From contig NZ_CP017305.1 of the NCBI RefSeq assembly GCF_001747405.1, forward strand, positions 328,001-392,000: DNA of 64,000 nucleotides. The letters are read 5' to 3'. The notes below the pieces were generated by a model. The model made no database searches and was not told the DNA's origin. It saw only the letters and a list, made by a program, of their open reading frames with translations. A program made the translations under genes and the position numbers. Source of the stretch: Chlorobaculum limnaeum (lineage in GTDB: Bacteria; Bacteroidota; Chlorobiia; Chlorobiales; Chlorobiaceae). Positions 1-64,000 of this stretch are shown piece after piece. Each line of letters begins with the position of its first letter. Positions within the stretch are counted from its first letter, which is position 1.

Positions 1-49
1 CTGACGTCATAGTCTCTTTTTTGTTTTGCGAATCTACGTGATACCCTCA

Positions 50-928
50 ATGAATATTCTTGTCACCGGGAGCCATGGGCAGCTTGGCTCCGAATTGCGC
101 AAACACCAGGAGATACAGGGGCGGCAGGGATGGTTTTTCGCCGATATCCCTGACCTCGATATTACCGATGCGTCCGCCGTGGAGCGTGTTTGCCGCGACC
201 GGCAGATCGGCGCGATGGTCAACTGCGCGGCTTACACAGCGGTGGACAAGGCCGAGAGTGACATCGATGCGGCCTTCAGGGTGAACCGCGACGGCGCGGC
301 GGTGCTCGCTTCGGTCGCAAAAGCGGCAGGCGCGCTGCTCCTGCACGTTTCGACCGACTACGTTTTCGACGGATCGAGCAACCGACCCTATCGCGAAGAT
401 GATCCGGCAACTCCTCTCGGGGTGTATGGTCAGTCCAAGTGGGAGGGGGAGGAGGCGATCCGCTCAATCGGCTGCTCGCATCTCATCGTTCGCACCTCAT
501 GGCTCTACTCGGCTTACGGGCAGAACTTCGTGAAGACGATGCTTCGCCTTGGCCGGGAGCGTGAGTCGATTGGGGTGGTGTTCGATCAGGTTGGTACGCC
601 AACCTGGGCCGCCGACCTGGCTGGAGCCATCGTGTCGATGCTCGACCGGCTCGATCCGGCGCGGAGTTATGCCGAAACTTTTCACTACTCGAACGAAGGG
701 GTCTGCTCATGGTACGATGTCGCCACGGAGGTGATGAATGCCGCCGGACTATCGTGCCGTGTCATGCCGATCGAGAGCCACGAGTACCCGACGCCGGTGA
801 CACGCCCGCCCTACAGTGTGCTGAACAAGCGCAAGATCAAAAATGCCTGGGGTCTCGAAATTCTCCACTGGCGCCAGAGCCTGCTGAAGATGCTCGAAGA
901 GTTGCGGGAGGGCGGCGGTAACTCGTGA
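50..928 (+). CDS. rfbD: dTDP-4-dehydrorhamnose reductase
   Basis: Cytoplasmic NAD(P)H-dependent reductase for the last step of dTDP-L-rhamnose synthesis. The 292-residue protein has the N-terminal Rossmann motif (VTGSHGQLG, residues 5-13), the conserved NCAAYTAVDKAE block (58-69), STDYVFDG (101-108) and the YxxxK catalytic pair (Tyr126, Lys130). This is an extended short-chain dehydrogenase of the RmlD family. An in-frame TTG lies 24 bases upstream, but the ATG at 50 starts directly on the Rossmann strand as the family does, so I chose it. It is followed at 1020 by rfbB on the same strand, so the two probably supply rhamnose for surface polysaccharide together. Confidence 0.95.
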   Translation: MNILVTGSHGQLGSELRKHQEIQGRQGWFFADIPDLDITDASAVERVCRDRQIGAMVNCAAYTAVDKAESDIDAAFRVNRDGAAVLASVAKAAGALLLHVSTDYVFDGSSNRPYREDDPATPLGVYGQSKWEGEEAIRSIGCSHLIVRTSWLYSAYGQNFVKTMLRLGRERESIGVVFDQVGTPTWAADLAGAIVSMLDRLDPARSYAETFHYSNEGVCSWYDVATEVMNAAGLSCRVMPIESHEYPTPVTRPPYSVLNKRKIKNAWGLEILHWRQSLLKMLEELREGGGNS

Positions 929-936
929 CGCTGGGT

Positions 937-963
937 GTCATGGGACTCATGGGACTTGTGGGT
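937..963. repeat. 9-bp-period short repeat (3 units)
   Basis: Three consecutive 9-mers, GTCATGGGA, CTCATGGGA and CTTGTGGGT, lie just after the rfbD stop. The period and degenerate core resemble runs at 3560-3586 and 47949-47984. Function unknown. Confidence 0.6.
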
Positions 964-1019
964 CGGGAAGATGGATGCGGATTTTTCTGATTTCCAATTC
1001 ATAATTCATAATTTGTTCA

Positions 1020-2069
1020 ATGCATATACTCATAACCGGCGGGGCGGGGTTTATCGGTTCGCATGTGGTCAGGCATTTTCTGGAGCGCTATCCCGGCTAC
1101 GCCATCACCAATCTCGACAAGCTCACCTACGCGGGCAACCTGGCCAATCTGCGCGATGTCGAGTCGAACCAGAACTACCGGTTCGTGAAGGGCGACATTG
1201 CCGATGGCGCGTTCCTGCTCGATCTGTTCAGGGAGCAAACGTTCGATGCGGTCATTCATCTTGCCGCGGAGTCGCACGTTGACCGCTCCATCGAGAGCCC
1301 GGTCGAGTTCGTGGTCTCCAACGTGCTCGGCACGGTCAACCTGCTCAATGCGGCGAGGGCGACGTGGGATGGCGCGTTCGAGGGCAAACGCTTCTACCAT
1401 ATCTCGACCGACGAGGTGTACGGTTCGCTCGGCAGCGAGGGGATGTTTACCGAGGCCACGCCCTACGATCCGCACAGCCCCTATTCGGCCTCGAAAGCCT
1501 CTTCCGACCACTTTGTCCGCGCATTCCACGACACCTACGGCCTGCCGGTGGTGATCAGCAACTGCTCGAACAACTACGGCTCGCACCAGTTTCCCGAAAA
1601 GCTGATCCCGCTGTTCATCAACAACATCCGTCTGCGGAAGCCGCTGCCGGTCTACGGCGCGGGGCTGAACATTCGGGACTGGCTCTGGGTGGTCGATCAC
1701 GCCCGCGCCATCGACGAAATCTTCCATCGCGGAACGGCGGGCGAGACCTACAATATCGGCGGGCACAACGAGTGGACGAACATCGATCTCATCCGTTTGC
1801 TCTGCCGCATCATGGACAGGAAGCTCGGCAGGGAAGCGGGGGAGTCGGAAACGCTCATCACCTACGTCACCGACCGTGCGGGCCACGATCTCCGGTACGC
1901 CATCGACGCCTCGAAGCTGCAACGCGAGCTTGGCTGGGTGCCCTCCGTCACCTTCGAGGAGGGTTTGGAAAAGACGGTCGATTGGTATCTTTCCAATCAG
2001 CCATGGCTCGACGAGGTAACATCGGGGGCCTATCAGCACTATTATGAAAAGATGTACGCAGGGCGCTGA
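1020..2069 (+). CDS. rfbB: dTDP-glucose 4,6-dehydratase
   Basis: Converts dTDP-glucose to dTDP-4-keto-6-deoxyglucose, the second step of dTDP-rhamnose synthesis, using bound NAD. At 349 residues it has normal RmlB length. The NAD-binding GGAGFIGSH motif is at the N-terminus. HLAAESHVDRS, the STDEVYGSL block carrying the catalytic Thr-Asp-Glu, and YSASKASSD (YxxxK) follow in order. The ATG at 1020 begins immediately at the Rossmann strand. It lies 91 bases after rfbD and 47 before manC, in a co-directional sugar-nucleotide cluster. The glucose-1-phosphate thymidylyltransferase and epimerase partners are not in the window and may lie to the left. Confidence 0.96.
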   Translation: MHILITGGAGFIGSHVVRHFLERYPGYAITNLDKLTYAGNLANLRDVESNQNYRFVKGDIADGAFLLDLFREQTFDAVIHLAAESHVDRSIESPVEFVVSNVLGTVNLLNAARATWDGAFEGKRFYHISTDEVYGSLGSEGMFTEATPYDPHSPYSASKASSDHFVRAFHDTYGLPVVISNCSNNYGSHQFPEKLIPLFINNIRLRKPLPVYGAGLNIRDWLWVVDHARAIDEIFHRGTAGETYNIGGHNEWTNIDLIRLLCRIMDRKLGREAGESETLITYVTDRAGHDLRYAIDASKLQRELGWVPSVTFEEGLEKTVDWYLSNQPWLDEVTSGAYQHYYEKMYAGR

Positions 2070-2116
2070 GAGCCAGTTTCCTTGCATGAAAATAACCACT
2101 TGTACGTTTTGAGTCG

Positions 2117-3523
2117 ATGATCATACCCGTCATTCTGAGCGGAGGTTCGGGAACCCGTCTCTGGCCATTGTCGAGAGCCATGTATCCCAAACAGCTTCTG
2201 CCCCTTTTCGGACAGTACACAATGTTTCAGGATACGGTGCAACGTGTTTCGGCAGTGGCGGAAACAGGCCCAATCATTTGCGTCTGCAACGATGACCACC
2301 GGTTTCTCGTGGCCGAACAGCTCCGGCAGATCGATGCGGAAGGCGCCATCATTCTCGAACCTTTCGGTCGCAATACCGCGCCAGCCGCCGCTATTGCGGC
2401 TCTGATCATTGCCGCGAGCCAACCCGGCGCGCTCATGATGCTCCTGCCAGCCGATCATCTCATACTCGACCGTGAAGCCTTTGCCGCATCGATCGAAATG
2501 GCTCGGAGCGCGGCGGCGGAAGGGCGTCTGGTAACCTTCGGCATTGTTCCGTCCGCCCCTGAAACGAGGTATGGTTATATCAGGGCGGTTGCCGGTTCCA
2601 GTGGCGTGGCCCGCCCTGTCGCCGAATTCGTCGAGAAGCCCTCGCTCGAACGGGCGGAAAGCTACGTGGCGTCGGGCGACTATTTCTGGAACAGCGGGAT
2701 GTTTCTGTTCAAGCCCGAGGTCTATCTCGCCGAACTCGAAGCGAACTCGCCCGAGATTCTCGATGCATGCCGGAACGCTATGCAAAAAGCCCGGCGCGAT
2801 CTCGATTTCCTGCGGCTTGACCCAGAAGCCTTCGCGGCCTGCCCTTCCGATTCGATCGACTATGCGGTTATGGAAAAAACTTCCAACGCAGTAGTGGTGC
2901 CCATGCAGGCGGGGTGGAACGATGTCGGCGCGTGGTCGGCGCTGTGGGGTGTGCATGAGCGCGACGCCGAGGGCAACGTCAAGCATGGCGACGTGCTGAC
3001 GCACGGAGTGAGGAACAGCTACATCCACGCCACCAGCCGACTCGTAGCGGCCGTTGGTCTGGACGATCACGTGATTGTCGAGACTGCCGACGCGGTGCTT
3101 GTCGCCTCGAAAGATCGGGTACAGGAGGTCAAGGCGATTGTCGAGCAGCTCCGGTTGCAAAAGCGCCAGGAGCCGCTGATTCACCGGCGGGTCTACCGCC
3201 CTTGGGGTTCGTACGAAACCGTCGATGAGGGGGAGCGCTTCAAGGTCAAGCGCATTACGGTCAAACCCGGTGCGGCGCTCTCCCTGCAGATGCACCATAA
3301 GCGCGCGGAGCACTGGATCGTGGTGACCGGCAGGGCGATGGTGACGGTTGGAGAGCGGCAAGTTCCGCTCGAGGCGAACGAGTCGATCTACATTCCGGTC
3401 GAAGAGAAACACCGGCTCGAAAATCGCGGCGACGCGCCGCTCGAACTCATCGAAGTGCAGTCAGGCGAATACCTCGGCGAGGACGACATCGTGCGATTCG
3501 AAGACCACTATGGGCGATTGTGA
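2117..3523 (+). CDS. manC: Mannose-1-phosphate guanylyltransferase / mannose-6-phosphate isomerase
   Basis: Makes GDP-mannose from mannose-1-phosphate and GTP. In the bifunctional family it also interconverts fructose-6-P and mannose-6-P. The 468-residue protein has the nucleotidyltransferase signature at residues 9-25 (SGGSGTRLWPLSR then YPKQ), the sugar-binding FVEKP motif mid-protein, and a C-terminal type II isomerase cupin (QMHHKRAEHWIVV). That is the full two-domain layout of ManC/CpsB/AlgA. It follows rfbB by 47 bases, so the three genes form a likely operon for polysaccharide precursors. Isomerase activity is inferred from the cupin only. Confidence 0.95.
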   Translation: MIIPVILSGGSGTRLWPLSRAMYPKQLLPLFGQYTMFQDTVQRVSAVAETGPIICVCNDDHRFLVAEQLRQIDAEGAIILEPFGRNTAPAAAIAALIIAASQPGALMMLLPADHLILDREAFAASIEMARSAAAEGRLVTFGIVPSAPETRYGYIRAVAGSSGVARPVAEFVEKPSLERAESYVASGDYFWNSGMFLFKPEVYLAELEANSPEILDACRNAMQKARRDLDFLRLDPEAFAACPSDSIDYAVMEKTSNAVVVPMQAGWNDVGAWSALWGVHERDAEGNVKHGDVLTHGVRNSYIHATSRLVAAVGLDDHVIVETADAVLVASKDRVQEVKAIVEQLRLQKRQEPLIHRRVYRPWGSYETVDEGERFKVKRITVKPGAALSLQMHHKRAEHWIVVTGRAMVTVGERQVPLEANESIYIPVEEKHRLENRGDAPLELIEVQSGEYLGEDDIVRFEDHYGRL

Positions 3524-3559
3524 AGCAGCGGATGGAGTTGCCTTTTCGCTCTTTCTTCT

Positions 3560-3586
3560 CTTATAGGACTTATAGGTCTTATAGGG
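3560..3586. repeat. 9-bp-period short tandem repeat (3 units)
   Basis: Three tandem 9-mers, CTTATAGGA, CTTATAGGT and CTTATAGGG, lie 36 bases after manC. Same period as the runs at 937 and 47949. Confidence 0.7.
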
Positions 3587-3690
3587 CCGGAAAACCGCGC
3601 TCGTCTTGTATCGGATAGATTATTGTGATACATTGACCTGTTGCGATATTGCGGCATTACAGACGATTCAAATCCAAATTCCGGTAGCAT

Positions 3691-3909
3691 ATGGCTGAAG
3701 ATATGAGAACTCCCAACCAGGGACAGCAGGTCGGTGACGTCGTGAAAGGTGATTTCGCGACCATTCTCGTTGGTTTGGGCACAATGCTCGACGGAGCACT
3801 GACGCCTCTGAGCAAGGTCGTGGCCTCGGCGCTCGATTCGATGACGGTCGTGGCCAAACAGATTCTCGACGGCATCAACAACTCTGCTGCCGGTAACAGA
3901 CAGCAGTGA
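3691..3909 (+). CDS. Small chlorosome-envelope-like protein (CsmB/CsmF type)
   Basis: A 72-residue protein with a polar N-terminus, then two short amphipathic or hydrophobic stretches (residues 22-46 and 47-62), no Cys and no catalytic motif. Length, helix pattern and composition resemble the CsmB/CsmF family of chlorosome envelope proteins, which sit in the lipid monolayer around the bacteriochlorophyll core. It is a single-gene unit: more than 160 bases separate it from manC, and a clear terminator follows at 3959. The chlorosome assignment comes from overall resemblance, not a decisive motif. It could be another small membrane-associated protein. Confidence 0.55.
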   Translation: MAEDMRTPNQGQQVGDVVKGDFATILVGLGTMLDGALTPLSKVVASALDSMTVVAKQILDGINNSAAGNRQQ

Positions 3910-3958
3910 CCAATCGCTGATGGCTGCGTCGCCGGGACTTTCCTGTGTGCCGCATCTG

Positions 3959-4000
3959 AAGGCAGCCTGATTCAGCACCATCGGGCTGCCTTTCTCTTTT
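3959..4000 (+). terminator. Rho-independent terminator after the chlorosome-like gene
   Basis: Inverted repeat AAGGCAGCC / GGCTGCCTT with a 16-base loop, followed by a T-rich tail (TTTCTCTTTT), 50 bases after the stop at 3909. Confidence 0.8.
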
Positions 4001-4091
4001 CCTGCCGATTCTCGTATATTCAGACTTTTCCGCGAAGCGGGGCCGGTTCCCGCCTCCGCAATGATATTTCCAGCTTGACATTCTGACCATC

Positions 4092-7000
4092 ATGCCCGAC
4101 ACCTATCCCGAGTATCCGTCCTCTCTTACATACAGCGCCATGGAGGCCCGCGTTCGCCAGTTCTGGGACGAACAGGGCATTTTTCGCAAAAGCCTCGAAA
4201 AGGATGCCCCGAAAGGCATCTACTCGTTTTATGAAGGGCCGCCGACGGTCAATGGCAAGCCGGGCGTGCATCACGTTTTCAGCCGCACCATCAAGGATGT
4301 GGTCTGCCGCTACCACGCCATGCAGGGTTTCGAGGTGCCGCGCAAGGCTGGCTGGGACACGCATGGTTTGCCTGTCGAGATTTCGGTCGAAAAGAAGCTT
4401 GGCCTGAAGAACAAGTCGCATGTCGAGGAGTACGGCGTTGGCGAGTTCAACCGCGAGGCGCGCTCGCTGGTCTATCACCACATCGACGACAACCGCGAGG
4501 GGTGGGGCAGGCTTACCGAGCGCATGGGCTACTGGGTCGATATGGACAGTCCCTACATCACCTGCGACAACAACTACATCGAGTCGGTCTGGTGGGCGCT
4601 GAAGACCATCTTCGACAAGGGGCTGATCTACAAGGATTACAAGATTGTGCCGCAGGATCCGAAGTCCGAGACGGTGCTCAGCTCGCACGAACTGGCGCTT
4701 GGCTACAAGGAGGTGCAGGATCCGAGCGTCTACGTGAAGTTCCGCCTGAAGGATTCGGAGGAGAGCATTCTCGTCTGGACGACCACGCCCTGGACGCTCA
4801 TCTCGAACGTCGCTCTCGCTGTGGGCCGCGACATCGACTACGTGCGCGTCCGCAATCGCGAAACCGGCGAGGTGCTGATTCTGGCTGAATCGCGCTTGTC
4901 GGTGCTCGTCGAGAAGATCGGCGAGGAGTCGGCATGGGAGGTGATCAGCCGCTGCAAGGGCAGCGAACTCGAAGGGCGCGACTACGAGCCGCTTTTCAAC
5001 TACTTCGCGCCCGAGCGCCGCGCCTGGTATGTGGCCTGCGGTGAGTTCGTCTCGACCGGCGATGGCACGGGCATCGTGCACATCGCACCGGCCTTCGGCG
5101 CGGACGACTACGAGCTGTCGAAGCAGTACCAGCTTCCGATGCTTCAGCCGGTGGCCCGCAACGGCTGCTTCACCGCCGAGGTGCCAGACTACGCCGGTAT
5201 GTTCTTCAAGGATGCCGACAAGCCGATCATGCAGCGCCTGAAGGAGGAGGGCAAGCTCTATCGCCGCGAGACGATCCAGCACACCTACCCCTTTTCGTGG
5301 CGCTACGACGTGCCGGTGATCTACTACGCCCGCGAGTCGTGGTACATCCGCACCACCGACATCGCGCCGCGCATGGTGGAGCTGAACAAGACGATCAACT
5401 GGAATCCCTTCGAGATCGGCGCGGGACGCTTCGGTAACTGGCTCGAAGAGAACAAGGACTGGGCGCTCTCCCGCGAGCGCTTTTGGGGCACGCCGCTGCC
5501 GGTGTGGGTCGCTGAAGATTTCGCCATCGGCGACGGCCCCGCCTCCGGTAAGCTTTTCGCCGTCGGCTCGGTCGCGGAGCTGCGCGAGGGCTTCATCGAG
5601 ATCGATGGCGAGCAGATGAATCTCGGCGAGGCGCTCGACAAAGCTCTCGTGGAACTCGACCTGCACAAGCCCTTCGTGGATCGCATTTATTTCATCCGCG
5701 ACGGCAAGCGCTTCAACCGCACGCCGGAGCTGATCGACGTCTGGTTTGACAGCGGCTCGATGCCCTTCGCCCAGCTCCACTATCCCTTCGAGAACAAGGA
5801 GCTGTTCGAAAAGACCTTCCCGGCGGACTTCATCGCCGAGGGGGTTGACCAGACGCGCGGCTGGTTCTACACGCTCCACGCCATCGCGACGCTCATCTTC
5901 GACCGCCCGGCCTACCGGAACCTGGTCGTCAACGGCCACATCCTCGACAAGAATGGGCAGAAGATGTCCAAATCGAAGGGCAACGTGGTCGATCCGTTCG
6001 AGTCGATGGAGAAGTACGGCGCGGACGCCATCCGCTGGTACCTCATGATCACCAGCCCGCCGTGGCGCCCGAAGCTCTTCAACGCCGACGAGATCGAGGA
6101 GGAGCAGCGCAAGTTCTTCCGCGCCTTCATCAATAGCTACAACTTCTTCGTGCTTTACGCGAACGTGGACGGTTTCCGCAACCAGGAGGCTGACATTCCC
6201 TTCGCCGAGCGCTCGGAGCTTGACCGCTGGATTCTCTCCAGCCTCAACACGCTCATCGCCGAAGTGACCCGCCGCATGGAGGGCTACGACCTCACCGGCG
6301 CGTGCCGTCTCATCGGCGACTTCACCGTGGACGACCTCTCGAACTGGTACATCCGCCGCTCGCGCAAACGCTTCTGGAAAGGGGAGATGGGGCCGGACAA
6401 ACTCTCGGCTTACCAGACGCTCTCGACGGTGCTCGAAACGCTCTCGAAGCTGCTTGCGCCTTTCGCGCCCTTCATCGCCGAAAAAATGTGGCTCGACCTG
6501 ACCGGCGTCAGCGCGAAGGGGCAGGCCGAATCGGTGCACCTCGCCGACTGGCCGGTGGCCGACGAAAGCTGCATCGACGCGGCGCTCGAAGAGCGGATGA
6601 AGAAGGCGCAGATCGTCACGTCACTCGTGCGCACCATGCGCGAGAAGGCCACCATCAAGGTGCGCCAGCCGCTCCGGCGTATCCTGCTCGCCGCCGCCGA
6701 ACCCGGTTCCCGCGCCGCCTACGAACTGGTTTCGGAGATCATCCGTGAGGAGGTCAACGTCCAGAAGATCGAGTATGTCGAGGACGAGGATGGTTCGGTG
6801 ATCAGCAAAAAGGCCAAGCCGAACTTCAAGGCGCTCGGCCCGCGCTTCGGCAAGGATATGAAGGCGCTCGCCGAAGAGATCAGGATCATGAGCCACAAGC
6901 AGATTTCGCGCCTCGAAACGGAAGGCTCCATCGAGATTGATCTCGGCGGACGCATTTGCACCGTGCTTCGAGAGGATGTTGACATCGTGCACGAGGATAT

Positions 7001-7346
7001 CGAGGGGTGGCTCGTGGCGGCGGACGACGCGCACCGCATCATGGTGGCGCTCGACACCGAGATCACCGAGGAGCTTGAGATGCTCGGCCTGGCCCGCGAG
7101 CTGGTCAGCAAGATTCAGACCCTCCGCAAGGAGAGCGGCCTCGACATCACCGACCGCATCACGCTGAAGGTCGAGGGCAGTGAAAAGCTGCTGAAGGCAG
7201 CGAGGGCCAGCGAATCCTACATCAAGGATGAGACGCTCGCCACGGCGATGGTGCTGCTGCCGCTCGAAGGCTCGCCGTCAGCCGACGAAGCCGAGCAGGT
7301 CAACAATGAATTGTGCCGGTTGTCGCTTGAAAAATCCGCTTCATGA
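4092..7346 (+). CDS. ileS: Isoleucyl-tRNA synthetase, eukaryotic-like (type 2)
   Basis: Charges tRNA-Ile and edits misactivated valine. The 1084-residue length is well over the roughly 930 of the common bacterial form. The class I HIGH-type motif appears as GKPGVHH near residue 57 and the KMSKS loop as [10 protein letters not shown] near residue 622. The editing-domain signature [12 protein letters not shown] is near residue 232. The [13 protein letters not shown] form and the length match the eukaryote-like type 2 enzymes, which are known for mupirocin tolerance in other bacteria. No C-terminal zinc-knuckle Cys cluster is visible. The ATG at 4092 fits the family N-terminus. Confidence 0.97.
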
Positions 7347-7400
7347 TCGTATTATAAGCTTTCGTGTTTTTTTACGGTTTGCCGTTGGAACCTCTAAACC

Positions 7401-7844
7401 ATGACCATCATGTCGAAGAAAACCAGCCCTGTTCAGGAGAGCCCCGCGGAGCCTTCGGAAGAGACGAGACTCACCAAGACCTACCTGACAGACGAGGAGC
7501 TCGAACACTTCAGGCAGATTCTGCTGAAACGGCGTGATGAGGTTCTGCGCGACCTCGATATTCTTCGTTCCTCTCTGTCCGAGGAGAGCGTCGAGGACTC
7601 GATCAACTCGAACTACTCGATGCACATGGCCGATCACGGCACCGAGACCATGGATCGCGAGCAGCGCTTCATGTTCATCGCCCGTGACGAAAAATATCTG
7701 CACTACATCGACCAGGCGCTCGACCGCATTCGCAACAAGACCTACGGCATCTGCACCAAATCGGGCAAGCCGATCCCCAAGAAGCGCCTCGAAGCCGTGC
7801 CGCACACCTCGGTGAGGATCGAGTTCAAGCAGACGAAGAAATAG
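7401..7844 (+). CDS. DksA/TraR-family protein with degenerate zinc finger
   Basis: A 147-residue protein: acidic flexible N-terminus, coiled-coil region (about 31-110, with DEELEHFRQILLKRRDEVL), then the C-terminal DksA signature YGICTKSGKPIPKKRLEAVP (115-134). Family members bind RNA polymerase through the secondary channel and often act with ppGpp. The usual four zinc-binding Cys are reduced to one (Cys118), so zinc cannot bind in the normal way. It lies 54 bases after ileS and is closed by a terminator at 7877. A second possible start (MSKK) lies three codons in. Regulatory function is inferred from the family. Confidence 0.85.
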   Translation: MTIMSKKTSPVQESPAEPSEETRLTKTYLTDEELEHFRQILLKRRDEVLRDLDILRSSLSEESVEDSINSNYSMHMADHGTETMDREQRFMFIARDEKYLHYIDQALDRIRNKTYGICTKSGKPIPKKRLEAVPHTSVRIEFKQTKK

Positions 7845-7876
7845 GCCCTGCCTTTCCGCAATATCTCGAATTGACA

Positions 7877-7912
7877 AAAGCCGTCCCGAATCTTCGGGAT
7901 GGCTTTTTTTGT
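7877..7912 (+). terminator. Rho-independent terminator after the dksA-like gene
   Basis: Stem AAAAGCCGTCCCGAA / TTCGGGATGGCTTTT with a 2-base loop (one G-T pair), then a T-run. Confidence 0.9.
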
Positions 7913-7990
7913 TCCATGCGGCAACAGCTATCTTGAGCGCTCTCTTCTCCGTATCGAAACCGGTTTGTCGCCCGTTCAAGCCAAAAACAG

Positions 7991-8023
7991 AAAAGCCATC
8001 CCGGCTGTGTTCGGGATGGCTTT
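7991..8023 (-). terminator. Rho-independent terminator after purF
   Basis: Stem AAAGCCATCCCG / CGGGATGGCTTT read on the minus strand, followed by TTCTGTTTTT, about 30 bases past the purF stop. Confidence 0.8.
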
Positions 8024-8055
8024 GACATGTATCTGCTGACGAGACCGGGAGCGCT

Positions 8056-9549
8056 TCAGTCGTTCTCCTCTTTGTCGGTCGTGGCGTCGGTGATCGGGAT
8101 CGGGTAATCTCCGCTGAAACAGGCGGTGCAGTAGCTGCACTCTTCGCCTTCGAACGTTGGTACGCTGTTCAGCAGGCCCTGCATGGAGAGATATTTCAGC
8201 GAGTCTACGCCGATGTACTCCCGGATTTTTTCGATGTCGCCCAGCTCGTGCTCCGCGTCGGCCAGCATGTGCGTGAGCAACTGGCGTTTGGTCGGAAAGT
8301 CCATGCCGTAGAAGCAGGGATTGGTGATCGGCGGCGAGCTGATGTGCAGATGGATCTCCGCCGGATCGGCCTCGCGCACCAGCTTGATGAGCATTTTGGC
8401 CGTCGTGCCGCGCACGATCGAATCATCGACCAGAATGATCGGCCGTCCCTGCATGACGCCGCGCACGATGTTGTATTTGGATCGAACCTTGATTTCGCGG
8501 CTCTGGATGCCAGGCTGAATGAAGGTGCGCCCGACGTAGTGGTTGCGGATGAGGCCGTGCTCGAAGCGCGCCGGTTTGCCGAGCTTGTTGCTCTCCCGGA
8601 CGAAACCGAGCGCGGCGGTGTTCGACGAGTCGGGTACGCTGACCACAGCCAGCTCCTTTTCGCTCTCTTTTCGTTCGATGGTCGATTCGCGCGCGAGGTT
8701 CTTGCCGAGGTTCCGGCGCACCTTGTCCACCGAGTTCCGGAAAATGAAGCTGTCGGGACGGGCGAAGTAGACATACTCGAAGATGCAGCGGGCCTTGCGC
8801 TCGACCGGCGGAAGGTAGAGCGAGATCGGCTTTTCGTTCGCCACAGCCAGGTGATCGATCAGGAGGATTTCACCCGGAGCGATGTCGCGGATGTATTCGG
8901 CCTTGATGATGTCGAAGGCGCAGGTTTCGCTCGCTACGATGTAAGCCATCTCTCCGGTCGCGGGATCGATTTTCTTGCCGAGAGCCAGCGGGCGAACGCC
9001 ATATGGATCGCGGGCGGCGATCATCTGGTTGTTGGCGAGAATGACAATCGAATAGGCGCCCTCGACCTGCCGCAACGCATCGTAAATCTGATGGATCGGC
9101 TCTTTTTCCTTGCTTCGGGCGGCCAGGTGCGGAATGATTTCGGTGTCCGAAGAGGCCTGGAAAATTACTCCCTGCTCGGTCAGCTCCTTGCGAAGCGCTC
9201 TCGAATTAGTGAGGTTTCCGTTATGGGCGATGGCGAGGCTGCCGGAGCGATAGGTGAGGGAGAAGGGCTGGATATTGTTGTTCGATTTCGAGGCGCCGGT
9301 GGTGGAGTAGCGGTTGTGGCCGATGGCTGCGTAGCCGCTCAGGTTCTCGAAAATTTGCTCATCTCTGAACACTTCCGAGACCAGGCCCGGTCCCTTGTGC
9401 TGTTTGAACAGCGTTTTCTTCTTGGCTTTATTGTATTCAGCTACCACGATACCGGCGGCTTCCTGCCCTCTGTGCTGAAGAGAGTAGAGGCCGTAAAAGG
9501 TATCTTCGGCGGGAGTTTTTGAATTAAAAACGCCGAAAACTCCGCACAT
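8056..9549 (-). CDS. purF: Amidophosphoribosyltransferase
   Basis: First committed step of purine synthesis: glutamine plus PRPP gives phosphoribosylamine. At 497 residues, it starts MCGVFGVF, so Met removal exposes the N-terminal nucleophile Cys. The class II glutamine amidotransferase half (YSLQHRGQEAAGI, GHNRYSTTG, AHNGNLTN) precedes a phosphoribosyltransferase half with the PRPP motif IILVDDSIVRGTT. Cys residues in ITNPCFYG and the C-terminal ECSYCTACF are consistent with the Fe-S-cluster type known from Bacillus PurF. No propeptide is visible. It is a single gene with its own terminator; purN and purH are a few kilobases away. Confidence 0.97.
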   Translation of the reverse strand: MCGVFGVFNSKTPAEDTFYGLYSLQHRGQEAAGIVVAEYNKAKKKTLFKQHKGPGLVSEVFRDEQIFENLSGYAAIGHNRYSTTGASKSNNNIQPFSLTYRSGSLAIAHNGNLTNSRALRKELTEQGVIFQASSDTEIIPHLAARSKEKEPIHQIYDALRQVEGAYSIVILANNQMIAARDPYGVRPLALGKKIDPATGEMAYIVASETCAFDIIKAEYIRDIAPGEILLIDHLAVANEKPISLYLPPVERKARCIFEYVYFARPDSFIFRNSVDKVRRNLGKNLARESTIERKESEKELAVVSVPDSSNTAALGFVRESNKLGKPARFEHGLIRNHYVGRTFIQPGIQSREIKVRSKYNIVRGVMQGRPIILVDDSIVRGTTAKMLIKLVREADPAEIHLHISSPPITNPCFYGMDFPTKRQLLTHMLADAEHELGDIEKIREYIGVDSLKYLSMQGLLNSVPTFEGEECSYCTACFSGDYPIPITDATTDKEEND

Positions 9550-9812
9550 ATCATTGAAATCTTGAGATTGTGTAAAATAACGTCGCCTTTAAAAGGCAGG
9601 TGAAGCTAATATATCAAGGTCGAAATTAAAAACAATCAGACGGCCAAAACCGTTCGCATCCGCTTTTTCACCGCATCGGTCTTCAGGAGCCGCTCCTTTC
9701 GGGAGAGAGACATTATTTTTTAAGGTGTTCTTTTGTAAGGAATTGAATGGGGGCAGCCGCCGTTTGTTTGCATGGAAGGTATCAACCGTAAAAACATTCA
9801 AAGCAACGCATA

Positions 9813-10340
9813 ATGAAAGCTGTATCGAAAAAACCCGTTCCGCAGTCGGCATGGACCTGGATTCTGATCACCCTGCTCTGGGGAAGCGTGTTTTTCTTTA
9901 CCTCGACCTGGATGCTTGGCAAGGCTTCGGCTTGGTTCGATTCCAGCGGCTTCCGGCCGGATCGAGCTGAAACCTTGAGCGCCTATCTGCTGTATGCGCC
10001 TTTGCTGATCGTAATCGCGCTCGTGGCGATGGCTGTGAAGAACCGGCTCGATCCCGGTTCGCAGAAGCAGCTCGAGCGGCAGAAGGCGGTCAAAGAGGGG
10101 AGGCGCGAGCGCTATTTTGTTTCTTTCGCCGGCGGCATCGCGAGCAGCTTTCTTTTCGCCATATTGACGGCGTGCGTTCATCTTGCGGCGGCACCGGTCA
10201 CCGGGGCGGTCATCAGGCTGAACGTGGCCACGGTAGCGGTAGCGGGCGTGCTGAACATCGCCGCCGGTCTCGGAGCCTCTCTGCTGGTGGGAATGATCTT
10301 TCTCGTTTCAGGTGTCGGCCGGAAGCCGAAGCGCGGCTGA
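9813..10340 (+). CDS. Predicted membrane protein, unknown function
   Basis: A 175-residue protein with about four membrane segments (residues 15-38, 57-75, 103-127 and 133-167). A positively charged loop (about 76-100, with KQLERQKAVKEGRRERY) separates the two pairs. No recognised motif. The ATG at 9813 is the first in frame before the first hydrophobic segment. It stands alone between divergent purF and the tRNA gene. I do not recognise the family. Confidence 0.75.
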   Translation: MKAVSKKPVPQSAWTWILITLLWGSVFFFTSTWMLGKASAWFDSSGFRPDRAETLSAYLLYAPLLIVIALVAMAVKNRLDPGSQKQLERQKAVKEGRRERYFVSFAGGIASSFLFAILTACVHLAAAPVTGAVIRLNVATVAVAGVLNIAAGLGASLLVGMIFLVSGVGRKPKRG

Positions 10341-10367
10341 GGACGGTTGTCGGCGCGGCATACAATG

Positions 10368-10402
10368 AAAAAAGCGCAGGGGGGAGATCTGCGCTTTCTT
10401 CA
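10368..10402 (-). terminator. Terminator after tRNA-Ala (may act in both directions)
   Basis: Stem AAAGCGCAG / CTGCGCTTT. On the minus strand it ends in a T6 run, 12 bases past the tRNA 3' end. It also closes the plus-strand gene ending at 10340. Confidence 0.75.
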
Positions 10403-10413
10403 TATCTTGAGTG

Positions 10414-10486
10414 TGGAGCTAAGGAGACTCGAACTCCTGACCCTTTGCATGCCATGCAAATGCTCTACCAACTGAGCTATAGCCCC
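10414..10486 (-). tRNA. tRNA-Ala (anticodon GGC)
   Basis: A 73-base cloverleaf read on the minus strand. Acceptor stem GGGGCTA pairs with TAGCTCC and the discriminator is A. D-arm GCTC...GAGC, anticodon stem TTTGC/GCAAA with loop ATGGCAT (anticodon GGC, reading GCC/GCU Ala codons), and T-arm AGGAG-TTCGAGT-CTCCT are all present. CCA is not encoded. Confidence 0.95.
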
Positions 10487-10585
10487 ATCGTGATGGACTA
10501 ATAATCTGAAAAAAAAATTGGATTTCCAACAGCTTTTTTTGAATCTTCGATATAAAATTTTCAAAAGCCGAATACAAGTGACGTT

Positions 10586-11458
10586 ATGAGTCTCTTCTAC
10601 AGCATCAAGGAAGGGTTTGCAGGGATAGGACGGGCCAAGCTGCCCGCAAGCGTGACCATCGCCACGGGTTTCTTTTCACTGCTGTTGCTCGGGCTGTTCG
10701 GGACGGTCTCGTTCAGCTTTTACCAGTTGATCCACGAGGTGCGTTCGCGCGTCGAGCTGGAGGTCTTTTTCGATGACCGGATCAGTGACCTTCAGGCCGG
10801 AGCGCTGAGCGAGCGGATGCAGTCGATTCCCGGCGTCGCCGGAACCCGCTTTATTTCGCGCACCGAAGCGGCGTCGAGGTTCGCGCGCGACTTCGAGGCA
10901 GATGTCGTGGGCATTCTCGGCACGAATCCGCTGCCGCGCTCCGTCGAGGTGAGCATCCAGCCGGGGTACGCCGCTCCGCAGAACATTGCGAGTATCGAGG
11001 AGCAGATCGCGGCGCTCGGCGGCGGACTCGACATCCGCTACAACAAGGAGTATCTGAGGGGTATCGAGCGGAACGCGCGGCTGTTCACGCTCATCACCGC
11101 CGGAGTCGGCGGGGTGATCGCTCTGGCGACCATCATCCTGAACGCATTCACCGTGCGGCTCGCCATGTACGCCCGCCGCGACAAGATCAAGACCATGCGG
11201 CTGGTCGGCGCGACCCGCTGGTTTATCAGCGCCCCCTTTCTCTTCGAGGGAATTATTCAGGGGCTAGTGTCAGGCGGGCTGGCCGCGCTCGGCCTCTGGC
11301 TCATCTTCGAGCAGGCGCTTTTGCGCTATGAACCGGCGATCTACCAGATTCTGCACCCTTCGACCTCCGTGATCTATCCGGCGCTTGTCGCGCTCGGCAT
11401 CGCGCTCGGCTTTTTCGGCAGCGCCTGGTCGGTGGCGCGGTTCCTGCGGAAGGCGTGA
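10586..11458 (+). CDS. ftsX: Cell division protein FtsX
   Basis: ABC-type permease-like partner of FtsE that relays ATP hydrolysis to periplasmic peptidoglycan hydrolases at the division site. In 290 residues it shows the FtsX pattern: short cytoplasmic start, first membrane segment (24-46), a periplasmic domain (about 50-165, with VELEVFFDDRIS), then three further membrane segments (about 172-195, 218-240, 262-285). KTMRLVGATRWFI between segments 2 and 3 is the FtsX coupling region. ftsE is not adjacent, so the pair is split here. Confidence 0.92.
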   Translation: MSLFYSIKEGFAGIGRAKLPASVTIATGFFSLLLLGLFGTVSFSFYQLIHEVRSRVELEVFFDDRISDLQAGALSERMQSIPGVAGTRFISRTEAASRFARDFEADVVGILGTNPLPRSVEVSIQPGYAAPQNIASIEEQIAALGGGLDIRYNKEYLRGIERNARLFTLITAGVGGVIALATIILNAFTVRLAMYARRDKIKTMRLVGATRWFISAPFLFEGIIQGLVSGGLAALGLWLIFEQALLRYEPAIYQILHPSTSVIYPALVALGIALGFFGSAWSVARFLRKA

Positions 11459-11482
11459 AGAAAGGGAGTTCAGGGCCAGATT

Positions 11483-12328
11483 TTACGCTTCCGTGAAGCT
11501 GTAAAGCATTGCGATTTCTTCCGCCCAGCCTTCGGCGTTGGGGGTTTCGAGAATCAGTGGAATCTCCTCCAGCGCCGGGTGGCGCATGATGTGGGCGAAG
11601 GCGTCGATGCCGATCATCCCCTTGCCGAGGCACTCGTGCCGGTCAACCTTGCTGCCGAGCTTCTGCTTCGCGTCGTTCAGATGCATTCCCCGCAAATACG
11701 AAATTCCCACCACGCGGTCGAACTCCGCGAGCGTCGCGTCGAACGCTTCGGGCGTACGCAGATCGTAGCCGCTGGCGAAGAGGTGGCAGGTGTCGAGGCA
11801 GACGCCGACGCGCGATTTGTCCTCCACCAGCTCGATGATTCTCGCCAAGTGCTCGAAGCGCCAGCCGAGATTACTGCCTTGCCCCGCCGTGTTTTCGATC
11901 ACCGCCGTCACGCCCGCCGTCGCGTCGAGCGAGCGGTTCACCGACTCGGCGATGGTCTGGAGGCAGTCGTCCTCGCCGGTCAGATTGAGGTGGCTGCCGG
12001 GGTGGAAGTTCAGCATCGCAAGACCGAGCGCTTCGGCGCGCTGCATTTCAGTGGTGAACGCCTTGCGCGACTTTTCGAGCTTGTCTGTTTCGGGAGCACC
12101 GAGGTTGATGAGGTAGCTGTCGTGCGGCAAAATGTGGCCGGGCAGGAATCCCGCCCCCTCGCAATTTTGCCGGAACGCCTCGATCGAGGCCGCCGTAAGC
12201 GGCGCGGAATGCCACTGACGCTGGTTGCGGGTGAACATGGCGAACGCTTTCGCGCCGATCTTTTGTGCGTTCAGCGGGGCGTTCTCGACGCCTCCGGCGA
12301 TACTGACATGGGCGCCGACCCGTTTCAT
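11483..12328 (-). CDS. nfo: Endonuclease IV (AP endonuclease)
   Basis: Zinc-dependent apurinic/apyrimidinic endonuclease of base-excision repair. At 281 residues it has normal Nfo length. It opens [18 protein letters not shown]. It carries family signatures [15 protein letters not shown] mid-protein and [18 protein letters not shown] with the His/Asp/Glu metal ligands, then LILETP near the C-terminus. Its stop lies 22 bases from the convergent ftsX stop. It is first seen downstream of the glycosyltransferase gene, 64 bases away on the same strand. Confidence 0.96.
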
Positions 12329-12392
12329 ACTATTCTGGTTTGGAGGTTTTCGTGATTTGAACAGAGCTTAACGGCAATCCGCCGTCGAAGGT

Positions 12393-13379
12393 TCACTCCG
12401 TCAATCGCTCGACGATTTCGTCCGGCAGGTTCGCCGTCCGGCGGATCGACCAGCCGCCATTGCGCGATGGCTTCGTCGAGAGCAGCTCGCCGACGAGGCC
12501 GGTCGAGAAGAACTGCACACCGAGGATGATGAGCAGGATGCCGAGGAACAGAATTGGCCGGTTGCCCGCCGGTTTGTCGAACATATACTTTTCGATGGTG
12601 ACGTAGAGGCTGATGCAGAAGCCGAGGAAAAAGCTGCCGAGGCTCATCATGCCGAAAAAGTGCATCGGGCGTTTCAGGTAGCGGGTGATGAACATGACCG
12701 ACAGGAAATCGAACAGCCCGGCAAAAAATCGCGCCACGCCGAACTTGCTTTCGCCGTATTTCCGGGCATGGTGCCGGACGGGAATCTCCGTGACGCGGAA
12801 TCCCTTCCACTGCGCCAGCACCGGAATGTAGCGGTGCATCTCGCCATGCAGGTCGAGCGACGAGGTCAGCTTGCGGCTGTAGGCCTTCAGTCCGCAGTTG
12901 AAGTCGTGCAGCGCAATGCCGCTGAAGAGGCGCGTCGTCAGGTTGAAGAGCTTTGACGGCACGGTTTTGCTGACGGGATCGTTGCGCTCCTGCTTCCATC
13001 CGCTCACGAGGTCGAATCCCTCACGGATTTTCATCACGAGCGGCGCGATCTCCGTCGGATCGTCCTGCATGTCGGCGTCGATCGTCACCACCACTTCGCC
13101 CGACGCCGCGCGGAAACCCGCCGAGAGCGCCTCGGTCTTGCCGTAATTTCGCCGGAACGAGACGAGGCGTAGTTCCGGTCTCCCGGCCATCAACTCGCCG
13201 ATCAGCAAGTCGGAGCCATCGGTCGAACCGTCATCGACCATAATCACCTCGAAGCTGAACGGCGCGTCGAAGCATCGCGCCAGCTCGGGACTTGCGAGTG
13301 CCTCGAACAGTCGGTCGCAGAGCTCTGGCAGCGACTCCCGCTCGTTGTAGAGCGGCACGATGACTGAGAGGCTCGTCAT
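12393..13379 (-). CDS. Membrane-anchored family 2 glycosyltransferase (DPM/GtrB-like)
   Basis: Likely transfers a sugar from a nucleotide donor to a polyprenyl phosphate on the inner membrane face. The 328-residue protein has an N-terminal GT-A domain (SVIVPLYNERESLPEL; VDDGSTDGS; DADMQDDP as the metal-binding block), the FNCGLKAYSR acceptor region, and two C-terminal membrane segments (about 236-260 and 272-297). This is the ArnC/GtrB/dolichol-phosphate-mannose-synthase layout. The start codon abuts the queE stop codon (TAG, complement 13380-13382). Donor sugar cannot be told from sequence. Confidence 0.85.
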   Translation of the reverse strand: MTSLSVIVPLYNERESLPELCDRLFEALASPELARCFDAPFSFEVIMVDDGSTDGSDLLIGELMAGRPELRLVSFRRNYGKTEALSAGFRAASGEVVVTIDADMQDDPTEIAPLVMKIREGFDLVSGWKQERNDPVSKTVPSKLFNLTTRLFSGIALHDFNCGLKAYSRKLTSSLDLHGEMHRYIPVLAQWKGFRVTEIPVRHHARKYGESKFGVARFFAGLFDFLSVMFITRYLKRPMHFFGMMSLGSFFLGFCISLYVTIEKYMFDKPAGNRPILFLGILLIILGVQFFSTGLVGELLSTKPSRNGGWSIRRTANLPDEIVERLTE

Positions 13380-14042
13380 CTACACGCCCCGTGCGTCGGG
13401 GTTCCAGATGTACTTGTGCAACTGGAGCTGCATCCGCACGGGAAGCCGGTCGCGCAGAATCCACTCAGCGAGGAGGCGCGGTTCGAGATGGCCGAAGACC
13501 GGGCCGAAGATGATCGAGCACTTGCCGGGAAGGTCGTGCCCGGCGATGTACGATTTCGCCCACTCGTAATCCTCGCGCGAGGCCACGACAATCTTGAACT
13601 CGAAGCGTTCCGGCGTGTCGAGGGCGAGGGCGAAGTTCGTGGCGCAATTCTCTGCCGCGACTCCCGACGATGGCGCTTTGATGTCGATGATCGCGTGAAC
13701 GCGCGGATCGACGCGCTCGACCGGCAGAAAGCCGCCGGTTTCGAGCAGCACCGCCGGATGGTGGTCGCAGAGCGTCGAGAGCAGCTCGAACGCGCCGGGC
13801 TGAAGCAGCGGCTCGCCGCCCGTGACCTCGACGCATGGCGCCTCGAACGCGAGTGCGCGGCGCACGATCTGTTCGACCGTCATCGCCGTACCCGCCTCCT
13901 CGGCGTAGGCCGTGTCGCAGTAGCGGCAGCCGTGGCCGCATCCGGCCAGGCGCACGAAGGCGCACGGCCATCCCGCGAACGACGACTCGCCCTGGATCGA
14001 GTGAAAAATCTCGCTGACGCAGAGGGTCGTTTCCGTGCTCAT
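13380..14042 (-). CDS. queE: 7-carboxy-7-deazaguanine synthase
   Basis: Radical-SAM enzyme that contracts carboxytetrahydropterin to the deazaguanine ring in queuosine synthesis. The 220-residue protein starts with the substrate-binding block SEIFHSIQGESSFAGWPCAFVR. It has the radical SAM motif CGHGCRYCDT (Cys-x3-Cys-x2-Cys) and EVTGGEPLLQ for SAM binding. It overlaps purN by 4 bases (ATGA) upstream and touches the glycosyltransferase downstream, so they are probably co-transcribed. queG is nearby at 19484. Confidence 0.92.
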   Translation of the reverse strand: MSTETTLCVSEIFHSIQGESSFAGWPCAFVRLAGCGHGCRYCDTAYAEEAGTAMTVEQIVRRALAFEAPCVEVTGGEPLLQPGAFELLSTLCDHHPAVLLETGGFLPVERVDPRVHAIIDIKAPSSGVAAENCATNFALALDTPERFEFKIVVASREDYEWAKSYIAGHDLPGKCSIIFGPVFGHLEPRLLAEWILRDRLPVRMQLQLHKYIWNPDARGV

Positions 14043-14638
14043 GGCTGCTCGTCAAGCAGTTTTTCGAGCGCGGCGGGGTAGAGGCGATGTTCGCACAGGA
14101 GCACCCGTTCGGCGAGCGTTTCCGGCGTGTCGTCCGGCAGTACCGGCACGTGGTTCTGCTTGATGATGCGCCCCTTGTCGTACTCCTCGTTCACGAAATG
14201 CACCGTCGCGCCGCTCCGGGTCTCGCCCGACGCGATCACCGCTTCATGCACGCGCATCCCGTACATGCCGTGGCCGCCGAACTGCGGCAGCAGCGACGGA
14301 TGGATGTTCACGATCTTCTCGGGGTAAGCGGCGATCACCGCGTCCGGAATCTTGCGCAGATAACCGGCCAGCATGATCAGATCGATCCGCCGCTCTCTGA
14401 GCGCTTGCAGCATGGCGCTGGCGAACTCGTCGTACGTCCTGAACTGCGTTTCCGAGAGGTGCAGTGATTCGATCTCATACTCTCTGGCGAAATCCATTGC
14501 GCCGCACTGCGAGCGATTCGACAGGCACAGCACGATCTCGGCGGGCAGCGCGCGCTCGATGATCGCGTGAAACAGCGCCTTGAAATTGGAACCCGTTCCC
14601 GAGCAGAATACCGCCAGCCGTTTTTTCTTGTCATTCAT
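14039..14638 (-). CDS. purN: Phosphoribosylglycinamide formyltransferase
   Basis: Transfers formyl from 10-formyl-THF to GAR, the third step of purine synthesis. At 199 residues it shows the N-terminal CSGTGSNFKAL loop, MLAGYLRKI, the catalytic VNIHPSLLPQFGG (Asn-x-His) and SGATVHFVNEEYDKGRII with the catalytic Asp downstream. It is divergent from purH, about 200 bases away, so a shared purine-responsive control region could lie at 14639-14838, though no operator is evident. Confidence 0.95.
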   Translation of the reverse strand: MNDKKKRLAVFCSGTGSNFKALFHAIIERALPAEIVLCLSNRSQCGAMDFAREYEIESLHLSETQFRTYDEFASAMLQALRERRIDLIMLAGYLRKIPDAVIAAYPEKIVNIHPSLLPQFGGHGMYGMRVHEAVIASGETRSGATVHFVNEEYDKGRIIKQNHVPVLPDDTPETLAERVLLCEHRLYPAALEKLLDEQP

Positions 14639-14838
14639 TCAGATTGCATGCCTTGGATTTCGTGAAACTCCTCTAATATGCACCTGAACGTTGCTTTTTT
14701 CAAGCTGAAAGGTTTGCGATGCGCGGCAACAGCGTGATCGTTTCCATCGCCGCTCATCCGCAGTCGAAATAAGTCGGGGATTTTTGTAAATTCCCGCTTC
14801 CCGAAATGATCCGTAACGAAAAATCCAACTCTTTGCTC

Positions 14839-16410
14839 ATGCCTGATCCTGTCATCAAACGGGCGCTTGTCTCCGTTTCCGACAAAACCGGCATCGTCGA
14901 TTTCTGCCGTGAACTGGCGTCGATGGGTGTCGAAATCTTCTCCACCGGCGGCACGCTGAAATCGCTTCAGGATGCCGGAGTCGCCGCAGAGTCCATCTCC
15001 ACCATCACCGGTTTTCCGGAGATCATGGACGGCAGGGTCAAGACGCTTCACCCGAAAATCCACGGTGGCCTGCTCGCCGTGCGCGACAACGCCGAGCACC
15101 AGCAGGCGGCGCGGGAGAACGGCATCGAATTCATCGACCTCGTGGCGGTGAATCTCTACCCCTTCGAGGCGACCATCGCCAAAGCGGACGTGAGCTTCGA
15201 GGAGGCAATCGAAAATATCGACATCGGCGGCCCGTCGATGCTGCGCAGCGCGGCCAAGAACAACGAGTCGGTCACGGTCATCACCGACGCCACCGATTAC
15301 GCCACCGTGCTCGACGAAATGCGCTCGAACAACGGCGCGACCACGCGGGCAACGCGCCTGAAGCTCGCGGCGAAAGTGTACGCGCTCACCTCGCGCTACG
15401 ACACGGCCATCGCGGCTTACATGGCCAAAGCTGCCGGAATCGAGTCCGCCGCCGACACGATGACCGTCAAGCTCGAAAAGGAGCTGGGGATGCGCTACGG
15501 CGAGAACCCGCACCAGAGCGCCGGACTCTACAAGATGGACGACGGCAATGGCGTGCGTTCGTTCGGCCAGATTTTCGAGAAGCTGCACGGTAAAGAGTTG
15601 TCGTACAACAACATGCTCGACATCGCCGCCGCCGCCGCCATCATCGAGGAGTTCCGCGGCGAAGAGCCGTCGGTGGTGATCGTCAAGCACACCAACCCGT
15701 GTGGCGTGGCGCAGGCGCCGACGCTCTGCGAGGCGTACCGTAAAGCCTTCTCGACCGACACGCAGGCCCCGTTCGGCGGCATCATCGCCTTCAACCGGCC
15801 GCTCGACATGGAGACGGCCAACGCGGTCAACGAAATTTTCACTGAAATTCTCATCGCTCCGGCCTTCGAAGAGGGGGTGCTCGACCTGCTCATGAAGAAG
15901 AAGGATCGCCGCCTCGTGCTCCAGAAAAAGGCGTTGCCGAAAGTGGGCTGGGAGTTCAAGTCCACGCCTTTCGGGATGCTCGTGCAGGAGCGCGACAGCA
16001 AGATGGTCACGCCCGAAGAGCTGAAGGTGGTGACGAAGCGCCAGCCGACCGCTGAAGAGCTGGCCGACCTGATGTTCGCCTGGAAGATTTGCCGGCACAT
16101 CAAGTCCAACACGATCCTCTACGTCAAGAACCGCCAGACTTTTGGTGTTGGCGCAGGCCAGATGTCGCGTGTCGATTCCTCGAAGATCGCCCGCTGGAAA
16201 GCCTCGGAAGTGGGTCTCGATCTGAAGGGTTCGGTCGTCGCCTCCGACGCCTTTTTCCCCTTCGCCGACGGCCTCCTCGCCGCTGCCGAAGCCGGAGTGA
16301 CCGCCGTCATCCAGCCCGGAGGCTCGATCCGCGACAATGAGGTCATCGAAGCCGCCGACGCCAACAACCTCGCGATGGTCTTCACCGGAATGCGCCACTT
16401 CAAGCACTGA
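14839..16410 (+). CDS. purH: Bifunctional AICAR transformylase / IMP cyclohydrolase
   Basis: Last two steps of IMP synthesis. From the ATG at 14839 it has 523 residues. The N-terminal MGS-fold cyclohydrolase domain ([37 protein letters not shown]) is followed by the transformylase domain ([13 protein letters not shown] with the catalytic Lys-His; [20 protein letters not shown]). An in-frame ATG at 14806 would add 11 residues. I prefer 14839 because [18 protein letters not shown] matches the family start. A terminator follows at 16436. Confidence 0.96.
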
Positions 16411-16435
16411 GGTAGCAGAAAAGGACATAGAACTG

Positions 16436-16484
16436 CAAAGGCAGCAGGGACAATGCGATAAGCGCTGTTCCTGCTGCCTTTTCT
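16436..16484 (+). terminator. Rho-independent terminator after purH
   Basis: Stem AAAGGCAGCAGG / CCTGCTGCCTTT with an interior loop, then TTCT. It begins 26 bases past the purH stop. Confidence 0.75.
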
Positions 16485-16566
16485 GGTTTTGGTGCGGGAG
16501 TATAGAGGGATTGTTATATTATATTGTTCTGTGGTCGGTAGTCAAAAATAGTGGAGGCGCACAGCG

Positions 16567-16842
16567 ATGAACTTGCTAAAGCATGGAGAAAGCATTTCAG
16601 CAGTTGAGGTGTCGAACATATCACAGCACGGCATCTGGCTTCTTGCTCATGGGAAGGAGCTTTTTCTGTCGTATGCCGATTTTCCGTGGTTCAGGGATCA
16701 AACGGTAAAGGCAATTCTCAATGTTGAGGAACAATCATTCGGTCATTTTTATTGGCCTGATCTTGATGTTGATTTGACGGAGGAGATTATAGAACATCCG
16801 GAACGCTTTCCGCTGCTTTCGAATGTACGGGTGAGCAGTTGA
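16567..16842 (+). CDS. DUF2442 domain protein
   Basis: A 91-residue protein of the DUF2442 type: an N-terminal beta-strand region (ISAVEVSNISQHGIWLLAHGK), FLSYADFPWF, then the C-terminal VEEQSFGHFYWPDLDVDL block typical of the family. Such genes often sit with toxin-antitoxin-like small genes (for example DUF4160), but biochemical function is unknown. It is followed 28 bases later by a DUF2283 gene. No toxin partner is recognised beside it. Confidence 0.8.
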   Translation: MNLLKHGESISAVEVSNISQHGIWLLAHGKELFLSYADFPWFRDQTVKAILNVEEQSFGHFYWPDLDVDLTEEIIEHPERFPLLSNVRVSS

Positions 16843-16870
16843 TAATAATTGAATGCAGTGGATTTAAAGA

Positions 16871-17074
16871 ATGAAAATCAGCTATTATCCCGACACAGAT
16901 TCGCTTTACATCGATCTTTCGGAGCAACCGAGTGTCGAGAGCCGCGAGGTTTCCGAGGGTATCGTGCTGGACTACGATGTGGAAGGTAGGCTTGTAGGCA
17001 TCGACATCGATAACGCGAGCAAGAAAGTCAATCTCAAAACGCTGACGCTTAACAAGCTTCCTTCAGATGGGTAG
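16871..17074 (+). CDS. DUF2283 domain protein
   Basis: A 67-residue protein matching the DUF2283 pattern: MKISYYPDTDSLYIDL at the start, EGIVLDYDVEGRLVGIDIDNAS in the middle. The family is small, all-beta, of unknown function, and often next to toxin-antitoxin or DUF4258 genes. It forms a pair with the DUF2442 gene upstream. Confidence 0.85.
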   Translation: MKISYYPDTDSLYIDLSEQPSVESREVSEGIVLDYDVEGRLVGIDIDNASKKVNLKTLTLNKLPSDG

Positions 17075-17246
17075 ATATTTTCTGCGTAGATGGTGGATAT
17101 TTTTTTCCTATAGGGTTGTGAAATGATGCGGAAAACTTAGGTGTTGAATCTTATATAAGAGTTATTCAAGGATTTAGTCGCTTTAATTTTGTTGCTAAGA
17201 TATAATGCTTTTTCATTCGCTGAATCAAAACAAGCTGTTGTAGAAG

Positions 17247-17729
17247 ATGAGTAAAAATGTTAAAAGATTTGTATGGGATACATCCGCAATAATAAATATC
17301 AAAGATCCAAATATAAAAGGTTATTCGCCTGCGTATAGCTTGATGAAGGATTTATCAGATGGATGGATTTCTGGGCCTTATCAATATATATTTCCAAGTA
17401 TAGCGATCTTTGAGGTATCGGCATCAGTTTCACGAATGCATCGCGAGGGAAAGTCAATACTTCAAGAATTTTATTTAATGGATGAAAATGCGCTGATATA
17501 TGATGTCGATAAGTCTTTGATTCAGAAAAGCCGCGAGTTATACACGAAGCCAGGATTCGATCGTCTTAGAGGAGCTGATCTTATTATTGCTTGCATTGCG
17601 GCAATTGAAAACGCATACTTGATTACTCTGGATAAAGCATTTAAACAGAATATATCTGATTCTGTAAATGTAATTGATCTTAATGAGAGTAAGCAAAGTG
17701 CTAAATACAGAGATATTTTCGGTAATTGA
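17247..17729 (+). CDS. PIN-domain protein (VapC-like), no partner seen
   Basis: A 160-residue putative PIN nuclease. It has the first acidic residue in VWDTSAIINI (Asp near residue 11), FEVSASVSRMHREGK mid-protein, RGADLIIACIAAI with a conserved Asp (about 113), and LITLDKAFK with a third Asp (about 132). PIN proteins are usually RNases of VapBC modules. No antitoxin gene precedes it: the 172 bases upstream hold no convincing ORF. The gene is AT-rich compared with neighbours, suggesting transfer. It may be a solitary PIN protein or have lost its antitoxin. Confidence 0.8.
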   Translation: MSKNVKRFVWDTSAIINIKDPNIKGYSPAYSLMKDLSDGWISGPYQYIFPSIAIFEVSASVSRMHREGKSILQEFYLMDENALIYDVDKSLIQKSRELYTKPGFDRLRGADLIIACIAAIENAYLITLDKAFKQNISDSVNVIDLNESKQSAKYRDIFGN

Positions 17730-17747
17730 TTCCATTCTGCTTTCTAT

Positions 17748-18239
17748 TCACACAAACCTCGCCAGCAGAAACACCCCGACCATAACAAACGCTACGGCGA
17801 CACGAGCAGCTATCCCGATGGCCATGCCGATCCAGACGCCGAATCCTGCGGTGCCGGCGGCGCGGAGGTCTTTGTTGGCGTAGAGTTCGCCCATCACGGC
17901 TCCGAGGAAGGGGCCGATGATGATTCCCGGCAGGCCGAAGATGAGGCCGATCACCGTGCCGATGGCCGCACCCATGACGCCATATTTGCCTGCTCCGAAT
18001 CGTTTCGCGCCGAGGAGTCCGGCGAGGAAATCGATGACATACGCCGCCACGGTGAGCGCGGCGAGGATCGAGATCGTGCCCCAGCCGACGTAGGCGAAGC
18101 CTTCTGCCCAGGCGGCGAAGACGAGGCCCGCGAAGATCAGCAAAACGCCCGGCAGCGCGGGCAGCACAAGTCCCGCGAATCCGGCGATGAGCATGAGCGC
18201 GGAGGCGAGCCAGAGGAGGGTGGGTGCTTCCATGGTCAA
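17748..18239 (-). CDS. DUF456 family membrane protein
   Basis: A 163-residue, very hydrophobic Gly/Ala-rich protein with about four or five membrane segments and the family's internal glycine-rich repeats (GAAIGTVIGLIFGLPGIIIG, GPFLGAVMGEL). DUF456 proteins are small inner-membrane proteins of unknown role. It lies 4 bases after the Sel1-repeat gene on the same strand, so it may share its transcript. Confidence 0.85.
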   Translation of the reverse strand: MTMEAPTLLWLASALMLIAGFAGLVLPALPGVLLIFAGLVFAAWAEGFAYVGWGTISILAALTVAAYVIDFLAGLLGAKRFGAGKYGVMGAAIGTVIGLIFGLPGIIIGPFLGAVMGELYANKDLRAAGTAGFGVWIGMAIGIAARVAVAFVMVGVFLLARFV

Positions 18240-18243
18240 GGTT

Positions 18244-19284
18244 TTAATGTTCAGTTTCTTTACGCGCTGTTACTGCGGTGTGGTCGCAAGCGGGTTTGAA
18301 GCCGTTGTTACACGCTTTGCTGAACCATTCTTTGGCTTGCTGCCGATCTTGAGTCACTCCGCGTCCATTTTCGTACAATACTCCCAAACTGTACTGCGCT
18401 TCGGAAATATCCTGCGCCGCCGCTTTTCGGTACCACCGCAGAGCTTCTGCATAGTCCTGCGAAACGCCCAGCCCTTTTTCGCACATGACGCCGAGGTTGT
18501 TTTGCGCCCATGAGAACCCTTGCGTCGCCGATTTGCGGAACCAGCTTGCCGCTTCCGCATAGTCCTGCTTGCCGCCCTGGCCCGAGTAGTACATGAGGCC
18601 GAGGTTGTTCTGCGCCAACGCGATCCCTTTCATCGCCGCCTTGCGGAACCAACCGGCAGCCTCCGCATGATCCTGCCCGACGCCCTGGCCGGTGAGGTAC
18701 ATTGCGCCGAGGTTGTTCTGCGCCCAAGCGTGACTCTGTTCCGCCGCCTTGCGGAACCAGCCTGCCGCTTCGGCATAGTTCTGCCCGACGCCCTGGCCTG
18801 AATAGTACATGAGGCCGAGCTTGTTTTGAGCCTCCGCAAAACCTTGTTCCGCCGCTTTGCGGAACCAGTTCGTCGCTACGGCGTAGTTCTGCTCGACGCC
18901 TTGACCTTTCTGACAGGCTACTCCTGCATTGTACTGCGCCTTTGCAAGTCCTTGCTCCGCCGCTTTCAGATACCACTGCAGCGCTTCGGAGTAGTCCTGC
19001 GGAACGCCCTGTCCCTTTTCGTACATGATGCCGAGGCTGAGTTGCGCCTAGGCCCGCCCCTGTCCGGCGGCCTGACGATACCACCGCAGAGCCTCGGCGT
19101 AGTCCTGCTTGACCCCCTGGCCGGTGTGGTACAGAAGCCCGAGCTTGTTCTGCGCTATCGCATCTCCTTGCCGCGCAGCTCTTTGCAGTCGCGCGATATT
19201 TTCCGTCGATCCATTTTCACCACGAGCCCTGGCTGGTTGCATGACCAGAATGGCGGCCAGCAATCCGATGAAGGAGCGTTTCAT
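18244..19284 (-). pseudogene. Secreted Sel1-repeat protein interrupted by an amber codon
   Basis: Reads as one 346-codon frame broken by a single in-frame TAG (complement of 19048-19050). The first 78 codons encode a signal peptide (MKRSFIGLLAAILVMQPARA) and the first Sel1 repeats. After the TAG the frame continues AQLSLGIMYEKGQGVPQDYSEAL and runs through further 36-residue Sel1 repeats (AQNNLGxMY..GQGVxQDYAEAAxWFRKAA). In the repeat register the TAG sits where Lys, Glu or Trp normally stands, so one substitution explains it. Sel1 proteins are alpha-solenoid protein-interaction scaffolds. Without readthrough the exported product would be only 78 residues. Confidence 0.85.
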
Positions 19285-19483
19285 AGCGGAATTCGTGAGC
19301 TGATTTTTCGATACTGCTTAAAAAATCAAAGATATAGACGCCTTTGTATGAGGCTCTTGCAGGGTTTTCATCTTTTTTTGCTGACGAACCCGTCATCATA
19401 TATAGGACTGATATATGATGAAATCAAATATTTTATTCTGACCGGAGTGAAGCGGTGGCATCGATCACTTTCAGGAACGGTCA

Positions 19484-20416
19484 TCACCTCGCTCCTTTTC
19501 CCAACACTGCCCTCGCATTCCGTTTCAGCCGCTTCAGGCCGAGGCGCAGGGCGGGGGTTCCGGCGAAGAGTTTGCGGAATTGCGAGCCGGTCAGCTCCAG
19601 AATTTCCGTGGCGGTGAGGTTGACGAGATCCTCCTTCGGCGCAAAGCCGGGGTATGCCGTCGGCTCGGCGCTTGCGTTGTGCGGGCAGGCGTCGATGCAG
19701 CGGTCGCAGCCGTAGAGCCATCCATCCGTCGCCGCCGCCTCTTCGTCCGTGAAATCGCGTTTCAGCTCGATGGTGAGGTAGGAGATGCAACGCCGGGCGT
19801 CGAGCTTGCCGGGGGCCGCGAGCGCTCCGGTGGGGCAGGCGTCGATGCAGGCCGAGCAGTCGCCGCACGGGTTCCAGTCGAGCGGCGCGTCGGGTTCGAG
19901 TTCGATGTCGAGCAGCAGTTCGCCGAGGAACACGCGCGAGCCATGGCCGGGCGCGATGAGCAGGGTGTTCCTGCCGGTGCGCCCGATTCCGGCGGCTTCG
20001 GCCCACGCTTTTTCGAGCACCGGCGAGCTGTCCACGCACGCGCGCGCGTTGACCGGTTGGTCGCTGATCGAGCGGATGAATTCGAGCAGCTCTGCCAGCA
20101 ACTCGCCGAGTACGCGGTGGTAGTCCGGAATGACGGCGTATCCTGAAATTCCGCCTGCCGTTGCAGGCGCGGGCCACGGCAGGGCGACGGAGAGCACGGT
20201 TTTGAGGCCGGGCAGGAGCAGCTCCGGATTGGCGCGAGCTTCGAGGCCGGTTTCGAGGTAGCCCATCTCGCCATGCCGCCTCTCGGCGAGCATCTGCCGG
20301 TACTCCTCCATCGCCCCAAAAAGCGGCCCGGCGGCGGCGAATCCGGCGGCGCAAAAGCCGAGATCGAGGGCTTTTCGCCGGATCGCCTCTTTCAGTGTCA
20401 GCCGCTTTTCAGACAT
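19484..20416 (-). CDS. queG: Epoxyqueuosine reductase
   Basis: Cobalamin- and Fe-S-dependent enzyme for the last step of queuosine synthesis in tRNA. The 310-residue protein has the DUF1730 half (SVALPWPAP, GYAVIPDYHRVL), the catalytic-region SSPVLEKAWAEAAGIG then GRTGRNTLLI, and two [4Fe-4S] motifs: NPCGDCSACIDACPTGAL and YGCDRCIDACPHN. Slightly shorter than some homologues, which carry a C-terminal HEAT extension. Convergent or divergent genes flank it, so it is probably monocistronic. Confidence 0.93.
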   Translation of the reverse strand: MSEKRLTLKEAIRRKALDLGFCAAGFAAAGPLFGAMEEYRQMLAERRHGEMGYLETGLEARANPELLLPGLKTVLSVALPWPAPATAGGISGYAVIPDYHRVLGELLAELLEFIRSISDQPVNARACVDSSPVLEKAWAEAAGIGRTGRNTLLIAPGHGSRVFLGELLLDIELEPDAPLDWNPCGDCSACIDACPTGALAAPGKLDARRCISYLTIELKRDFTDEEAAATDGWLYGCDRCIDACPHNASAEPTAYPGFAPKEDLVNLTATEILELTGSQFRKLFAGTPALRLGLKRLKRNARAVLGKGAR

Positions 20417-20518
20417 TTCGAATCGGGAGTGGTTGCGATAGCCTTCTTTTATGCTTAAATATACGAGTCACCTTCACGTAGTTGTTCAGCAACATCTCGA
20501 ACCGCCACCTATTCCTCC

Positions 20519-22465
20519 ATGCAGCGACGCGAGTTTTTCCAGCATCTCCTCAAACGAGCCGGTATCGGGGCAGGCGCTCTGACAGCCGCAACCGCCGGTT
20601 TTATCGGCTATTATCAACCGCGCAAGGAGTTTTTCGACACCTCCGGCAAGAATAACGCGGAGCTGCCCGAGAAGCTGACGACGCCGAAAAAGGCTGTCGT
20701 TATTGGCGGCGGCCTGGCCGGAATCAGCTCGGCGCTTGAACTGGCGCGGCGGAACTTCGAGGTGACGCTGGTCGAGGCCTCTCCGTCGCTCGGCGGTAAG
20801 CTAACCGGCTGGCCGATCGATGCGCTCGGCGAGCGCTTTCCGGTGGAGCACGGCTTTCACGGCTTTTTCGACCAGTACTACAACCTGAACGAAATGTTCG
20901 TCTCGGCGGACATCGGCAGCGAGATGTTCACCGCTTCGCCCGGCTATCCGGTCATCTTCAGCGACAAGCAGGTCGAGGTGTTCGGCCAGACGCCCAAGTG
21001 GTTTCCGTTCAATATCATATCGGTGGTCGAACAGTCAAAGCGGCTCGACATCGCGTCGTTCCTGAAGGAGTTCCCCGGTCTGTGGCCGGTGATCAGCATG
21101 TTCCGCTACCAGTACGACCGCACCTTCCGCGACTGGGACAGCATCGATTTCATGACCTACTGCCGCCGGGGCGACGTGCTGCCGGCCTTCGTCGACACGG
21201 TGCTGCACCCCTTCTCCGACGCCACCATGAACCGCATGGAGGTGCTCTCCGCCGCCGAGGCGATGCGCTATTTTCACTTCTACTTCATGGGCAGCCCGGA
21301 GGGATTGTCGTTCAAAATCACCACGCGCGACTGCATGACTGCCCTCATCGATCCGCTGGAGCGCAAGCTGAAGGCGATGGGCGTGCGGGTGCTCAAAGGG
21401 CAAAAAGCGCGGAGCCTCGCGATGCAGGGCGGCAAAGTCACGGCGGTGCGTCTCGCTGGCGTGGGAGCCGGTGGCGGCGTGGTGGTGGCGTCGATTCCGA
21501 AGAGCGACGTGCCCGAATCGGGATGGAAGCAGCACATGGCGGACGGCGGCATTCCCGTTGTGGTGGCGCGGCGGAATTCGGCCTGGGTGGCCTTCGATGG
21601 CCGCTGCACCCATATGGGCTGCCCGGTCGGCCCGGAGGCTGGCACGGACGGTTTGTTTTGCCCCTGCCACGCCGGGCGCTTCGACGCAGACGGAGTGCCG
21701 GTCGGCGGTCCGCCGAAAGCGCCGCTGGCGAGGCTGAACGTGCGTGAAGAGGGCGAGATGCTCGTCGTCGAGCAGGCGTCCGCTGGCGCAACGCCGGTGG
21801 TCGTCGCCGACGAGGAGCTGCCGTGCGACTACTGCGTACTGGTCTCGGACGTTCGCGGTGCGCGCGAGCTGATCGCGGGCAGCCAGCCCGGCAACGGCGA
21901 CTTCGCCGGTCGCGTGGCCGCGCTTGGCGAGGCTGACCCCTACGTGGTGTGGCGCGTCTGGCTCGACCGTCCGGTTCCTTCGGCGGCGTACCCGTTCTAC
22001 ACCGTGTCGGGCTACACCTATACCGACTCGATCACCTTCTATTCGAGCTTCCAGCAGCCCTTCATCAGTTGGGCCAAGCGCACCGGCGGCTGCGTTGCGG
22101 AGCTGCACGCCTACGCCGTCGCGCCGCAAGACGTTCGCCCCGAGCCGGAGATCCGTGCCGCGATGCTGCAAGAGCTGCACGCCATGTTCCCGGAAACCAA
22201 AAACGCGACGATCCGGCACGAAATTTTCATGATGCAATCCAACTTTACCCGCTGGGCTCCCGGGGACCACGCCAAACGTCCCGGCGTCGAAACGCCCTAC
22301 GCCAATCTCTACCTCGCGGGCGACTGGGTCAACACCAACGCCCCGGTATTCCTGATGGAAGCCGCCGCCTTCACGGGCCGCCAAGCCGCCAACGCCATTG
22401 CCGCGAAGGAGTCGCTCCGCCAGACGCCCCTGCCGATCGTGCCGATGGACGGGATTTTTGCGTGA
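20519..22465 (+). CDS. crtU: Carotene desaturase/methyltransferase (isorenieratene-synthase type) with inserted Rieske domain
   Basis: Converts the beta-ring of gamma- or beta-carotene to the aromatic phi-ring in chlorobactene or isorenieratene synthesis. The 648-residue protein starts with an arginine-bearing hydrophobic segment (MQRREFF..., residues 2-28) that resembles a Tat-type signal or anchor. Next come the FAD-binding GGGLAGISSALELAR (about 63-77) and the CrtU signature VEHGFHGFFDQYYNL. A Rieske [2Fe-2S] domain is inserted at about residues 320-425, with Cys-Thr-His at 362-364 and CPCH from 381. The C-terminal LAGDWVNTNAPVFLMEAAAFTGRQAA is the carotenoid-desaturase FAD block. Pathway role is inferred from family and organism. 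Confidence 0.88.
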   Translation: MQRREFFQHLLKRAGIGAGALTAATAGFIGYYQPRKEFFDTSGKNNAELPEKLTTPKKAVVIGGGLAGISSALELARRNFEVTLVEASPSLGGKLTGWPIDALGERFPVEHGFHGFFDQYYNLNEMFVSADIGSEMFTASPGYPVIFSDKQVEVFGQTPKWFPFNIISVVEQSKRLDIASFLKEFPGLWPVISMFRYQYDRTFRDWDSIDFMTYCRRGDVLPAFVDTVLHPFSDATMNRMEVLSAAEAMRYFHFYFMGSPEGLSFKITTRDCMTALIDPLERKLKAMGVRVLKGQKARSLAMQGGKVTAVRLAGVGAGGGVVVASIPKSDVPESGWKQHMADGGIPVVVARRNSAWVAFDGRCTHMGCPVGPEAGTDGLFCPCHAGRFDADGVPVGGPPKAPLARLNVREEGEMLVVEQASAGATPVVVADEELPCDYCVLVSDVRGARELIAGSQPGNGDFAGRVAALGEADPYVVWRVWLDRPVPSAAYPFYTVSGYTYTDSITFYSSFQQPFISWAKRTGGCVAELHAYAVAPQDVRPEPEIRAAMLQELHAMFPETKNATIRHEIFMMQSNFTRWAPGDHAKRPGVETPYANLYLAGDWVNTNAPVFLMEAAAFTGRQAANAIAAKESLRQTPLPIVPMDGIFA

Positions 22466-22533
22466 CAAGCAACAATTTGGTTTGAGCTGGCGTACGTGAC
22501 TGCGTACTTTGATGATATGAAACGTAGGTAACT

Positions 22534-22776
22534 ATGAGGACAATCATGGCCAGCGAGGCGAGGGCTAATTTGTCCCGGTTGCTTGATGAGGTGGCGGAAT
22601 CGCACAAACCGGCGATTATCACCGGCAAGCGGTCGAATGGCATTCTGATTTCTGAAGAGGACTGGAACTCGATACAGGAGACGCTCTATCTGATGTCGAT
22701 TCCGGGGATGCGAGAGTCGATCAGGGAGGGAATGGAAACACCGGTTGAGAGCTGTTCCGGGGAGCTGGACTGGTGA
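22534..22776 (+). CDS. YefM/Phd-type antitoxin, no toxin adjacent
   Basis: An 80-residue protein with the YefM N-terminal DNA-binding motif (ASEARANLSRLLDEV) and the conserved tail SIPGMRESIREGMETPVESC. In this family the antitoxin binds a YoeB or Txe RNase toxin and represses its own operon. It looks full-length, but the next gene is another antitoxin-like gene rather than a toxin, and only 55 bases lie between. The start at 22534 precedes a second in-frame ATG four codons in. Confidence 0.85.
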   Translation: MRTIMASEARANLSRLLDEVAESHKPAIITGKRSNGILISEEDWNSIQETLYLMSIPGMRESIREGMETPVESCSGELDW

Positions 22777-22777
22777 A

Positions 22778-22807
22778 TTGAAATGTAGCGATAACATCTT
22801 GTATAGT
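22778..22807 (+). promoter_or_regulatory. Possible sigma70-type promoter for the addiction-module gene
   Basis: TTGAAA and TATAGT separated by 18 bases, ending 24 bases before the ATG at 22832. Seen by eye only. Confidence 0.4.
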
Positions 22808-22831
22808 TTGAACATAGCTGGAGAATGACTT

Positions 22832-23050
22832 ATGCATGTAGCCATACCATTAGAGCTGATGAGTGTTGAAGAGAAGCTTCAGGTGATTGAAGAAATCTGG
22901 ACTGATCTTGCCCGGATGCCGGAGCAGGTTCCCTCTCCGGCGTGGCACGCTGAGGTTTTGCAGGTTCGTGAGCAGAGGATTGCCGAAGGACGATCACGTT
23001 TTCTGGATATTGAAGAGGCCAAAAAGGCTGTGAGGGAACAGCTCAAATGA
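22832..23050 (+). CDS. Addiction module antitoxin-like protein (TIGR02574 type)
   Basis: A 72-residue protein of the putative addiction-module component type: LELMSVEEKLQVIEEIWTDL at the start and the C-terminal RFLDIEEAKKAVREQLK. Family members normally precede a ParE/RelE-type toxin. Here the next gene, 7 bases on, is a DUF2442 protein instead. Function is inferred from the family only. Confidence 0.8.
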   Translation: MHVAIPLELMSVEEKLQVIEEIWTDLARMPEQVPSPAWHAEVLQVREQRIAEGRSRFLDIEEAKKAVREQLK

Positions 23051-23057
23051 GGGTTCC

Positions 23058-23309
23058 ATGATAGATTGCATTTATCTTGAAGAGGCGAAGTATCTTGACG
23101 GCTACCGGATATTTCTCAGATTCAACGACGGAAAATCTGGCGTCGTCGATTTGAAAGAAACCGTTTTCAGACACGCTGTTGCAGCCCCGTTGCGGGAACC
23201 GGAAGCTTTCTCCCGGTTTTATCTCGACTCATGGCCAACGCTCGCTTGGGATTGTGGCTTCGATGTGGCTCCTGAGACGCTTTATGAGAAATGCGAAGCT
23301 GTGAGTTAG
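23058..23309 (+). CDS. DUF2442 domain protein
   Basis: An 83-residue protein with the DUF2442 layout: YLDGYRIFLRFNDGKSGVVDL, then the RFYLDSWPTLAWDCGFDVAPETLY block. It is the second DUF2442 gene in the window and is quite different from the one at 16567. It follows the TIGR02574-type gene by 7 bases, so the two are almost certainly co-transcribed. It takes the place usually held by a toxin; whether it acts as one is unknown. Confidence 0.8.
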   Translation: MIDCIYLEEAKYLDGYRIFLRFNDGKSGVVDLKETVFRHAVAAPLREPEAFSRFYLDSWPTLAWDCGFDVAPETLYEKCEAVS

Positions 23310-23343
23310 ACGGGAAGTTAAAAAATATAATGCGTTTCCATAT

Positions 23344-23970
23344 ATGGGAAAAAATTGGCTTGATTACATAACTGCAATTGGATCAATATTTACACCGATA
23401 TTGGTGCTGCTCCTTACAGGAATTGGGTGGCATATAAAGGCAAAAATTGAAAGAAATCGCACAGAAGAATATAAGGTGCAGGCTCGGATTCGAGAATTAG
23501 AGGACATGCTTCGAGTTGATCGAATTGAAATTTATAATCAACTTCTTGAGCCATTCTTTGTATTGTTTACATCAGATGCAATCTTTGCCAGTGATCCTGA
23601 ATTCAAAGGGAACAATAAAGAACAATTATCTATTGGAAAGATGTTGACCGTCGAATATAGAAAAGTTGGGTTCAAACTTTCGCTGGTTGCTGATGATGCA
23701 GTGGTTCGAGCATATAACAATCTAATGCAGTTTTTTTATAAAGGGGAATCCGAAGGGCTTTCTGGTCAAGAACTTTTGATCAAAACGTCTCAATGGATCA
23801 AATTGTTGTCCGACCTGCTTCTTGAAATACGTAAAAGTATGGGAAATGAACATACCTCATTGAATAACTGGGAAATGATTGAATGGTTCATGTCTGACGC
23901 AGAGAGTCTGCGTGAAATGTGGGTAAATTGTACAACAAACAGGGGTGTAATATCTCCTGTTCGATCATGA
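23344..23970 (+). CDS. AT-rich single-pass membrane protein, unknown
   Basis: A 208-residue protein with one N-terminal membrane segment (about residues 12-30), then a charged, probably coiled-coil stretch (about 31-65, KIERNRTEEYKVQARIREL) and a soluble alpha-helical remainder. No recognised motif. AT-rich codon use differs from its neighbours, suggesting recent acquisition together with the antitoxin-like genes upstream. Confidence 0.7.
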   Translation: MGKNWLDYITAIGSIFTPILVLLLTGIGWHIKAKIERNRTEEYKVQARIRELEDMLRVDRIEIYNQLLEPFFVLFTSDAIFASDPEFKGNNKEQLSIGKMLTVEYRKVGFKLSLVADDAVVRAYNNLMQFFYKGESEGLSGQELLIKTSQWIKLLSDLLLEIRKSMGNEHTSLNNWEMIEWFMSDAESLREMWVNCTTNRGVISPVRS

Positions 23971-23995
23971 ACTTAGACGTTATTCTTACATCCTT

Positions 23996-25132
23996 TCATT
24001 TCCCCACAACGCACTCCACTACCGTGTCGTGCAGCACGGGGCGGAACTTGCGAATCTTGATGTTCTCCTCGGTTGGCCAGACCCGGTTGCTCAATAAAAT
24101 CACCGCTAAATCTTTCTCCGGATCGACCCAGATGCTGGTGCCGGTGTAGCCGAGGTGGCCCCAGGAGCTGGCGGAGAAGCGGCTGCCTGCCGAGGATTTG
24201 CCGGGGGTGGCCATGTCCCAGCCGATGGCTCTCGGCCATTCGGTTTTCCTCAGGAACATCCTGACGGTCGATGCCGCGATGGAGCGCTTGCCGTCCAGCT
24301 CCCCGCCGTTCATCAGCATTTGCACCATCTTCATCAAATCGCCTGTCGTCGTGAACAGGCCCGCGTGGCCTGCGGCTCCGCCGAGGAGGGCGGCGTTCTG
24401 GTCGTTGACGAGCGGGCGCGGCGGGGCGAGCGGCCAGGCGGCGTCGGGCGCGGTCGGAGCGATGCGGAAGAGGAGCGTTGGTGGCGGGTTGAAGCGCGTC
24501 GAACTCATGCCGAGTGGCGCGGCGAAGCGGGCGTGGAAGTTGGCGGCGAGGCTCTGGCCGGTCACCTTTTCGACGATCCTGCCGAGCAAAATGAAGTTCA
24601 GATCGCTGTATTTCGTGTCGCTGCCTGTCCTGTAGATCAGCGAGTCCTGCTCGATGGCGCGGAACACTTCGCCGGGCGTGCGGCAGCTTTTGGCGTAAAA
24701 GGTGTGCGCACGCAGGCCGGAGGTGTGGCGCATGAGCTGCTCGATGGTGACGCGCCCCTTGCCGCTGGCCGCGAATCCGGGCAGGTAGCGGGCGACGGGC
24801 GCACGCAGGTCGAGCGAATCGCGCTCGACGAGCTGCATGGCGATGCTGGTGGTGACGACTGCTTTGGTGAGCGATGCGGCGTCGTAGATGGTCGTGGTGT
24901 CCGCCGGTGCGCTCGCCGTGTCGTAGGTGAGCCGCCCGACCGCTTTGTGATACAACGTTTTACCCCGGTAGAGCACGGCGAGGCTCGCGCCGGGAAAAAC
25001 GCTGTCCGCGACGGCGCGTTTCATCACCGCGTCGAGCTTTGCGAAATCGGGAGTTCTGGCTTCCGCCGTCAGCGCAGCCGTCATTACAGCCAGGCTGACG
25101 AGGAGTGAGAGAAGTGATCGAAGCGCTTTCAT
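23996..25132 (-). CDS. Exported beta-lactamase-fold serine hydrolase
   Basis: A 378-residue protein with a signal peptide (MKALRSLLSLLVSLAVMTAALTAEA) and the class C beta-lactamase/DD-peptidase/esterase fold. The SxxK nucleophile motif is in DAASLTKAVV, the second YxN-like motif in KYSDLNFILLG, and a WGHLGYTG block replaces the KTG triad near the C-terminus. Such proteins are often esterases or peptidoglycan-acting enzymes rather than drug-resistance enzymes. An upstream in-frame start at 25198 would add 22 residues before the signal peptide; I preferred 25132. Confidence 0.85.
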   Translation of the reverse strand: MKALRSLLSLLVSLAVMTAALTAEARTPDFAKLDAVMKRAVADSVFPGASLAVLYRGKTLYHKAVGRLTYDTASAPADTTTIYDAASLTKAVVTTSIAMQLVERDSLDLRAPVARYLPGFAASGKGRVTIEQLMRHTSGLRAHTFYAKSCRTPGEVFRAIEQDSLIYRTGSDTKYSDLNFILLGRIVEKVTGQSLAANFHARFAAPLGMSSTRFNPPPTLLFRIAPTAPDAAWPLAPPRPLVNDQNAALLGGAAGHAGLFTTTGDLMKMVQMLMNGGELDGKRSIAASTVRMFLRKTEWPRAIGWDMATPGKSSAGSRFSASSWGHLGYTGTSIWVDPEKDLAVILLSNRVWPTEENIKIRKFRPVLHDTVVECVVGK

Positions 25133-25212
25133 CGCGAGCCATCCGTATCCGGCATAATACCGCACGAAAACCTTGAACATGAATATCCTGACAACCACCA
25201 GTCATTGCTGAC

Positions 25213-25238
25213 TGTAGGGACGGCTCTTGTGGCCGTCC
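25213..25238. repeat. Half copy of the TGTAGGGG dispersed repeat
   Basis: TGTAGGGA then the hairpin GGACGGC / GCCGTCC. It matches one arm of the inverted-repeat elements at 28864, 36796 and 39043. Confidence 0.55.
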
Positions 25239-25281
25239 TCTTTCTCTGTCTGTTCATCATGCGTCTCCTGCCGGAAAAGGC

Positions 25282-26160
25282 TCAGAAGAGCGTGAACCGC
25301 ACGTACCGGTCCGGCCTCTTCTTCAGATCGATGAGCAGGGTGTCGAGCGAAACCAGCGTTTTGCTCAGGTTGTTGTAGAGCGCCGGGTCGTTGTTGAGCT
25401 TGCCGAGAGTACCCTGGCTGTCGTTGAGCTGCTTCACGAGCGTCTCGGTTTCGGCGGCGGCGTTCTTCAGGTTCACGATGGTCTGTGCGGTGTCGTCGGC
25501 CAGCGACTTGTCGTGCAGCAGCTTCGACAGGAGTCCCTTGCCACTGGAGATTTGCTTGCTGACGCTGCTCAGTTCCTCCGAGGTTTTACGCAGGTTCGCC
25601 ACCGTTTTCTGCAAGTCCTCGCCCATCTGCTTGTCCGAAATGATCCGCCCGGCCGCCCCCTCGCCGTGGTTGAGATTGTCGAGCAGCGTGTTGAGTTTTT
25701 CGACGGTCTGCTTGGCGTTCGTTGTCAGTCCGGCCAGGCCGTCTTCGGGGGTGAGCTGGATGTAGTCGCCCTCCTGAACCGGTTTGCCGGTGCCCGCGGT
25801 GATATCGACATACTTGTCGCCGAGCACGCCGAGGGAGCGGATGGCGGCTTTCGAGTCCTTGGTGACCAGTCCGGCGAACTCGTTCTGCAACTTCAGGTCA
25901 GCCACGACGAACAGCGAATCGTTCTGCGTGGTGAAGCTGAGCTTCGAGACGGTGCCGATCTTCTTGCCGGAGACCGCCACGAAATTGTTTTCAGCGAGGC
26001 CGTTAACGTTGCTGGTCAAAATCCTTATGGTAGTCACGCCGGTGAAGATGCTGGTGTTCTTGCCGATCACCAGGCCGAGATAGGCGGCGAAGGCGAGGCC
26101 GAGCAAAAAGAAGATGCCGGTTTTCAGGTCACTCCATTTCAGTTCTTTCAGGTTTCTCAT
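25282..26160 (-). CDS. MCE-family (MlaD-like) lipid transport protein
   Basis: A 292-residue periplasmic substrate-binding subunit of an Mla-type lipid transporter. It has one N-terminal membrane anchor (about residues 14-34, FFLLGLAFAAYLGLVIG) and one MCE domain (about 39-118, with ISVxG-type ENNFVAVSGKKIGTVSKLSF and GVLGDKYVDI). A long helical tail (about 130-285) follows with repeated hydrophobic heptads such as TVEKLNTLLDNLN and TVANLRKTSEELSS. It is the last gene of the permease-ATPase-MCE operon. Such systems move phospholipids between envelope membranes. Confidence 0.9.
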   Translation of the reverse strand: MRNLKELKWSDLKTGIFFLLGLAFAAYLGLVIGKNTSIFTGVTTIRILTSNVNGLAENNFVAVSGKKIGTVSKLSFTTQNDSLFVVADLKLQNEFAGLVTKDSKAAIRSLGVLGDKYVDITAGTGKPVQEGDYIQLTPEDGLAGLTTNAKQTVEKLNTLLDNLNHGEGAAGRIISDKQMGEDLQKTVANLRKTSEELSSVSKQISSGKGLLSKLLHDKSLADDTAQTIVNLKNAAAETETLVKQLNDSQGTLGKLNNDPALYNNLSKTLVSLDTLLIDLKKRPDRYVRFTLF

Positions 26161-26184
26161 ACGGTGACAGGGGTCTTGAAAAAA

Positions 26185-26919
26185 TTAAAGTTCGAGAATC
26201 TTGTCCGACAGGATTGAACGGATGAAGGGGTGCTCCGACTCGTGCAGTTGTTCCGTCGGGCCGTCGAAGATGATTTTGCCCTGGTAGAGCACGGCCACTT
26301 CGTCGGCGATGGCGAAGACGTCGTCGATGATGTGCGTCACGAACACCGCGCCGAGGTCGTTGCTTTTTTTGAGCGAGGCGATCAGGTTCAGAATCTTGCG
26401 CGAACTGACCGGGTCGAGACCGGCGGTCGGCTCGTCGAAGAGGATCATTTTCGGGTTGAAGATCAGCGCCCTGCCAATGGCCACGCGCTTTTTCATGCCG
26501 CCGCTGAGGCTTTCGGGGAGCTGATCCTCGTAGCCTTCGAGTCCGGCGAAACGGATCTGTTCCATCACGCGGCGGCTTATCTCCTCGTCGGGCAGCCGGA
26601 GGTTCTCGCGCAAAAAGAAGCTCATGTTCTGGGCGATGGTCATCGAGTCGAAGAGCGCGTTGCCCTGGAAAACGATGCCCATTTTGCGCCGGATCGGGTA
26701 GAGATCGGCCTCCTTGAGCGGGGTAATATCGACCCCGTCGACGAAGACCTGGCCGCTGTTGGGCTTGATGAGGCCGAGCATCAGCTTGATGATGGTGCTC
26801 TTGCCGACGCCGCTGGGGCCAAGCACCGCCTTGATGGTGTTGTCCTGCACGGCCAGCGAAACCTTGTCGAGAATCACCTTTTCGCCGTACTTCAGCGTGA
26901 CATTCCGGAGTTCAATCAT
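26185..26919 (-). CDS. ABC transporter ATPase (MlaF-like)
   Basis: A 244-residue ATPase energising the Mla-type lipid transporter at the inner membrane. It has Walker A GPSGVGKST (residues 34-42), Q-loop FQGNALFDSMT, signature LSGGMKKR, Walker B MILFDEPTAGLDP and the switch His in VTHIIDD. FDSMT followed by NMSFFLRE is typical of the MlaF/Ttg2A group. The start is two bases after the stop of the permease gene, indicating translational coupling. Confidence 0.93.
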   Translation of the reverse strand: MIELRNVTLKYGEKVILDKVSLAVQDNTIKAVLGPSGVGKSTIIKLMLGLIKPNSGQVFVDGVDITPLKEADLYPIRRKMGIVFQGNALFDSMTIAQNMSFFLRENLRLPDEEISRRVMEQIRFAGLEGYEDQLPESLSGGMKKRVAIGRALIFNPKMILFDEPTAGLDPVSSRKILNLIASLKKSNDLGAVFVTHIIDDVFAIADEVAVLYQGKIIFDGPTEQLHESEHPFIRSILSDKILEL

Positions 26920-26921
26920 AA

Positions 26922-27719
26922 TCAGTGCATGATGTCGAGCACGATTTTCGAGACGTAGAAATTGGCCACGAGCACCAGACCCGACGAAGCCACGATTCCC
27001 TTGATGGTCGAGCGGCCCACGCCCGCCGTGCCGCCGCGCGCCGAGAAGCCGTTGAAGCTGCTGACCAGCGTGATGATGATGGCGAAGACCGGCGCCTTGA
27101 GGAAGCTGACGACAAAGTCCTTGGGAGCGAGTCTCGGATAGATCGAGTTCCAGAAGATGCCAGGATCGATTTTGTGGTAGTATTCGGCTACGAGCGCTCC
27201 GGTCTGCAACCCGGCGAAGTCGGAGAGGGCGATGAGCGGCACGAACATGATGAGCGCCGCGAGCAGCCTCGGCATGACGAGCTTGGCGATGGGGTCGGTG
27301 CCGAAGGCGCGGAGGGCGTCGATCTGCTCTGATATCTGCATCGCGCCAAGCTCCGCGCCGTTGCGAGAGCCGTAGCGGGCCGAGAGCATGAGGCCCATGA
27401 GCAGCGGGCCGAGCTCGCGCAGCACCGCGTTCGAGGTGGAGCGTCCGAGCATCGTCTTCGCGCCGAACTCTTCGAGCAGGTTGCCCACCTCCATCGACAT
27501 CAGCGCCCCGATGGAGATCGAGCTGACCAGCACGATCGGAATCGACTCAACCCCGCAGATGAGCGCCTGGTCGAGCACATCACGCCAGTAGCGCTTCGCT
27601 TTGGGCAGAGTGATGAACGCTCTGAGCGCGAAGTAGAAAAATTCCTGCATGGTCAGCAGTAGCTCCTTGAGGCGGAGCACCTTGCTGTCCACGTAGTTAC
27701 CGATGAGCGTCAGCGGCAT
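26922..27719 (-). CDS. MlaE-family permease
   Basis: A 265-residue inner-membrane permease of the Mla lipid transporter. It shows the MlaE pattern: an N-terminal interfacial helix (FFYFALRAFITL), five membrane segments, and the conserved block ELGPLLMGLMLSARYGSRNGAELGAMQISEQIDALRAFG that couples to the ATPase. Residues SFNGFSARGGTAGVGRSTIKGIV near the C-terminus are the family's second conserved loop. First gene of the permease-ATPase-MCE operon. No MlaB or MlaC homologue is adjacent. Confidence 0.93.
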   Translation of the reverse strand: MPLTLIGNYVDSKVLRLKELLLTMQEFFYFALRAFITLPKAKRYWRDVLDQALICGVESIPIVLVSSISIGALMSMEVGNLLEEFGAKTMLGRSTSNAVLRELGPLLMGLMLSARYGSRNGAELGAMQISEQIDALRAFGTDPIAKLVMPRLLAALIMFVPLIALSDFAGLQTGALVAEYYHKIDPGIFWNSIYPRLAPKDFVVSFLKAPVFAIIITLVSSFNGFSARGGTAGVGRSTIKGIVASSGLVLVANFYVSKIVLDIMH

Positions 27720-27828
27720 GGCATCAAATTCAATTCATCGACAAGTTGCGCCGGTTTGGCGACCGGCGCGGTTTCGTGGTGCAAGTATACAAAACTTGCC
27801 CGATTTTCAGGTGAGTGGCTCGAAAAAG

Positions 27829-28701
27829 TCATTTTTTCCCGGCCGGAACGAGCCGGCTTTTCATTTTGGTCACCCATTCGTAGGGTATCCATATCTGGCC
27901 GAAGTTGTCTTCGTGATCCTTCAGCCCGTGGTAATCCGAGCCGCCCGAAAAGAGCAGGAAGTACTCGTTGGCGATTTCGCGGTAGTAGTTCTGGCGGTAC
28001 GAATCGTGCGAAGGATGGATGATTTCGAGGCCGTCCAGCCCGAACGAGATGAGCTGTCGGAGAATCTCATCGGGCACGTTCTGCGCCGGATGGGCGAGGA
28101 ACGACAGGCCGCCAGCTTCGTTGACGAGTCGGATGACCTCTTCCGGATGCGTTTCGATGCTTTTGACGTAGGCCGGGCTGTGCGAGCTGAGGTATTTGCT
28201 GAACGCCTCGCTGAAACTTTTGACGAAACCGCCGTCCTGGAGCACCGCCGCGATGTGCGGACGCCCCACGCTGCCGTTCTGGGCCTTCATGATGATCTGT
28301 TCGATCTCGATCTTGACGCCCATTTTCGCCAGTTTCTGCACCATGCGCTCTGCCCGCTCCGTGCGGAGTTGGCGGCAGTGGTCCAGATAACTCTTCAGCT
28401 CGGATTGCTGATAGTCAAAAAAATATCCCAGGATATGGATGTCATACCCTTTATAGGCCGAGCTCATTTCTACACCGGGAATAAGCTCCAGACCCAATTC
28501 GAGTGCTAATGGCTTTGCTTGGTCTATACCCTTGACGGTATCGTGATCGGTGATGCTGATGGCTTTCAGCCCGGCACGAACCGCCTTGCGAACGATCTCT
28601 TCGGGCGTGAACAGACCGTCCGAACATTTGGTGTGTATGTGTAAATCTGCTTTATCAAAGCCATTATGCCCTACGCCTGACGAGCTGTATGGCATGGCCA
28701 A
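27829..28701 (-). CDS. PHP-domain phosphoesterase
   Basis: A 290-residue PHP-domain metal-dependent phosphoesterase. Metal-binding motifs are KADLHIHTKCSDG (residues 18-30), ISITDHDTVKG, the Glu in LELIPGVEMSS, and C-terminal SGGSDYHGLK. Length and motifs resemble the YciV/RNase AM group (3',5'-nucleoside bisphosphate phosphatase, 5'-3' exonuclease on short RNA). The TPEEIVRKAVRAGLKA block after the first motif is typical. Exact substrate cannot be told. The first ATG is used; MPYSS, two codons in, is an alternative. Confidence 0.85.
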   Translation of the reverse strand: MAMPYSSSGVGHNGFDKADLHIHTKCSDGLFTPEEIVRKAVRAGLKAISITDHDTVKGIDQAKPLALELGLELIPGVEMSSAYKGYDIHILGYFFDYQQSELKSYLDHCRQLRTERAERMVQKLAKMGVKIEIEQIIMKAQNGSVGRPHIAAVLQDGGFVKSFSEAFSKYLSSHSPAYVKSIETHPEEVIRLVNEAGGLSFLAHPAQNVPDEILRQLISFGLDGLEIIHPSHDSYRQNYYREIANEYFLLFSGGSDYHGLKDHEDNFGQIWIPYEWVTKMKSRLVPAGKK

Positions 28702-29002
28702 ATTCTGTTTTTAGTGTTTTTATTCAATCTGACTATATAATAAAAATTCCTTCTCTCTTGTACAGAATTGACAATAATTTTTTTGCGGCTGAAAGTTGCA
28801 GCGTCTCTGGCAGGCGGGGTGATGAGCGCGCGATGTGGCGGCTATTTCGATTTCGACCGGAACTGTAGGGGCAGACCTGCGTGTCTGCCTTTTTTCGAGA
28901 TACTTCGGTATTTCGAAAGGGCGAACACACCGGCTCGCCCCTACAGGTACAATCAAATCCAGTTCGAACGATGCTGCGTCCATCGCTCGACAATCCCATC
29001 TG
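28702..29002. other. Intergenic region with one repeat element
   Basis: Between the PHP gene and uppP. Apart from the inverted-repeat element at 28864-28945 and AT-rich upstream DNA for the PHP gene, I see no gene or clear signal. Confidence 0.6.
28864..28945. repeat. TGTAGGGG inverted-repeat element
   Basis: The left end TGTAGGGGCAGACC and the right end, read in reverse complement, TGTAGGGGCGAGCC, face inward over 82 bases. Each arm also folds on itself (GGCAGAC / GTCTGCC on the left; GGGCGA / TCGCCC on the right). Same family as 36796-36890 and 39043-39132. Confidence 0.8.
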
Positions 29003-29854
29003 TTACACGGGCGACAATTTTCCAGCCGCGATCATGACGATGAGGCTTACGCCGAGAATCAGGCGGTAGGCGATGAAGACGCCGGTGCTGTGGCGCTTGA
29101 GGTAGGAGAGCAGGAAGGCGATGGAGAGGTAGCCGGAAATGAAGGCAAAGACCGTGGCTACGGCAATAGCGATCATGTTGTCGTTCGTGGCGGTGATGAC
29201 GTCCCAGGTTTTGTAGAGTTGATAGGCTCCTGCCGCAAAGACCGAGGGGAGCGAGAGCAAAAAGGAGAATCGCGCCGAGGTTTCGCGGTCGAGGTTGCGG
29301 AACAGCCCCGCCGTGATGGTGACGCCGGAGCGCGACGATCCTGGAATGAGCGCCAGCGCCTGGGCCAGTCCGATGATGATAGCGTCCGTCCAGGTGATCT
29401 CCTTGATCGCTTTTCCTCTGCGTCCGTCGCGGGCGCGGTTTGCGGTGTGCTTTTCGGCCACGACCAGCACGAGGGCCAGCAGAATCAGCGCCGCCGAAAC
29501 CCAGTAGAGCGAGCGCAGGACGGTTTCGATCTGGTCTTTGAAAGCGAGTCCGAACACGACGATCGGTATCGTTCCGGCGGCGATCATCCACCCCGTCCGG
29601 GATTCGTCCGTTTCAAGCGGCCTGCCTTTCAGCACTCCCGAAATCACCGCGCCGCTGATCGAAACGATGTCTTTGGCGAAGTAGATCAGTACCGCCGCGA
29701 GCGTGCCGATCTGCACGATTGCCGTGAAGGCCGCGCCCGGATCCTCCCAGCCCATGATGGCGGGGACGATGCGCAGATGGGCTGAGCTGCTGATGGGTAA
29801 AAATTCTGTAAGTCCCTGCGCGATGCCGAGCGTGATGGCCTGGATGAGGTTCAT
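29003..29854 (-). CDS. uppP: Undecaprenyl-diphosphatase (UppP/BacA)
   Basis: Integral membrane phosphatase recycling undecaprenyl pyrophosphate to the lipid carrier for cell-wall synthesis. The 283-residue protein has about eight membrane segments and both family motifs: GLTEFLPISSSAHLRIV near the N-terminus and IPGSSRSGVTITAGL mid-protein. It ends 19 bases after the rdgB stop in a pdxJ-rdgB-uppP arrangement on one strand. Confidence 0.95.
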   Translation of the reverse strand: MNLIQAITLGIAQGLTEFLPISSSAHLRIVPAIMGWEDPGAAFTAIVQIGTLAAVLIYFAKDIVSISGAVISGVLKGRPLETDESRTGWMIAAGTIPIVVFGLAFKDQIETVLRSLYWVSAALILLALVLVVAEKHTANRARDGRRGKAIKEITWTDAIIIGLAQALALIPGSSRSGVTITAGLFRNLDRETSARFSFLLSLPSVFAAGAYQLYKTWDVITATNDNMIAIAVATVFAFISGYLSIAFLLSYLKRHSTGVFIAYRLILGVSLIVMIAAGKLSPV

Positions 29855-29872
29855 TGGGGTTTGTGACTTCGG

Positions 29873-30553
29873 TTACCGGATTCCGCACTGCGAGAGGAGC
29901 TCGCCGATGCGCTTTGCCGCTGCCATGACGGCTCGTCCGCGGTGGCTGATGGCGTTTTTCTCGTCGATAGAGAGCTGGGCGAAGGTGCGCTCTATCCCCT
30001 CCGGCGCGAAGACCGGATCGTAGCCGAACCCGCCGTCGCCCTGCGGCTCGGTGGTGATGACGCCGTCGATGTGGCCGTCTGTGGTTTCGTCGATCACCAT
30101 CGCGCCACCATCCAGCGCGGGCAGGCGGCCCTTCATGGCGATCACCGTGCGGAAGCGGGCCGTGCGCTCGTTTTTGCCGCGCATCTCCGAGAGCAGGTGG
30201 CGCACGTTGTCTTCGTAGGTTCGTGTGACTCCGACCGGCACGGGCGCGTAGCGGGCGGAGTAGACGCCGGGCGCGCCGCCGAGCGCATCGACTTCGAGGC
30301 CGGTGTCGTCGGCGAGCGCGATGAACCACTCCAGTCGCGGCGCGACCAGCTCGAAGATCGCCTGCGCCTTGAGCCGTGCGTTGCCTTCAAGCGTCGGCTC
30401 GGTCTCCTCCACGTCGATGTCGAGTCCGAGGTCATGGAGCGAGCGGACGTGGATGCCGGAGGCGAGAGCTTCGAGCACCGGCTTCAGCTCGCGAACCTTG
30501 TCCTTGTTGCCCGTGGCGAGAACGATGGTGATGTCGGAGTGCTGTATTTCCAT
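29873..30553 (-). CDS. rdgB: dITP/XTP pyrophosphatase (RdgB/HAM1)
   Basis: Removes non-canonical purine nucleoside triphosphates (ITP, dITP, XTP) from the pool. The 226-residue protein has the HAM1 motifs: IVLATGNKDKVRELKPVL, FIALADDTGLEVDALGGAPGVYSARYA, GGFGYDPVFAPEG and NAISHRGRA. Slightly longer than many homologues owing to an insertion near residues 60-70. It starts 5 bases after the pdxJ stop, so the two are coupled. Confidence 0.95.
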   Translation of the reverse strand: MEIQHSDITIVLATGNKDKVRELKPVLEALASGIHVRSLHDLGLDIDVEETEPTLEGNARLKAQAIFELVAPRLEWFIALADDTGLEVDALGGAPGVYSARYAPVPVGVTRTYEDNVRHLLSEMRGKNERTARFRTVIAMKGRLPALDGGAMVIDETTDGHIDGVITTEPQGDGGFGYDPVFAPEGIERTFAQLSIDEKNAISHRGRAVMAAAKRIGELLSQCGIR

Positions 30554-30558
30554 AGCGG

Positions 30559-31272
30559 TTATCGGCGGATGAGGTCGAGAATTTCCTGAATGGCTGCCGG
30601 TAGGCCGATAAGCACGGCGCGGGAGATGATGGCGTGGCCGATGCTCACCTCCTCGATGTCGTGCAGCTCCTTGAACGGTGCGATGTTCAGTACGCTCAGG
30701 CCGTGCCCGGCAACCACGGTCAGCCCCATTTCGCGGGCGATGCGTGCCGACTTGCGGATGCGCTCCAGCTCTTCCGCTCGCTCTTCATTGCTGGTGAGGA
30801 GCGAGTAAGTGCCGGTGTGAAACTCCACGATATTTGCCCCCGCTTCGGCGGCCAGCGCGATGGCTTCCGCCTCCGGCTCGATGAAGATGCTGACGCCGAT
30901 CTCCTTGTCACGCAACGGCTTGACGAATCCGGCGAGGCGGGTGAAATGCTTCTGGATGGCGAATCCACCCTCGGTGGTCAGCTCTTCGCGCTTTTCAGGC
31001 ACGAGCGTGACGAGGTTGGGTTTGACCGCAAGCGCGACGGCCTGCATCTCGTCGGTCATGGCCATTTCAAGATCGAGCTTGGTGGTGATCTCTTCCCTCA
31101 GACGGGCGAGGTCGTCATCCTTGATGTGGCGGCGATCTTCACGCAAGTGGCAAACAATGCCCGCCGCACCGTGCTTTTCGGCGAGCAGGGCCGCTTCGAC
31201 GGGATCGGGATGTCCCTCGTTTCGAGCGTTACGCAGCGTGGCGATATGGTCAATATTGACGGCAAGTCTCAT
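30559..31272 (-). CDS. pdxJ: Pyridoxine 5'-phosphate synthase
   Basis: Condenses 1-deoxyxylulose-5-phosphate with 3-amino-2-oxopropyl phosphate to make pyridoxine phosphate. The 237-residue TIM-barrel protein starts [18 protein letters not shown] and has [40 protein letters not shown] and [12 protein letters not shown], all family landmarks. First gene of a pdxJ-rdgB-uppP run. One substrate, DXP, is made by dxs in this window (36950-38884). Confidence 0.96.
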
Positions 31273-31365
31273 GGTCGTAGTGTCTTGAGCGATGTTCAGG
31301 GTTTTGCAAGGGGGAAGATAGGCAAAACAAAAGAAACAAACCGTAAAATCAGCGGCGGGCCGTTG

Positions 31366-31505
31366 CCTGGGAGAGCCGAGCTCCAGCTCGGCTCTTTAAT
31401 CTTGGTATTCAACTCATGACGATCCTTTTGCTTCCATTTCGTGAGACCGATCAAGATTTGAAGCCTTCGGTTTCACGTGCCAAGCTGGAGCTTGGCGCTC
31501 CCAGG
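31366..31505. repeat. CCTGGGAG-ended inverted-repeat element
   Basis: A 140-base element. The left end is CCTGGGAGAGCCGAGCTCCA and the right end, read in reverse complement, is CCTGGGAGCGCCAAGCTCCA. Each arm is itself nearly palindromic around CCAGCT/AGCTCC. Its right end joins directly to the broken doc remnant. A half copy is at 33027-33080. Confidence 0.75.
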
Positions 31506-31676
31506 AAAAAACGCTCGCAGGGCACAGTTTCAGCCATCGTTTTTCTCACGTTGAACGGATTCGATTTCGAAGCGCCGGAAGACGATCTCGTTGAAATGGT
31601 TTAAGGCGTCGCTAGAAGAGAGTTTGAAAAGGCTGATGTGGCGGTGTTTATGAGGGAGTGGATGAGAAAAAGTTGA
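31506..31676 (+). pseudogene. Remnant of a Doc (death-on-curing) toxin gene
   Basis: The frame starting at the repeat edge encodes VSAIVFLTLNGFDFEAPEDDLVEMV, then a stop (TAA, 31602-31604), then in the same frame GVARREFEKADVAVFMREWM up to a TGA at 31674-31676. This matches the C-terminal third of Fic-fold Doc proteins (LVFLxLNGxxLxAxxxxL...VA). The Fic active-site half is missing: the sequence to the left is the repeat element. So the gene is both truncated and stopped. An ATG-started frame at 31416 runs from inside the repeat and is probably not a real gene. Confidence 0.65.
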
Positions 31677-31913
31677 TTGTGGATGATGTTGTGCAGGCGG
31701 GTGTTAGGAGGCTGATTTTTTTCTCTTAGTCGATTATTTGTGCCAACATTTGCTTAACCTGCAATTCCGGACCAAAGGGATTGGTGTGAAAATTGCCACA
31801 AAGGAGCGTAGCGACGACTGCGATTTTCATGACAAAAGGAATTATCAGGTTGAAGCAGTTGTTAGCTCTTACTTCCTTTTCTTTATTCTGTATATTTATT
31901 TCTCTTTTCCTGA

Positions 31914-32450
31914 CTACGAGTGCGGTTCATTCATATTTTTTTCAAAGCGAAAGAAATCAGCGAAATAATCAGTTTCAGGAAACTTTTCTGCCTCATCTAT
32001 TTCATTTGGATCATTATGATATTTATTAAAATACTCAACAATATGAAAACCGCATTTATTTACATAGAAATGTATATTTCGTTTTTCAAAGTACGGAGTA
32101 TGTGTTTCCCATGTTTTTGTTTCGGGATATTGTGCTTCGATCGCATTCCAAATTAATAAACCAACACCTTTGCTGTGGGTCCCTTTTTTCACATAAAGAA
32201 AATCTAGATGATTATGGTGTGTTTCATTATTGATAAGAACAACTGCTCCACCAACTATTTCTCCATTTAGAATAGCTTCATAAGCACAAGCACCTTTTGC
32301 AGATAGAGAACGGTCAATATCTCTTTCAGGAAGTATCTCTATATCTATATCACTAAATTCATCAACTGCACCCTGTTGAAATGACTCCTGCATATCTTTC
32401 TTGAACTGTGATAAGTGTTTAGGGTTAAGTGGTAACAACTGGAAGCACAT
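31914..32450 (-). CDS. GNAT-family N-acetyltransferase
   Basis: A 178-residue protein with the GNAT fold. The central strands include EAILNGEIVGGAVVLIN and LDFLYVKKGTHSKGVGLLIWNAI; the latter holds the acetyl-CoA-binding loop in place of Q/RxxGxG/A. It ends with the YVNKCGFHIVEYF block typical of the family C-terminus. Substrate unknown. Codon use is AT-rich, as in surrounding DNA, which suggests horizontal acquisition. It stands alone. Confidence 0.8.
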   Translation of the reverse strand: MCFQLLPLNPKHLSQFKKDMQESFQQGAVDEFSDIDIEILPERDIDRSLSAKGACAYEAILNGEIVGGAVVLINNETHHNHLDFLYVKKGTHSKGVGLLIWNAIEAQYPETKTWETHTPYFEKRNIHFYVNKCGFHIVEYFNKYHNDPNEIDEAEKFPETDYFADFFRFEKNMNEPHS

Positions 32451-32713
32451 AAATAATTCTCCCTATACAATATTTATGATAACTATTAATGCGAACTATG
32501 AAACAATGCAATTTATTACATATGAATCTATATATATAAAATACATTTTCATAGAAGCTATTGAACTGATATACAAATTAATAAAAAGTTAAGCTATAAA
32601 TATATACGGTTATTTATTTAACTAAAGATAGAATGTCTTATTAAAAAAGAATGAGTAAACAACATAAATATCCAATATATTCCGCCGCGCGCGCAGCGTC
32701 GAGCTAACATTGT

Positions 32714-32865
32714 TTATACTGATCCGCATAAGACGCGGATTTTTGATTTTCAGCCCATATAAGACGCAGGCAGACAGTATCTAAAACATCTCGCAACGCT
32801 CATAATTTTAACATTTTACCGCGTGTTCCTCGATTTATCAAATGGTTTTATGCGGATCAGTATAA
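32714..32865. repeat. Element bounded by perfect 18-bp inverted repeats
   Basis: TTATACTGATCCGCATAA at 32714-32731 and its exact reverse complement at 32848-32865 bound 152 bases. ATAAGACGC also occurs twice inside, just after the left repeat and near 32759. No coding capacity. Could be a miniature inverted-repeat element or a decayed insertion sequence. Confidence 0.7.
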
Positions 32866-33026
32866 GACCACTTGTTTACGGGACTCAATTGCGGCACCAG
32901 TCCATCCAGAAAAGTTTCTTTCCATAAGTATAGTGTTTCAGCAGAAAAAAGCCCACACTTTCTGGTCAATCTGATACCGCCGTCCCCAGATTTTTTCGGA
33001 TCGTCGCAACGTCCCATCGCGCCCCG

Positions 33027-33080
33027 TCAAGACGAGAAGCCTTCGGCTTCATGTGCCGAGCGGGCGCTCGGTGCTCCCAT
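33027..33080. repeat. Half copy of the CCTGGGAG-type repeat
   Basis: Contains AGCCTTCGGCTTCATGTGCC and GGGCGCTCGGTGCTCCCA. It parallels the right arm of the element at 31366-31505 (AGCCTTCGGTTTCACGTGCC, then CTTGGCGCTCCCA). Confidence 0.6.
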
Positions 33081-33173
33081 GGGGCATTCCCAACAAAATC
33101 CTTCGCCGTCACCCTTTTTCGGGATTATCTTTTATCTTGGCGGCGGTAAGCGTGAACGAAGTGAAACAGTGTT

Positions 33174-35578
33174 ATGGTGAATATGGACGAAACGACAGCG
33201 ACGGCATCGGTCTCTCTGCTCAGAAAGCTTGAGTTTGACAAGGTTGCTCGTCATGCGGCGGGGTTCTGTATCTCGGAGATGGGGAGCGATCTCGTTATGG
33301 AGATGGGGCTTCCCGATGAGTGCGAGCGGGAGCTGGTGCGGGTGCTTGAGTTGAAGAATTTTCTGCTCGAAGGCGAGCCGTTGCCGTTTTCGCGCCTGCC
33401 CGACACACGCTTTCTGCTCGACAAGCTCGAAGTGCTCGACAGCTGGCTCGATGCCGCCGAGCTGCTCGATATTTTTTACCTTCTGCAAAGCGCGGCGCAA
33501 CTGCGCAAATTCATGTTCGCCAGCCGCGAGCGCTTTGCGGAACTGAACGAATTCACCATCCGCCTCTGGCTCGAAAAGAGCATCCAGTACTCGATTTCGC
33601 AGGCTATCGACGAGCGGGCCGTGGTGCGCGATACGGCCAGCGACGCGCTGTACGAAATCCGCAAAAGCCTCGGCGAGGCGCGGGACGGGCTGCGGCGCAA
33701 GATGGAGCGCATCCTGCGGCGCTGCCAGGCGGAGGGGTGGCTGATGGAGGATACCGTGGCGCTGAAAAACGGCGACAGGTGCTGGCGCTCAGGGTCGAGA
33801 ACAAGCACAAGCTGCACGGCTACATCCAGGACTACTCGCAGACCGGCCAGACCGTGTTCGTCGAACCGGCGGAGACGCTCGAAATCAGCAACCGGATTCA
33901 GGAGCTTGAAATCGCCGAGCGGCGCGAGATCGAGCGCATCCTGAAAGCGCTCTCCAACGGTGTGCGCCAGGAGCTGGAAAACGTGCGCCACAACGAGCGG
34001 ATCATGGCGGCGTTCGACTCACTCTATGCGCGGGCGAGGCTCGCCGTCGAGACCGCCTCCACGCTGCCGCAAATCTCGGCGGGGCGGCGGCTGAAGATCG
34101 TCAGGGGCTACCATCCGTGGCTCTTCATTTCGCACGGCTTTTCGAAGGAGAAGGTCTTTCCGCTCGACCTTGAGCTTGGCGAGGAGGAGCACGCGCTGGT
34201 CATTTCGGGGCCGAATGCGGGGGGCAAGTCGGTGGCGATGAAGACCGCCGGGCTGCTCGTCTGCATGTTGCGCCACGGCTATCTCGCGCCGTGCAGCGAG
34301 AGTTCGGTGTTCCCGCTCTTCAACGGCATCTTCATCGAAATCGGCGACGAGCAGTCGATCGAGAACGATCTCTCGACCTTCAGCTCGCACCTCTCGGCAA
34401 TCCGCGACATTCTCGACCACGCCGCGCCCGACAGCCTCGTGCTCATCGACGAGCTGTGCTCCGGCACCGACGTCGAGGAGGGGAGCGCCATCGCCCGCGC
34501 AGTGATCGAAGAGCTGCTCGCGCGCGGCGTCAAGACCATCGTGACCACGCATCTCGGCGAGCTGAAGCTCTACGCCCACCGGCGCGAAGGGGTCGTCAAC
34601 GGCGCGATGGAGTTCGACCAGCACGGCCTCGCGCCCACCTTCCGCTTCCTCAAAGGGGTGCCGGGCAACAGCTTTGCTTTCGCCATGATGCGGCGCATGG
34701 GCTTTTCGGAGGAGATCGTCAGCCGCGCCACCGGCTTCCTCAAGGGCGGCCACGCAGGGCTGGAGGAGATGATCGAGGATTTCCGGCAGGGCGTGGAGAA
34801 GAACCGCCAGCTCGTCGAGGGGCTCGAAAAGGAGCGGCGGGAACTCGATGCGATGCGCGACGCTGCGGCGACGGAAAAGGCGGAGCTGCGCAAGAAGGCG
34901 CAGGAGCTGAAAAGCCGCGGCCTGCGCGACCTCGACCGCCAGCTCGAACAGGCCCGCAAGGAGATTCGCGACCTGGTGCGCGAGGTGAAGGAGCATCCCG
35001 GCGACGAGGCGGCGCTGCACAAGGCGCGGACGCGGCTCGCCGGAATGAAGCAGGAGGCCGGGGCGAAGGAGGAGGCGCTGGAGAAGCAGTTGCTTCCGGC
35101 GGCGGACATGAGCATTCGGCCCGGCGACACGGTCAGGATCGGCGACACCAACACCACCGGCGAGGTGGAGTCGATCCAGGGCGACTCTGCCGTGGTGCAG
35201 TGCGGCAACTTCCGCCTCACCACCGCCTTGCGCGGCCTTGAAAAGATTTCACGCGCCGGGGCCAGGAAGCTGCAAAAGGAGGCGACGACGGGCGCGGCGG
35301 CGGGCAAGAGCTGGTCGGTGCAATCGACGCCGCTTGAATCGACGCGTCTTGACCTGCGCGGTCTGACCGGCGACGAGGCCATCGCCGAGATCGGGCGATT
35401 CATCGACGCGCTGGCCGTGCACCGGATGCCGTCGGGCACGATCGTTCACGGCAAAGGCTCCGGGGCGCTCCGGTTGCGCACGGCTGAATTCCTCAAGCAG
35501 CACCCGCGCGTCAAGAGCTTCCGGCTCGGCGACTGGCAGGAGGGCGGTGCGGGCGTGACGGTGGTAGAGCTGCGGTGA
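33174..35578 (+). pseudogene. mutS2: MutS2-family ATPase/endonuclease with a -1 frameshift
   Basis: MutS2 acts on recombination intermediates or collided ribosomes in other bacteria. The reading frame from 33174 encodes about 200 residues up to VALKNG. The correct continuation, QVLALRVENKHKLHGYIQDYSQTGQTVFVEP, lies in the -1 frame from about 33773. Joined, the protein is about 800 residues: core domains, Walker A GPNAGGKSVAMK, Walker B VLIDELCSGTDVEEG, coiled coil, and a C-terminal Smr nuclease domain (RLDLRGLTGDEA, IVHGKGSGALR). One missing base near 33771-33773 explains the shift. The run GAAAAAC lies just before it, so sequencing error, real mutation or slippage are all possible. Confidence 0.9.
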
Positions 35579-35702
35579 GGCGGCACTTGCAAAAGTTGCG
35601 TCCGCGCATGGCCGCAGGCGTTGAAAATAAGCGAGGGATGAAGTATCTTTCGCCCTTGCGAACGTCCACGGCGAGTACGCCGGTTTCAATTTCATCACCA
35701 AC

Positions 35703-36299
35703 ATGACCTTTTCCAACCAGCTCACCATACTGAGAATCGTTCTCGTACCGGTTTTCGTGATTCTGCTCATGCAGTCCGGCGCGTGGTACAAGCTGGCGGG
35801 GGTCATTGTGTTCGTCGTCGCCTCGCTGACCGATATCTACGACGGCTACCACGCGCGAAAGTACGGGCAGATCACCCGGCTCGGCGCCTTTCTCGACCCG
35901 CTGGCCGACAAGCTGCTCATCACCACGGCGTTTCTTTTCTATGTTTGGGAAGGCTATCTGGCGCTCTGGATGGTGCTGCTGGTGGCCGCGCGCGACATCA
36001 TGGTCACGGGGCTGCGCGTCTATGCGGAGCACATCGATCATCCCGTGGTGACCAGCCAGGAGGCCAAGTACAAAACCCTCGCCCAGAACCTGTTCGCCTA
36101 TTTCATCATGCTCTTCATCCTTTTGAAGGAGCAGAGCTTTTTCGGCCCGAAGGCGGCTGCGCTCATGGATGAAATCCTCTATTCGCCCTGGCTCGATTAC
36201 GTGATGCTCGCCATCATGCTCTTCACGGTCTGGACGGGCGTTTCCTACCTCATCAGCAACCGGAGCCTCATCTTCCGCAACCCGGCGGGAGGGCGCTGA
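35703..36299 (+). CDS. pgsA: CDP-diacylglycerol--glycerol-3-phosphate 3-phosphatidyltransferase
   Basis: Makes phosphatidylglycerol phosphate, the committed step to phosphatidylglycerol, in the inner membrane. The 198-residue protein has about four or five membrane segments and the full CDP-alcohol transferase signature, DIYDGYHAR then GAFLDPLADK (D-x2-DG-x2-AR-x8-G-x3-D-x3-D), at residues 47-70. PgsA is favoured over other family members because pgpA, for the next step, follows 4 bases later. Confidence 0.93.
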   Translation: MTFSNQLTILRIVLVPVFVILLMQSGAWYKLAGVIVFVVASLTDIYDGYHARKYGQITRLGAFLDPLADKLLITTAFLFYVWEGYLALWMVLLVAARDIMVTGLRVYAEHIDHPVVTSQEAKYKTLAQNLFAYFIMLFILLKEQSFFGPKAAALMDEILYSPWLDYVMLAIMLFTVWTGVSYLISNRSLIFRNPAGGR

Positions 36300-36303
36300 A
36301 GCC

Positions 36304-36780
36304 ATGCAGAAATGGCTTGCAAGAATTTTCGGAAGCGCTTTCGGCATCGGCTATGTGCCGCTTGCTCCGGGCACCTTCGCCAGCGGCGCGGCAGCGCTTC
36401 TTTACCTTTATGTGCCCGCGATTCGTGAGTTGCCTCTGCTCGCTTTTCTGATTGTGCTTTCGACGGTGATCGGCGTGTGGGCAAGTGGCGTCATGGAGAC
36501 GGAGTACGGCGAAGACCCTTCGCAGGCGGTGATCGACGAGGTTGCCGGGCAGTGGATTTCGCTGCTTTTCATCCCGTTTTCGCCGCTCACGTTGCTGCTG
36601 GCCTTCATCCTCTTCCGGCTTTTCGACGTCCTCAAACCCGGCCCGGTCGATTGGGCGCAACGCCTCCCCGGCGGCTGGGGCATCATGTCGGACGACGTGC
36701 TGGCGGGCATCTTTGCCAACATCTCGCTCCAGCTCGTGCTGCTCGCGCTGCCGATGCTGCCGTTCGGCGTGGCGCTCTGA
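36304..36780 (+). CDS. pgpA: Phosphatidylglycerophosphatase A
   Basis: Dephosphorylates phosphatidylglycerol phosphate to phosphatidylglycerol. The 158-residue membrane protein shows PgpA landmarks: FGIGYVPLAPGTFASG at the N-terminus, DPSQAVIDEVAGQWISL (metal-binding acidic block), LFRLFDVLKPGPVDWAQ, and MSDDVLAGIFAN. It directly follows pgsA, pairing the last two steps of PG synthesis. Confidence 0.95.
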   Translation: MQKWLARIFGSAFGIGYVPLAPGTFASGAAALLYLYVPAIRELPLLAFLIVLSTVIGVWASGVMETEYGEDPSQAVIDEVAGQWISLLFIPFSPLTLLLAFILFRLFDVLKPGPVDWAQRLPGGWGIMSDDVLAGIFANISLQLVLLALPMLPFGVAL

Positions 36781-36795
36781 ACCGAGATCAGGAAT

Positions 36796-36890
36796 TGTAG
36801 GGGTAACCCTTGCGGTTACCCTGATTCGACCGTCTGCAAAAAGGTTGGTGATTGCCCGAAATCCGGGCAACCGCGAGGGTTGCCCCTACA
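36796..36890. repeat. TGTAGGGG inverted-repeat element
   Basis: Left arm TGTAGGGGTAACCCTTGCGG; right arm in reverse complement TGTAGGGGCAACCCTCGCGG, facing inward over 95 bases. It lies between convergent pgpA and dxs and could serve as a transcription stop for both. Confidence 0.85.
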
Positions 36891-36949
36891 GAAGAACTAT
36901 TCTGTATCTCCGATCCGTCCGATCCGTTCCCGGTGTCCCGCGCTGTGCT

Positions 36950-38884
36950 TTACCCTTTGTTCCCGTAGAACGCCAGAATCTTTCCCGACAGGCTTTTGGC
37001 GTCGAGGCCGACTTCGCGATACAGCTCCTCCATGCTGCCGTGGGTGACGAAGTCGTCTGGCAGGCCGAACGAAATGCATTTGACTCCGGGGTGGGCGCGG
37101 TGCAGGTAGTTGACGACGCTGCTGCCGAAGCCGCCGATGACGCTGTTCTCCTCGATGGTGACGATGTGCGTGCATCTTTCGGCGGCCATGTCGATCATCT
37201 CCGTGTCGAGCGGCTTGAGGAAGCGCATGTCGCACACCAGCGGATCGAGGCCAGCCGCTTCGAGCAGCGCGGCGGTGTCGAGCGCCCGTTGCGACATCGT
37301 GCCGATGCCGAGGAGCGCCACCGATTTGCCCTCCCGCAGGATTCGTCCCTTGCCGACCGGAACCGGGGTGAACTCCTTGTGCAGCGTCGCGCCGCTGCCG
37401 CTGCCTCGCGGGTAGCGGATCGCGACCGGGCCCTTGACTTCGTAGAGCGCCGTGTAGAGCATGTTGCGCAGCTCCTGCTCGTCGCCGGGGGCCATCACCA
37501 CGAGTTTCGGCACCGCATTGAGGAACGACAGGTCGAACGCGCCGTGGTGGGTCGGGCCGTCCTCGCCGACGAGTCCCGCCCGGTCGATGGCGAAGAGCAC
37601 GTGCAGGTTTTGCAGGGCGACGTCGTGGATGAGCTGGTCGTAGGCGCGCTGCAAAAAGGTCGAATAAACGGCGAAGACCGGCTTGAATCCACCGGCGGCG
37701 AGGCCAGCGGCGAAGGTGACGGCGTGCTGCTCGGCGATGCCCACGTCGAAACATCTCGATGGTATGGCCTGCTGGAACAGGTCGAGCGAGGTGCCGCTCG
37801 GCATGGCGGCGGTGATGGCCGTGATGGTTGGATCTTTCAGCGCCAGCTCGACGAGCGCTTCGCCGAACACCTCCTGGTACTTCGGCTTCGCGGGCTTGCC
37901 GGGCGCGTTGATGTTCTTGCCGGTCTCGATGTCGAAGCCGCCCGCGCTGGCGTGCCATTTGGGCTGGTTATCCTCGGCGGGCTTGAAGCCTTTACCTTTG
38001 GTAGTGATGACGTGCAGGAGTTTCGGGTGGTGTAACTGGCGCATCTCTCGCAGCGCCTTGGTGAGCTGCTCGATGTTGTGGCCGTCGATGGGGCCGAAGT
38101 AGCGGAAACCGAGCGCCTCGAAATACGCGCCGGGGGTTAAAGCCGCCTTGATGCCATCCTCGATGCGGTGCACGGCCTGTTTGGCCGTTTCGCCGATTTC
38201 GTTGTTCAGCAAGGAGATGCTGTCCCAGACGAACTTGCGCAGACGGTTGTAGGTCTTGTTCAGGGTGAGGTTGACCAGGTAATTTTTCAGGCCGCCAGTG
38301 CTTGGCGAAATCGCCATCTGGTTGTCGTTGAGGATGACCAGCACGTCGGACTTCGTGTCGCCGAGGTGGTTCATCGCCTCGAAGGCCATGCCGCCGGTGA
38401 GGCTGCCGTCGCCGATGATCGCCACCACCTTCTCCTTTCGCCCGGCCAGGTCTCTCGCCGCAGCCATGCCTGCCGCCGCAGAGATCGAGGTCGAGGCGTG
38501 GCCGGTGTCGAAGGCGTCGTGCGGACTTTCGCTGCGCTTCGGGAAGCCGGCCAGCCCGTGATAGCGGCGGTTGGTCTCCATTTGCGCCAGGCGTCCGGTG
38601 AGAATCTTGTGAACGTACGCCTGATGACCCACGTCCCAGACTATGCGGTCGGTCGGACTGTTGTAAACATAGTGCAGCGCCACGGTCAGCTCAACCACGC
38701 CGAGGCTCGACCCGAAGTGCCCCCCGTTCAGCGACACCAGCTCGATCACCTTTTTCCGGCACTCAGCGGCCACGAGTTCAAGCTCGTGCAGACTCAGTTT
38801 CTTGAGATCGGCGGGAGAGTGAATGGCCGAAAGCAGCGGATAGGCCAGCGGAATCGAGGCCGGAGTGGAGACGAGGTCTGCCAT
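36950..38884 (-). CDS. dxs: 1-deoxy-D-xylulose-5-phosphate synthase
   Basis: Thiamine-diphosphate enzyme joining pyruvate and glyceraldehyde-3-phosphate, first step of the MEP isoprenoid pathway. It supplies the carotenoid, quinone and bacteriochlorophyll tails. The 644-residue protein has GGHFGSSLGVVELTVALHYV, the ThDP motif GDGSLTGGMAFEAMN, HDAFDTGHASTSISAA, TTKGKGFKPAE and the catalytic-Glu/pyrimidine region FDVGIAEQHAVTFAAG, as in full-length Dxs. Apparently monocistronic, flanked by two dispersed repeats. Confidence 0.97.
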   Translation of the reverse strand: MADLVSTPASIPLAYPLLSAIHSPADLKKLSLHELELVAAECRKKVIELVSLNGGHFGSSLGVVELTVALHYVYNSPTDRIVWDVGHQAYVHKILTGRLAQMETNRRYHGLAGFPKRSESPHDAFDTGHASTSISAAAGMAAARDLAGRKEKVVAIIGDGSLTGGMAFEAMNHLGDTKSDVLVILNDNQMAISPSTGGLKNYLVNLTLNKTYNRLRKFVWDSISLLNNEIGETAKQAVHRIEDGIKAALTPGAYFEALGFRYFGPIDGHNIEQLTKALREMRQLHHPKLLHVITTKGKGFKPAEDNQPKWHASAGGFDIETGKNINAPGKPAKPKYQEVFGEALVELALKDPTITAITAAMPSGTSLDLFQQAIPSRCFDVGIAEQHAVTFAAGLAAGGFKPVFAVYSTFLQRAYDQLIHDVALQNLHVLFAIDRAGLVGEDGPTHHGAFDLSFLNAVPKLVVMAPGDEQELRNMLYTALYEVKGPVAIRYPRGSGSGATLHKEFTPVPVGKGRILREGKSVALLGIGTMSQRALDTAALLEAAGLDPLVCDMRFLKPLDTEMIDMAAERCTHIVTIEENSVIGGFGSSVVNYLHRAHPGVKCISFGLPDDFVTHGSMEELYREVGLDAKSLSGKILAFYGNKG

Positions 38885-39200
38885 AGCTTCAGGAGGTGAT
38901 GTTCAGGTGAAAATACTTGTATTCTTCCAACCTTCCGGCTCGGCCCACGGTTCCGGGTTGGTGGATGGTGGATGACCGGTTTCCGTTCCTTTTCATCGAA
39001 ATCGGAATCCTGATCGGGGGACGGATCGTGATAAATTTTTCCGCAGGGGCGTCCCGACTGGTTGGGATGCCCGGCTATCAACACGGTTTCGGGTTCATCC
39101 GCGACAGGGTAACCGCAAGGGTTATCCCTGCAAAGACATTGCATCATTTCACGCATGATCGAAATGATTGTCCATATCGAACCCGATTCCGATTCCGCGA
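38885..39200. other. Intergenic region with one repeat element
   Basis: Upstream region of dxs and downstream region of the YjbQ-type gene. Only the inverted-repeat element at 39043-39132 is recognisable. Confidence 0.6.
39043..39132. repeat. TGTAGGGG-family inverted-repeat element (diverged)
   Basis: Left arm GCAGGGGCGTCCCGACTGG; right arm in reverse complement TGCAGGGATAACCCTTGCGG, inward-facing over 90 bases. The right arm closely matches the left arm of the copy at 36796. Confidence 0.7.
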
Positions 39201-39626
39201 TTATTCCCCCTGGATGTGCATCAGAACCTCGCGCTTCGGGCGCGGGCCGTCGAGTTCGATGAAGAAGATCGACTGCCACTCGCCGAGCATGAGCTGGCCT
39301 TCGGAAAACGGAATCGTCTCGGAGCTGTTCATGAAGAGGCCGAGCAGATGCGAGTGCGCGTTGTCGCGTCCGTCCACCGTTTCGAGGTTGTGCAGCCAGT
39401 CGCCATCCTTCGGGATGAACCGCTTCAGCCAGGTGGTCATGTCTTTCTGCAACCACTCCTCGCGCTCGTTGATGTTGATGCAGGCGGTGGTGTGGCGGCT
39501 GAGCAGCGTGACGGTTCCCTGTTGCAGGCCGGACTCTTCGAGCGCCGAACGCACGTCGGCGGTGATGTCGATGATGTCGATCGGCCGGGTCGTCTGGCAG
39601 GCGATGGTGGCGATATGGAAGTTCAT
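39201..39626 (-). CDS. YjbQ family protein (UPF0047)
   Basis: A 141-residue small beta-rich protein of the YjbQ/UPF0047 family. It carries the conserved TLLSRHTTACININEREE block, RDNAHSHLLGLFMNSSETIPF and LGEWQSIFFIELDGPR with the conserved His residues. Some members have thiamine-phosphate-synthase-like activity in complementation tests, but the normal role is unclear. It starts 52 bases after the stop of the GH13 gene at 39678. Confidence 0.9.
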   Translation of the reverse strand: MNFHIATIACQTTRPIDIIDITADVRSALEESGLQQGTVTLLSRHTTACININEREEWLQKDMTTWLKRFIPKDGDWLHNLETVDGRDNAHSHLLGLFMNSSETIPFSEGQLMLGEWQSIFFIELDGPRPKREVLMHIQGE

Positions 39627-39677
39627 GAATGATCGTTCGGAAATGAGATGGTGAAAAAAAGCGCCGGTCGCGCCGGT

Positions 39678-41129
39678 TCAGCCGGTCTTCGCCATGAGCA
39701 GCACTCCTTCGTGGGGAGCGAGGCGGATGCTCAGCGTTGCATCGTTGAGCTGGCGTTCATGGGGATGCTCCGGAAAGCGGGTCGAAAAAGCCGTGACTGC
39801 CTGGTCGTTCAGCCCTGCGAGCGCAGGATGGCTGAAGCGAGTGTCGATGCCGGTGGCCGAAAAGTTGGCCAGGACGAAGGCTCGAACGCCCGGAATCGTT
39901 CGGCTGTAGCCGAAACAGAGCGACTGGCCGTTCGAGTTCAGTTCGAGCCACTCGGTATGACCCTCCTGGAACACCGCTTCGCCACGGAAAGCGAACAGCT
40001 TGAGGTACAGGTGCAGGAGCGCCTTGTGCGACGGCTCCTTCGAATGACGGATGAGCTGTACGGGAATTTTTTTCTTCAAACCGAGCAGTTGCCCCTGATG
40101 GATCAGATCCAAGCCCGGCGAGGTGAGCATCACCAGCGCCGCGACTGCGTGGTTCGGGCCAAAGCGCTCCGAAGCGCGAACCTCGTCATGGTTCTCGATG
40201 AACCGGCACAGCCGTTTCTGGTAGTTCCAGTCGGCGAGCAGGTGCCCCTTGAGCTTTGGCACGTTGACCGGTGACGCGCCGAGGTAGTCGTAAAATGGCT
40301 TGTCGTAGGTGAAATCGAAACCCATCTGCTGCAACTCCCACTCGCGGTTCCAGTACGATTCGGCCAGAAAGAGGAACTTCGGATGTTTCTTCCTGATTGC
40401 CTCGATCGCTTTTGGCCAGAACTCCTCGGTCATCTTTCCAGCCAGATTTTCCCAGGTAGTGTTGAACACATCCTTCAGGATCAGCATCGCCACGTCGCAC
40501 CGGACGCCATCGCACAGGTCGCTGATGTGCGACAGATTGTGGATCATCATCTCGTGGGTGGCCGGATTGGCGTAGTTGAGCTGCAAGGTGTCGGTCCAGG
40601 AGGGAAAGTAAGGGTCTTTGCCGTGAGCCAGATATTTGCCTCTTGTGTACTCGAAGCAGGAGGCGGGATCATGACACTGCTCGTGCCTCGAAACGGAGAC
40701 GAACAGTTCGGGATGCTCCGGCAGCCAGCGGTTGTCGAGGGCCATGTGGTTCGGCACGAAATCGAGCATGAGCCTGACGCCCATCTCCGCCAGACGCTTG
40801 CGGAACGCCACGAGGGCGTCGTGGCCGCCTATCGCCTCGCTGACCTCGTAAGCGGGAATGGAGTATGGAGAGCTGACAATATCCTCGGGTTGCAGATCCT
40901 TGAGGTGATCGAGCAGTTCCGGGCGAAGCCCCCGATGGGAGCCCGCGATGGCCGCGCTGTAGCGGCTCGGCTTCCAGACGCCCATGAGCCAGACATGGGT
41001 GAACTTGCCATCGAGGAGAATCTGCAACTCCTCGGCAGGCACGTCGTCGAGGGTGGCGGGGCGGCCAAGCCTCGTTGAAATCTCCTTCAGCCAGACTCTC
41101 GTATTGATTTCATAAACCAGAGGAAACAT
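39678..41129 (-). CDS. Alpha-amylase family (GH13) glycoside hydrolase
   Basis: A 483-residue (beta/alpha)8-barrel enzyme acting on alpha-glucans. GH13 regions are all visible: region I LMLDFVPNHMALDNRW, region II CDGVRCDVAMLIL with the nucleophile Asp, region III FLFLAESYWN with the acid/base Glu, region IV FIENHDEVRA. A small beta-domain closes the C-terminus. There is no signal peptide, so it acts in the cytoplasm, probably on glycogen-type polymer or oligosaccharides. Exact specificity is not clear. Confidence 0.9.
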   Translation of the reverse strand: MFPLVYEINTRVWLKEISTRLGRPATLDDVPAEELQILLDGKFTHVWLMGVWKPSRYSAAIAGSHRGLRPELLDHLKDLQPEDIVSSPYSIPAYEVSEAIGGHDALVAFRKRLAEMGVRLMLDFVPNHMALDNRWLPEHPELFVSVSRHEQCHDPASCFEYTRGKYLAHGKDPYFPSWTDTLQLNYANPATHEMMIHNLSHISDLCDGVRCDVAMLILKDVFNTTWENLAGKMTEEFWPKAIEAIRKKHPKFLFLAESYWNREWELQQMGFDFTYDKPFYDYLGASPVNVPKLKGHLLADWNYQKRLCRFIENHDEVRASERFGPNHAVAALVMLTSPGLDLIHQGQLLGLKKKIPVQLIRHSKEPSHKALLHLYLKLFAFRGEAVFQEGHTEWLELNSNGQSLCFGYSRTIPGVRAFVLANFSATGIDTRFSHPALAGLNDQAVTAFSTRFPEHPHERQLNDATLSIRLAPHEGVLLMAKTG

Positions 41130-41815
41130 GCCAGTACCTGTTGATCGACGATGACGGCCAGTTCAGGGCCAGAGACTTTGGAACGCTAATATAACAAGGA
41201 AACCGCAAAAGACAGGGACCCGCTGCCGTTAAAGTGCATGACCATCGGGTGAATAACGGGATGTATACATGATCTTTCTGTTCAATGCCGCATATGCCGT
41301 AGTATTGTGTTGAAATCCCTGCGCTGCATTGATCATATTTTTCTTCGAATTTGTATTAAAGAATTGTATTTGTAGTGAAGAATTAAATAGAAAATAGCGA
41401 TATTTACATTTGGAAAATCGTTTTTCGTTTTTGATTGTTAATTTTCCGCAATCAGGCAATATCCAATAAATCGACGCAGTTGGCACCACCTGATTGTTAT
41501 AGGGGTTTCATATCCCCGGGAGCACGAATGACCAAAGCTGGTTTGGGTATATAGTGCTTGTATATGCGATTGGTATCCTTGTCGTAAAATTATGAGCTTG
41601 CAAACTGATGTGGTTATTCGGATCTCTATTCCTGAAAATTCAGGATAATGATATTGGTAGTGTAGATAGAAGAATGTAAAGCGCATTTCTGTGTTTATCG
41701 CGAAGACGCGCGGACTTATGGTGAATATCTGCGGTTTATTGAAAAAGTGTTAAGGCTGGTGTAAACGGTAATATCTCTGCAATCGATTGAAAAGAATATT
41801 TTTATAGATTGAAAA
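41130..41815. other. Intergenic region, no gene seen
   Basis: About 690 AT-rich bases between the GH13 gene and the response regulator gene on the opposite strand. No ORF with recognisable content, no clear terminator or RNA gene. It must hold promoters for both divergent genes. Confidence 0.5.
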
Positions 41816-42544
41816 ATGTCAAACATTTCTGAGTCTTGTATGAGAAGCGTTGTCATCGTTCAGGATGATTCTGATTTCCGTGACAGTCTTGGCAAGTTTT
41901 TGCAGATAAAAGGGTGTGATGTGACCGCGCTTGGTTCGGCAATTGATTTCTATGATACCATCAGAAAAAAAGAGTATGATCTTGCAATTATCGATCCTGG
42001 TCTGCCGGATCAGGATGGTTTCGTGATAGCCAAATATCTTAGTTCCAACACCAATACTCGTATTTTGATGATCTCCGAGCGATCTTCAATAGAAGACAAA
42101 CTTCGGGCATATGAGTCAGGGGCAGGTTTCTATCTTGTGAAGCCAGTTGATTTCAGGGAAATCGATTCGGCTGCGGCCGCACTGATACAGAGCCATTCTT
42201 CTCACAATAAAGATGTTCTGAAAAAGCCGCTTGAAAATAATAGGGGAAAATGGATTCTCAAAGTTGACAAGTGGGCGCTGAACACTCCTGAAGGGGATGA
42301 GGTAAGCCTTACTGCAAAAGAATTTATGTTACTTGAACGTCTCGCTACAGAATCCAGTGGAGGCATTGTTTCAAGAGAGGCGCTTCTGCTTCTGTTTGGT
42401 TACCCGAAAAATAAACATGGTAATCACTCTCTTGAATCGCTCGTTTATCGACTCAGGAAAAAAATATCGAAATCTCAGGATACACCTATAAAAACAGTCA
42501 ATGGTCTTGGATACAGTTTTATTGCCAGGATTGTCATACTATGA
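41816..42544 (+). CDS. OmpR/PhoB-type response regulator, orphan
   Basis: A 242-residue two-domain regulator. The N-terminal receiver (about residues 9-125) has the acidic pair in VIVQDDSDF, the phospho-accepting Asp in LAIIDPGLPDQDG, a Ser switch residue in LMISERSS and the Lys in YLVKPVD. The C-terminal winged helix (about 148-240) has LTAKEFMLLERLA, VSREALLLLFG, SLESLVYRLRKKI and TVNGLGYSF. No histidine kinase gene is nearby. AT-rich relative to neighbours. A second in-frame ATG at 41840 is equally possible as the start. Confidence 0.9.
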   Translation: MSNISESCMRSVVIVQDDSDFRDSLGKFLQIKGCDVTALGSAIDFYDTIRKKEYDLAIIDPGLPDQDGFVIAKYLSSNTNTRILMISERSSIEDKLRAYESGAGFYLVKPVDFREIDSAAAALIQSHSSHNKDVLKKPLENNRGKWILKVDKWALNTPEGDEVSLTAKEFMLLERLATESSGGIVSREALLLLFGYPKNKHGNHSLESLVYRLRKKISKSQDTPIKTVNGLGYSFIARIVIL

Positions 42545-43435
42545 AATTCCTGATTTATTGATTCAGCGGCAGAAAGAAGTATCAAATATTTATTATTCAG
42601 GGAGTCTGCTATCCGTCGACCCGAGAGGAGCGATGAATCCTGAATTTCTTCTATGTCAAGCAAATTGATTTTATTACGACTTTTTGCTGGTGCATGAATC
42701 ATCTCTTTTTCTGAGAAATTGACAGAATTGAAACATATTTTTTACCCGGTTACGGCGGATTGCGTTATCCTAAGAATGACAGAAAAATATGCAGGGTCAA
42801 TAGTATTTCAGTGTATGATCCTATGACGAAGAACGGCGATTCTTGCCTGCGTTATTGGCACGTCTGTTCATTGAATCTCTTTGGACGCGTTCCCCAAAGT
42901 TCTCTTCGGGAAAGTGTCAGGAGCTTTTTGTTTGGTGATTGAGTGTCGGTATTTAACGGGAATGGTCAAGAAAAATGAATATGATCATCTCGTCCTTTCC
43001 CGCTCTTTCGGTTTTTGCCGACGTTGTGACGGCCAAAAGGATGAGCAATTTCCGGGATGAGCTGCCTGCCGTGGTTGTCGTGTAGCGTGAAAATCAGAAA
43101 TTCTCCGGTAGCAGGCGGTCGTTGCGTGGTATTCAGTGGTGTATCAAGGCAAAACTGACGGATGATTCTGTCAGTCCAGTGTTTTTTGATTTGGCCATGC
43201 CGGTCTGCTCCTCGAATGATGGATATCCATCGATTGCAGCCTTCGATGAATTCCGACCTTTCTGTTGATCTCGGGAATTTCGTCACCCCTACAATCGTAC
43301 TCGGGTAGATGATTGATGAGCCGAATTAGTAGAGCATTTCCGGCAGGAGATGTTTGCGTTCCTGACTCTTTGTTGCAGAGTCAGGAACACATCGATGAGA
43401 TAAAAAGGCGGTAAAAGTAATCAAGCCGGAAGATG
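42545..43435. other. Gene-poor region, nothing recognised
   Basis: About 890 bases between the response regulator and the PEP-CTERM gene. Short ORFs exist (for example about 106 codons at 42966-43286, minus strand), but none shows recognisable similarity, signal or good translation start. Confidence 0.5.
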
Positions 43436-44071
43436 CTAATCAACCTCTTGCGTTTTGCGGCGGCGTACAGCGTTTCCGAACATGGCAAATCCCAGGCCTG
43501 TCATTATCAGCGCGGCGGTTTGAGGTTCGGGTACGGCTTCGACGGAGGTAGTCGTGATAGCTATATAATCCATGCCAGCCTGATAGGGGGCCGCGCTCAG
43601 AACCATGGACTTCGCTGTTCCGAATGCCGAGAAGTTCATGGTGCTGAAATTGCTTAAAGTACCGGTAATGTTGGCGGAGGCCAATACGGAACCTGTACCG
43701 TTATCACCGGACATGATCCATATCTGTGCAGGCGGTGTGACGGTACCTCCAAAGCCGCCGTATGAGGCGGGTGCTGCGCCGGCGGATAACGACAATGCAG
43801 TGAAACCTGAATCGACCTGCATCACCTGGTATCCTCCCGTTGTACCAACCGCAATATTTGGCGCTGAGGTATTGCCGATTCCCGCAGCCGAGTATGTGCT
43901 AAAGCCTGAAAAAGAGATGTCATTCGCGCTATAAGCATTTCCAACCACAATACCGGTTGCGAGGTCGTCAAAATTAAGCGCGATGAGGTCTGCTCTTGCT
44001 GCCTCGGGAAGGGTTGCTACCATGCAGGCCGCAGTAATTGTTGTAATGGTCAAATGGCGTAGTCGATTCAT
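43436..44071 (-). CDS. PEP-CTERM sorted secreted protein
   Basis: A 211-residue exported protein. It has a signal peptide (about residues 1-27, ending PEAARA), a Gly/Thr/Ser-rich beta-type body (ALNFDDLATGIVVGNAYS...), and a C-terminal PEP-CTERM tail: VPEPQTAALIMTGLGFAMFG then RRRK. This tail is cut by an exosortase during export to the cell surface or matrix. I chose the ATG at 44071 because a strong AGGAGG ribosome site lies 5 bases upstream; the longer in-frame extension lacks one. Body function unknown. Confidence 0.88.
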   Translation of the reverse strand: MNRLRHLTITTITAACMVATLPEAARADLIALNFDDLATGIVVGNAYSANDISFSGFSTYSAAGIGNTSAPNIAVGTTGGYQVMQVDSGFTALSLSAGAAPASYGGFGGTVTPPAQIWIMSGDNGTGSVLASANITGTLSNFSTMNFSAFGTAKSMVLSAAPYQAGMDYIAITTTSVEAVPEPQTAALIMTGLGFAMFGNAVRRRKTQEVD

Positions 44072-44810
44072 ACCAACCTCCTGAATCGTTAAAATTGGGT
44101 AAAAAAAAAGAACAGTATTTGCATTCTTTTTAACAGTTGTACTGATAAGATTATACAAAAAAAATTAGTAAAGTTTGTTATAGATATATGACATACCTGT
44201 TCATTATTAATCATGTATTCTCGTGGAGTATCATAGATGATCGTTAATGTTCACAAAAAATCACGAGCGCTTCAGCACAGATGGTCAAAATTGATGTTGG
44301 GGCAAATGCAATGAAAAATGGCCATCGATTCAGGGATTCGATGGAGTTGGTCGTCTGGATGAGTTGCTGTTCACCAGCAGGGATGTGGCAGCGGTTTGGG
44401 GAGAACGAACATGCCGGAAACAGAGCGTCATGTCTGCCGGGCGCTATTGTTTTGTAAGGGATTGACTGATCTTTGTCGCGTAGTCTCATGCCTGTGCTAA
44501 CCCGACAGATTCCTCGATCTGTTTCAGTCAGGATGTCAAATTGATTTCATCAACCATGCGATAAGTGCCTGCACCTGTTGAGCGGAAACGGGCGCTCGTC
44601 AGGCAATGCGCGATGCGGAAGGCTGTTAGAGCAAGGAAAAGCAACAAGACAGGGAGAGAGGCTGGGGTTTTACGGTTTGATGAAATGGCCTGGGTGCAAC
44701 TCTGGGGCGGATGATGCCGTTGAAAATTACGGAAAGGCAGTGCAGTATTCCGGCAACACGTTCAGCAGGCGGCGCGCCTGATTTGCGGAAATCAAGACAG
44801 GAGAACACTC
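44072..44810. other. Intergenic region, no gene seen
   Basis: About 740 bases between the PEP-CTERM gene and phhB. The left third, upstream of the PEP-CTERM gene, is AT-rich and should hold its promoter. Small ORFs here lack recognisable content. Confidence 0.5.
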
Positions 44811-45146
44811 ATGACACAGCTCGAAAACAGGCATTGCGTGCCCTGCGAAGGGACGGAAGCTCCGATGGCTCCGGATGAGCTTCAGCGGCAACTTGCCTTC
44901 ATTCCGGAGTGGAACGTGGTCGATGATTCGGGAACCCCGAAGCTGGTAAGGGTTTTCACTTTCAAGGATTTCAGGGATGCGCTTGATTTCACCGTCAGGG
45001 TGGGCCAGCTTGCCGAATCCGAGGGACACCATCCGGCGCTCCTGACCGAATGGGGCAAAGTGACCGTCTCTTGGTGGACACATGCCATCGGCGGCATCCA
45101 TCTGAACGATGTTATCATGGCGTCGAAGACCGAAAAGCTGGTTTGA
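44811..45146 (+). CDS. phhB: 4a-hydroxytetrahydrobiopterin dehydratase (PCD/DCoH family)
   Basis: Dehydrates 4a-hydroxytetrahydropterin; in bacteria without phenylalanine hydroxylase it may act in other pterin or molybdopterin chemistry. The 111-residue protein has the family motif: [38 protein letters not shown], with the His-His and the downstream Trp-Trp-Thr-His. A GGAGAAC ribosome site lies just before the ATG. No phenylalanine hydroxylase gene is seen in the window. Confidence 0.9.
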
Positions 45147-45272
45147 TGGCGGTTTTTTCTGATGTCAGCGTTGGTATTCGAGTCCGGATGTGCGAAATTC
45201 TTCTGAGCTTTGTGACGGCCCTCCCATCCCCAGCCGGGAGCGTGGGTCGCTAACCTTTTATTTTCAGCAGCT

Positions 45273-47516
45273 TTGACAGATTTTCTCCGGGAACTCAACG
45301 ACGTCCAGCGTGAGGCCGTCCTCGCTACCGAAGGCCCCGTGATGGTGCTTGCGGGCGCGGGTTCGGGCAAGACGCGCGTCATCACCTTCCGCATCGCACA
45401 CCTCATCCGCAACGTCCGGGTTTCGCCGCAAAACATTCTCGCCCTTACCTTTACCAACAAGGCGGCGGGCGAAATGCGCCACCGAATCGACGGCATTCTC
45501 GAACCGGGCAGCTCCTCCGGCCTCTGGATCGGCACCTTCCACTCGGTCTTCGCACGGCTGCTGCGCAGCTACATCCACCTCATCGGCTACGACCGCAACT
45601 TCTCGATCTTCGACGCCGACGACAGCAAGAGCCTCATCAAGCAGTGCATGAAGGAGCTGAACCTCTCGCCCGAATCGCTGCCGGTGAACCTGGTGCACTC
45701 CGCCATCAGCAAGTCGAAGAACAACTTCATCCTGCCGCCGGAGTTTCATCGCAAAGCCATCGACGACCAGTACCAGAAAATTGCGCTGGTCTATGAGCGC
45801 TACGTGCAGCGGCTGCGCGAGAACAACGCCCTCGACTTCGACGACCTGCTCATCAAGCCCATTGAGCTGTTCACCGAGCATCCGCCCGTCCTCGAACAAT
45901 TGCAGGAGTACTTCCGCTACCTGCTCATCGACGAGTACCAGGACACCAACCGGGTGCAGTACCTCGTGGCGAAGATGATCGCCGCCAAACACCGCAATAT
46001 TTTCGTCGTGGGCGACGACGCGCAGTCGATCTACTCGTGGCGCGGGGCGGACATCTCGAACATGCTCAACTTCAACGACGACTACGGCGACGCGCAGGTG
46101 TTCAAGCTGGTCGATAACTACCGCAGCACCAAGACGATTTTGCAGGCGGCCAACAACGTCATCAGCCGCAACCAGCGCCAGATCAAAAAGGAGCTGGTGG
46201 CCAACGCGGGCACGGGCGAGCCGATTACGCTCATCGAGGCGTACAACGAGCGGCGCGAGGCGGAGAAGGTTGGCGAGTACATCAAGTCGATCCGGATGTC
46301 GAAGGGGGCAGAGTACCGCGCCTTCGCGATCTTCTACCGCACCAACGCCCAGTCGCGCGTGATCGAGGACGTGATGCGCCAGAACCGCATTCCCTACAAG
46401 ATTTTCGGCAGCGTGTCGTTCTACAAGCGCAAAGAGATCAAGGACGCCGTGGCCTACATGCGGCTCGTGCTGAATGATCGCGACAGCGAGTCGCTCCTGC
46501 GGGTGATCAACTTTCCGCCGCGCAAGATCGGTGAGGTGAGCATCGGCAAGCTGAAGGAGTTCGCCGAGGAGCAGAACATTTCGCTCTACGAAGCGGTGCG
46601 CCGCGCGGGCGAAGGTGGCTTCCAGTCGCGGCTTGTCAACGCGCTCGAACAGTTCGCGAGCCTGATCGAGGCGATGCGCCAGCAAGCCGAAGCGGGCACG
46701 GCCTACGACGTGCTTTCGATGCTCTACGACACGACCGGCCTGCTCTCGCTGCTCAAGGAGGAGAATACGCCAGAGTCACTCGCCCGCCACGAGAACCTTC
46801 AGGAGCTGCTTTCCATGACGCGGGACTTCGCCGACCACAACCCGTCGTCGGCCTCGCTCGGCGACTTCCTCTCGACCATCTCGCTCGCGTCGGACTACGA
46901 CGAGACGCAGGAGTCGGACAACTACGTCTCGCTCATGACGGTACACGCCGCCAAGGGACTCGAATTTCCGGTGGTTTTCGTCACCGGCATGGAGGAGAAG
47001 CTGTTCCCGCTCAACAGCTACGAGCCAAGCGAAATGGAGGAGGAGCGGCGGCTCTTCTACGTGGCGATCACGCGCGCGCGAGAGAAGCTCTTCCTCTCGT
47101 GGGCGCAGAGCCGCTACATGTACGGCCAGCCACAGATGTGCCTGCGCTCGACCTTCATCAACGAAATCGACCCCGACATCGTCGTCACCGAGGGCGGGCG
47201 CAAGCTCTCCGAAAGCCCGAAAAAGGTCGCCGCAACAGCCATGGCCGGACGTCCGGTCTTCGGCTCCTCGCTCAGGCCGCAGCCCGGAAGCCCGTCAGCC
47301 AAAGTGCCGACCGTCAAGCCCGCCGGATCGGCTGCCCCCACCGGCGCGGCCAAAAGCGCGTACCGCGTCGGCACGAAAGTGCAACACGCCATCTTCGGTC
47401 CCGGCGTGGTGCTCGAAGTGCAAGGCAGCGGCGCGAAGCAGAAGGTGAAAATCAACTTCCGCACTGCCGGAGAAAAAACGCTGATGGTGCAATACGCCAA
47501 TCTGAAAGTGGTGTGA
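45273..47516 (+). CDS. ATP-dependent DNA helicase UvrD/PcrA
   Basis: Superfamily 1A 3'-5' helicase for repair and replication restart. At 747 residues it has motif I AGAGSGKTRVI (residues 27-37), motif Ia LALTFTNKAAGEM, motif II LIDEYQDTN, motif III GDDAQSIYSWRGAD, motif IV IFYRTNAQSR, motif V VHAAKGLEFPVVF and motif VI VAITRAREKLFLS. The C-terminal tail (about 695-747, VQHAIFGPGVVLEVQG...) is the PcrA-type Tudor-like domain that binds RNA polymerase in other species. The start is TTG at 45273; no ATG or GTG fits, and the sequence opens directly with FLRELNDVQREAV. Confidence 0.94.
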   Translation: MTDFLRELNDVQREAVLATEGPVMVLAGAGSGKTRVITFRIAHLIRNVRVSPQNILALTFTNKAAGEMRHRIDGILEPGSSSGLWIGTFHSVFARLLRSYIHLIGYDRNFSIFDADDSKSLIKQCMKELNLSPESLPVNLVHSAISKSKNNFILPPEFHRKAIDDQYQKIALVYERYVQRLRENNALDFDDLLIKPIELFTEHPPVLEQLQEYFRYLLIDEYQDTNRVQYLVAKMIAAKHRNIFVVGDDAQSIYSWRGADISNMLNFNDDYGDAQVFKLVDNYRSTKTILQAANNVISRNQRQIKKELVANAGTGEPITLIEAYNERREAEKVGEYIKSIRMSKGAEYRAFAIFYRTNAQSRVIEDVMRQNRIPYKIFGSVSFYKRKEIKDAVAYMRLVLNDRDSESLLRVINFPPRKIGEVSIGKLKEFAEEQNISLYEAVRRAGEGGFQSRLVNALEQFASLIEAMRQQAEAGTAYDVLSMLYDTTGLLSLLKEENTPESLARHENLQELLSMTRDFADHNPSSASLGDFLSTISLASDYDETQESDNYVSLMTVHAAKGLEFPVVFVTGMEEKLFPLNSYEPSEMEEERRLFYVAITRAREKLFLSWAQSRYMYGQPQMCLRSTFINEIDPDIVVTEGGRKLSESPKKVAATAMAGRPVFGSSLRPQPGSPSAKVPTVKPAGSAAPTGAAKSAYRVGTKVQHAIFGPGVVLEVQGSGAKQKVKINFRTAGEKTLMVQYANLKVV

Positions 47517-47591
47517 TGTGCCGGAATTCCTCCTGGCTCATCTCCTGTCCACCGCGTCCACCGGGCACTTCACTCGCGCTCAACACCAGAT

Positions 47592-47858
47592 TCACGCAGA
47601 GAGCACCGTGTCACCCTGTTTGATAAACCACTCAGGCAATTCCTCTGGGAAGGCTGCGCTGTGGTTCTTGTTGTTGCACTCGGTGGCAAGGTGCAGGACG
47701 TTGGTCGGGTAGACCATGTCGCGCTGGAGCCAGTTGAAGATGTTCTTGCCGAAGCCGCTGCCAACTTTGGACTCGTCGCGGCTTTTGTCCGTTTCGCTGA
47801 GATTTTTCAGGCGCGTTTTCGACCAGTCGCCGAGAAGAATGTCGGTCTTGATTTCCAT
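47592..47858 (-). CDS. Small hypothetical protein
   Basis: An 88-residue ORF with a plausible protein-like composition: MEIKTDILLGDWSKTRLKNL at the start, then GFGKNIFNWLQRDMVYPTNV. No recognised domain and no signal peptide. It is the only convincing ORF between the helicase and the glycosyltransferase, on the opposite strand to both. Confidence 0.5.
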   Translation of the reverse strand: MEIKTDILLGDWSKTRLKNLSETDKSRDESKVGSGFGKNIFNWLQRDMVYPTNVLHLATECNNKNHSAAFPEELPEWFIKQGDTVLSA

Positions 47859-47948
47859 CGAAAAACAGGCTTGTCAATAAATATGCATCGGCATCGTTCA
47901 GGCCGCGCCTCCGTAAACTTACACTTTTCTCCACTTCTCTCATATCTT

Positions 47949-47984
47949 CCGTCCACCGCATCCACAAAGTCCACTTCGTCCACA
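47949..47984. repeat. 9-bp-period repeat (4 units)
   Basis: Four consecutive 9-mers sharing TCCAC: CCGTCCACC, GCATCCACA, AAGTCCACT, TCGTCCACA. Confidence 0.7.
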
Positions 47985-48099
47985 GCGCGCTGAACTGCGC
48001 CTGCTTCTATATTTCCGTAATAATTGTAATTTTAAGCTATTGACATCCGGCTCCGGGGTTCCGGGACGTCCGGCTGAAGGCATTAAACAAACGCAGTGC

Positions 48100-49149
48100 A
48101 TGAAGATCCTTTTCGGCGTTCAGGGAACAGGAAACGGCCATATCAGCAGAAGCAGGGAGCTGGTCAGAAAGCTCAAGGAGGATGGTCATGAAGTTCATGT
48201 CGTCATCAGCGGCAGAAAAGAGGAGGAGCTTCGCGAAATCGAAGTGTTCGCTCCCTACAAGGTGGTCAAGGGCTTCACGCTCGTGACGCATCGCGGAAAG
48301 ATGAACTATATCGAGACGATGTTCCAGCTCGATTTCGTCAGTCTCTGGGCTGACGTTCTGTCTCTCGATACCGCAGGCGTCGATCTGGTGATCACCGATT
48401 TCGAACCGGTCACTTCGATGGCGGCCAAAATCAAGGGTATCGTCAGCGTCGGATTCGGCCACCAGTACGCCTTTCCGTTCCATATCCCCGTCGCGCGGGG
48501 CAGTCTGTTCGAAAGGTACACGCTGCTCAACTTCGCTCCGGCGCGGTACAACGCTGGCTTGCACTGGGATCATTTCAACCAGCCGATCTTTCCGCCGGTC
48601 ATTCCTCAAACGCTCTACAACGCCGTCCGCCCGAAGGAGGATCCGCAGAAGATACTGGTCTATCTGCCCTTCGAGGAGATCGAGGATATCGAAGCGTTTC
48701 TGAAGCCGTTCGATGCGTACCGCTTTTTTATCTACGGCAAGGTGACGGAGGATCGCGAGGACGGGCATCTCTCCTTTCGTGCCTACTCGCGGGAGGGATT
48801 CCTGCGCGACCTCATGGAGTGCTCCGGCGTGGTGTGCAACGCGGGTTTCGAGCTGCCGGGCGAGGCGCTGCATCTCGGTAAGAAGATGCTGCTTCGTCCG
48901 CTCGACGGCCAGATCGAGCAGGAGTCCAACGCGCTGGCGCTGGTGCAGCTTGGCTACGGCATGTCGATGCACACGCTCGATGGTGATGTGCTCAGGGAGT
49001 GGCTCGCCATGCCGCCGGGCAAGCCGCTCAACTACTCCAGAACGGTCGATTTCATCGCCGAGTGGATCGGCTCTGGCCGGTGGAACGATCTGCGTGTCTT
49101 TACCGATGCCGCCTGGAAGGATCACTGTCGCGAGGAGTCGAAAGCATGA
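48100..49149 (+). CDS. MurG-like glycosyltransferase (MJ1255 type)
   Basis: A 349-residue GT-B-fold protein. It begins MKILFGVQGTGNGHISRSRELV, the glycine-rich acceptor/donor loop of the MurG-like group, with the His of NGHISR. The C-terminal half carries the UDP-sugar-binding region VVCNAGFELPGEALHLGKKMLLRP. Similar to the uncharacterised MJ1255/VC2487 family (TIGR00661). ATG at 48100 chosen because the upstream in-frame sequence is unlike protein. Substrate unknown. It overlaps the nitroreductase gene by 4 bases. Confidence 0.82.
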   Translation: MKILFGVQGTGNGHISRSRELVRKLKEDGHEVHVVISGRKEEELREIEVFAPYKVVKGFTLVTHRGKMNYIETMFQLDFVSLWADVLSLDTAGVDLVITDFEPVTSMAAKIKGIVSVGFGHQYAFPFHIPVARGSLFERYTLLNFAPARYNAGLHWDHFNQPIFPPVIPQTLYNAVRPKEDPQKILVYLPFEEIEDIEAFLKPFDAYRFFIYGKVTEDREDGHLSFRAYSREGFLRDLMECSGVVCNAGFELPGEALHLGKKMLLRPLDGQIEQESNALALVQLGYGMSMHTLDGDVLREWLAMPPGKPLNYSRTVDFIAEWIGSGRWNDLRVFTDAAWKDHCREESKA

Positions 49150-49742
49150 ATTTCAGGGAGCTGGTGACCCGGAGCCGCACCATCCGGCGTTTCGACGAGC
49201 GCGTCGCGGTGAGCGAGGCGACGCTCCGCGAGCTGGTCGAGCTGGCGTGCTACACGCCGTCGGCGGCCAACCGGCAGCCACTGCGCTTCCTGCCCGTCAC
49301 CGGTTCCGACTTTCTCGACAAGGTGTTTCCCTGTCTGAGGTGGGCCGGATATCTGGCCGACTGGCCCGGCCCCGAGGCGGGGGAGCGTCCCACCGCCGCG
49401 CTCGTCATGCTGTGCCGGAACGAAGATGCGCCCGGCGCGGCTTGCGACAGCGGCATCGCGGCGCAGACGATCATGCTCGGCGCGGCGGAAAAGGAGCTGG
49501 GCGGCTGCATCGTCGCCGCCATCGATCAAGAGCGCCTCATGAAATCGCTCGGCATTCCCGATGGCTGGAAGGTGCTGCTGGTGATCGCGCTCGGCAAGCC
49601 CGCCGAGACGGTCGTGATCGACCAGATCGAGCCGGGCGACAGCGTCCGCTACTGGCGCGACAAGCACGGCATCCACCACGTGCCGAAACGGCGGGTCGAT
49701 GAGTTGCTCTTAACGGAAGAAGAGCTGCGGGCGCATGAGTAA
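49146..49742 (+). CDS. Nitroreductase-family flavoprotein
   Basis: A 198-residue FMN-dependent reductase of the nitroreductase family. The FMN-phosphate loop is TRSRTIRRFDE (residues 8-18), followed by ACYTPSAANRQPLRFL, then CDSGIAAQTIMLGAAEKELGGC. The C-terminal LLVIALGKPAETVVID is the closing strand. Physiological substrate unknown. The start overlaps the glycosyltransferase stop (ATGA), and aat follows 21 bases later, so the three are probably co-transcribed. Confidence 0.88.
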   Translation: MNFRELVTRSRTIRRFDERVAVSEATLRELVELACYTPSAANRQPLRFLPVTGSDFLDKVFPCLRWAGYLADWPGPEAGERPTAALVMLCRNEDAPGAACDSGIAAQTIMLGAAEKELGGCIVAAIDQERLMKSLGIPDGWKVLLVIALGKPAETVVIDQIEPGDSVRYWRDKHGIHHVPKRRVDELLLTEEELRAHE

Positions 49743-49763
49743 CGTATTTCAAGGCAGTACAGT

Positions 49764-50348
49764 ATGATACGGGTCGAGGATGTGCTTCGCGCCTACCGGC
49801 ACGGCTTTTTCCCGATGGCCGACTCGCGAGAGGGAACGGTGAGCTGGTGCCAGCCCTACCAGCGGGCCGTGGTGCCGCTCGACAATTTTCGTCCGTCGAG
49901 AAGCCTTCGGCGCGTCATTGGCGAAGAGCGTTTCACCATCAAGATCGACTCGGCCTTCGAGCGGGTGATCCGCGCCTGCTCGCTGCCGCGCGCGACTGAA
50001 GAGGAGACCTGGCTTTCCGAGGAGATCATCGAGGTGTTCCTCAAGCTGCACCGGCTCGGCATCGCGCACAGCGTCGAGAGCTGGCAGGATGGCGAACTTG
50101 CCGGAGGCCTGTATGGCATCTCCATGGGTGGGGCCTTTTTCGGCGAGTCGATGTTCTTTTTCCGACCCGACGCCTCGAAGGTCGCCTTTGCCTGGCTGGT
50201 TGGCCACCTCCGGCGGAAAGGCTATCTCCTGCTCGATGCCCAGATCATGAACCCCCACCTCCAGCGCCTCGGCGCCATCGAAATTCCCCACGACGACTAC
50301 ATGGCGCAACTCGAACTGGCGCTCGTAAAAAAGATTCCCTTTATCTGA
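49764..50348 (+). CDS. aat: Leucyl/phenylalanyl-tRNA--protein transferase
   Basis: Adds Leu or Phe from tRNA to N-terminal Lys/Arg of proteins, marking them for ClpS/ClpAP in the N-degron pathway. The 194-residue protein has YRHGFFPMAD near the start, HSVESWQDGELAGGLYGISMGGAFFGESMFF in the middle (catalytic core) and LLDAQIMNPHLQRLGAIEIP near the end, all Aat landmarks. Slightly shorter than the E. coli enzyme, lacking part of its N-terminal domain. Confidence 0.94.
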   Translation: MIRVEDVLRAYRHGFFPMADSREGTVSWCQPYQRAVVPLDNFRPSRSLRRVIGEERFTIKIDSAFERVIRACSLPRATEEETWLSEEIIEVFLKLHRLGIAHSVESWQDGELAGGLYGISMGGAFFGESMFFFRPDASKVAFAWLVGHLRRKGYLLLDAQIMNPHLQRLGAIEIPHDDYMAQLELALVKKIPFI

Positions 50349-50566
50349 GAGCAAACGGCGGGAAAAAACTACCTTTATCTTTTAAAGAAAGCAGGGGGTT
50401 ATTCAGGCCTGATTTTTTTCTCATTGACAACTTCCTGCAACCTGTTCTCCATTGAATCGTTCTATCAGGCGCTGTTTTCGAAGCGCAGGGCAAAACCAGT
50501 GCTTCGAAACGGGTGTGTGATGTGCGTGTTGAATGGTTCATTAACCAATAACAAACGCAGACTGCA

Positions 50567-50983
50567 ATGAAACAGAGATTTTTTCCAGCTCTCGTTATCG
50601 TGCTTGCCCTGGGTGGTTTTGTGGGTGACGCGACATTTGCGGCTGATGCATCAGCCCCGCCACCCCAAAAGGCAGCGCTCCCGCTTGCACCTGAAAAGAT
50701 GGTTGTCAAGGATGTTCCAAAAACAGGCGGCTGGTCGAAGTTTGATGCGCTCTCGTCCACGGATCGGGCAGTATTCAAAGAGACGATGGCTGGTCTCGCA
50801 GGCGTGGGTTATGAGCCGCTCGTTGTCAGAAAACAGGTGGTCGCAGGCACGAACTACGAATTTATCTGCAATGCCAGGGTGGTTTATCCCGGCACGGACT
50901 GGTATCCGGCAATGGTGCTGATTTACAAGCCGTTGAAAGGAAGTGCGGTCATCAAGAAAATCAGCAGGATAGCGGCGCATTGA
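50567..50983 (+). CDS. Exported cystatin-like protein
   Basis: A 138-residue protein with a signal peptide (about residues 1-26, LVIVLALGGFVGDATFAAD). The mature domain reads GGWSKFD..., GVGYEPLVVRKQVVAGTNYEFICNARVVYPG and MVLIYKPLKGSAVIKKI. Gln90-Val-Val-Ala-Gly94-Thr-Asn-Tyr is the cystatin protease-contact loop (QxVxG), and the surrounding strands match the cystatin fold. Cystatins are tight inhibitors of papain-type cysteine proteases. An inhibitor role is inferred from the motif only. A terminator follows at 51029. Confidence 0.7.
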   Translation: MKQRFFPALVIVLALGGFVGDATFAADASAPPPQKAALPLAPEKMVVKDVPKTGGWSKFDALSSTDRAVFKETMAGLAGVGYEPLVVRKQVVAGTNYEFICNARVVYPGTDWYPAMVLIYKPLKGSAVIKKISRIAAH

Positions 50984-51028
50984 CACGGTGGGCCGGGCAA
51001 ATTCAGTTCCGCCTGAAGCGAAAAACAG

Positions 51029-51070
51029 GAGTCTGCCTCGTCATGATTTTCGAGACAGACTCTTTTTTTT
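51029..51070 (+). terminator. Rho-independent terminator after the cystatin-like gene
   Basis: Stem GAGTCTGCCTCG / CGAGACAGACTC (one internal mismatch) followed by eight T residues. Confidence 0.9.
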
Positions 51071-51224
51071 ATGATACGGGCTTGTTCTGAAAGACGATGG
51101 ATTTGGTTATCTGATATTCTCAGAACGATTTAACTATGTTTTGAAAATGTCGCTTTAAATGTGCTAACTTCACAGTTCGTTTTATCGGGATCATTTTTCA
51201 TCTCGCATCAAAGGAGAGTACCGC

Positions 51225-52526
51225 ATGCTGTCGAGGGATTTAACCGAAAATCAGGCGCAACCGAGGGTCATCATCTATTCCGGCAAGGGAGGAACGGGTA
51301 AAACCACCATCTCTTCCTCTACCGCCGTCGCCCTTGCGCGTCAGGGCAAGCGGGTGCTGATCATGTCATCCGACCCGGCTCATTCGCTCTCCGATGTCTT
51401 CGATGTGCAGATCGGGCGGAACGAGCCGCTGAAGATCGAGAAGAACCTTTATGGACTCGAAGTCGATACGATTTACGAGCTGAAGAAGAACATGTCGGGC
51501 TTCCAGAAGTTCGTCTCTTCGTCATACAAAAATCAGGGTCTCGACAGCGGTGTCGCTTCAGAGCTGACGACGCAGCCCGGCCTCGATGAAATCTTCGCCC
51601 TCTCGCGCCTGCTCGACGAGGCGCAGTCTGGCAAGTGGGACGCCGTGGTGCTCGACACCTCGCCGACCGGCAACACGCTGCGGCTTCTGGCCTACCCCGA
51701 GATCATCATCGGCGGCAACATGGGCAAGCAGTTCTTCAAGCTTTACAAGAGCATGTCGTCGCTGGCCCGACCGCTCAGCGGCAACAACATTCCCGACGAC
51801 GATTTCTTCAACGAGGTCAACGTGCTGCTCAAGCAGATGGAGGATATCAACGAGTTTATTCTCAGCCCGGAGGTCACCTTCCGGCTGGTGCTGAACCCGG
51901 AGAAGCTCTCGATTCTGGAAACCAAGCGCGCCTACACCTTCGTGCATCTTTACGGCATCAATATCGACGGTATCGTCATCAACAAGATTCTGCCGACCTC
52001 GCGCACGGTTGGCGAGTACTTCGAGTTCTGGGCCGACCTGCACAGCAAGTATCTGATGGAGATCGACAACTCCTTCTACCCGACCCCGGTGTTCCGCTGC
52101 CACTTGCAGCGCACCGAGCCGATCGGCCCCGACGCGCTTTACGATATCAGTAAGATGGTGTTTGGCCAGGAGGCTCCCGACAAGACCTTCTATTCGGGTA
52201 AGAACTTCTGGATCGAAAGCCAGAAAAACCAGGTGACCTCCGGCCACCGCGAGGTGCTTTGCATCAGGATTCCGTTCCTGAAAGACGCCGAGGATGTTTC
52301 GGTGGAGCGCATGGGCACCGACATCATCGTCACGGTCGATCGCGCCCAGCGGATCATCACTCTGCCAAGGGCCCTCTACAGCCTCGACATGGAGAAGTTC
52401 ATTCGCGAGGAGAACATGCTCAGGGTGATTTTCAAGGAGGTTCAGGTCGAAAAAGAGGAGATGGAGCTGAACGTCAACAAAAATGTGCTCGACAAGCTGC
52501 GCTCCATGCGCCGCCTGAAAATCTGA
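51225..52526 (+). CDS. ArsA/Get3-type ATPase with C-terminal alpha-crystallin-like domain (Get3d-like)
   Basis: A 433-residue P-loop ATPase. The deviant Walker A is SGKGGTGKT (residues 19-27). Switch I SSDPAHSLSDVFD and VVLDTSPTGNTLRLL follow, and the middle holds a hydrophobic helical region (MGKQFFKLYKSMSSLARPLSG). The last ~90 residues form a beta-rich HSP20-like domain (LCIRIPFLKDAEDVSVERMGTDIIVTVDRAQRIITLPRAL). ATPases of this layout in photosynthetic bacteria are known as Get3d. The typical Get3 Cys-x2-Cys zinc pair is not visible. An arsenite-pump or tail-anchored-protein role is not supported by context. GGAGAG ribosome site before the ATG. Confidence 0.87.
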   Translation: MLSRDLTENQAQPRVIIYSGKGGTGKTTISSSTAVALARQGKRVLIMSSDPAHSLSDVFDVQIGRNEPLKIEKNLYGLEVDTIYELKKNMSGFQKFVSSSYKNQGLDSGVASELTTQPGLDEIFALSRLLDEAQSGKWDAVVLDTSPTGNTLRLLAYPEIIIGGNMGKQFFKLYKSMSSLARPLSGNNIPDDDFFNEVNVLLKQMEDINEFILSPEVTFRLVLNPEKLSILETKRAYTFVHLYGINIDGIVINKILPTSRTVGEYFEFWADLHSKYLMEIDNSFYPTPVFRCHLQRTEPIGPDALYDISKMVFGQEAPDKTFYSGKNFWIESQKNQVTSGHREVLCIRIPFLKDAEDVSVERMGTDIIVTVDRAQRIITLPRALYSLDMEKFIREENMLRVIFKEVQVEKEEMELNVNKNVLDKLRSMRRLKI

Positions 52527-52754
52527 CGGCAACGCCGTCGAAAGCCGCGTCTCTCCTCATTTCCCGGGCGCGGCACCGACTGGAGTCGGGTCGATTTCCG
52601 TACCGCTGTTTCTGTAGTATCGCATTTCCGTCAGGATGCAAATTTTACCGGTAACTGTTTAACAATTCGCCGGAAACTTGTATCTTGACAGCTTTGAACG
52701 ATCATCAAAGGGGTACCCGCTACCCTAATTTTCTGAAAAGAATCAGATTGTACC

Positions 52755-53636
52755 ATGCCCGAGAAAGCGCACTATGGTCTTTTGAAAGGGAAAAAAGGAA
52801 TTGTATTCGGCCCGCTCGATGAAAGCAGCATCGGCTGGCAGATAGCGCTTCATGCATACCGCGAGGGCGCCCAGATCGCTCTTTCCAATGTCGCGACGGC
52901 CATTCGCTTCGGCAACCTCCAGGAGCTTTCCGAACTCTGCGGCAACGCTCCGGTTCTGGTCTGCGACGCCTCCAAAAACGAGGATGTCGACAACACCTTC
53001 AGGGAGCTCAAGGAGACGATGGGTTCTGTCGATTTCATCGTGCATTCGATCGGCATGTCCCAGAATATCCGCAAGCAGGTTCCATACGAGGAGCTGAACT
53101 ACGAGTGGTTCATGAGGACGCTCGATGTCTCCGGCATTTCGTTCCACAGACTCGTCGCGTACGCGCTGAAGAACGAGGCCGTCAACGACGGCGCCAGCAT
53201 TGTCGCGCTTTCATACATCGCTTCGCAGCGTAACTACTGGACTTATTCGGACATGGGCGATGCAAAGTCGCTGCTCGAATCGATCGCACGCAGTTTCGGC
53301 CCGAGGCTGGCGACGCGTGGCATCCGCATCAACACGATTTCACAAAGCCCGACATACACGAAAGCGGGCAGCGGTATTCCCGGTTTCGAAAAAATGTACG
53401 ATTACGGTGAACTGATGTCTCCGCTCGGCAACGCAACCGCTGAGGAGTGCGCCGAATACACCATGACGATCCTGAGCGATCTGACGCGCAAGGTGACCAT
53501 GCAGAATCTTTTCCATGACGGCGGCTACAGTTCCATGGGCGCGACCATTCCCATGATCAAGCTCGCTCATGAAGTACTTCATGACAAGGAGCTTGCCGAC
53601 AGGGTTGGTCTCGACGACCGTCATTCATCCAGATAA
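52755..53636 (+). CDS. fabI: Enoyl-ACP reductase, FabI type
   Basis: NAD(P)H-dependent last step of each fatty-acid elongation round. The 293-residue protein has the FabI-style nucleotide loop FGPLDESSIGWQIALHAYREGAQIAL, VDFIVHSIGMS and the catalytic pair in the WTYSDMGDAKSLLESIAR block (Tyr-x6-Lys), and the long C-terminal helix region VTMQNLFHDGGYSSMG. It diverges from E. coli FabI (GPLDESSIGW for GVASKLSIAY), as expected for a Bacteroidota/Chlorobiota type. Single gene. Confidence 0.9.
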   Translation: MPEKAHYGLLKGKKGIVFGPLDESSIGWQIALHAYREGAQIALSNVATAIRFGNLQELSELCGNAPVLVCDASKNEDVDNTFRELKETMGSVDFIVHSIGMSQNIRKQVPYEELNYEWFMRTLDVSGISFHRLVAYALKNEAVNDGASIVALSYIASQRNYWTYSDMGDAKSLLESIARSFGPRLATRGIRINTISQSPTYTKAGSGIPGFEKMYDYGELMSPLGNATAEECAEYTMTILSDLTRKVTMQNLFHDGGYSSMGATIPMIKLAHEVLHDKELADRVGLDDRHSSR

Positions 53637-56180
<2,544 letters not shown>

Positions 56181-56207
56181 TTTGTCGCGAGACAGCACGA
56201 AGCAACA

Positions 56208-56240
56208 CGAAGCCCGGTTCATCGCCGGGCTTCGTCATTT
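56208..56240. terminator. Hairpin between convergent icd and L,D-transpeptidase-like genes
   Basis: Stem CGAAGCCCGG / CCGGGCTTCG with a 6-base loop, beginning 28 bases after the icd stop and ending at the stop of the opposite gene. Weak T-tail on the plus strand. Confidence 0.6.
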
Positions 56241-56888
56241 CCGGGAGTTATCGTCCGGTTTTGCCCACGCATAGATAAATCCACCCTCGGCCAGCTTTCC
56301 GACCACCTCGCTGATCTCGCTTTTCGAGACGACAAAGCAGCCGTTACTTCTGCCGATCATCGGGCCATAGCCGGTCACGACATTCAGCAGGATGAAGGGG
56401 ATCGAGACATACCCGGCCTTGTGCAGTACGATGTCGCGCCTGGCGGCGTTGCCGTTGCGTAGCGAGTCGAGGCCGTCGAGCCGGAGCGCGAGGCCGTGGT
56501 CGCCAGAGTATCGCTTCGTGACGCGGAAAAGGCCGAGGCTGCTCATATTCGACTCCGGCACGTCTGAAAAGCGCCGGGCGTACAGCTCGCCGGAGTTTTT
56601 GCCGTGAGCGACCCGATAGAACGATTGGTCACCGGTTTTCAGGTCGATGATGACCATCCGTTTCATGAAAGAAGGTCTTGAATAGTCGATGACGGCAAGC
56701 GCCCGTGGAGGCGCACTTGCGGGGTTCCGGTGCAAGTAGTCCTGCATGGCGGCAAAGGCCTCCCTTGTCGCTTCCGCGGCAACATACCCCGAATCGAGCA
56801 GGAGAGCGATCGTTCCGAGGTTCAGCAGGAGAAGCAAGAGCAGAAGCACCAGACCTGCCGTGCGGGCCGCTCTCTTGTAAGGATTCAC
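56235..56888 (-). CDS. Membrane-anchored L,D-transpeptidase-like protein
   Basis: A 217-residue protein with an N-terminal membrane segment (about residues 11-31) and a C-terminal YkuD-type catalytic domain of the murein L,D-transpeptidase family. VIIDLKTGDQSFYRVAHGKNSGELYARRFSD opens the domain; the catalytic His is in RRDIVLHKAGY and the Cys in GRSNGCFVVSK (His-x~30-SxGC). Likely modifies peptidoglycan in the periplasm. Its stop overlaps the icd terminator hairpin. Confidence 0.82.
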   Translation of the reverse strand: MNPYKRAARTAGLVLLLLLLLLNLGTIALLLDSGYVAAEATREAFAAMQDYLHRNPASAPPRALAVIDYSRPSFMKRMVIIDLKTGDQSFYRVAHGKNSGELYARRFSDVPESNMSSLGLFRVTKRYSGDHGLALRLDGLDSLRNGNAARRDIVLHKAGYVSIPFILLNVVTGYGPMIGRSNGCFVVSKSEISEVVGKLAEGGFIYAWAKPDDNSRK

Positions 56889-56977
56889 GAACGTGGATCT
56901 GGAGTTGATGGATCTCCCGGTGTGGAGTGTCGTTCAAAATAGCCCGCCTTGTCGATTCGACAAAACGCCGGTTCCGC

Positions 56978-57886
56978 TCAGCGCTTCTTGATGAAGGTGC
57001 CGTTCTGGTACTCCTCGAAGGCGATTCGCAACTCTTCCCTGGTGTTCATGACGATCGGGCCATACCATGCGACCGGTTCGTTGAGCGGTTTGCCCGAGAT
57101 GAGCAGAAACCGCACCGGATCGTTTTCCGTGCTGATGGTCACGCTCTCTCCATCGCTGAACAGAATGAGGGTTTCATTATCCTGATACCGTTCAGGCTCC
57201 ATGTCGAAATAGTTGACCCCCTCCGTATCATGGGAGAACGGTTCGTCGGCATGGCAGAAGATTCCCTTCCCCCCGATGACGTAGGCGAGCGCCGTGTGCC
57301 CTCGCGTGACCGGATGGGTGAATGAGGTCGATGGCGGAACGGTGATATCGAGATATTCCGGGTCGATGGCGATGTCGTCAACCGGGCCGACAGTCTCTCC
57401 GATTCTGCCGCTGAAGAGCGAGATCGAGACGCCACTGTCGAGCTTCAGCTTCGGTACCTGCGAATCGGTGATGTCGCGGTACCGTGGCGTGGTCATCTTC
57501 TGTGACGCGGGCAGGTTCGCCCAGAGCTGGAATCCGCCCATCCTCTTGTGCCGGTCGCCCTCCGGCATCTCCTGATGGATGATGCCGCTGCCGGCGGTCA
57601 TCCACTGCAATCCGCCGGGCCGTATCACGCCCCGGTTGCCCAGGCTGTCGCCATGTTCCACCTGGCCTTCGAGCATGTAGGTGATGGTTTCGATACCGCG
57701 ATGCGGATGCCAGGGGAACCCCTTGCGATAGTCCTCAGGCTCTCCCGAGCGGAAATCGTCGAGCAGCAGGAACGGGTCGAACAATGGAACCTGGCTGAAT
57801 CCGAAGGCTCGTTTGAGCCGCACTCCGGCGCCTTCCGTTACCGGCTTGCTTTTGAACACCTTGCTGATGGTTCTCTGGATAGTCAT
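56978..57886 (-). CDS. Pirin family protein
   Basis: A 302-residue bicupin protein. The N-terminal cupin has the Fe-binding motif PWHPHRGIETITYMLEGQVEHGDS (His-x-His...Glu), followed by PGGLQWMTAGSGIIHQEMP. The C-terminal cupin is more divergent, with EPVAWYGPIVMNTREELRIAFEEYQNGTF at the end, the pirin signature. Some pirins are quercetinases, others regulate transcription or metabolism; the role here is unknown. Confidence 0.93.
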   Translation of the reverse strand: MTIQRTISKVFKSKPVTEGAGVRLKRAFGFSQVPLFDPFLLLDDFRSGEPEDYRKGFPWHPHRGIETITYMLEGQVEHGDSLGNRGVIRPGGLQWMTAGSGIIHQEMPEGDRHKRMGGFQLWANLPASQKMTTPRYRDITDSQVPKLKLDSGVSISLFSGRIGETVGPVDDIAIDPEYLDITVPPSTSFTHPVTRGHTALAYVIGGKGIFCHADEPFSHDTEGVNYFDMEPERYQDNETLILFSDGESVTISTENDPVRFLLISGKPLNEPVAWYGPIVMNTREELRIAFEEYQNGTFIKKR

Positions 57887-58103
57887 GGTATTCGCTCCTG
57901 TGCTGGATTTGCGAAGCTGCGCGGTGAGATAAGGAACAATCAGCCGGGGCCATTAAGTTCATTTCCGGCAACCCTGGCGGACAGCTTCGGGGTAGCGATG
58001 AATTTTCGACGGATGATCGAAATAGGACTGTTCAAAATGGCGGTTAATGTGTAATTTCACGCCACTAATGAATGAAAACAACAGATTTACCAAGGGAACA
58101 CGT

Positions 58104-58925
58104 ATGTCAGCAAAAATCGCCAATATCCTCTTCATCGGTGACGTCGTCGGAAACTCCGGTCTGCAAATGGTCAGCCGGATGCTCAAGGGATTCATTTCGA
58201 AATACGAGGTCGATTTCGTCATCTGCAACGGCGAGAACGCCCACAACGGCAAGGGCATGAGTCTCGAAGCGCTGAACCTGATGCTCGAAGCGGGCGTCGA
58301 TGTGGTGACTGGCGGCAATCACACCTGGAACAACTTCAACTTTTTCGAGACGCTCAAAACGCATGACCGCGTGCTTCGGCCCCAGAACTATCCCAAGGGC
58401 ACCTATGGCAAGGGCCATGGCGTCTACAAGCTGCCGCGCGGCCTCGGCAACATTACCGTCCTGAACCTGCAAGGGCGCACCTTCATGTATCCCATCGACT
58501 GCCCGTTCCGCACGGCGGACTGGGTGATCAAGCAAACGAAGGAGCAGTCGTCGCTGGTCGTGGTCGATTTCCACGCCGAGGCGACCGCCGAAAAGCTCGC
58601 TCTCGCCTGGTACCTCGATGGGCGCGTGTCGGCGGTGATCGGCACGCACACCCACGTGCAGACCGCCGACGAACGCATCTTCCCGAAAGGCACGGCCTAT
58701 CTGAGCGACGTTGGCATGACCGGCCCGTACCAGTCGGTGATCGGGATGCAGGTCAAATCAGCGGTTGACCGGATGCTCTACCAGACCCCGCACAAATACG
58801 AATGCGCCACCGACGACGTCCATTTCGCCGCCGTCCTGCTCAAGCTTGACGTCGAGACCAGCAAGTCCGTCGGGATCGAGAGGATTTTCTATCCGGAGTT
58901 TGAAACGACAGTGCCGCAGGGGTGA
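58104..58925 (+). CDS. YmdB-family metallophosphoesterase
   Basis: A 273-residue protein of the YmdB/TIGR00282 family, related to 2',3'-cyclic-nucleotide phosphodiesterases. Metal-binding motifs: NILFIGDVVGNSG (first Asp), FVICNGENAHNGKG (Asn/Glu), VVTGGNHTWN (Asn-His), VVVDFHAEATAEK and VIGTHTHVQTADERI (His-x-His). The ATG at 58104 is chosen because AAGGGAAC lies just upstream; a longer in-frame start at 58047 looks like leader sequence. Confidence 0.93.
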   Translation: MSAKIANILFIGDVVGNSGLQMVSRMLKGFISKYEVDFVICNGENAHNGKGMSLEALNLMLEAGVDVVTGGNHTWNNFNFFETLKTHDRVLRPQNYPKGTYGKGHGVYKLPRGLGNITVLNLQGRTFMYPIDCPFRTADWVIKQTKEQSSLVVVDFHAEATAEKLALAWYLDGRVSAVIGTHTHVQTADERIFPKGTAYLSDVGMTGPYQSVIGMQVKSAVDRMLYQTPHKYECATDDVHFAAVLLKLDVETSKSVGIERIFYPEFETTVPQG

Positions 58926-59012
58926 GAGATTCGAATCGATTGGTTCAGCTTATGTAAACACATGCGTTTTTTCCCGTGCTGAGTATGCTGAAACTGTGCA
59001 TCCATAAAACAA

Positions 59013-59036
59013 ACAACCCCGTGCTTACGGGGTTGT
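59013..59036 (-). terminator. Rho-independent terminator after the PEP-CTERM gene
   Basis: Stem ACAACCCCG / CGGGGTTGT, 6-base loop; on the minus strand followed by TTGTTTTATG. A second palindrome, GGCATCGCGCTCGCGATGCC, lies at 59051-59070. Confidence 0.75.
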
Positions 59037-59076
59037 CAATGATTGCGGCAGGCATCGCGCTCGCGATGCCAAGTCG

Positions 59077-59760
59077 TTACGCCACCGCGTCAGCCTCTTT
59101 GCGAGTGCGTCGAAGATACCCGAACATCAGCAACGACCCAACGCCAACGAGCGCCAGAGATTGTGGCTCAGGAACAGCTTCGACCGTGCCGTTAAATTCA
59201 TAGCTATTGACGCTGTATTGACCTTGACCAAAGTTGTTTGTAGCATTGTAACCATAAAGGCGAAACGTGACATCCGTGACATCCAGAAAGTCAGTACCTG
59301 AAAGATCGACGGTATGGGTTGTGGCTGACGTGCTCGTGGCTACAACGGTGCCAATGTTTGATGCATAACCGTCCAGGCTGGATCTGAGCGCGAGTGACGA
59401 CGGTCCATTGACGAGGCGCAGACCGTTGAAAGTAAAATCAGAAAAGTCGATCTGGTAGCCAGGGTTTGCAGTGATGGTGAACGTAAAATAATCGTTATTA
59501 GCCGTATTAAGCGTTCCCCCGGTAGCGAAACCGTTTGCGCTATAGGTATCATTCATGTTTACTCCAGTTATACCGGCACCGCGTCCGATTCCTGTTGCTG
59601 TGAGTAACGAGGCGTAATCACTGCTTATTCCTGTGGTGTACGGATTACTGGTGTTTGGTTTTGCGCCAGTAATCGGATTCATAGTAATTACGGCGGCGCT
59701 TGCGTCCGCTCCGGTCAGAGCACTCAACATGCAGCCGATAAGTAATATTTTCGCTTTCAT
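59077..59760 (-). CDS. PEP-CTERM sorted secreted protein
   Basis: A 227-residue exported protein with a signal peptide (MKAKILLIGCMLSALTGADASA, cleavage after ASA). The body is Thr/Ser/Asn/Gly-rich (a beta-type region with DYFTFTITANPGYQIDFSDFTF). The C-terminal sorting tail is VPEPQSLALVGVGSLLMFG then RRTRK. This is the second PEP-CTERM protein in the window and lies just downstream of the curli genes on the same strand, 290 bases away. The start at 59760 is taken because it begins directly at the signal peptide. Confidence 0.88.
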   Translation of the reverse strand: MKAKILLIGCMLSALTGADASAAVITMNPITGAKPNTSNPYTTGISSDYASLLTATGIGRGAGITGVNMNDTYSANGFATGGTLNTANNDYFTFTITANPGYQIDFSDFTFNGLRLVNGPSSLALRSSLDGYASNIGTVVATSTSATTHTVDLSGTDFLDVTDVTFRLYGYNATNNFGQGQYSVNSYEFNGTVEAVPEPQSLALVGVGSLLMFGYLRRTRKEADAVA

Positions 59761-60052
59761 GATAGTGTATATATTAAATGTGTTTGTATATATGAATTGA
59801 CAGTTCAAAAAGTCATTGACTTCTTCTTAATTCCGATTATATAAATAAAGCTAATCAAACAGATATAAAATGTTTACTGTGAGCATGCAGGGAATTCATA
59901 AAAAAGGAATAAGATTTATATATACCTGTATTCAGATATAGGTTATGGGTTTCGCCGACCGATAGTTTATGTTTTTCAAAATTATTGGCAAGCTCTTCCG
60001 GGAGTTCCATTTTCGCGGATAACTCATATTACAGATTATCTTTAAAGCCGTT

Positions 60053-60955
60053 TTACTTGTTGTTTTCCTGTTTGTAGCCCGAATGGTCGCGGCGTTCGAT
60101 ATAGCTGGCGATAGCCTGTTTACCGGCAGCATTGTCCTTGAATTCCCACAAGTGCTTCATCGCGCCCTCCATCAGCAAAGAATAGACAGCGGTTTCAATG
60201 GCCTGCCTGACGCCGAACTGAACCGGTTCATTGATGGCGAATCCCGCTTCTGACTGAAAAAGATTACCCACAGTCAAATACCGCATGAAGGTGCCATCGA
60301 GGGAGACTGAATAGATCGTTTTTGAACTCTGTACGGATAAAAGCACTCGTCCCGTTTCGATACTCACCGCCCGAAGATAAACAGTGACGAGATCACGGCG
60401 GTATTGAGTGGCGCCACCGATTCCGAGATATGTCGCACCAATACCGCCAGACATCACATTCGAGTCGTAGGAAATAATGCCGCCCTCGATCAAGGTTCCT
60501 CCATAAAGCATGGGAGGCAAATCTGGCAACTTGCGATCCGTATTGAGCGCGTTATATTCTACTCTGGCAAGTTTTATGATTTGCCGCTCCTGCAAAAGAT
60601 TTTTCAACGCGCCTCTTTCCGCCAACAGAAACCATTTGCCCTCGCCTGAGTCGAGCAACGCTTTCACCAGAATGGAGTATCCTCCTCTGGTCACGGCGCT
60701 TGAATAGTCGGTATACATGCCATTGTTCTTGAATTGACCGGTTTGATCGAGAAATTCATAAACGACGGCGGGTATCGGTCGCTCAGGTTCTGGGAGATTC
60801 ATCAATATCTCCGTGGCGCGTGTTTTGTCTGTCACATGAGCCTCTGATACCGCAGGATTATCATATAAAGCGTTGTATGCGCATCCGCCCAGAGAAAAGA
60901 CAGGAATCAGCAACAATGTGAATATTTTTAAAAACCCAGTTATTTTATACTTCAT
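60053..60955 (-). CDS. csgG: CsgG-type curli secretion lipoprotein
   Basis: Outer-membrane lipoprotein forming the nonameric pore that exports curli subunits. The 300-residue protein has a lipoprotein signal peptide ending in the lipobox SLGGC (Cys25). Then come CsgG landmarks: VVYEFLDQTGQFK, VTRGGYSILVKALLDSGEGKWFLLAERGALKNLLQERQII, GGTLIEGGIISYDSNVMSGGIGATYLGIGG, QYRRDLVTVYLRAVSIETGRVL and QSEAGFAINEPVQFGVRQAIETAVYSLL. Last gene of the operon, starting 39 bases after csgF. Confidence 0.95.
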   Translation of the reverse strand: MKYKITGFLKIFTLLLIPVFSLGGCAYNALYDNPAVSEAHVTDKTRATEILMNLPEPERPIPAVVYEFLDQTGQFKNNGMYTDYSSAVTRGGYSILVKALLDSGEGKWFLLAERGALKNLLQERQIIKLARVEYNALNTDRKLPDLPPMLYGGTLIEGGIISYDSNVMSGGIGATYLGIGGATQYRRDLVTVYLRAVSIETGRVLLSVQSSKTIYSVSLDGTFMRYLTVGNLFQSEAGFAINEPVQFGVRQAIETAVYSLLMEGAMKHLWEFKDNAAGKQAIASYIERRDHSGYKQENNK

Positions 60956-60994
60956 AATTATCTTGGATTGAGTTACTCATTTTACGGAAACCAG

Positions 60995-61420
60995 TCATTC
61001 AGCAATGAATTCAGGAACAACTATCGTTGTCGATCCGGTATTCGGATTGATGATGGTGATTATGATATTTCCATCGCTATGGAGGTAACTTATCGAGTTG
61101 CCATTGCCCAGATCAAAATTCCCACTCGGATGATCATTGCCGAATATTGCTTCAGTAATTTTCATATTCATATTACTGATAATAGCGTTTTGAATCAACA
61201 TCGATGTATTCAATCCGGTCGAAGGGGTCGTGCTTGAAGTAGCCTTTTTTTTCGGTACGCTGTTCATCAGAATCGCCGTGCTGTTTGGATTGGCTGACGG
61301 AAACAATCCGGCATTTTGGCCCTGAAAAACAAGCGGACTCGCAACTGCCGATGGTGATTGAAAGAATATAACGGCCAGATATACTGCTATTATCCAAATA
61401 ATTTTCTGTCCTGAAGGCAT
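60995..61420 (-). CDS. csgF: CsgF-type curli assembly protein
   Basis: A 141-residue exported protein. CsgF binds the outer face of CsgG and helps nucleator display at the surface. After the signal peptide (about residues 1-27, ending AVASP), LVFQGQNAGLFPSANPNSTAILMNSV parallels the CsgF N-terminus that inserts into the CsgG pore (TFQFRNPNFGGNPNNG). The end NISYLHSDGNIIITIINPNTGSTTIVVPEF matches the CsgF C-terminal strands. A GAGGAT ribosome site precedes the ATG. Confidence 0.85.
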   Translation of the reverse strand: MPSGQKIIWIIAVYLAVIFFQSPSAVASPLVFQGQNAGLFPSANPNSTAILMNSVPKKKATSSTTPSTGLNTSMLIQNAIISNMNMKITEAIFGNDHPSGNFDLGNGNSISYLHSDGNIIITIINPNTGSTTIVVPEFIAE

Positions 61421-61456
61421 TGTTTCTATCCTCTGTTTAATGAGTCAAAATATAGG

Positions 61457-61852
61457 TTAAGGAGTGACTTGTTCGATAATTGCTTCCGATTCATTCTGTA
61501 TAATTACTTTCCGGTTATGACTTACGGTCTGCGATTCGTTGTGGTTGCCATTACTTTTTTTCTGCTTCAGGTATAAATCGTTATCATAAACTGACTGTCT
61601 TTGTACAGACATATTGTTATCGCCACCCTGTTTTATCCCTATGCGGGCAGCAGCATTTGTTTCCGGATTTGACAGTATCTGATCCTGATAATTATTTTGT
61701 TCCAGCACGCCTCCTCCTTTTGTATCGACTCCGTTCATTGTTTCATCCAGGATTGTAATCCCTTGCTCGTTTAGTAAACTGTTATTTTCGCAATAAACTA
61801 CGGCTGGCATTGAAAAAATAATGACAAGAAAACCTATAATACTCTTTTTCAT
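61457..61852 (-). CDS. Small curlin-like secreted protein, possible CsgB-type nucleator
   Basis: A 131-residue protein with a signal peptide (about residues 1-21, IIGFLVIIFSMPAVVYC). The mature part holds one clear curlin-type repeat, IGIKQGGDNNMSVQRQSVYDN (Gln-x-Gly-x2-Asn-x5-Gln), and a looser one around NGNHNESQTV to IIQNESEAIIEQ. Gln/Asn-rich, unlike CsgE. It could be a minor subunit or nucleator (CsgB role), inferred from size and place between the major curlins and csgF. The ATG at 61852 is chosen; two codons upstream is a TTG. Confidence 0.7.
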   Translation of the reverse strand: MKKSIIGFLVIIFSMPAVVYCENNSLLNEQGITILDETMNGVDTKGGGVLEQNNYQDQILSNPETNAAARIGIKQGGDNNMSVQRQSVYDNDLYLKQKKSNGNHNESQTVSHNRKVIIQNESEAIIEQVTP

Positions 61853-61901
61853 TATCAATACGTCTATTTTACATTACTGGCATTATCTTATATTTTTCAG
61901 A

Positions 61902-61941
61902 TCGGAAAGATGAAGATTTGAAAAGCTCTTCATCTTTCCGA
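61902..61941 (-). terminator. Strong hairpin just after the second curlin gene (no U-tract)
   Basis: A perfect 15-bp stem, TCGGAAAGATGAAGA / TCTTCATCTTTCCGA, 10-base loop, beginning 12 bases past the stop at 61954 (minus strand). The minus strand continues TCTGAAAAATA, so it is not a classical terminator; more likely an mRNA-stabilising or attenuating structure. Confidence 0.7.
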
Positions 61942-61953
61942 CGATGACGCCAA

Positions 61954-62745
61954 TCAGTGCTGAATAATGGCAATGTTGTTCGCTGAACCGGTTTGAGTTA
62001 CTGTCGCTACCTTGAAACTACCGGTCTGGTTGATCGAGGCAATGTTGGATTCTCCGCTCTGATCGACAGAAGCGTTGCACAAATAGGTGGATACCTGTTG
62101 CACTGCGCTCTGGTTTCCTGAACCACTCTGCCGGATGATTATCTGATCTGAAGCGCCATACGTTTGGGTGATTATGGCTGAGTTGAAATCGCCTGTCTGG
62201 GTTGAAGAGGCCATTTCCATGCCGGCATTATTTTCCTGCGTTATCGATGCATTATTGTTGCCGCCTTGCTGAATGATCGTTGCGACATCTCCTGTCAGAC
62301 TGTTTTGAAAAATATAAGCACTGTTATTAAAGCCATATCCGTAGTCAGTGTTCTGGTCAATTAATGCATAGGCGTTTGTCGAGTTGAAATCCTGAATTAT
62401 TGTTGCGTTACTGTTAAAACAATAATAACCTTCATAAACAAAGGCTGTACCATGATTGCCACTTTGCGTAACATTTACCTCATTATCGCCGCCATTCTGA
62501 TAGAGAGAGGCATACTGATTTCCGTAACCGGCCTGGGTAATGAACGCGTGTTCATTCAAGGCGTCGTAATCCTGATATATCTCGGAGTAATTAGCGTTGA
62601 AAATACCGCCATACTGTGTAATTTGGACGATATTCGTGTGACTGCCACTCATGTTATGGATAATGGCTTCATCAGCCATAACCGGATTTGACGAAAGCAG
62701 TAAAACAGCAAGACCGGAAAGTTTCAACTTCATCTCTTGTAACAT
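61954..62745 (-). CDS. Curlin-repeat amyloid protein
   Basis: A 263-residue exported protein made mostly of curlin repeats, the amyloid-forming unit of curli fibres (pattern hydrophobic-x-Gln-x-Gly-x2-Asn-x-Ala-x-hydrophobic-x-Gln). Examples: AFITQAGYGNQYASLYQ, NVTQSGNHGTAFVY, TIIQQGGNNNASITQ, SVDQSGESNIASINQ, TVTQTGSANNIAIIQH. A signal peptide (about residues 1-25, LSGLAVLLLSSNPVMA) precedes them. I chose the ATG at 62745 because GAGGGAATC lies directly upstream. It ends in NNIAIIQH, nearly the end of the other curlin (NNLSITQH). Confidence 0.9.
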   Translation of the reverse strand: MLQEMKLKLSGLAVLLLSSNPVMADEAIIHNMSGSHTNIVQITQYGGIFNANYSEIYQDYDALNEHAFITQAGYGNQYASLYQNGGDNEVNVTQSGNHGTAFVYEGYYCFNSNATIIQDFNSTNAYALIDQNTDYGYGFNNSAYIFQNSLTGDVATIIQQGGNNNASITQENNAGMEMASSTQTGDFNSAIITQTYGASDQIIIRQSGSGNQSAVQQVSTYLCNASVDQSGESNIASINQTGSFKVATVTQTGSANNIAIIQH

Positions 62746-62850
62746 GATTCCCTCTGGTTTCTCAGCTATTCGAATGGTTAGAACGAGCTGAACAATTAAA
62801 AAACCGGATTTCAATACTCATCGATCTTCATTCTTCACAGCGTTTACTTT

Positions 62851-62890
62851 CATGGAGACGGAACGCGAGTCGTCATTGCCCGTCTCCATG
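62851..62890 (-). terminator. Strong hairpin just after the first curlin gene (no U-tract)
   Basis: Perfect 11-bp stem CATGGAGACGG / CCGTCTCCATG with an 18-base loop, 15 bases past the stop at 62906 on the minus strand. Minus-strand sequence after it is AAAGTAAACG, so no U-tract. Matches the hairpin placement after the second curlin gene. Confidence 0.7.
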
Positions 62891-62905
62891 AACAATCAAG
62901 CTCAA

Positions 62906-64000
62906 TCAGTGCTGAGTAATTGAAAGGTTGTTGCCAGAACCGTTTTGAGTGATCGAAGCCACTTTGTTTGCGCCAATCTGATCGATGGTAGCCGTATTGC
63001 CGGAACCGTTCTGCGTAATGGTTGCCTGGCAGAAATTGCTTCCGAAGCTCTCAAAAGTGCCCTGCTCAATAGTCGCAGTGTTCGTATCGCCGTTCTGCGT
63101 GATCGTGGCTTGGTCATTGGAGCCGAAAAGCTGCCGGATGTTAGCGTTGTTAGCAGCGCCGCCACTCTGGGCGATGCTGGACTGTTCAGAACTGGTATTC
63201 AGCTGGCTGATGGAGGCGATATTGCTGTCGCTTTCCTGATTGATGCTGGCCGAATCAGATGCTCCGTTTTGAGAGATGTTGCCATTGTTGCCGAATCCAA
63301 TCTGGATAATGGAGGCATGTTCACTTGAGCCTCCCTGATCGATATTGCCTGAATTGCTATTTCCGTACTGCGAAATCGAGGCCTCACTCCAGGCCGTCTC
63401 CGTTTGATTAATATCAGCATTGTTATACGATCCCTCCTGCTCGATACTGGCACTACCATTTGCGCTGTTATTCTGTCCAATGAAGGCGCGGTTATTGCTA
63501 CCCGATAAGTAGTAATGGTAATTCTGCGATATAAACGCAGTGTTTGCATTGGAATAATTCTGTGCTATTTCCGTATAGTTGGAATTGGTTGCCTGATTGA
63601 CTGTCGCGATGTCAGCCGTGCCAGACCACTGACCAACCCATGCAAAGTTTGAAGAACCTCCCCATGCCTGAGCGATATAAATTTGCTCGCCGGTCGTAAA
63701 TGCCTGCCCTGCCCAGGCCTGGTTGTCTGAGCCTTGCTGGGAAATAGACGTGATGTCAGATTGACTTGGCCCAAAGTAAGTATCGGTATTTCCACCTTGA
63801 AGCGTTGTGGCCAGGTTCGAGTATCCATCCTGATAAAGGAATGCCTGATCGGCGTAAGTGCGATTCTGACTGATCGTTGCTTCATTTTCTCCGCCAGACT
63901 GGTTCACGGAGGCATTATCGGAAGTGCCGCCAATCTGGTTAATATACGCCGTGTTTTCACCGCTACTTGGCGAATAATAAGAACCGCTTGCGTACTGATT
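62906..64000 (-). CDS. Large curlin-repeat amyloid protein, N-terminus beyond window
   Basis: At least 364 residues, open in frame to the right edge; the N-terminus and any signal peptide lie outside. An internal GTG at 63907 is not the start, because the frame continues upstream with curlin repeats (ENTAYINQIGGTSDNASVNQ). Repeats run to the end: ATISQNRTYADQAFLYQ, TSISQQGSDNQAWAGQ, ASIEQEGSYNNADINQ, ASIIQIGFGNNGNISQNG, ATITQNGDTNTATIEQ, ASITQNGSGNNLSITQH. Probably the major fibre subunit or a second one. No metal-binding or enzymatic motif. Confidence 0.9.
   Translation of the reverse strand, partial: NQYASGSYYSPSSGENTAYINQIGGTSDNASVNQSGGENEATISQNRTYADQAFLYQDGYSNLATTLQGGNTDTYFGPSQSDITSISQQGSDNQAWAGQAFTTGEQIYIAQAWGGSSNFAWVGQWSGTADIATVNQATNSNYTEIAQNYSNANTAFISQNYHYYLSGSNNRAFIGQNNSANGSASIEQEGSYNNADINQTETAWSEASISQYGNSNSGNIDQGGSSEHASIIQIGFGNNGNISQNGASDSASINQESDSNIASISQLNTSSEQSSIAQSGGAANNANIRQLFGSNDQATITQNGDTNTATIEQGTFESFGSNFCQATITQNGSGNTATIDQIGANKVASITQNGSGNNLSITQH

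Follow-up and report, generated by a model that had tools for sequence, protein, structure and literature searches.

In the window, the whole 64,000-nucleotide stretch of Chlorobaculum limnaeum DNA that was analyzed (genome G000, 2.80 Mb), the C-terminal coding part of a doc toxin gene lies directly beside an element with inverted-repeat ends, which raises the question of how the toxin gene came to be broken there and what part the element played. The original prediction held that the element, or recombination at it, destroyed the gene; this is supported by intact copies of the locus in relatives, by a junction between repeat and doc that is shared with other genomes, and by a RAYT gene at the same site in two of them (G006 and G015). 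The wording “the element, or recombination at it” is also as far as the evidence goes. Beyond that prediction, we found that the element is a REP doublet, that the antitoxin gene was lost as well, and that the junction is common to several species. Very probably, the locus is the wreck of a two-gene toxin–antitoxin (TA) operon between pdxJ and mutS2, in which a RAYT and REP doublets occupied the operon, a doublet was joined to doc in its middle part, the antitoxin gene and about 75 doc codons were lost, and the RAYT disappeared later. We regard it as well-supported gene decay connected with mobile repeats, and as a rather ordinary instance of it.

The doc remnant and the element beside it

The doc remnant (31506..31676, + strand) is a pseudogene that corresponds to the C-terminal part of a Doc/Fic toxin gene. 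Its frame, KKRSQGTVSAIVFLTLNGFDFEAPEDDLVEMV*GVARREFEKADVAVFMREWMRKS, has its first base at 31506, directly after CCCAGG, is interrupted by a TAA stop read directly at 31602..31604 (+ strand), as had been predicted, and ends with a TGA at 31674-31676. Compared with the Doc protein of G003, a relative with an intact gene, the remnant gives an E value of 4.6e-20 and 75% identity over query residues 75-125, with the one TAA. The Doc part had been predicted to start exactly at the right edge of the element; the reading frame does so, while DNA homology to intact doc that BLAST can detect begins at 31521, 15 bases past the element. The 15 bases in between read KKRSQ and may tentatively be likened to the NKR of the Fic motif.

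The window has lost the entire antitoxin gene and about 75 doc codons, including the one for the catalytic histidine. The expected loss of the Fic active-site half holds for the HxFxDG part of the motif and everything before it, but not for the K and R of NKR, which are apparently kept beside the junction. Measured against TIGR01550, the model for full-length Doc with its Fic motif, the window copy lacks the part before NKR, has the TAA inside, and scores 22 bits (cut-off 38.65), and a Pfam search with the remnant fragment alone matched no family. It carries several amino-acid changes relative to the intact doc genes, and the ORF that covers its first part begins at 31416, within the REP doublet. 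Since the H, F, D, and G of the motif are among what was lost, the stub should not, judging by its sequence, be an active toxin. Elsewhere in the same genome there is a second Doc-like gene (G000:C1:2152575-2152883), with an open frame and 44% identity to the Doc of G003.

The element itself (31366..31505, no strand assigned), of which there are homologous doublets in G006, G015, and, for the right part only, G010, is 140 nt long and, read directly from the window, starts with CCTGGGAG and ends with CTCCCAGG. Its left REP (31366..31395, + strand) consists of CCTGGG and the hairpin AGAGCCGAGC/GCTCGGCTCT; folded as single-stranded DNA, the stretch 31366-31399 reaches -12.1 kcal/mol (z -4.49, none of 200 shuffles as good). 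The right REP (31477..31505, - strand) is an inverted copy, recognized by its fold and by pattern matches in the genome, and between the two lies a spacer (31396..31476, no strand assigned) of a locus-specific subtype, as judged by searching a 28-nt spacer pattern in 21 genomes of the genus. With three bases past the element end included in the folding input, the right arm (31477-31508) has a z of -2.12 (6/200 shuffles as good) and the whole element (31366-31508) a z of -5.75 (0/200). Further copies, which the original prediction had pointed to as a check, do occur in the same genome: a 27-nt REP pattern with up to three mismatches matched eight times at six places, the reversed control giving 0, and two of the eight matches are the arms of the element itself. 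A half REP element of the same family (33027..33079, + strand), found as an 81% match to the query part spanning the right end of the element, lies just upstream of mutS2.

Given its inverted hairpins, the pattern copies in its own genome, and the presence in relatives of a RAYT between such repeats (see below), the element is a REP doublet, of the kind named REPIN in PMC3116915, with a non-canonical tag. As far as the available parts of PMC3116915 and PMC2817692 describe them, REPINs and their RAYT share with this family the two inverted hairpin repeats around a spacer, a RAYT flanked by such repeats (here in relatives), dispersed copies, and several doublets beside the RAYT. They differ in size, the window doublet being longer, at about 140 nt, than the GI doublet of SBW25, in which 71 bp separate the first residues of the two 16-mers. 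They differ also in number, since this family has few copies, with no close RAYT left in the genome, and REPs usually exceed 100 copies per genome, according to the part of PMC2817692 available. A further difference lies in the tag. Canonical REPs have GT[AG]G 5′ of the hairpin, in the account accessible in PMC6006769, whereas neither GTAG nor GTGG precedes the hairpin here; the sequence at the tag position is CCTGGGAG in the window and likewise beside the doc stubs of G006 and G015, and the tag region at other RAYTs reads CCTGGGAG, CCTGGGAA, or a CCGGGAG-like sequence. With a tag of CTGGG, or CCGGG at some other RAYTs, instead of GT[AG]G, the element is thus an atypical REP. It has no shown role at the locus beyond marking the break point. 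In green sulfur bacteria, the family represents REPs whose tag departs from the canonical one; CGTC-tagged repeats have been reported from Chlorobi (PMC3733652, from the part available).

The toxin–antitoxin operon in related genomes

The branch to which the window belongs comprises 12 genomes in which pdxJ was found, G001 (pdxJ not found) being kept apart. Four of them (G002, G003, G012, and G017) have a 75-aa antitoxin gene followed by doc (127-128 aa) between pdxJ and mutS2. The Doc of G003 passes both PF02661 (68.8 bits, cut-off 24) and TIGR01550 (75.3 bits, cut-off 38.65), and the motif of the intact proteins is HPFLDGNKR, or CPFLDGNKR in G017; it fits the Fic motif of Doc, HXFX(D/N)(A/G)NKR, from which G017 departs at the first H (PMC13034048, in the part available, which also has Doc of the known kind phosphorylating EF-Tu). 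In the length of Doc and the small antitoxin gene upstream, the operon resembles the phd-doc module (Doc, Fic fold, TIGR01550). It differs in that the antitoxin is AbrB/MazE-like and not recognized as Phd, with scores for the G003 protein below both relevant cut-offs (TIGR02609 doc_partner, 22.5 against 55.9; PF04014, 15.1 against 24.7), and the window copy differs further in being a stub without the catalytic part. A search for the antitoxin found it in 5/21 genomes of the genus and gave no match in the window's genome.

The four intact loci also bear on whether the remnant is what it seems. By itself, the fragment falls below the TIGR01550 cut-off and matches no Pfam family, and one might suppose that its likeness to Doc is due to chance, or that the element belongs to an ordinary coding sequence. 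Both ideas are effectively refuted by the comparison: chance was ruled out by the E value to the G003 Doc and by a gene order kept in four relatives, and the sequence of 31366-31505 is absent as coding DNA within doc from all four intact relatives, which agrees with the original prediction.

In the remaining eight of the 12 branch genomes, doc is broken or was not found, and at four of the breaks (G000, G006, G010, and G015) stands the same REP end. The order pdxJ, REP elements, doc stub is common to G000, G006, and G015; the mutS2 of G006 is on a different contig, and that side of its locus is outside view. In G010, the right part of a doublet and the doc stub are on the mutS2 contig, and a decayed antitoxin start, recognized by eye and missed by the antitoxin search, lies next to pdxJ on a separate contig. 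Within their matched part, the remnants of G006, G010, and G015 contain no stop, compared with one TAA in the window copy. In G016, a doc remnant is joined directly to another gene with no REP, and G011 has a doc pseudogene with three stops; as doc is broken in both without a REP at the break, REPs are not required for its loss. No doc was found in the draft assemblies of G009 and G013, one of which is 88% complete and the other 9% contaminated. Outside the set of 12, G001 carries a doc that is almost complete but altered at its end, as well as a stub adjoining GCGCTCCCAG on a different contig. Across the genus one can see an intact operon, an array with a stub, a single doublet with a stub, and an apparent complete loss. 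Eight further genomes (G004, G005, G007, G008, G014, G018, G019, and G020) have pdxJ and mutS2 a few hundred bases apart with no doc between them, suggesting that the operon probably entered the pdxJ–mutS2 site within a single branch of the genus; a weak Doc match (28 bits) lies at another place in the genome of G020.

Two of the genomes with the REP end at the break, G015 and G006, carry a RAYT gene (219 and 202 aa, respectively) and several doublets between pdxJ and the doc stub, with the last doublet abutting the same doc remnant. In these relatives, the genes pass both NF047646 (cut-off 80; 87.7 bits for the L033 ORF of G015 and 80.8 bits for the L035 ORF of G006) and PF01797 (cut-off 23; 33.9 and 33.5 bits), and copies of the same repeats surround them. 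This association of repeats and RAYT was found in relatives, namely in G015, G006, and, by eye, beside all six further RAYTs read elsewhere in the genus, a set from which the RAYT of G014 was left out. Strong RAYT relatives (≥180 bits) occur in 9/21 genomes of the genus, two of them with stops. The window contains no RAYT gene and its genome no close one, the best matches there reaching 21.6 and 20.4 bits. In-frame stops interrupt L054 of G010 (one) and L057 of G005 (two); some RAYTs in the genus are decaying while the repeats persist.

Origin of the junction between repeat and doc

The REP end lies at the same position of doc in several genomes, the right REP end abutting the same doc region in G006, G010, and G015 as in the window. 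We compared the window spacer (31393-31480) with the spacers of the fetched loci and found 85.5% identity over 83 nt to the doublet of G006 that is second from the doc stub, 85.7% over 42 nt to the abutting doublet of G006, 84% over 51 nt to the doublet of G010, and 80% over 56 nt to that of G015. With up to three mismatches, the 28-nt spacer motif occurs at six sites in 4/21 genomes of the genus (reversed-pattern control, 0 in 21), all six lying in doublets within about 320 bases of a doc remnant. Among seven control stretches taken from other doublets or RAYT flanks, one of which is just 30 nt long, six had no match at any other fetched locus; the seventh, from the left end of the RAYT of G001, had matches at the doc stub in at least G015 and G010, 40-41 nt long and comprising a REP and a short hairpin. 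At the left junction, G000 agrees with G006. Such confinement of the spacer motif to doublets at doc remnants in four genomes suggests that the junction is probably of single origin.

In detail, the four stubs are not identical. The right junction CCCAGG-AAAAAACGC is common to G000 and G015, G006 and G010 carrying less doc sequence, and just inside doc the sequence is TGTCGGC in G006, G010, and G015 and TTTCAGC, like the intact G002, in G000. The four stubs are consequently not one plain haplotype. A crossover within the stub could account for this pattern, but a few bases prove nothing. We also compared two other copies of the element in the window's genome, near 1799 kb and 1569 kb, with the corresponding sites of six and eight relatives, respectively. 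At 1799 kb, G010 has the element too, and in G002, G003, and G017 two genes nearly touch, without the element and about 200 surrounding bases. At 1569 kb, the doublet is complete in G016 and has lost its right half in the window's own genome, and the flanks of the remaining relatives diverge before or at the element. Neither place offers a clean empty site, and no genome has an undisturbed doc with the doublet alone inserted.

We favor the following course of events. The original state would have been an operon of an AbrB/MazE-like antitoxin and a Doc/Fic toxin between pdxJ and mutS2, which a RAYT with REP doublets presumably came to occupy. One doublet end would have become fixed in mid-doc, at the region of the Fic motif, having reached it either through transposition or because REP copies recombined with each other, and the antitoxin gene with the first ~75 doc codons may have been lost through side effects of transposition or recombination between repeats. 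In the lineage of the window, the state of G006 and G015 suggests that further recombination removed the RAYT and the extra doublets and left one doublet. That this doublet is the leftover of an array is suggested by the match of its spacer to the second doublet of G006, as would be expected, and the doc stub would then have acquired its stop and continued to decay. Because the antitoxin and the toxin core are missing together, their loss need not have poisoned the cell, and the locus would offer a multi-species example of a chromosomal TA module lost without poisoning at the site of a RAYT/REP array. REPs within coding sequences are known, one example occupying roughly the same site in two species (PMC3733652); in the GTAG- and CGTC-repeat cases covered by the part of that paper available, they lie inside ORFs, whereas in the window a REP end stands in place of both the 5′ portion of a gene and the partner gene. 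The literature searched, to which subscription papers did not belong, held no account of a REP-truncated doc locus.

The trees of the flanking genes complicate a simple descent. In those of pdxJ and of the start of mutS2, the four carriers (G000, G006, G010, and G015) are interspersed with the four intact species; the allele state requires four changes on the former and three on the latter, and a single clade of carriers was rejected in AU tests whose groups were named after the allele states had been seen (p 3e-41 for pdxJ and 3e-66 for the mutS2 start). As the carriers form no clade there, a single vertical event is insufficient by itself, and one allele, broken or intact, has probably moved between species by recombination. 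The stub is too short to decide, no branch being resolved in a doc-remnant tree of 12 rows; tests on it, with groups likewise chosen once the states were known and with two rows left out (the pseudogene of G011 and the end-altered gene of G001), rejected neither a clade of all four carriers (p 0.167) nor one of G000 and G015 (p 0.31). Exchange of the locus among species would be the simplest reconciliation of the shared junction with the trees, repeated insertion being the alternative, and the conflict makes such exchange testable. A bolder version, that the RAYT/REP array allele (or its intact counterpart) spread across the genus by homologous recombination with crossovers in the stub, acting as a transferable, recurrent “off switch” for a chromosomal TA locus, seems to us improbable.

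Repeated insertion, in which the doublet or RAYT struck the same doc position separately in several species, overlaps with the course of events that we favor and would account for the scatter of carriers among intact species on both trees, as well as for the junction details and first doc bases by which G000 departs from the others. The spacers at the junction are, however, mutually homologous, with a motif found nowhere else in the 21 genomes, most control stretches (6/7) matched no other fetched locus, and the left junctions of G000 and G006 agree, which together render this reading unlikely. Slightly less so is the possibility that breakage came first, by ordinary deletion or rearrangement, with the REP doublet present by chance or arriving later and taking no active part. 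The locus does look fragile, given the remnant of G016 without REP, the three stops of G011, the pieces of G010 on two contigs, and the drafts G009 and G013 without doc; but the same REP end, with a homologous spacer, meets doc within a few bases of one position in four genomes, and a passive break would not place the same doublet there unless the four carriers share one event. One might also imagine that the doc stub is still a functional small gene, for example encoding a truncated protein that binds an antitoxin or another Doc, given that the remnants of G006, G010, and G015 lack an internal stop and that the genome holds the open-frame Doc-like gene at 2152575-2152883. With a stop and several amino-acid changes relative to intact genes in the window copy, an ORF over its first part that starts in the REP doublet (31416), and no antitoxin found in the genome, we consider this very improbable. 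The wreck of a TA operon occupied by a RAYT/REP array remains our preferred reading of the locus.

Neighboring genes

To the left of the locus is a 237-aa ORF (30559..31272, - strand), which we take from its sequence to be pdxJ; an orthologue was found in 20/21 genomes of the genus, the window's own included, with 72-100% identity. To the right, mutS2 in the window has one base fewer at 33772-33773 than in G002, G003, and G016, a 1-nt deletion that splits the gene into the overlapping ORFs 33174-33944 and 33737-35578 and reflects either a pseudogene or a sequencing error.

An integron was considered, because the genes downstream of doc vary and some relatives show a GCCAAC...GTTAGC look, and the idea was then dropped. 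Across the eight loci searched, a strict attC end pattern had a single match, which fell within the window's own element and doc stub and carries no meaning. An integron integrase above the cut-off was found in 2/21 genomes of the genus (G013 and G006) and in 0/14 control genomes; the window's own genome has no intact one above the cut-off and carries a broken relative (G000:C1:2299992-2300810; 108 and 90 bits, one TAA).

A gene for a GNAT acetyltransferase (31914-32450, - strand; PF00583, 37.8 bits), set in visibly AT-rich DNA, lies in the gap that separates the doc stub from mutS2. Relatives carry other ORFs in the same gap, which seems to collect foreign genes. In G010 (L034, G010:C121:29500-35000), the doc stub stands 3′ of a two-gene pair, presumably nucleotidyltransferase/HEPN-like as named from sequence, so that a TA-like module adjoins the wreck of another.
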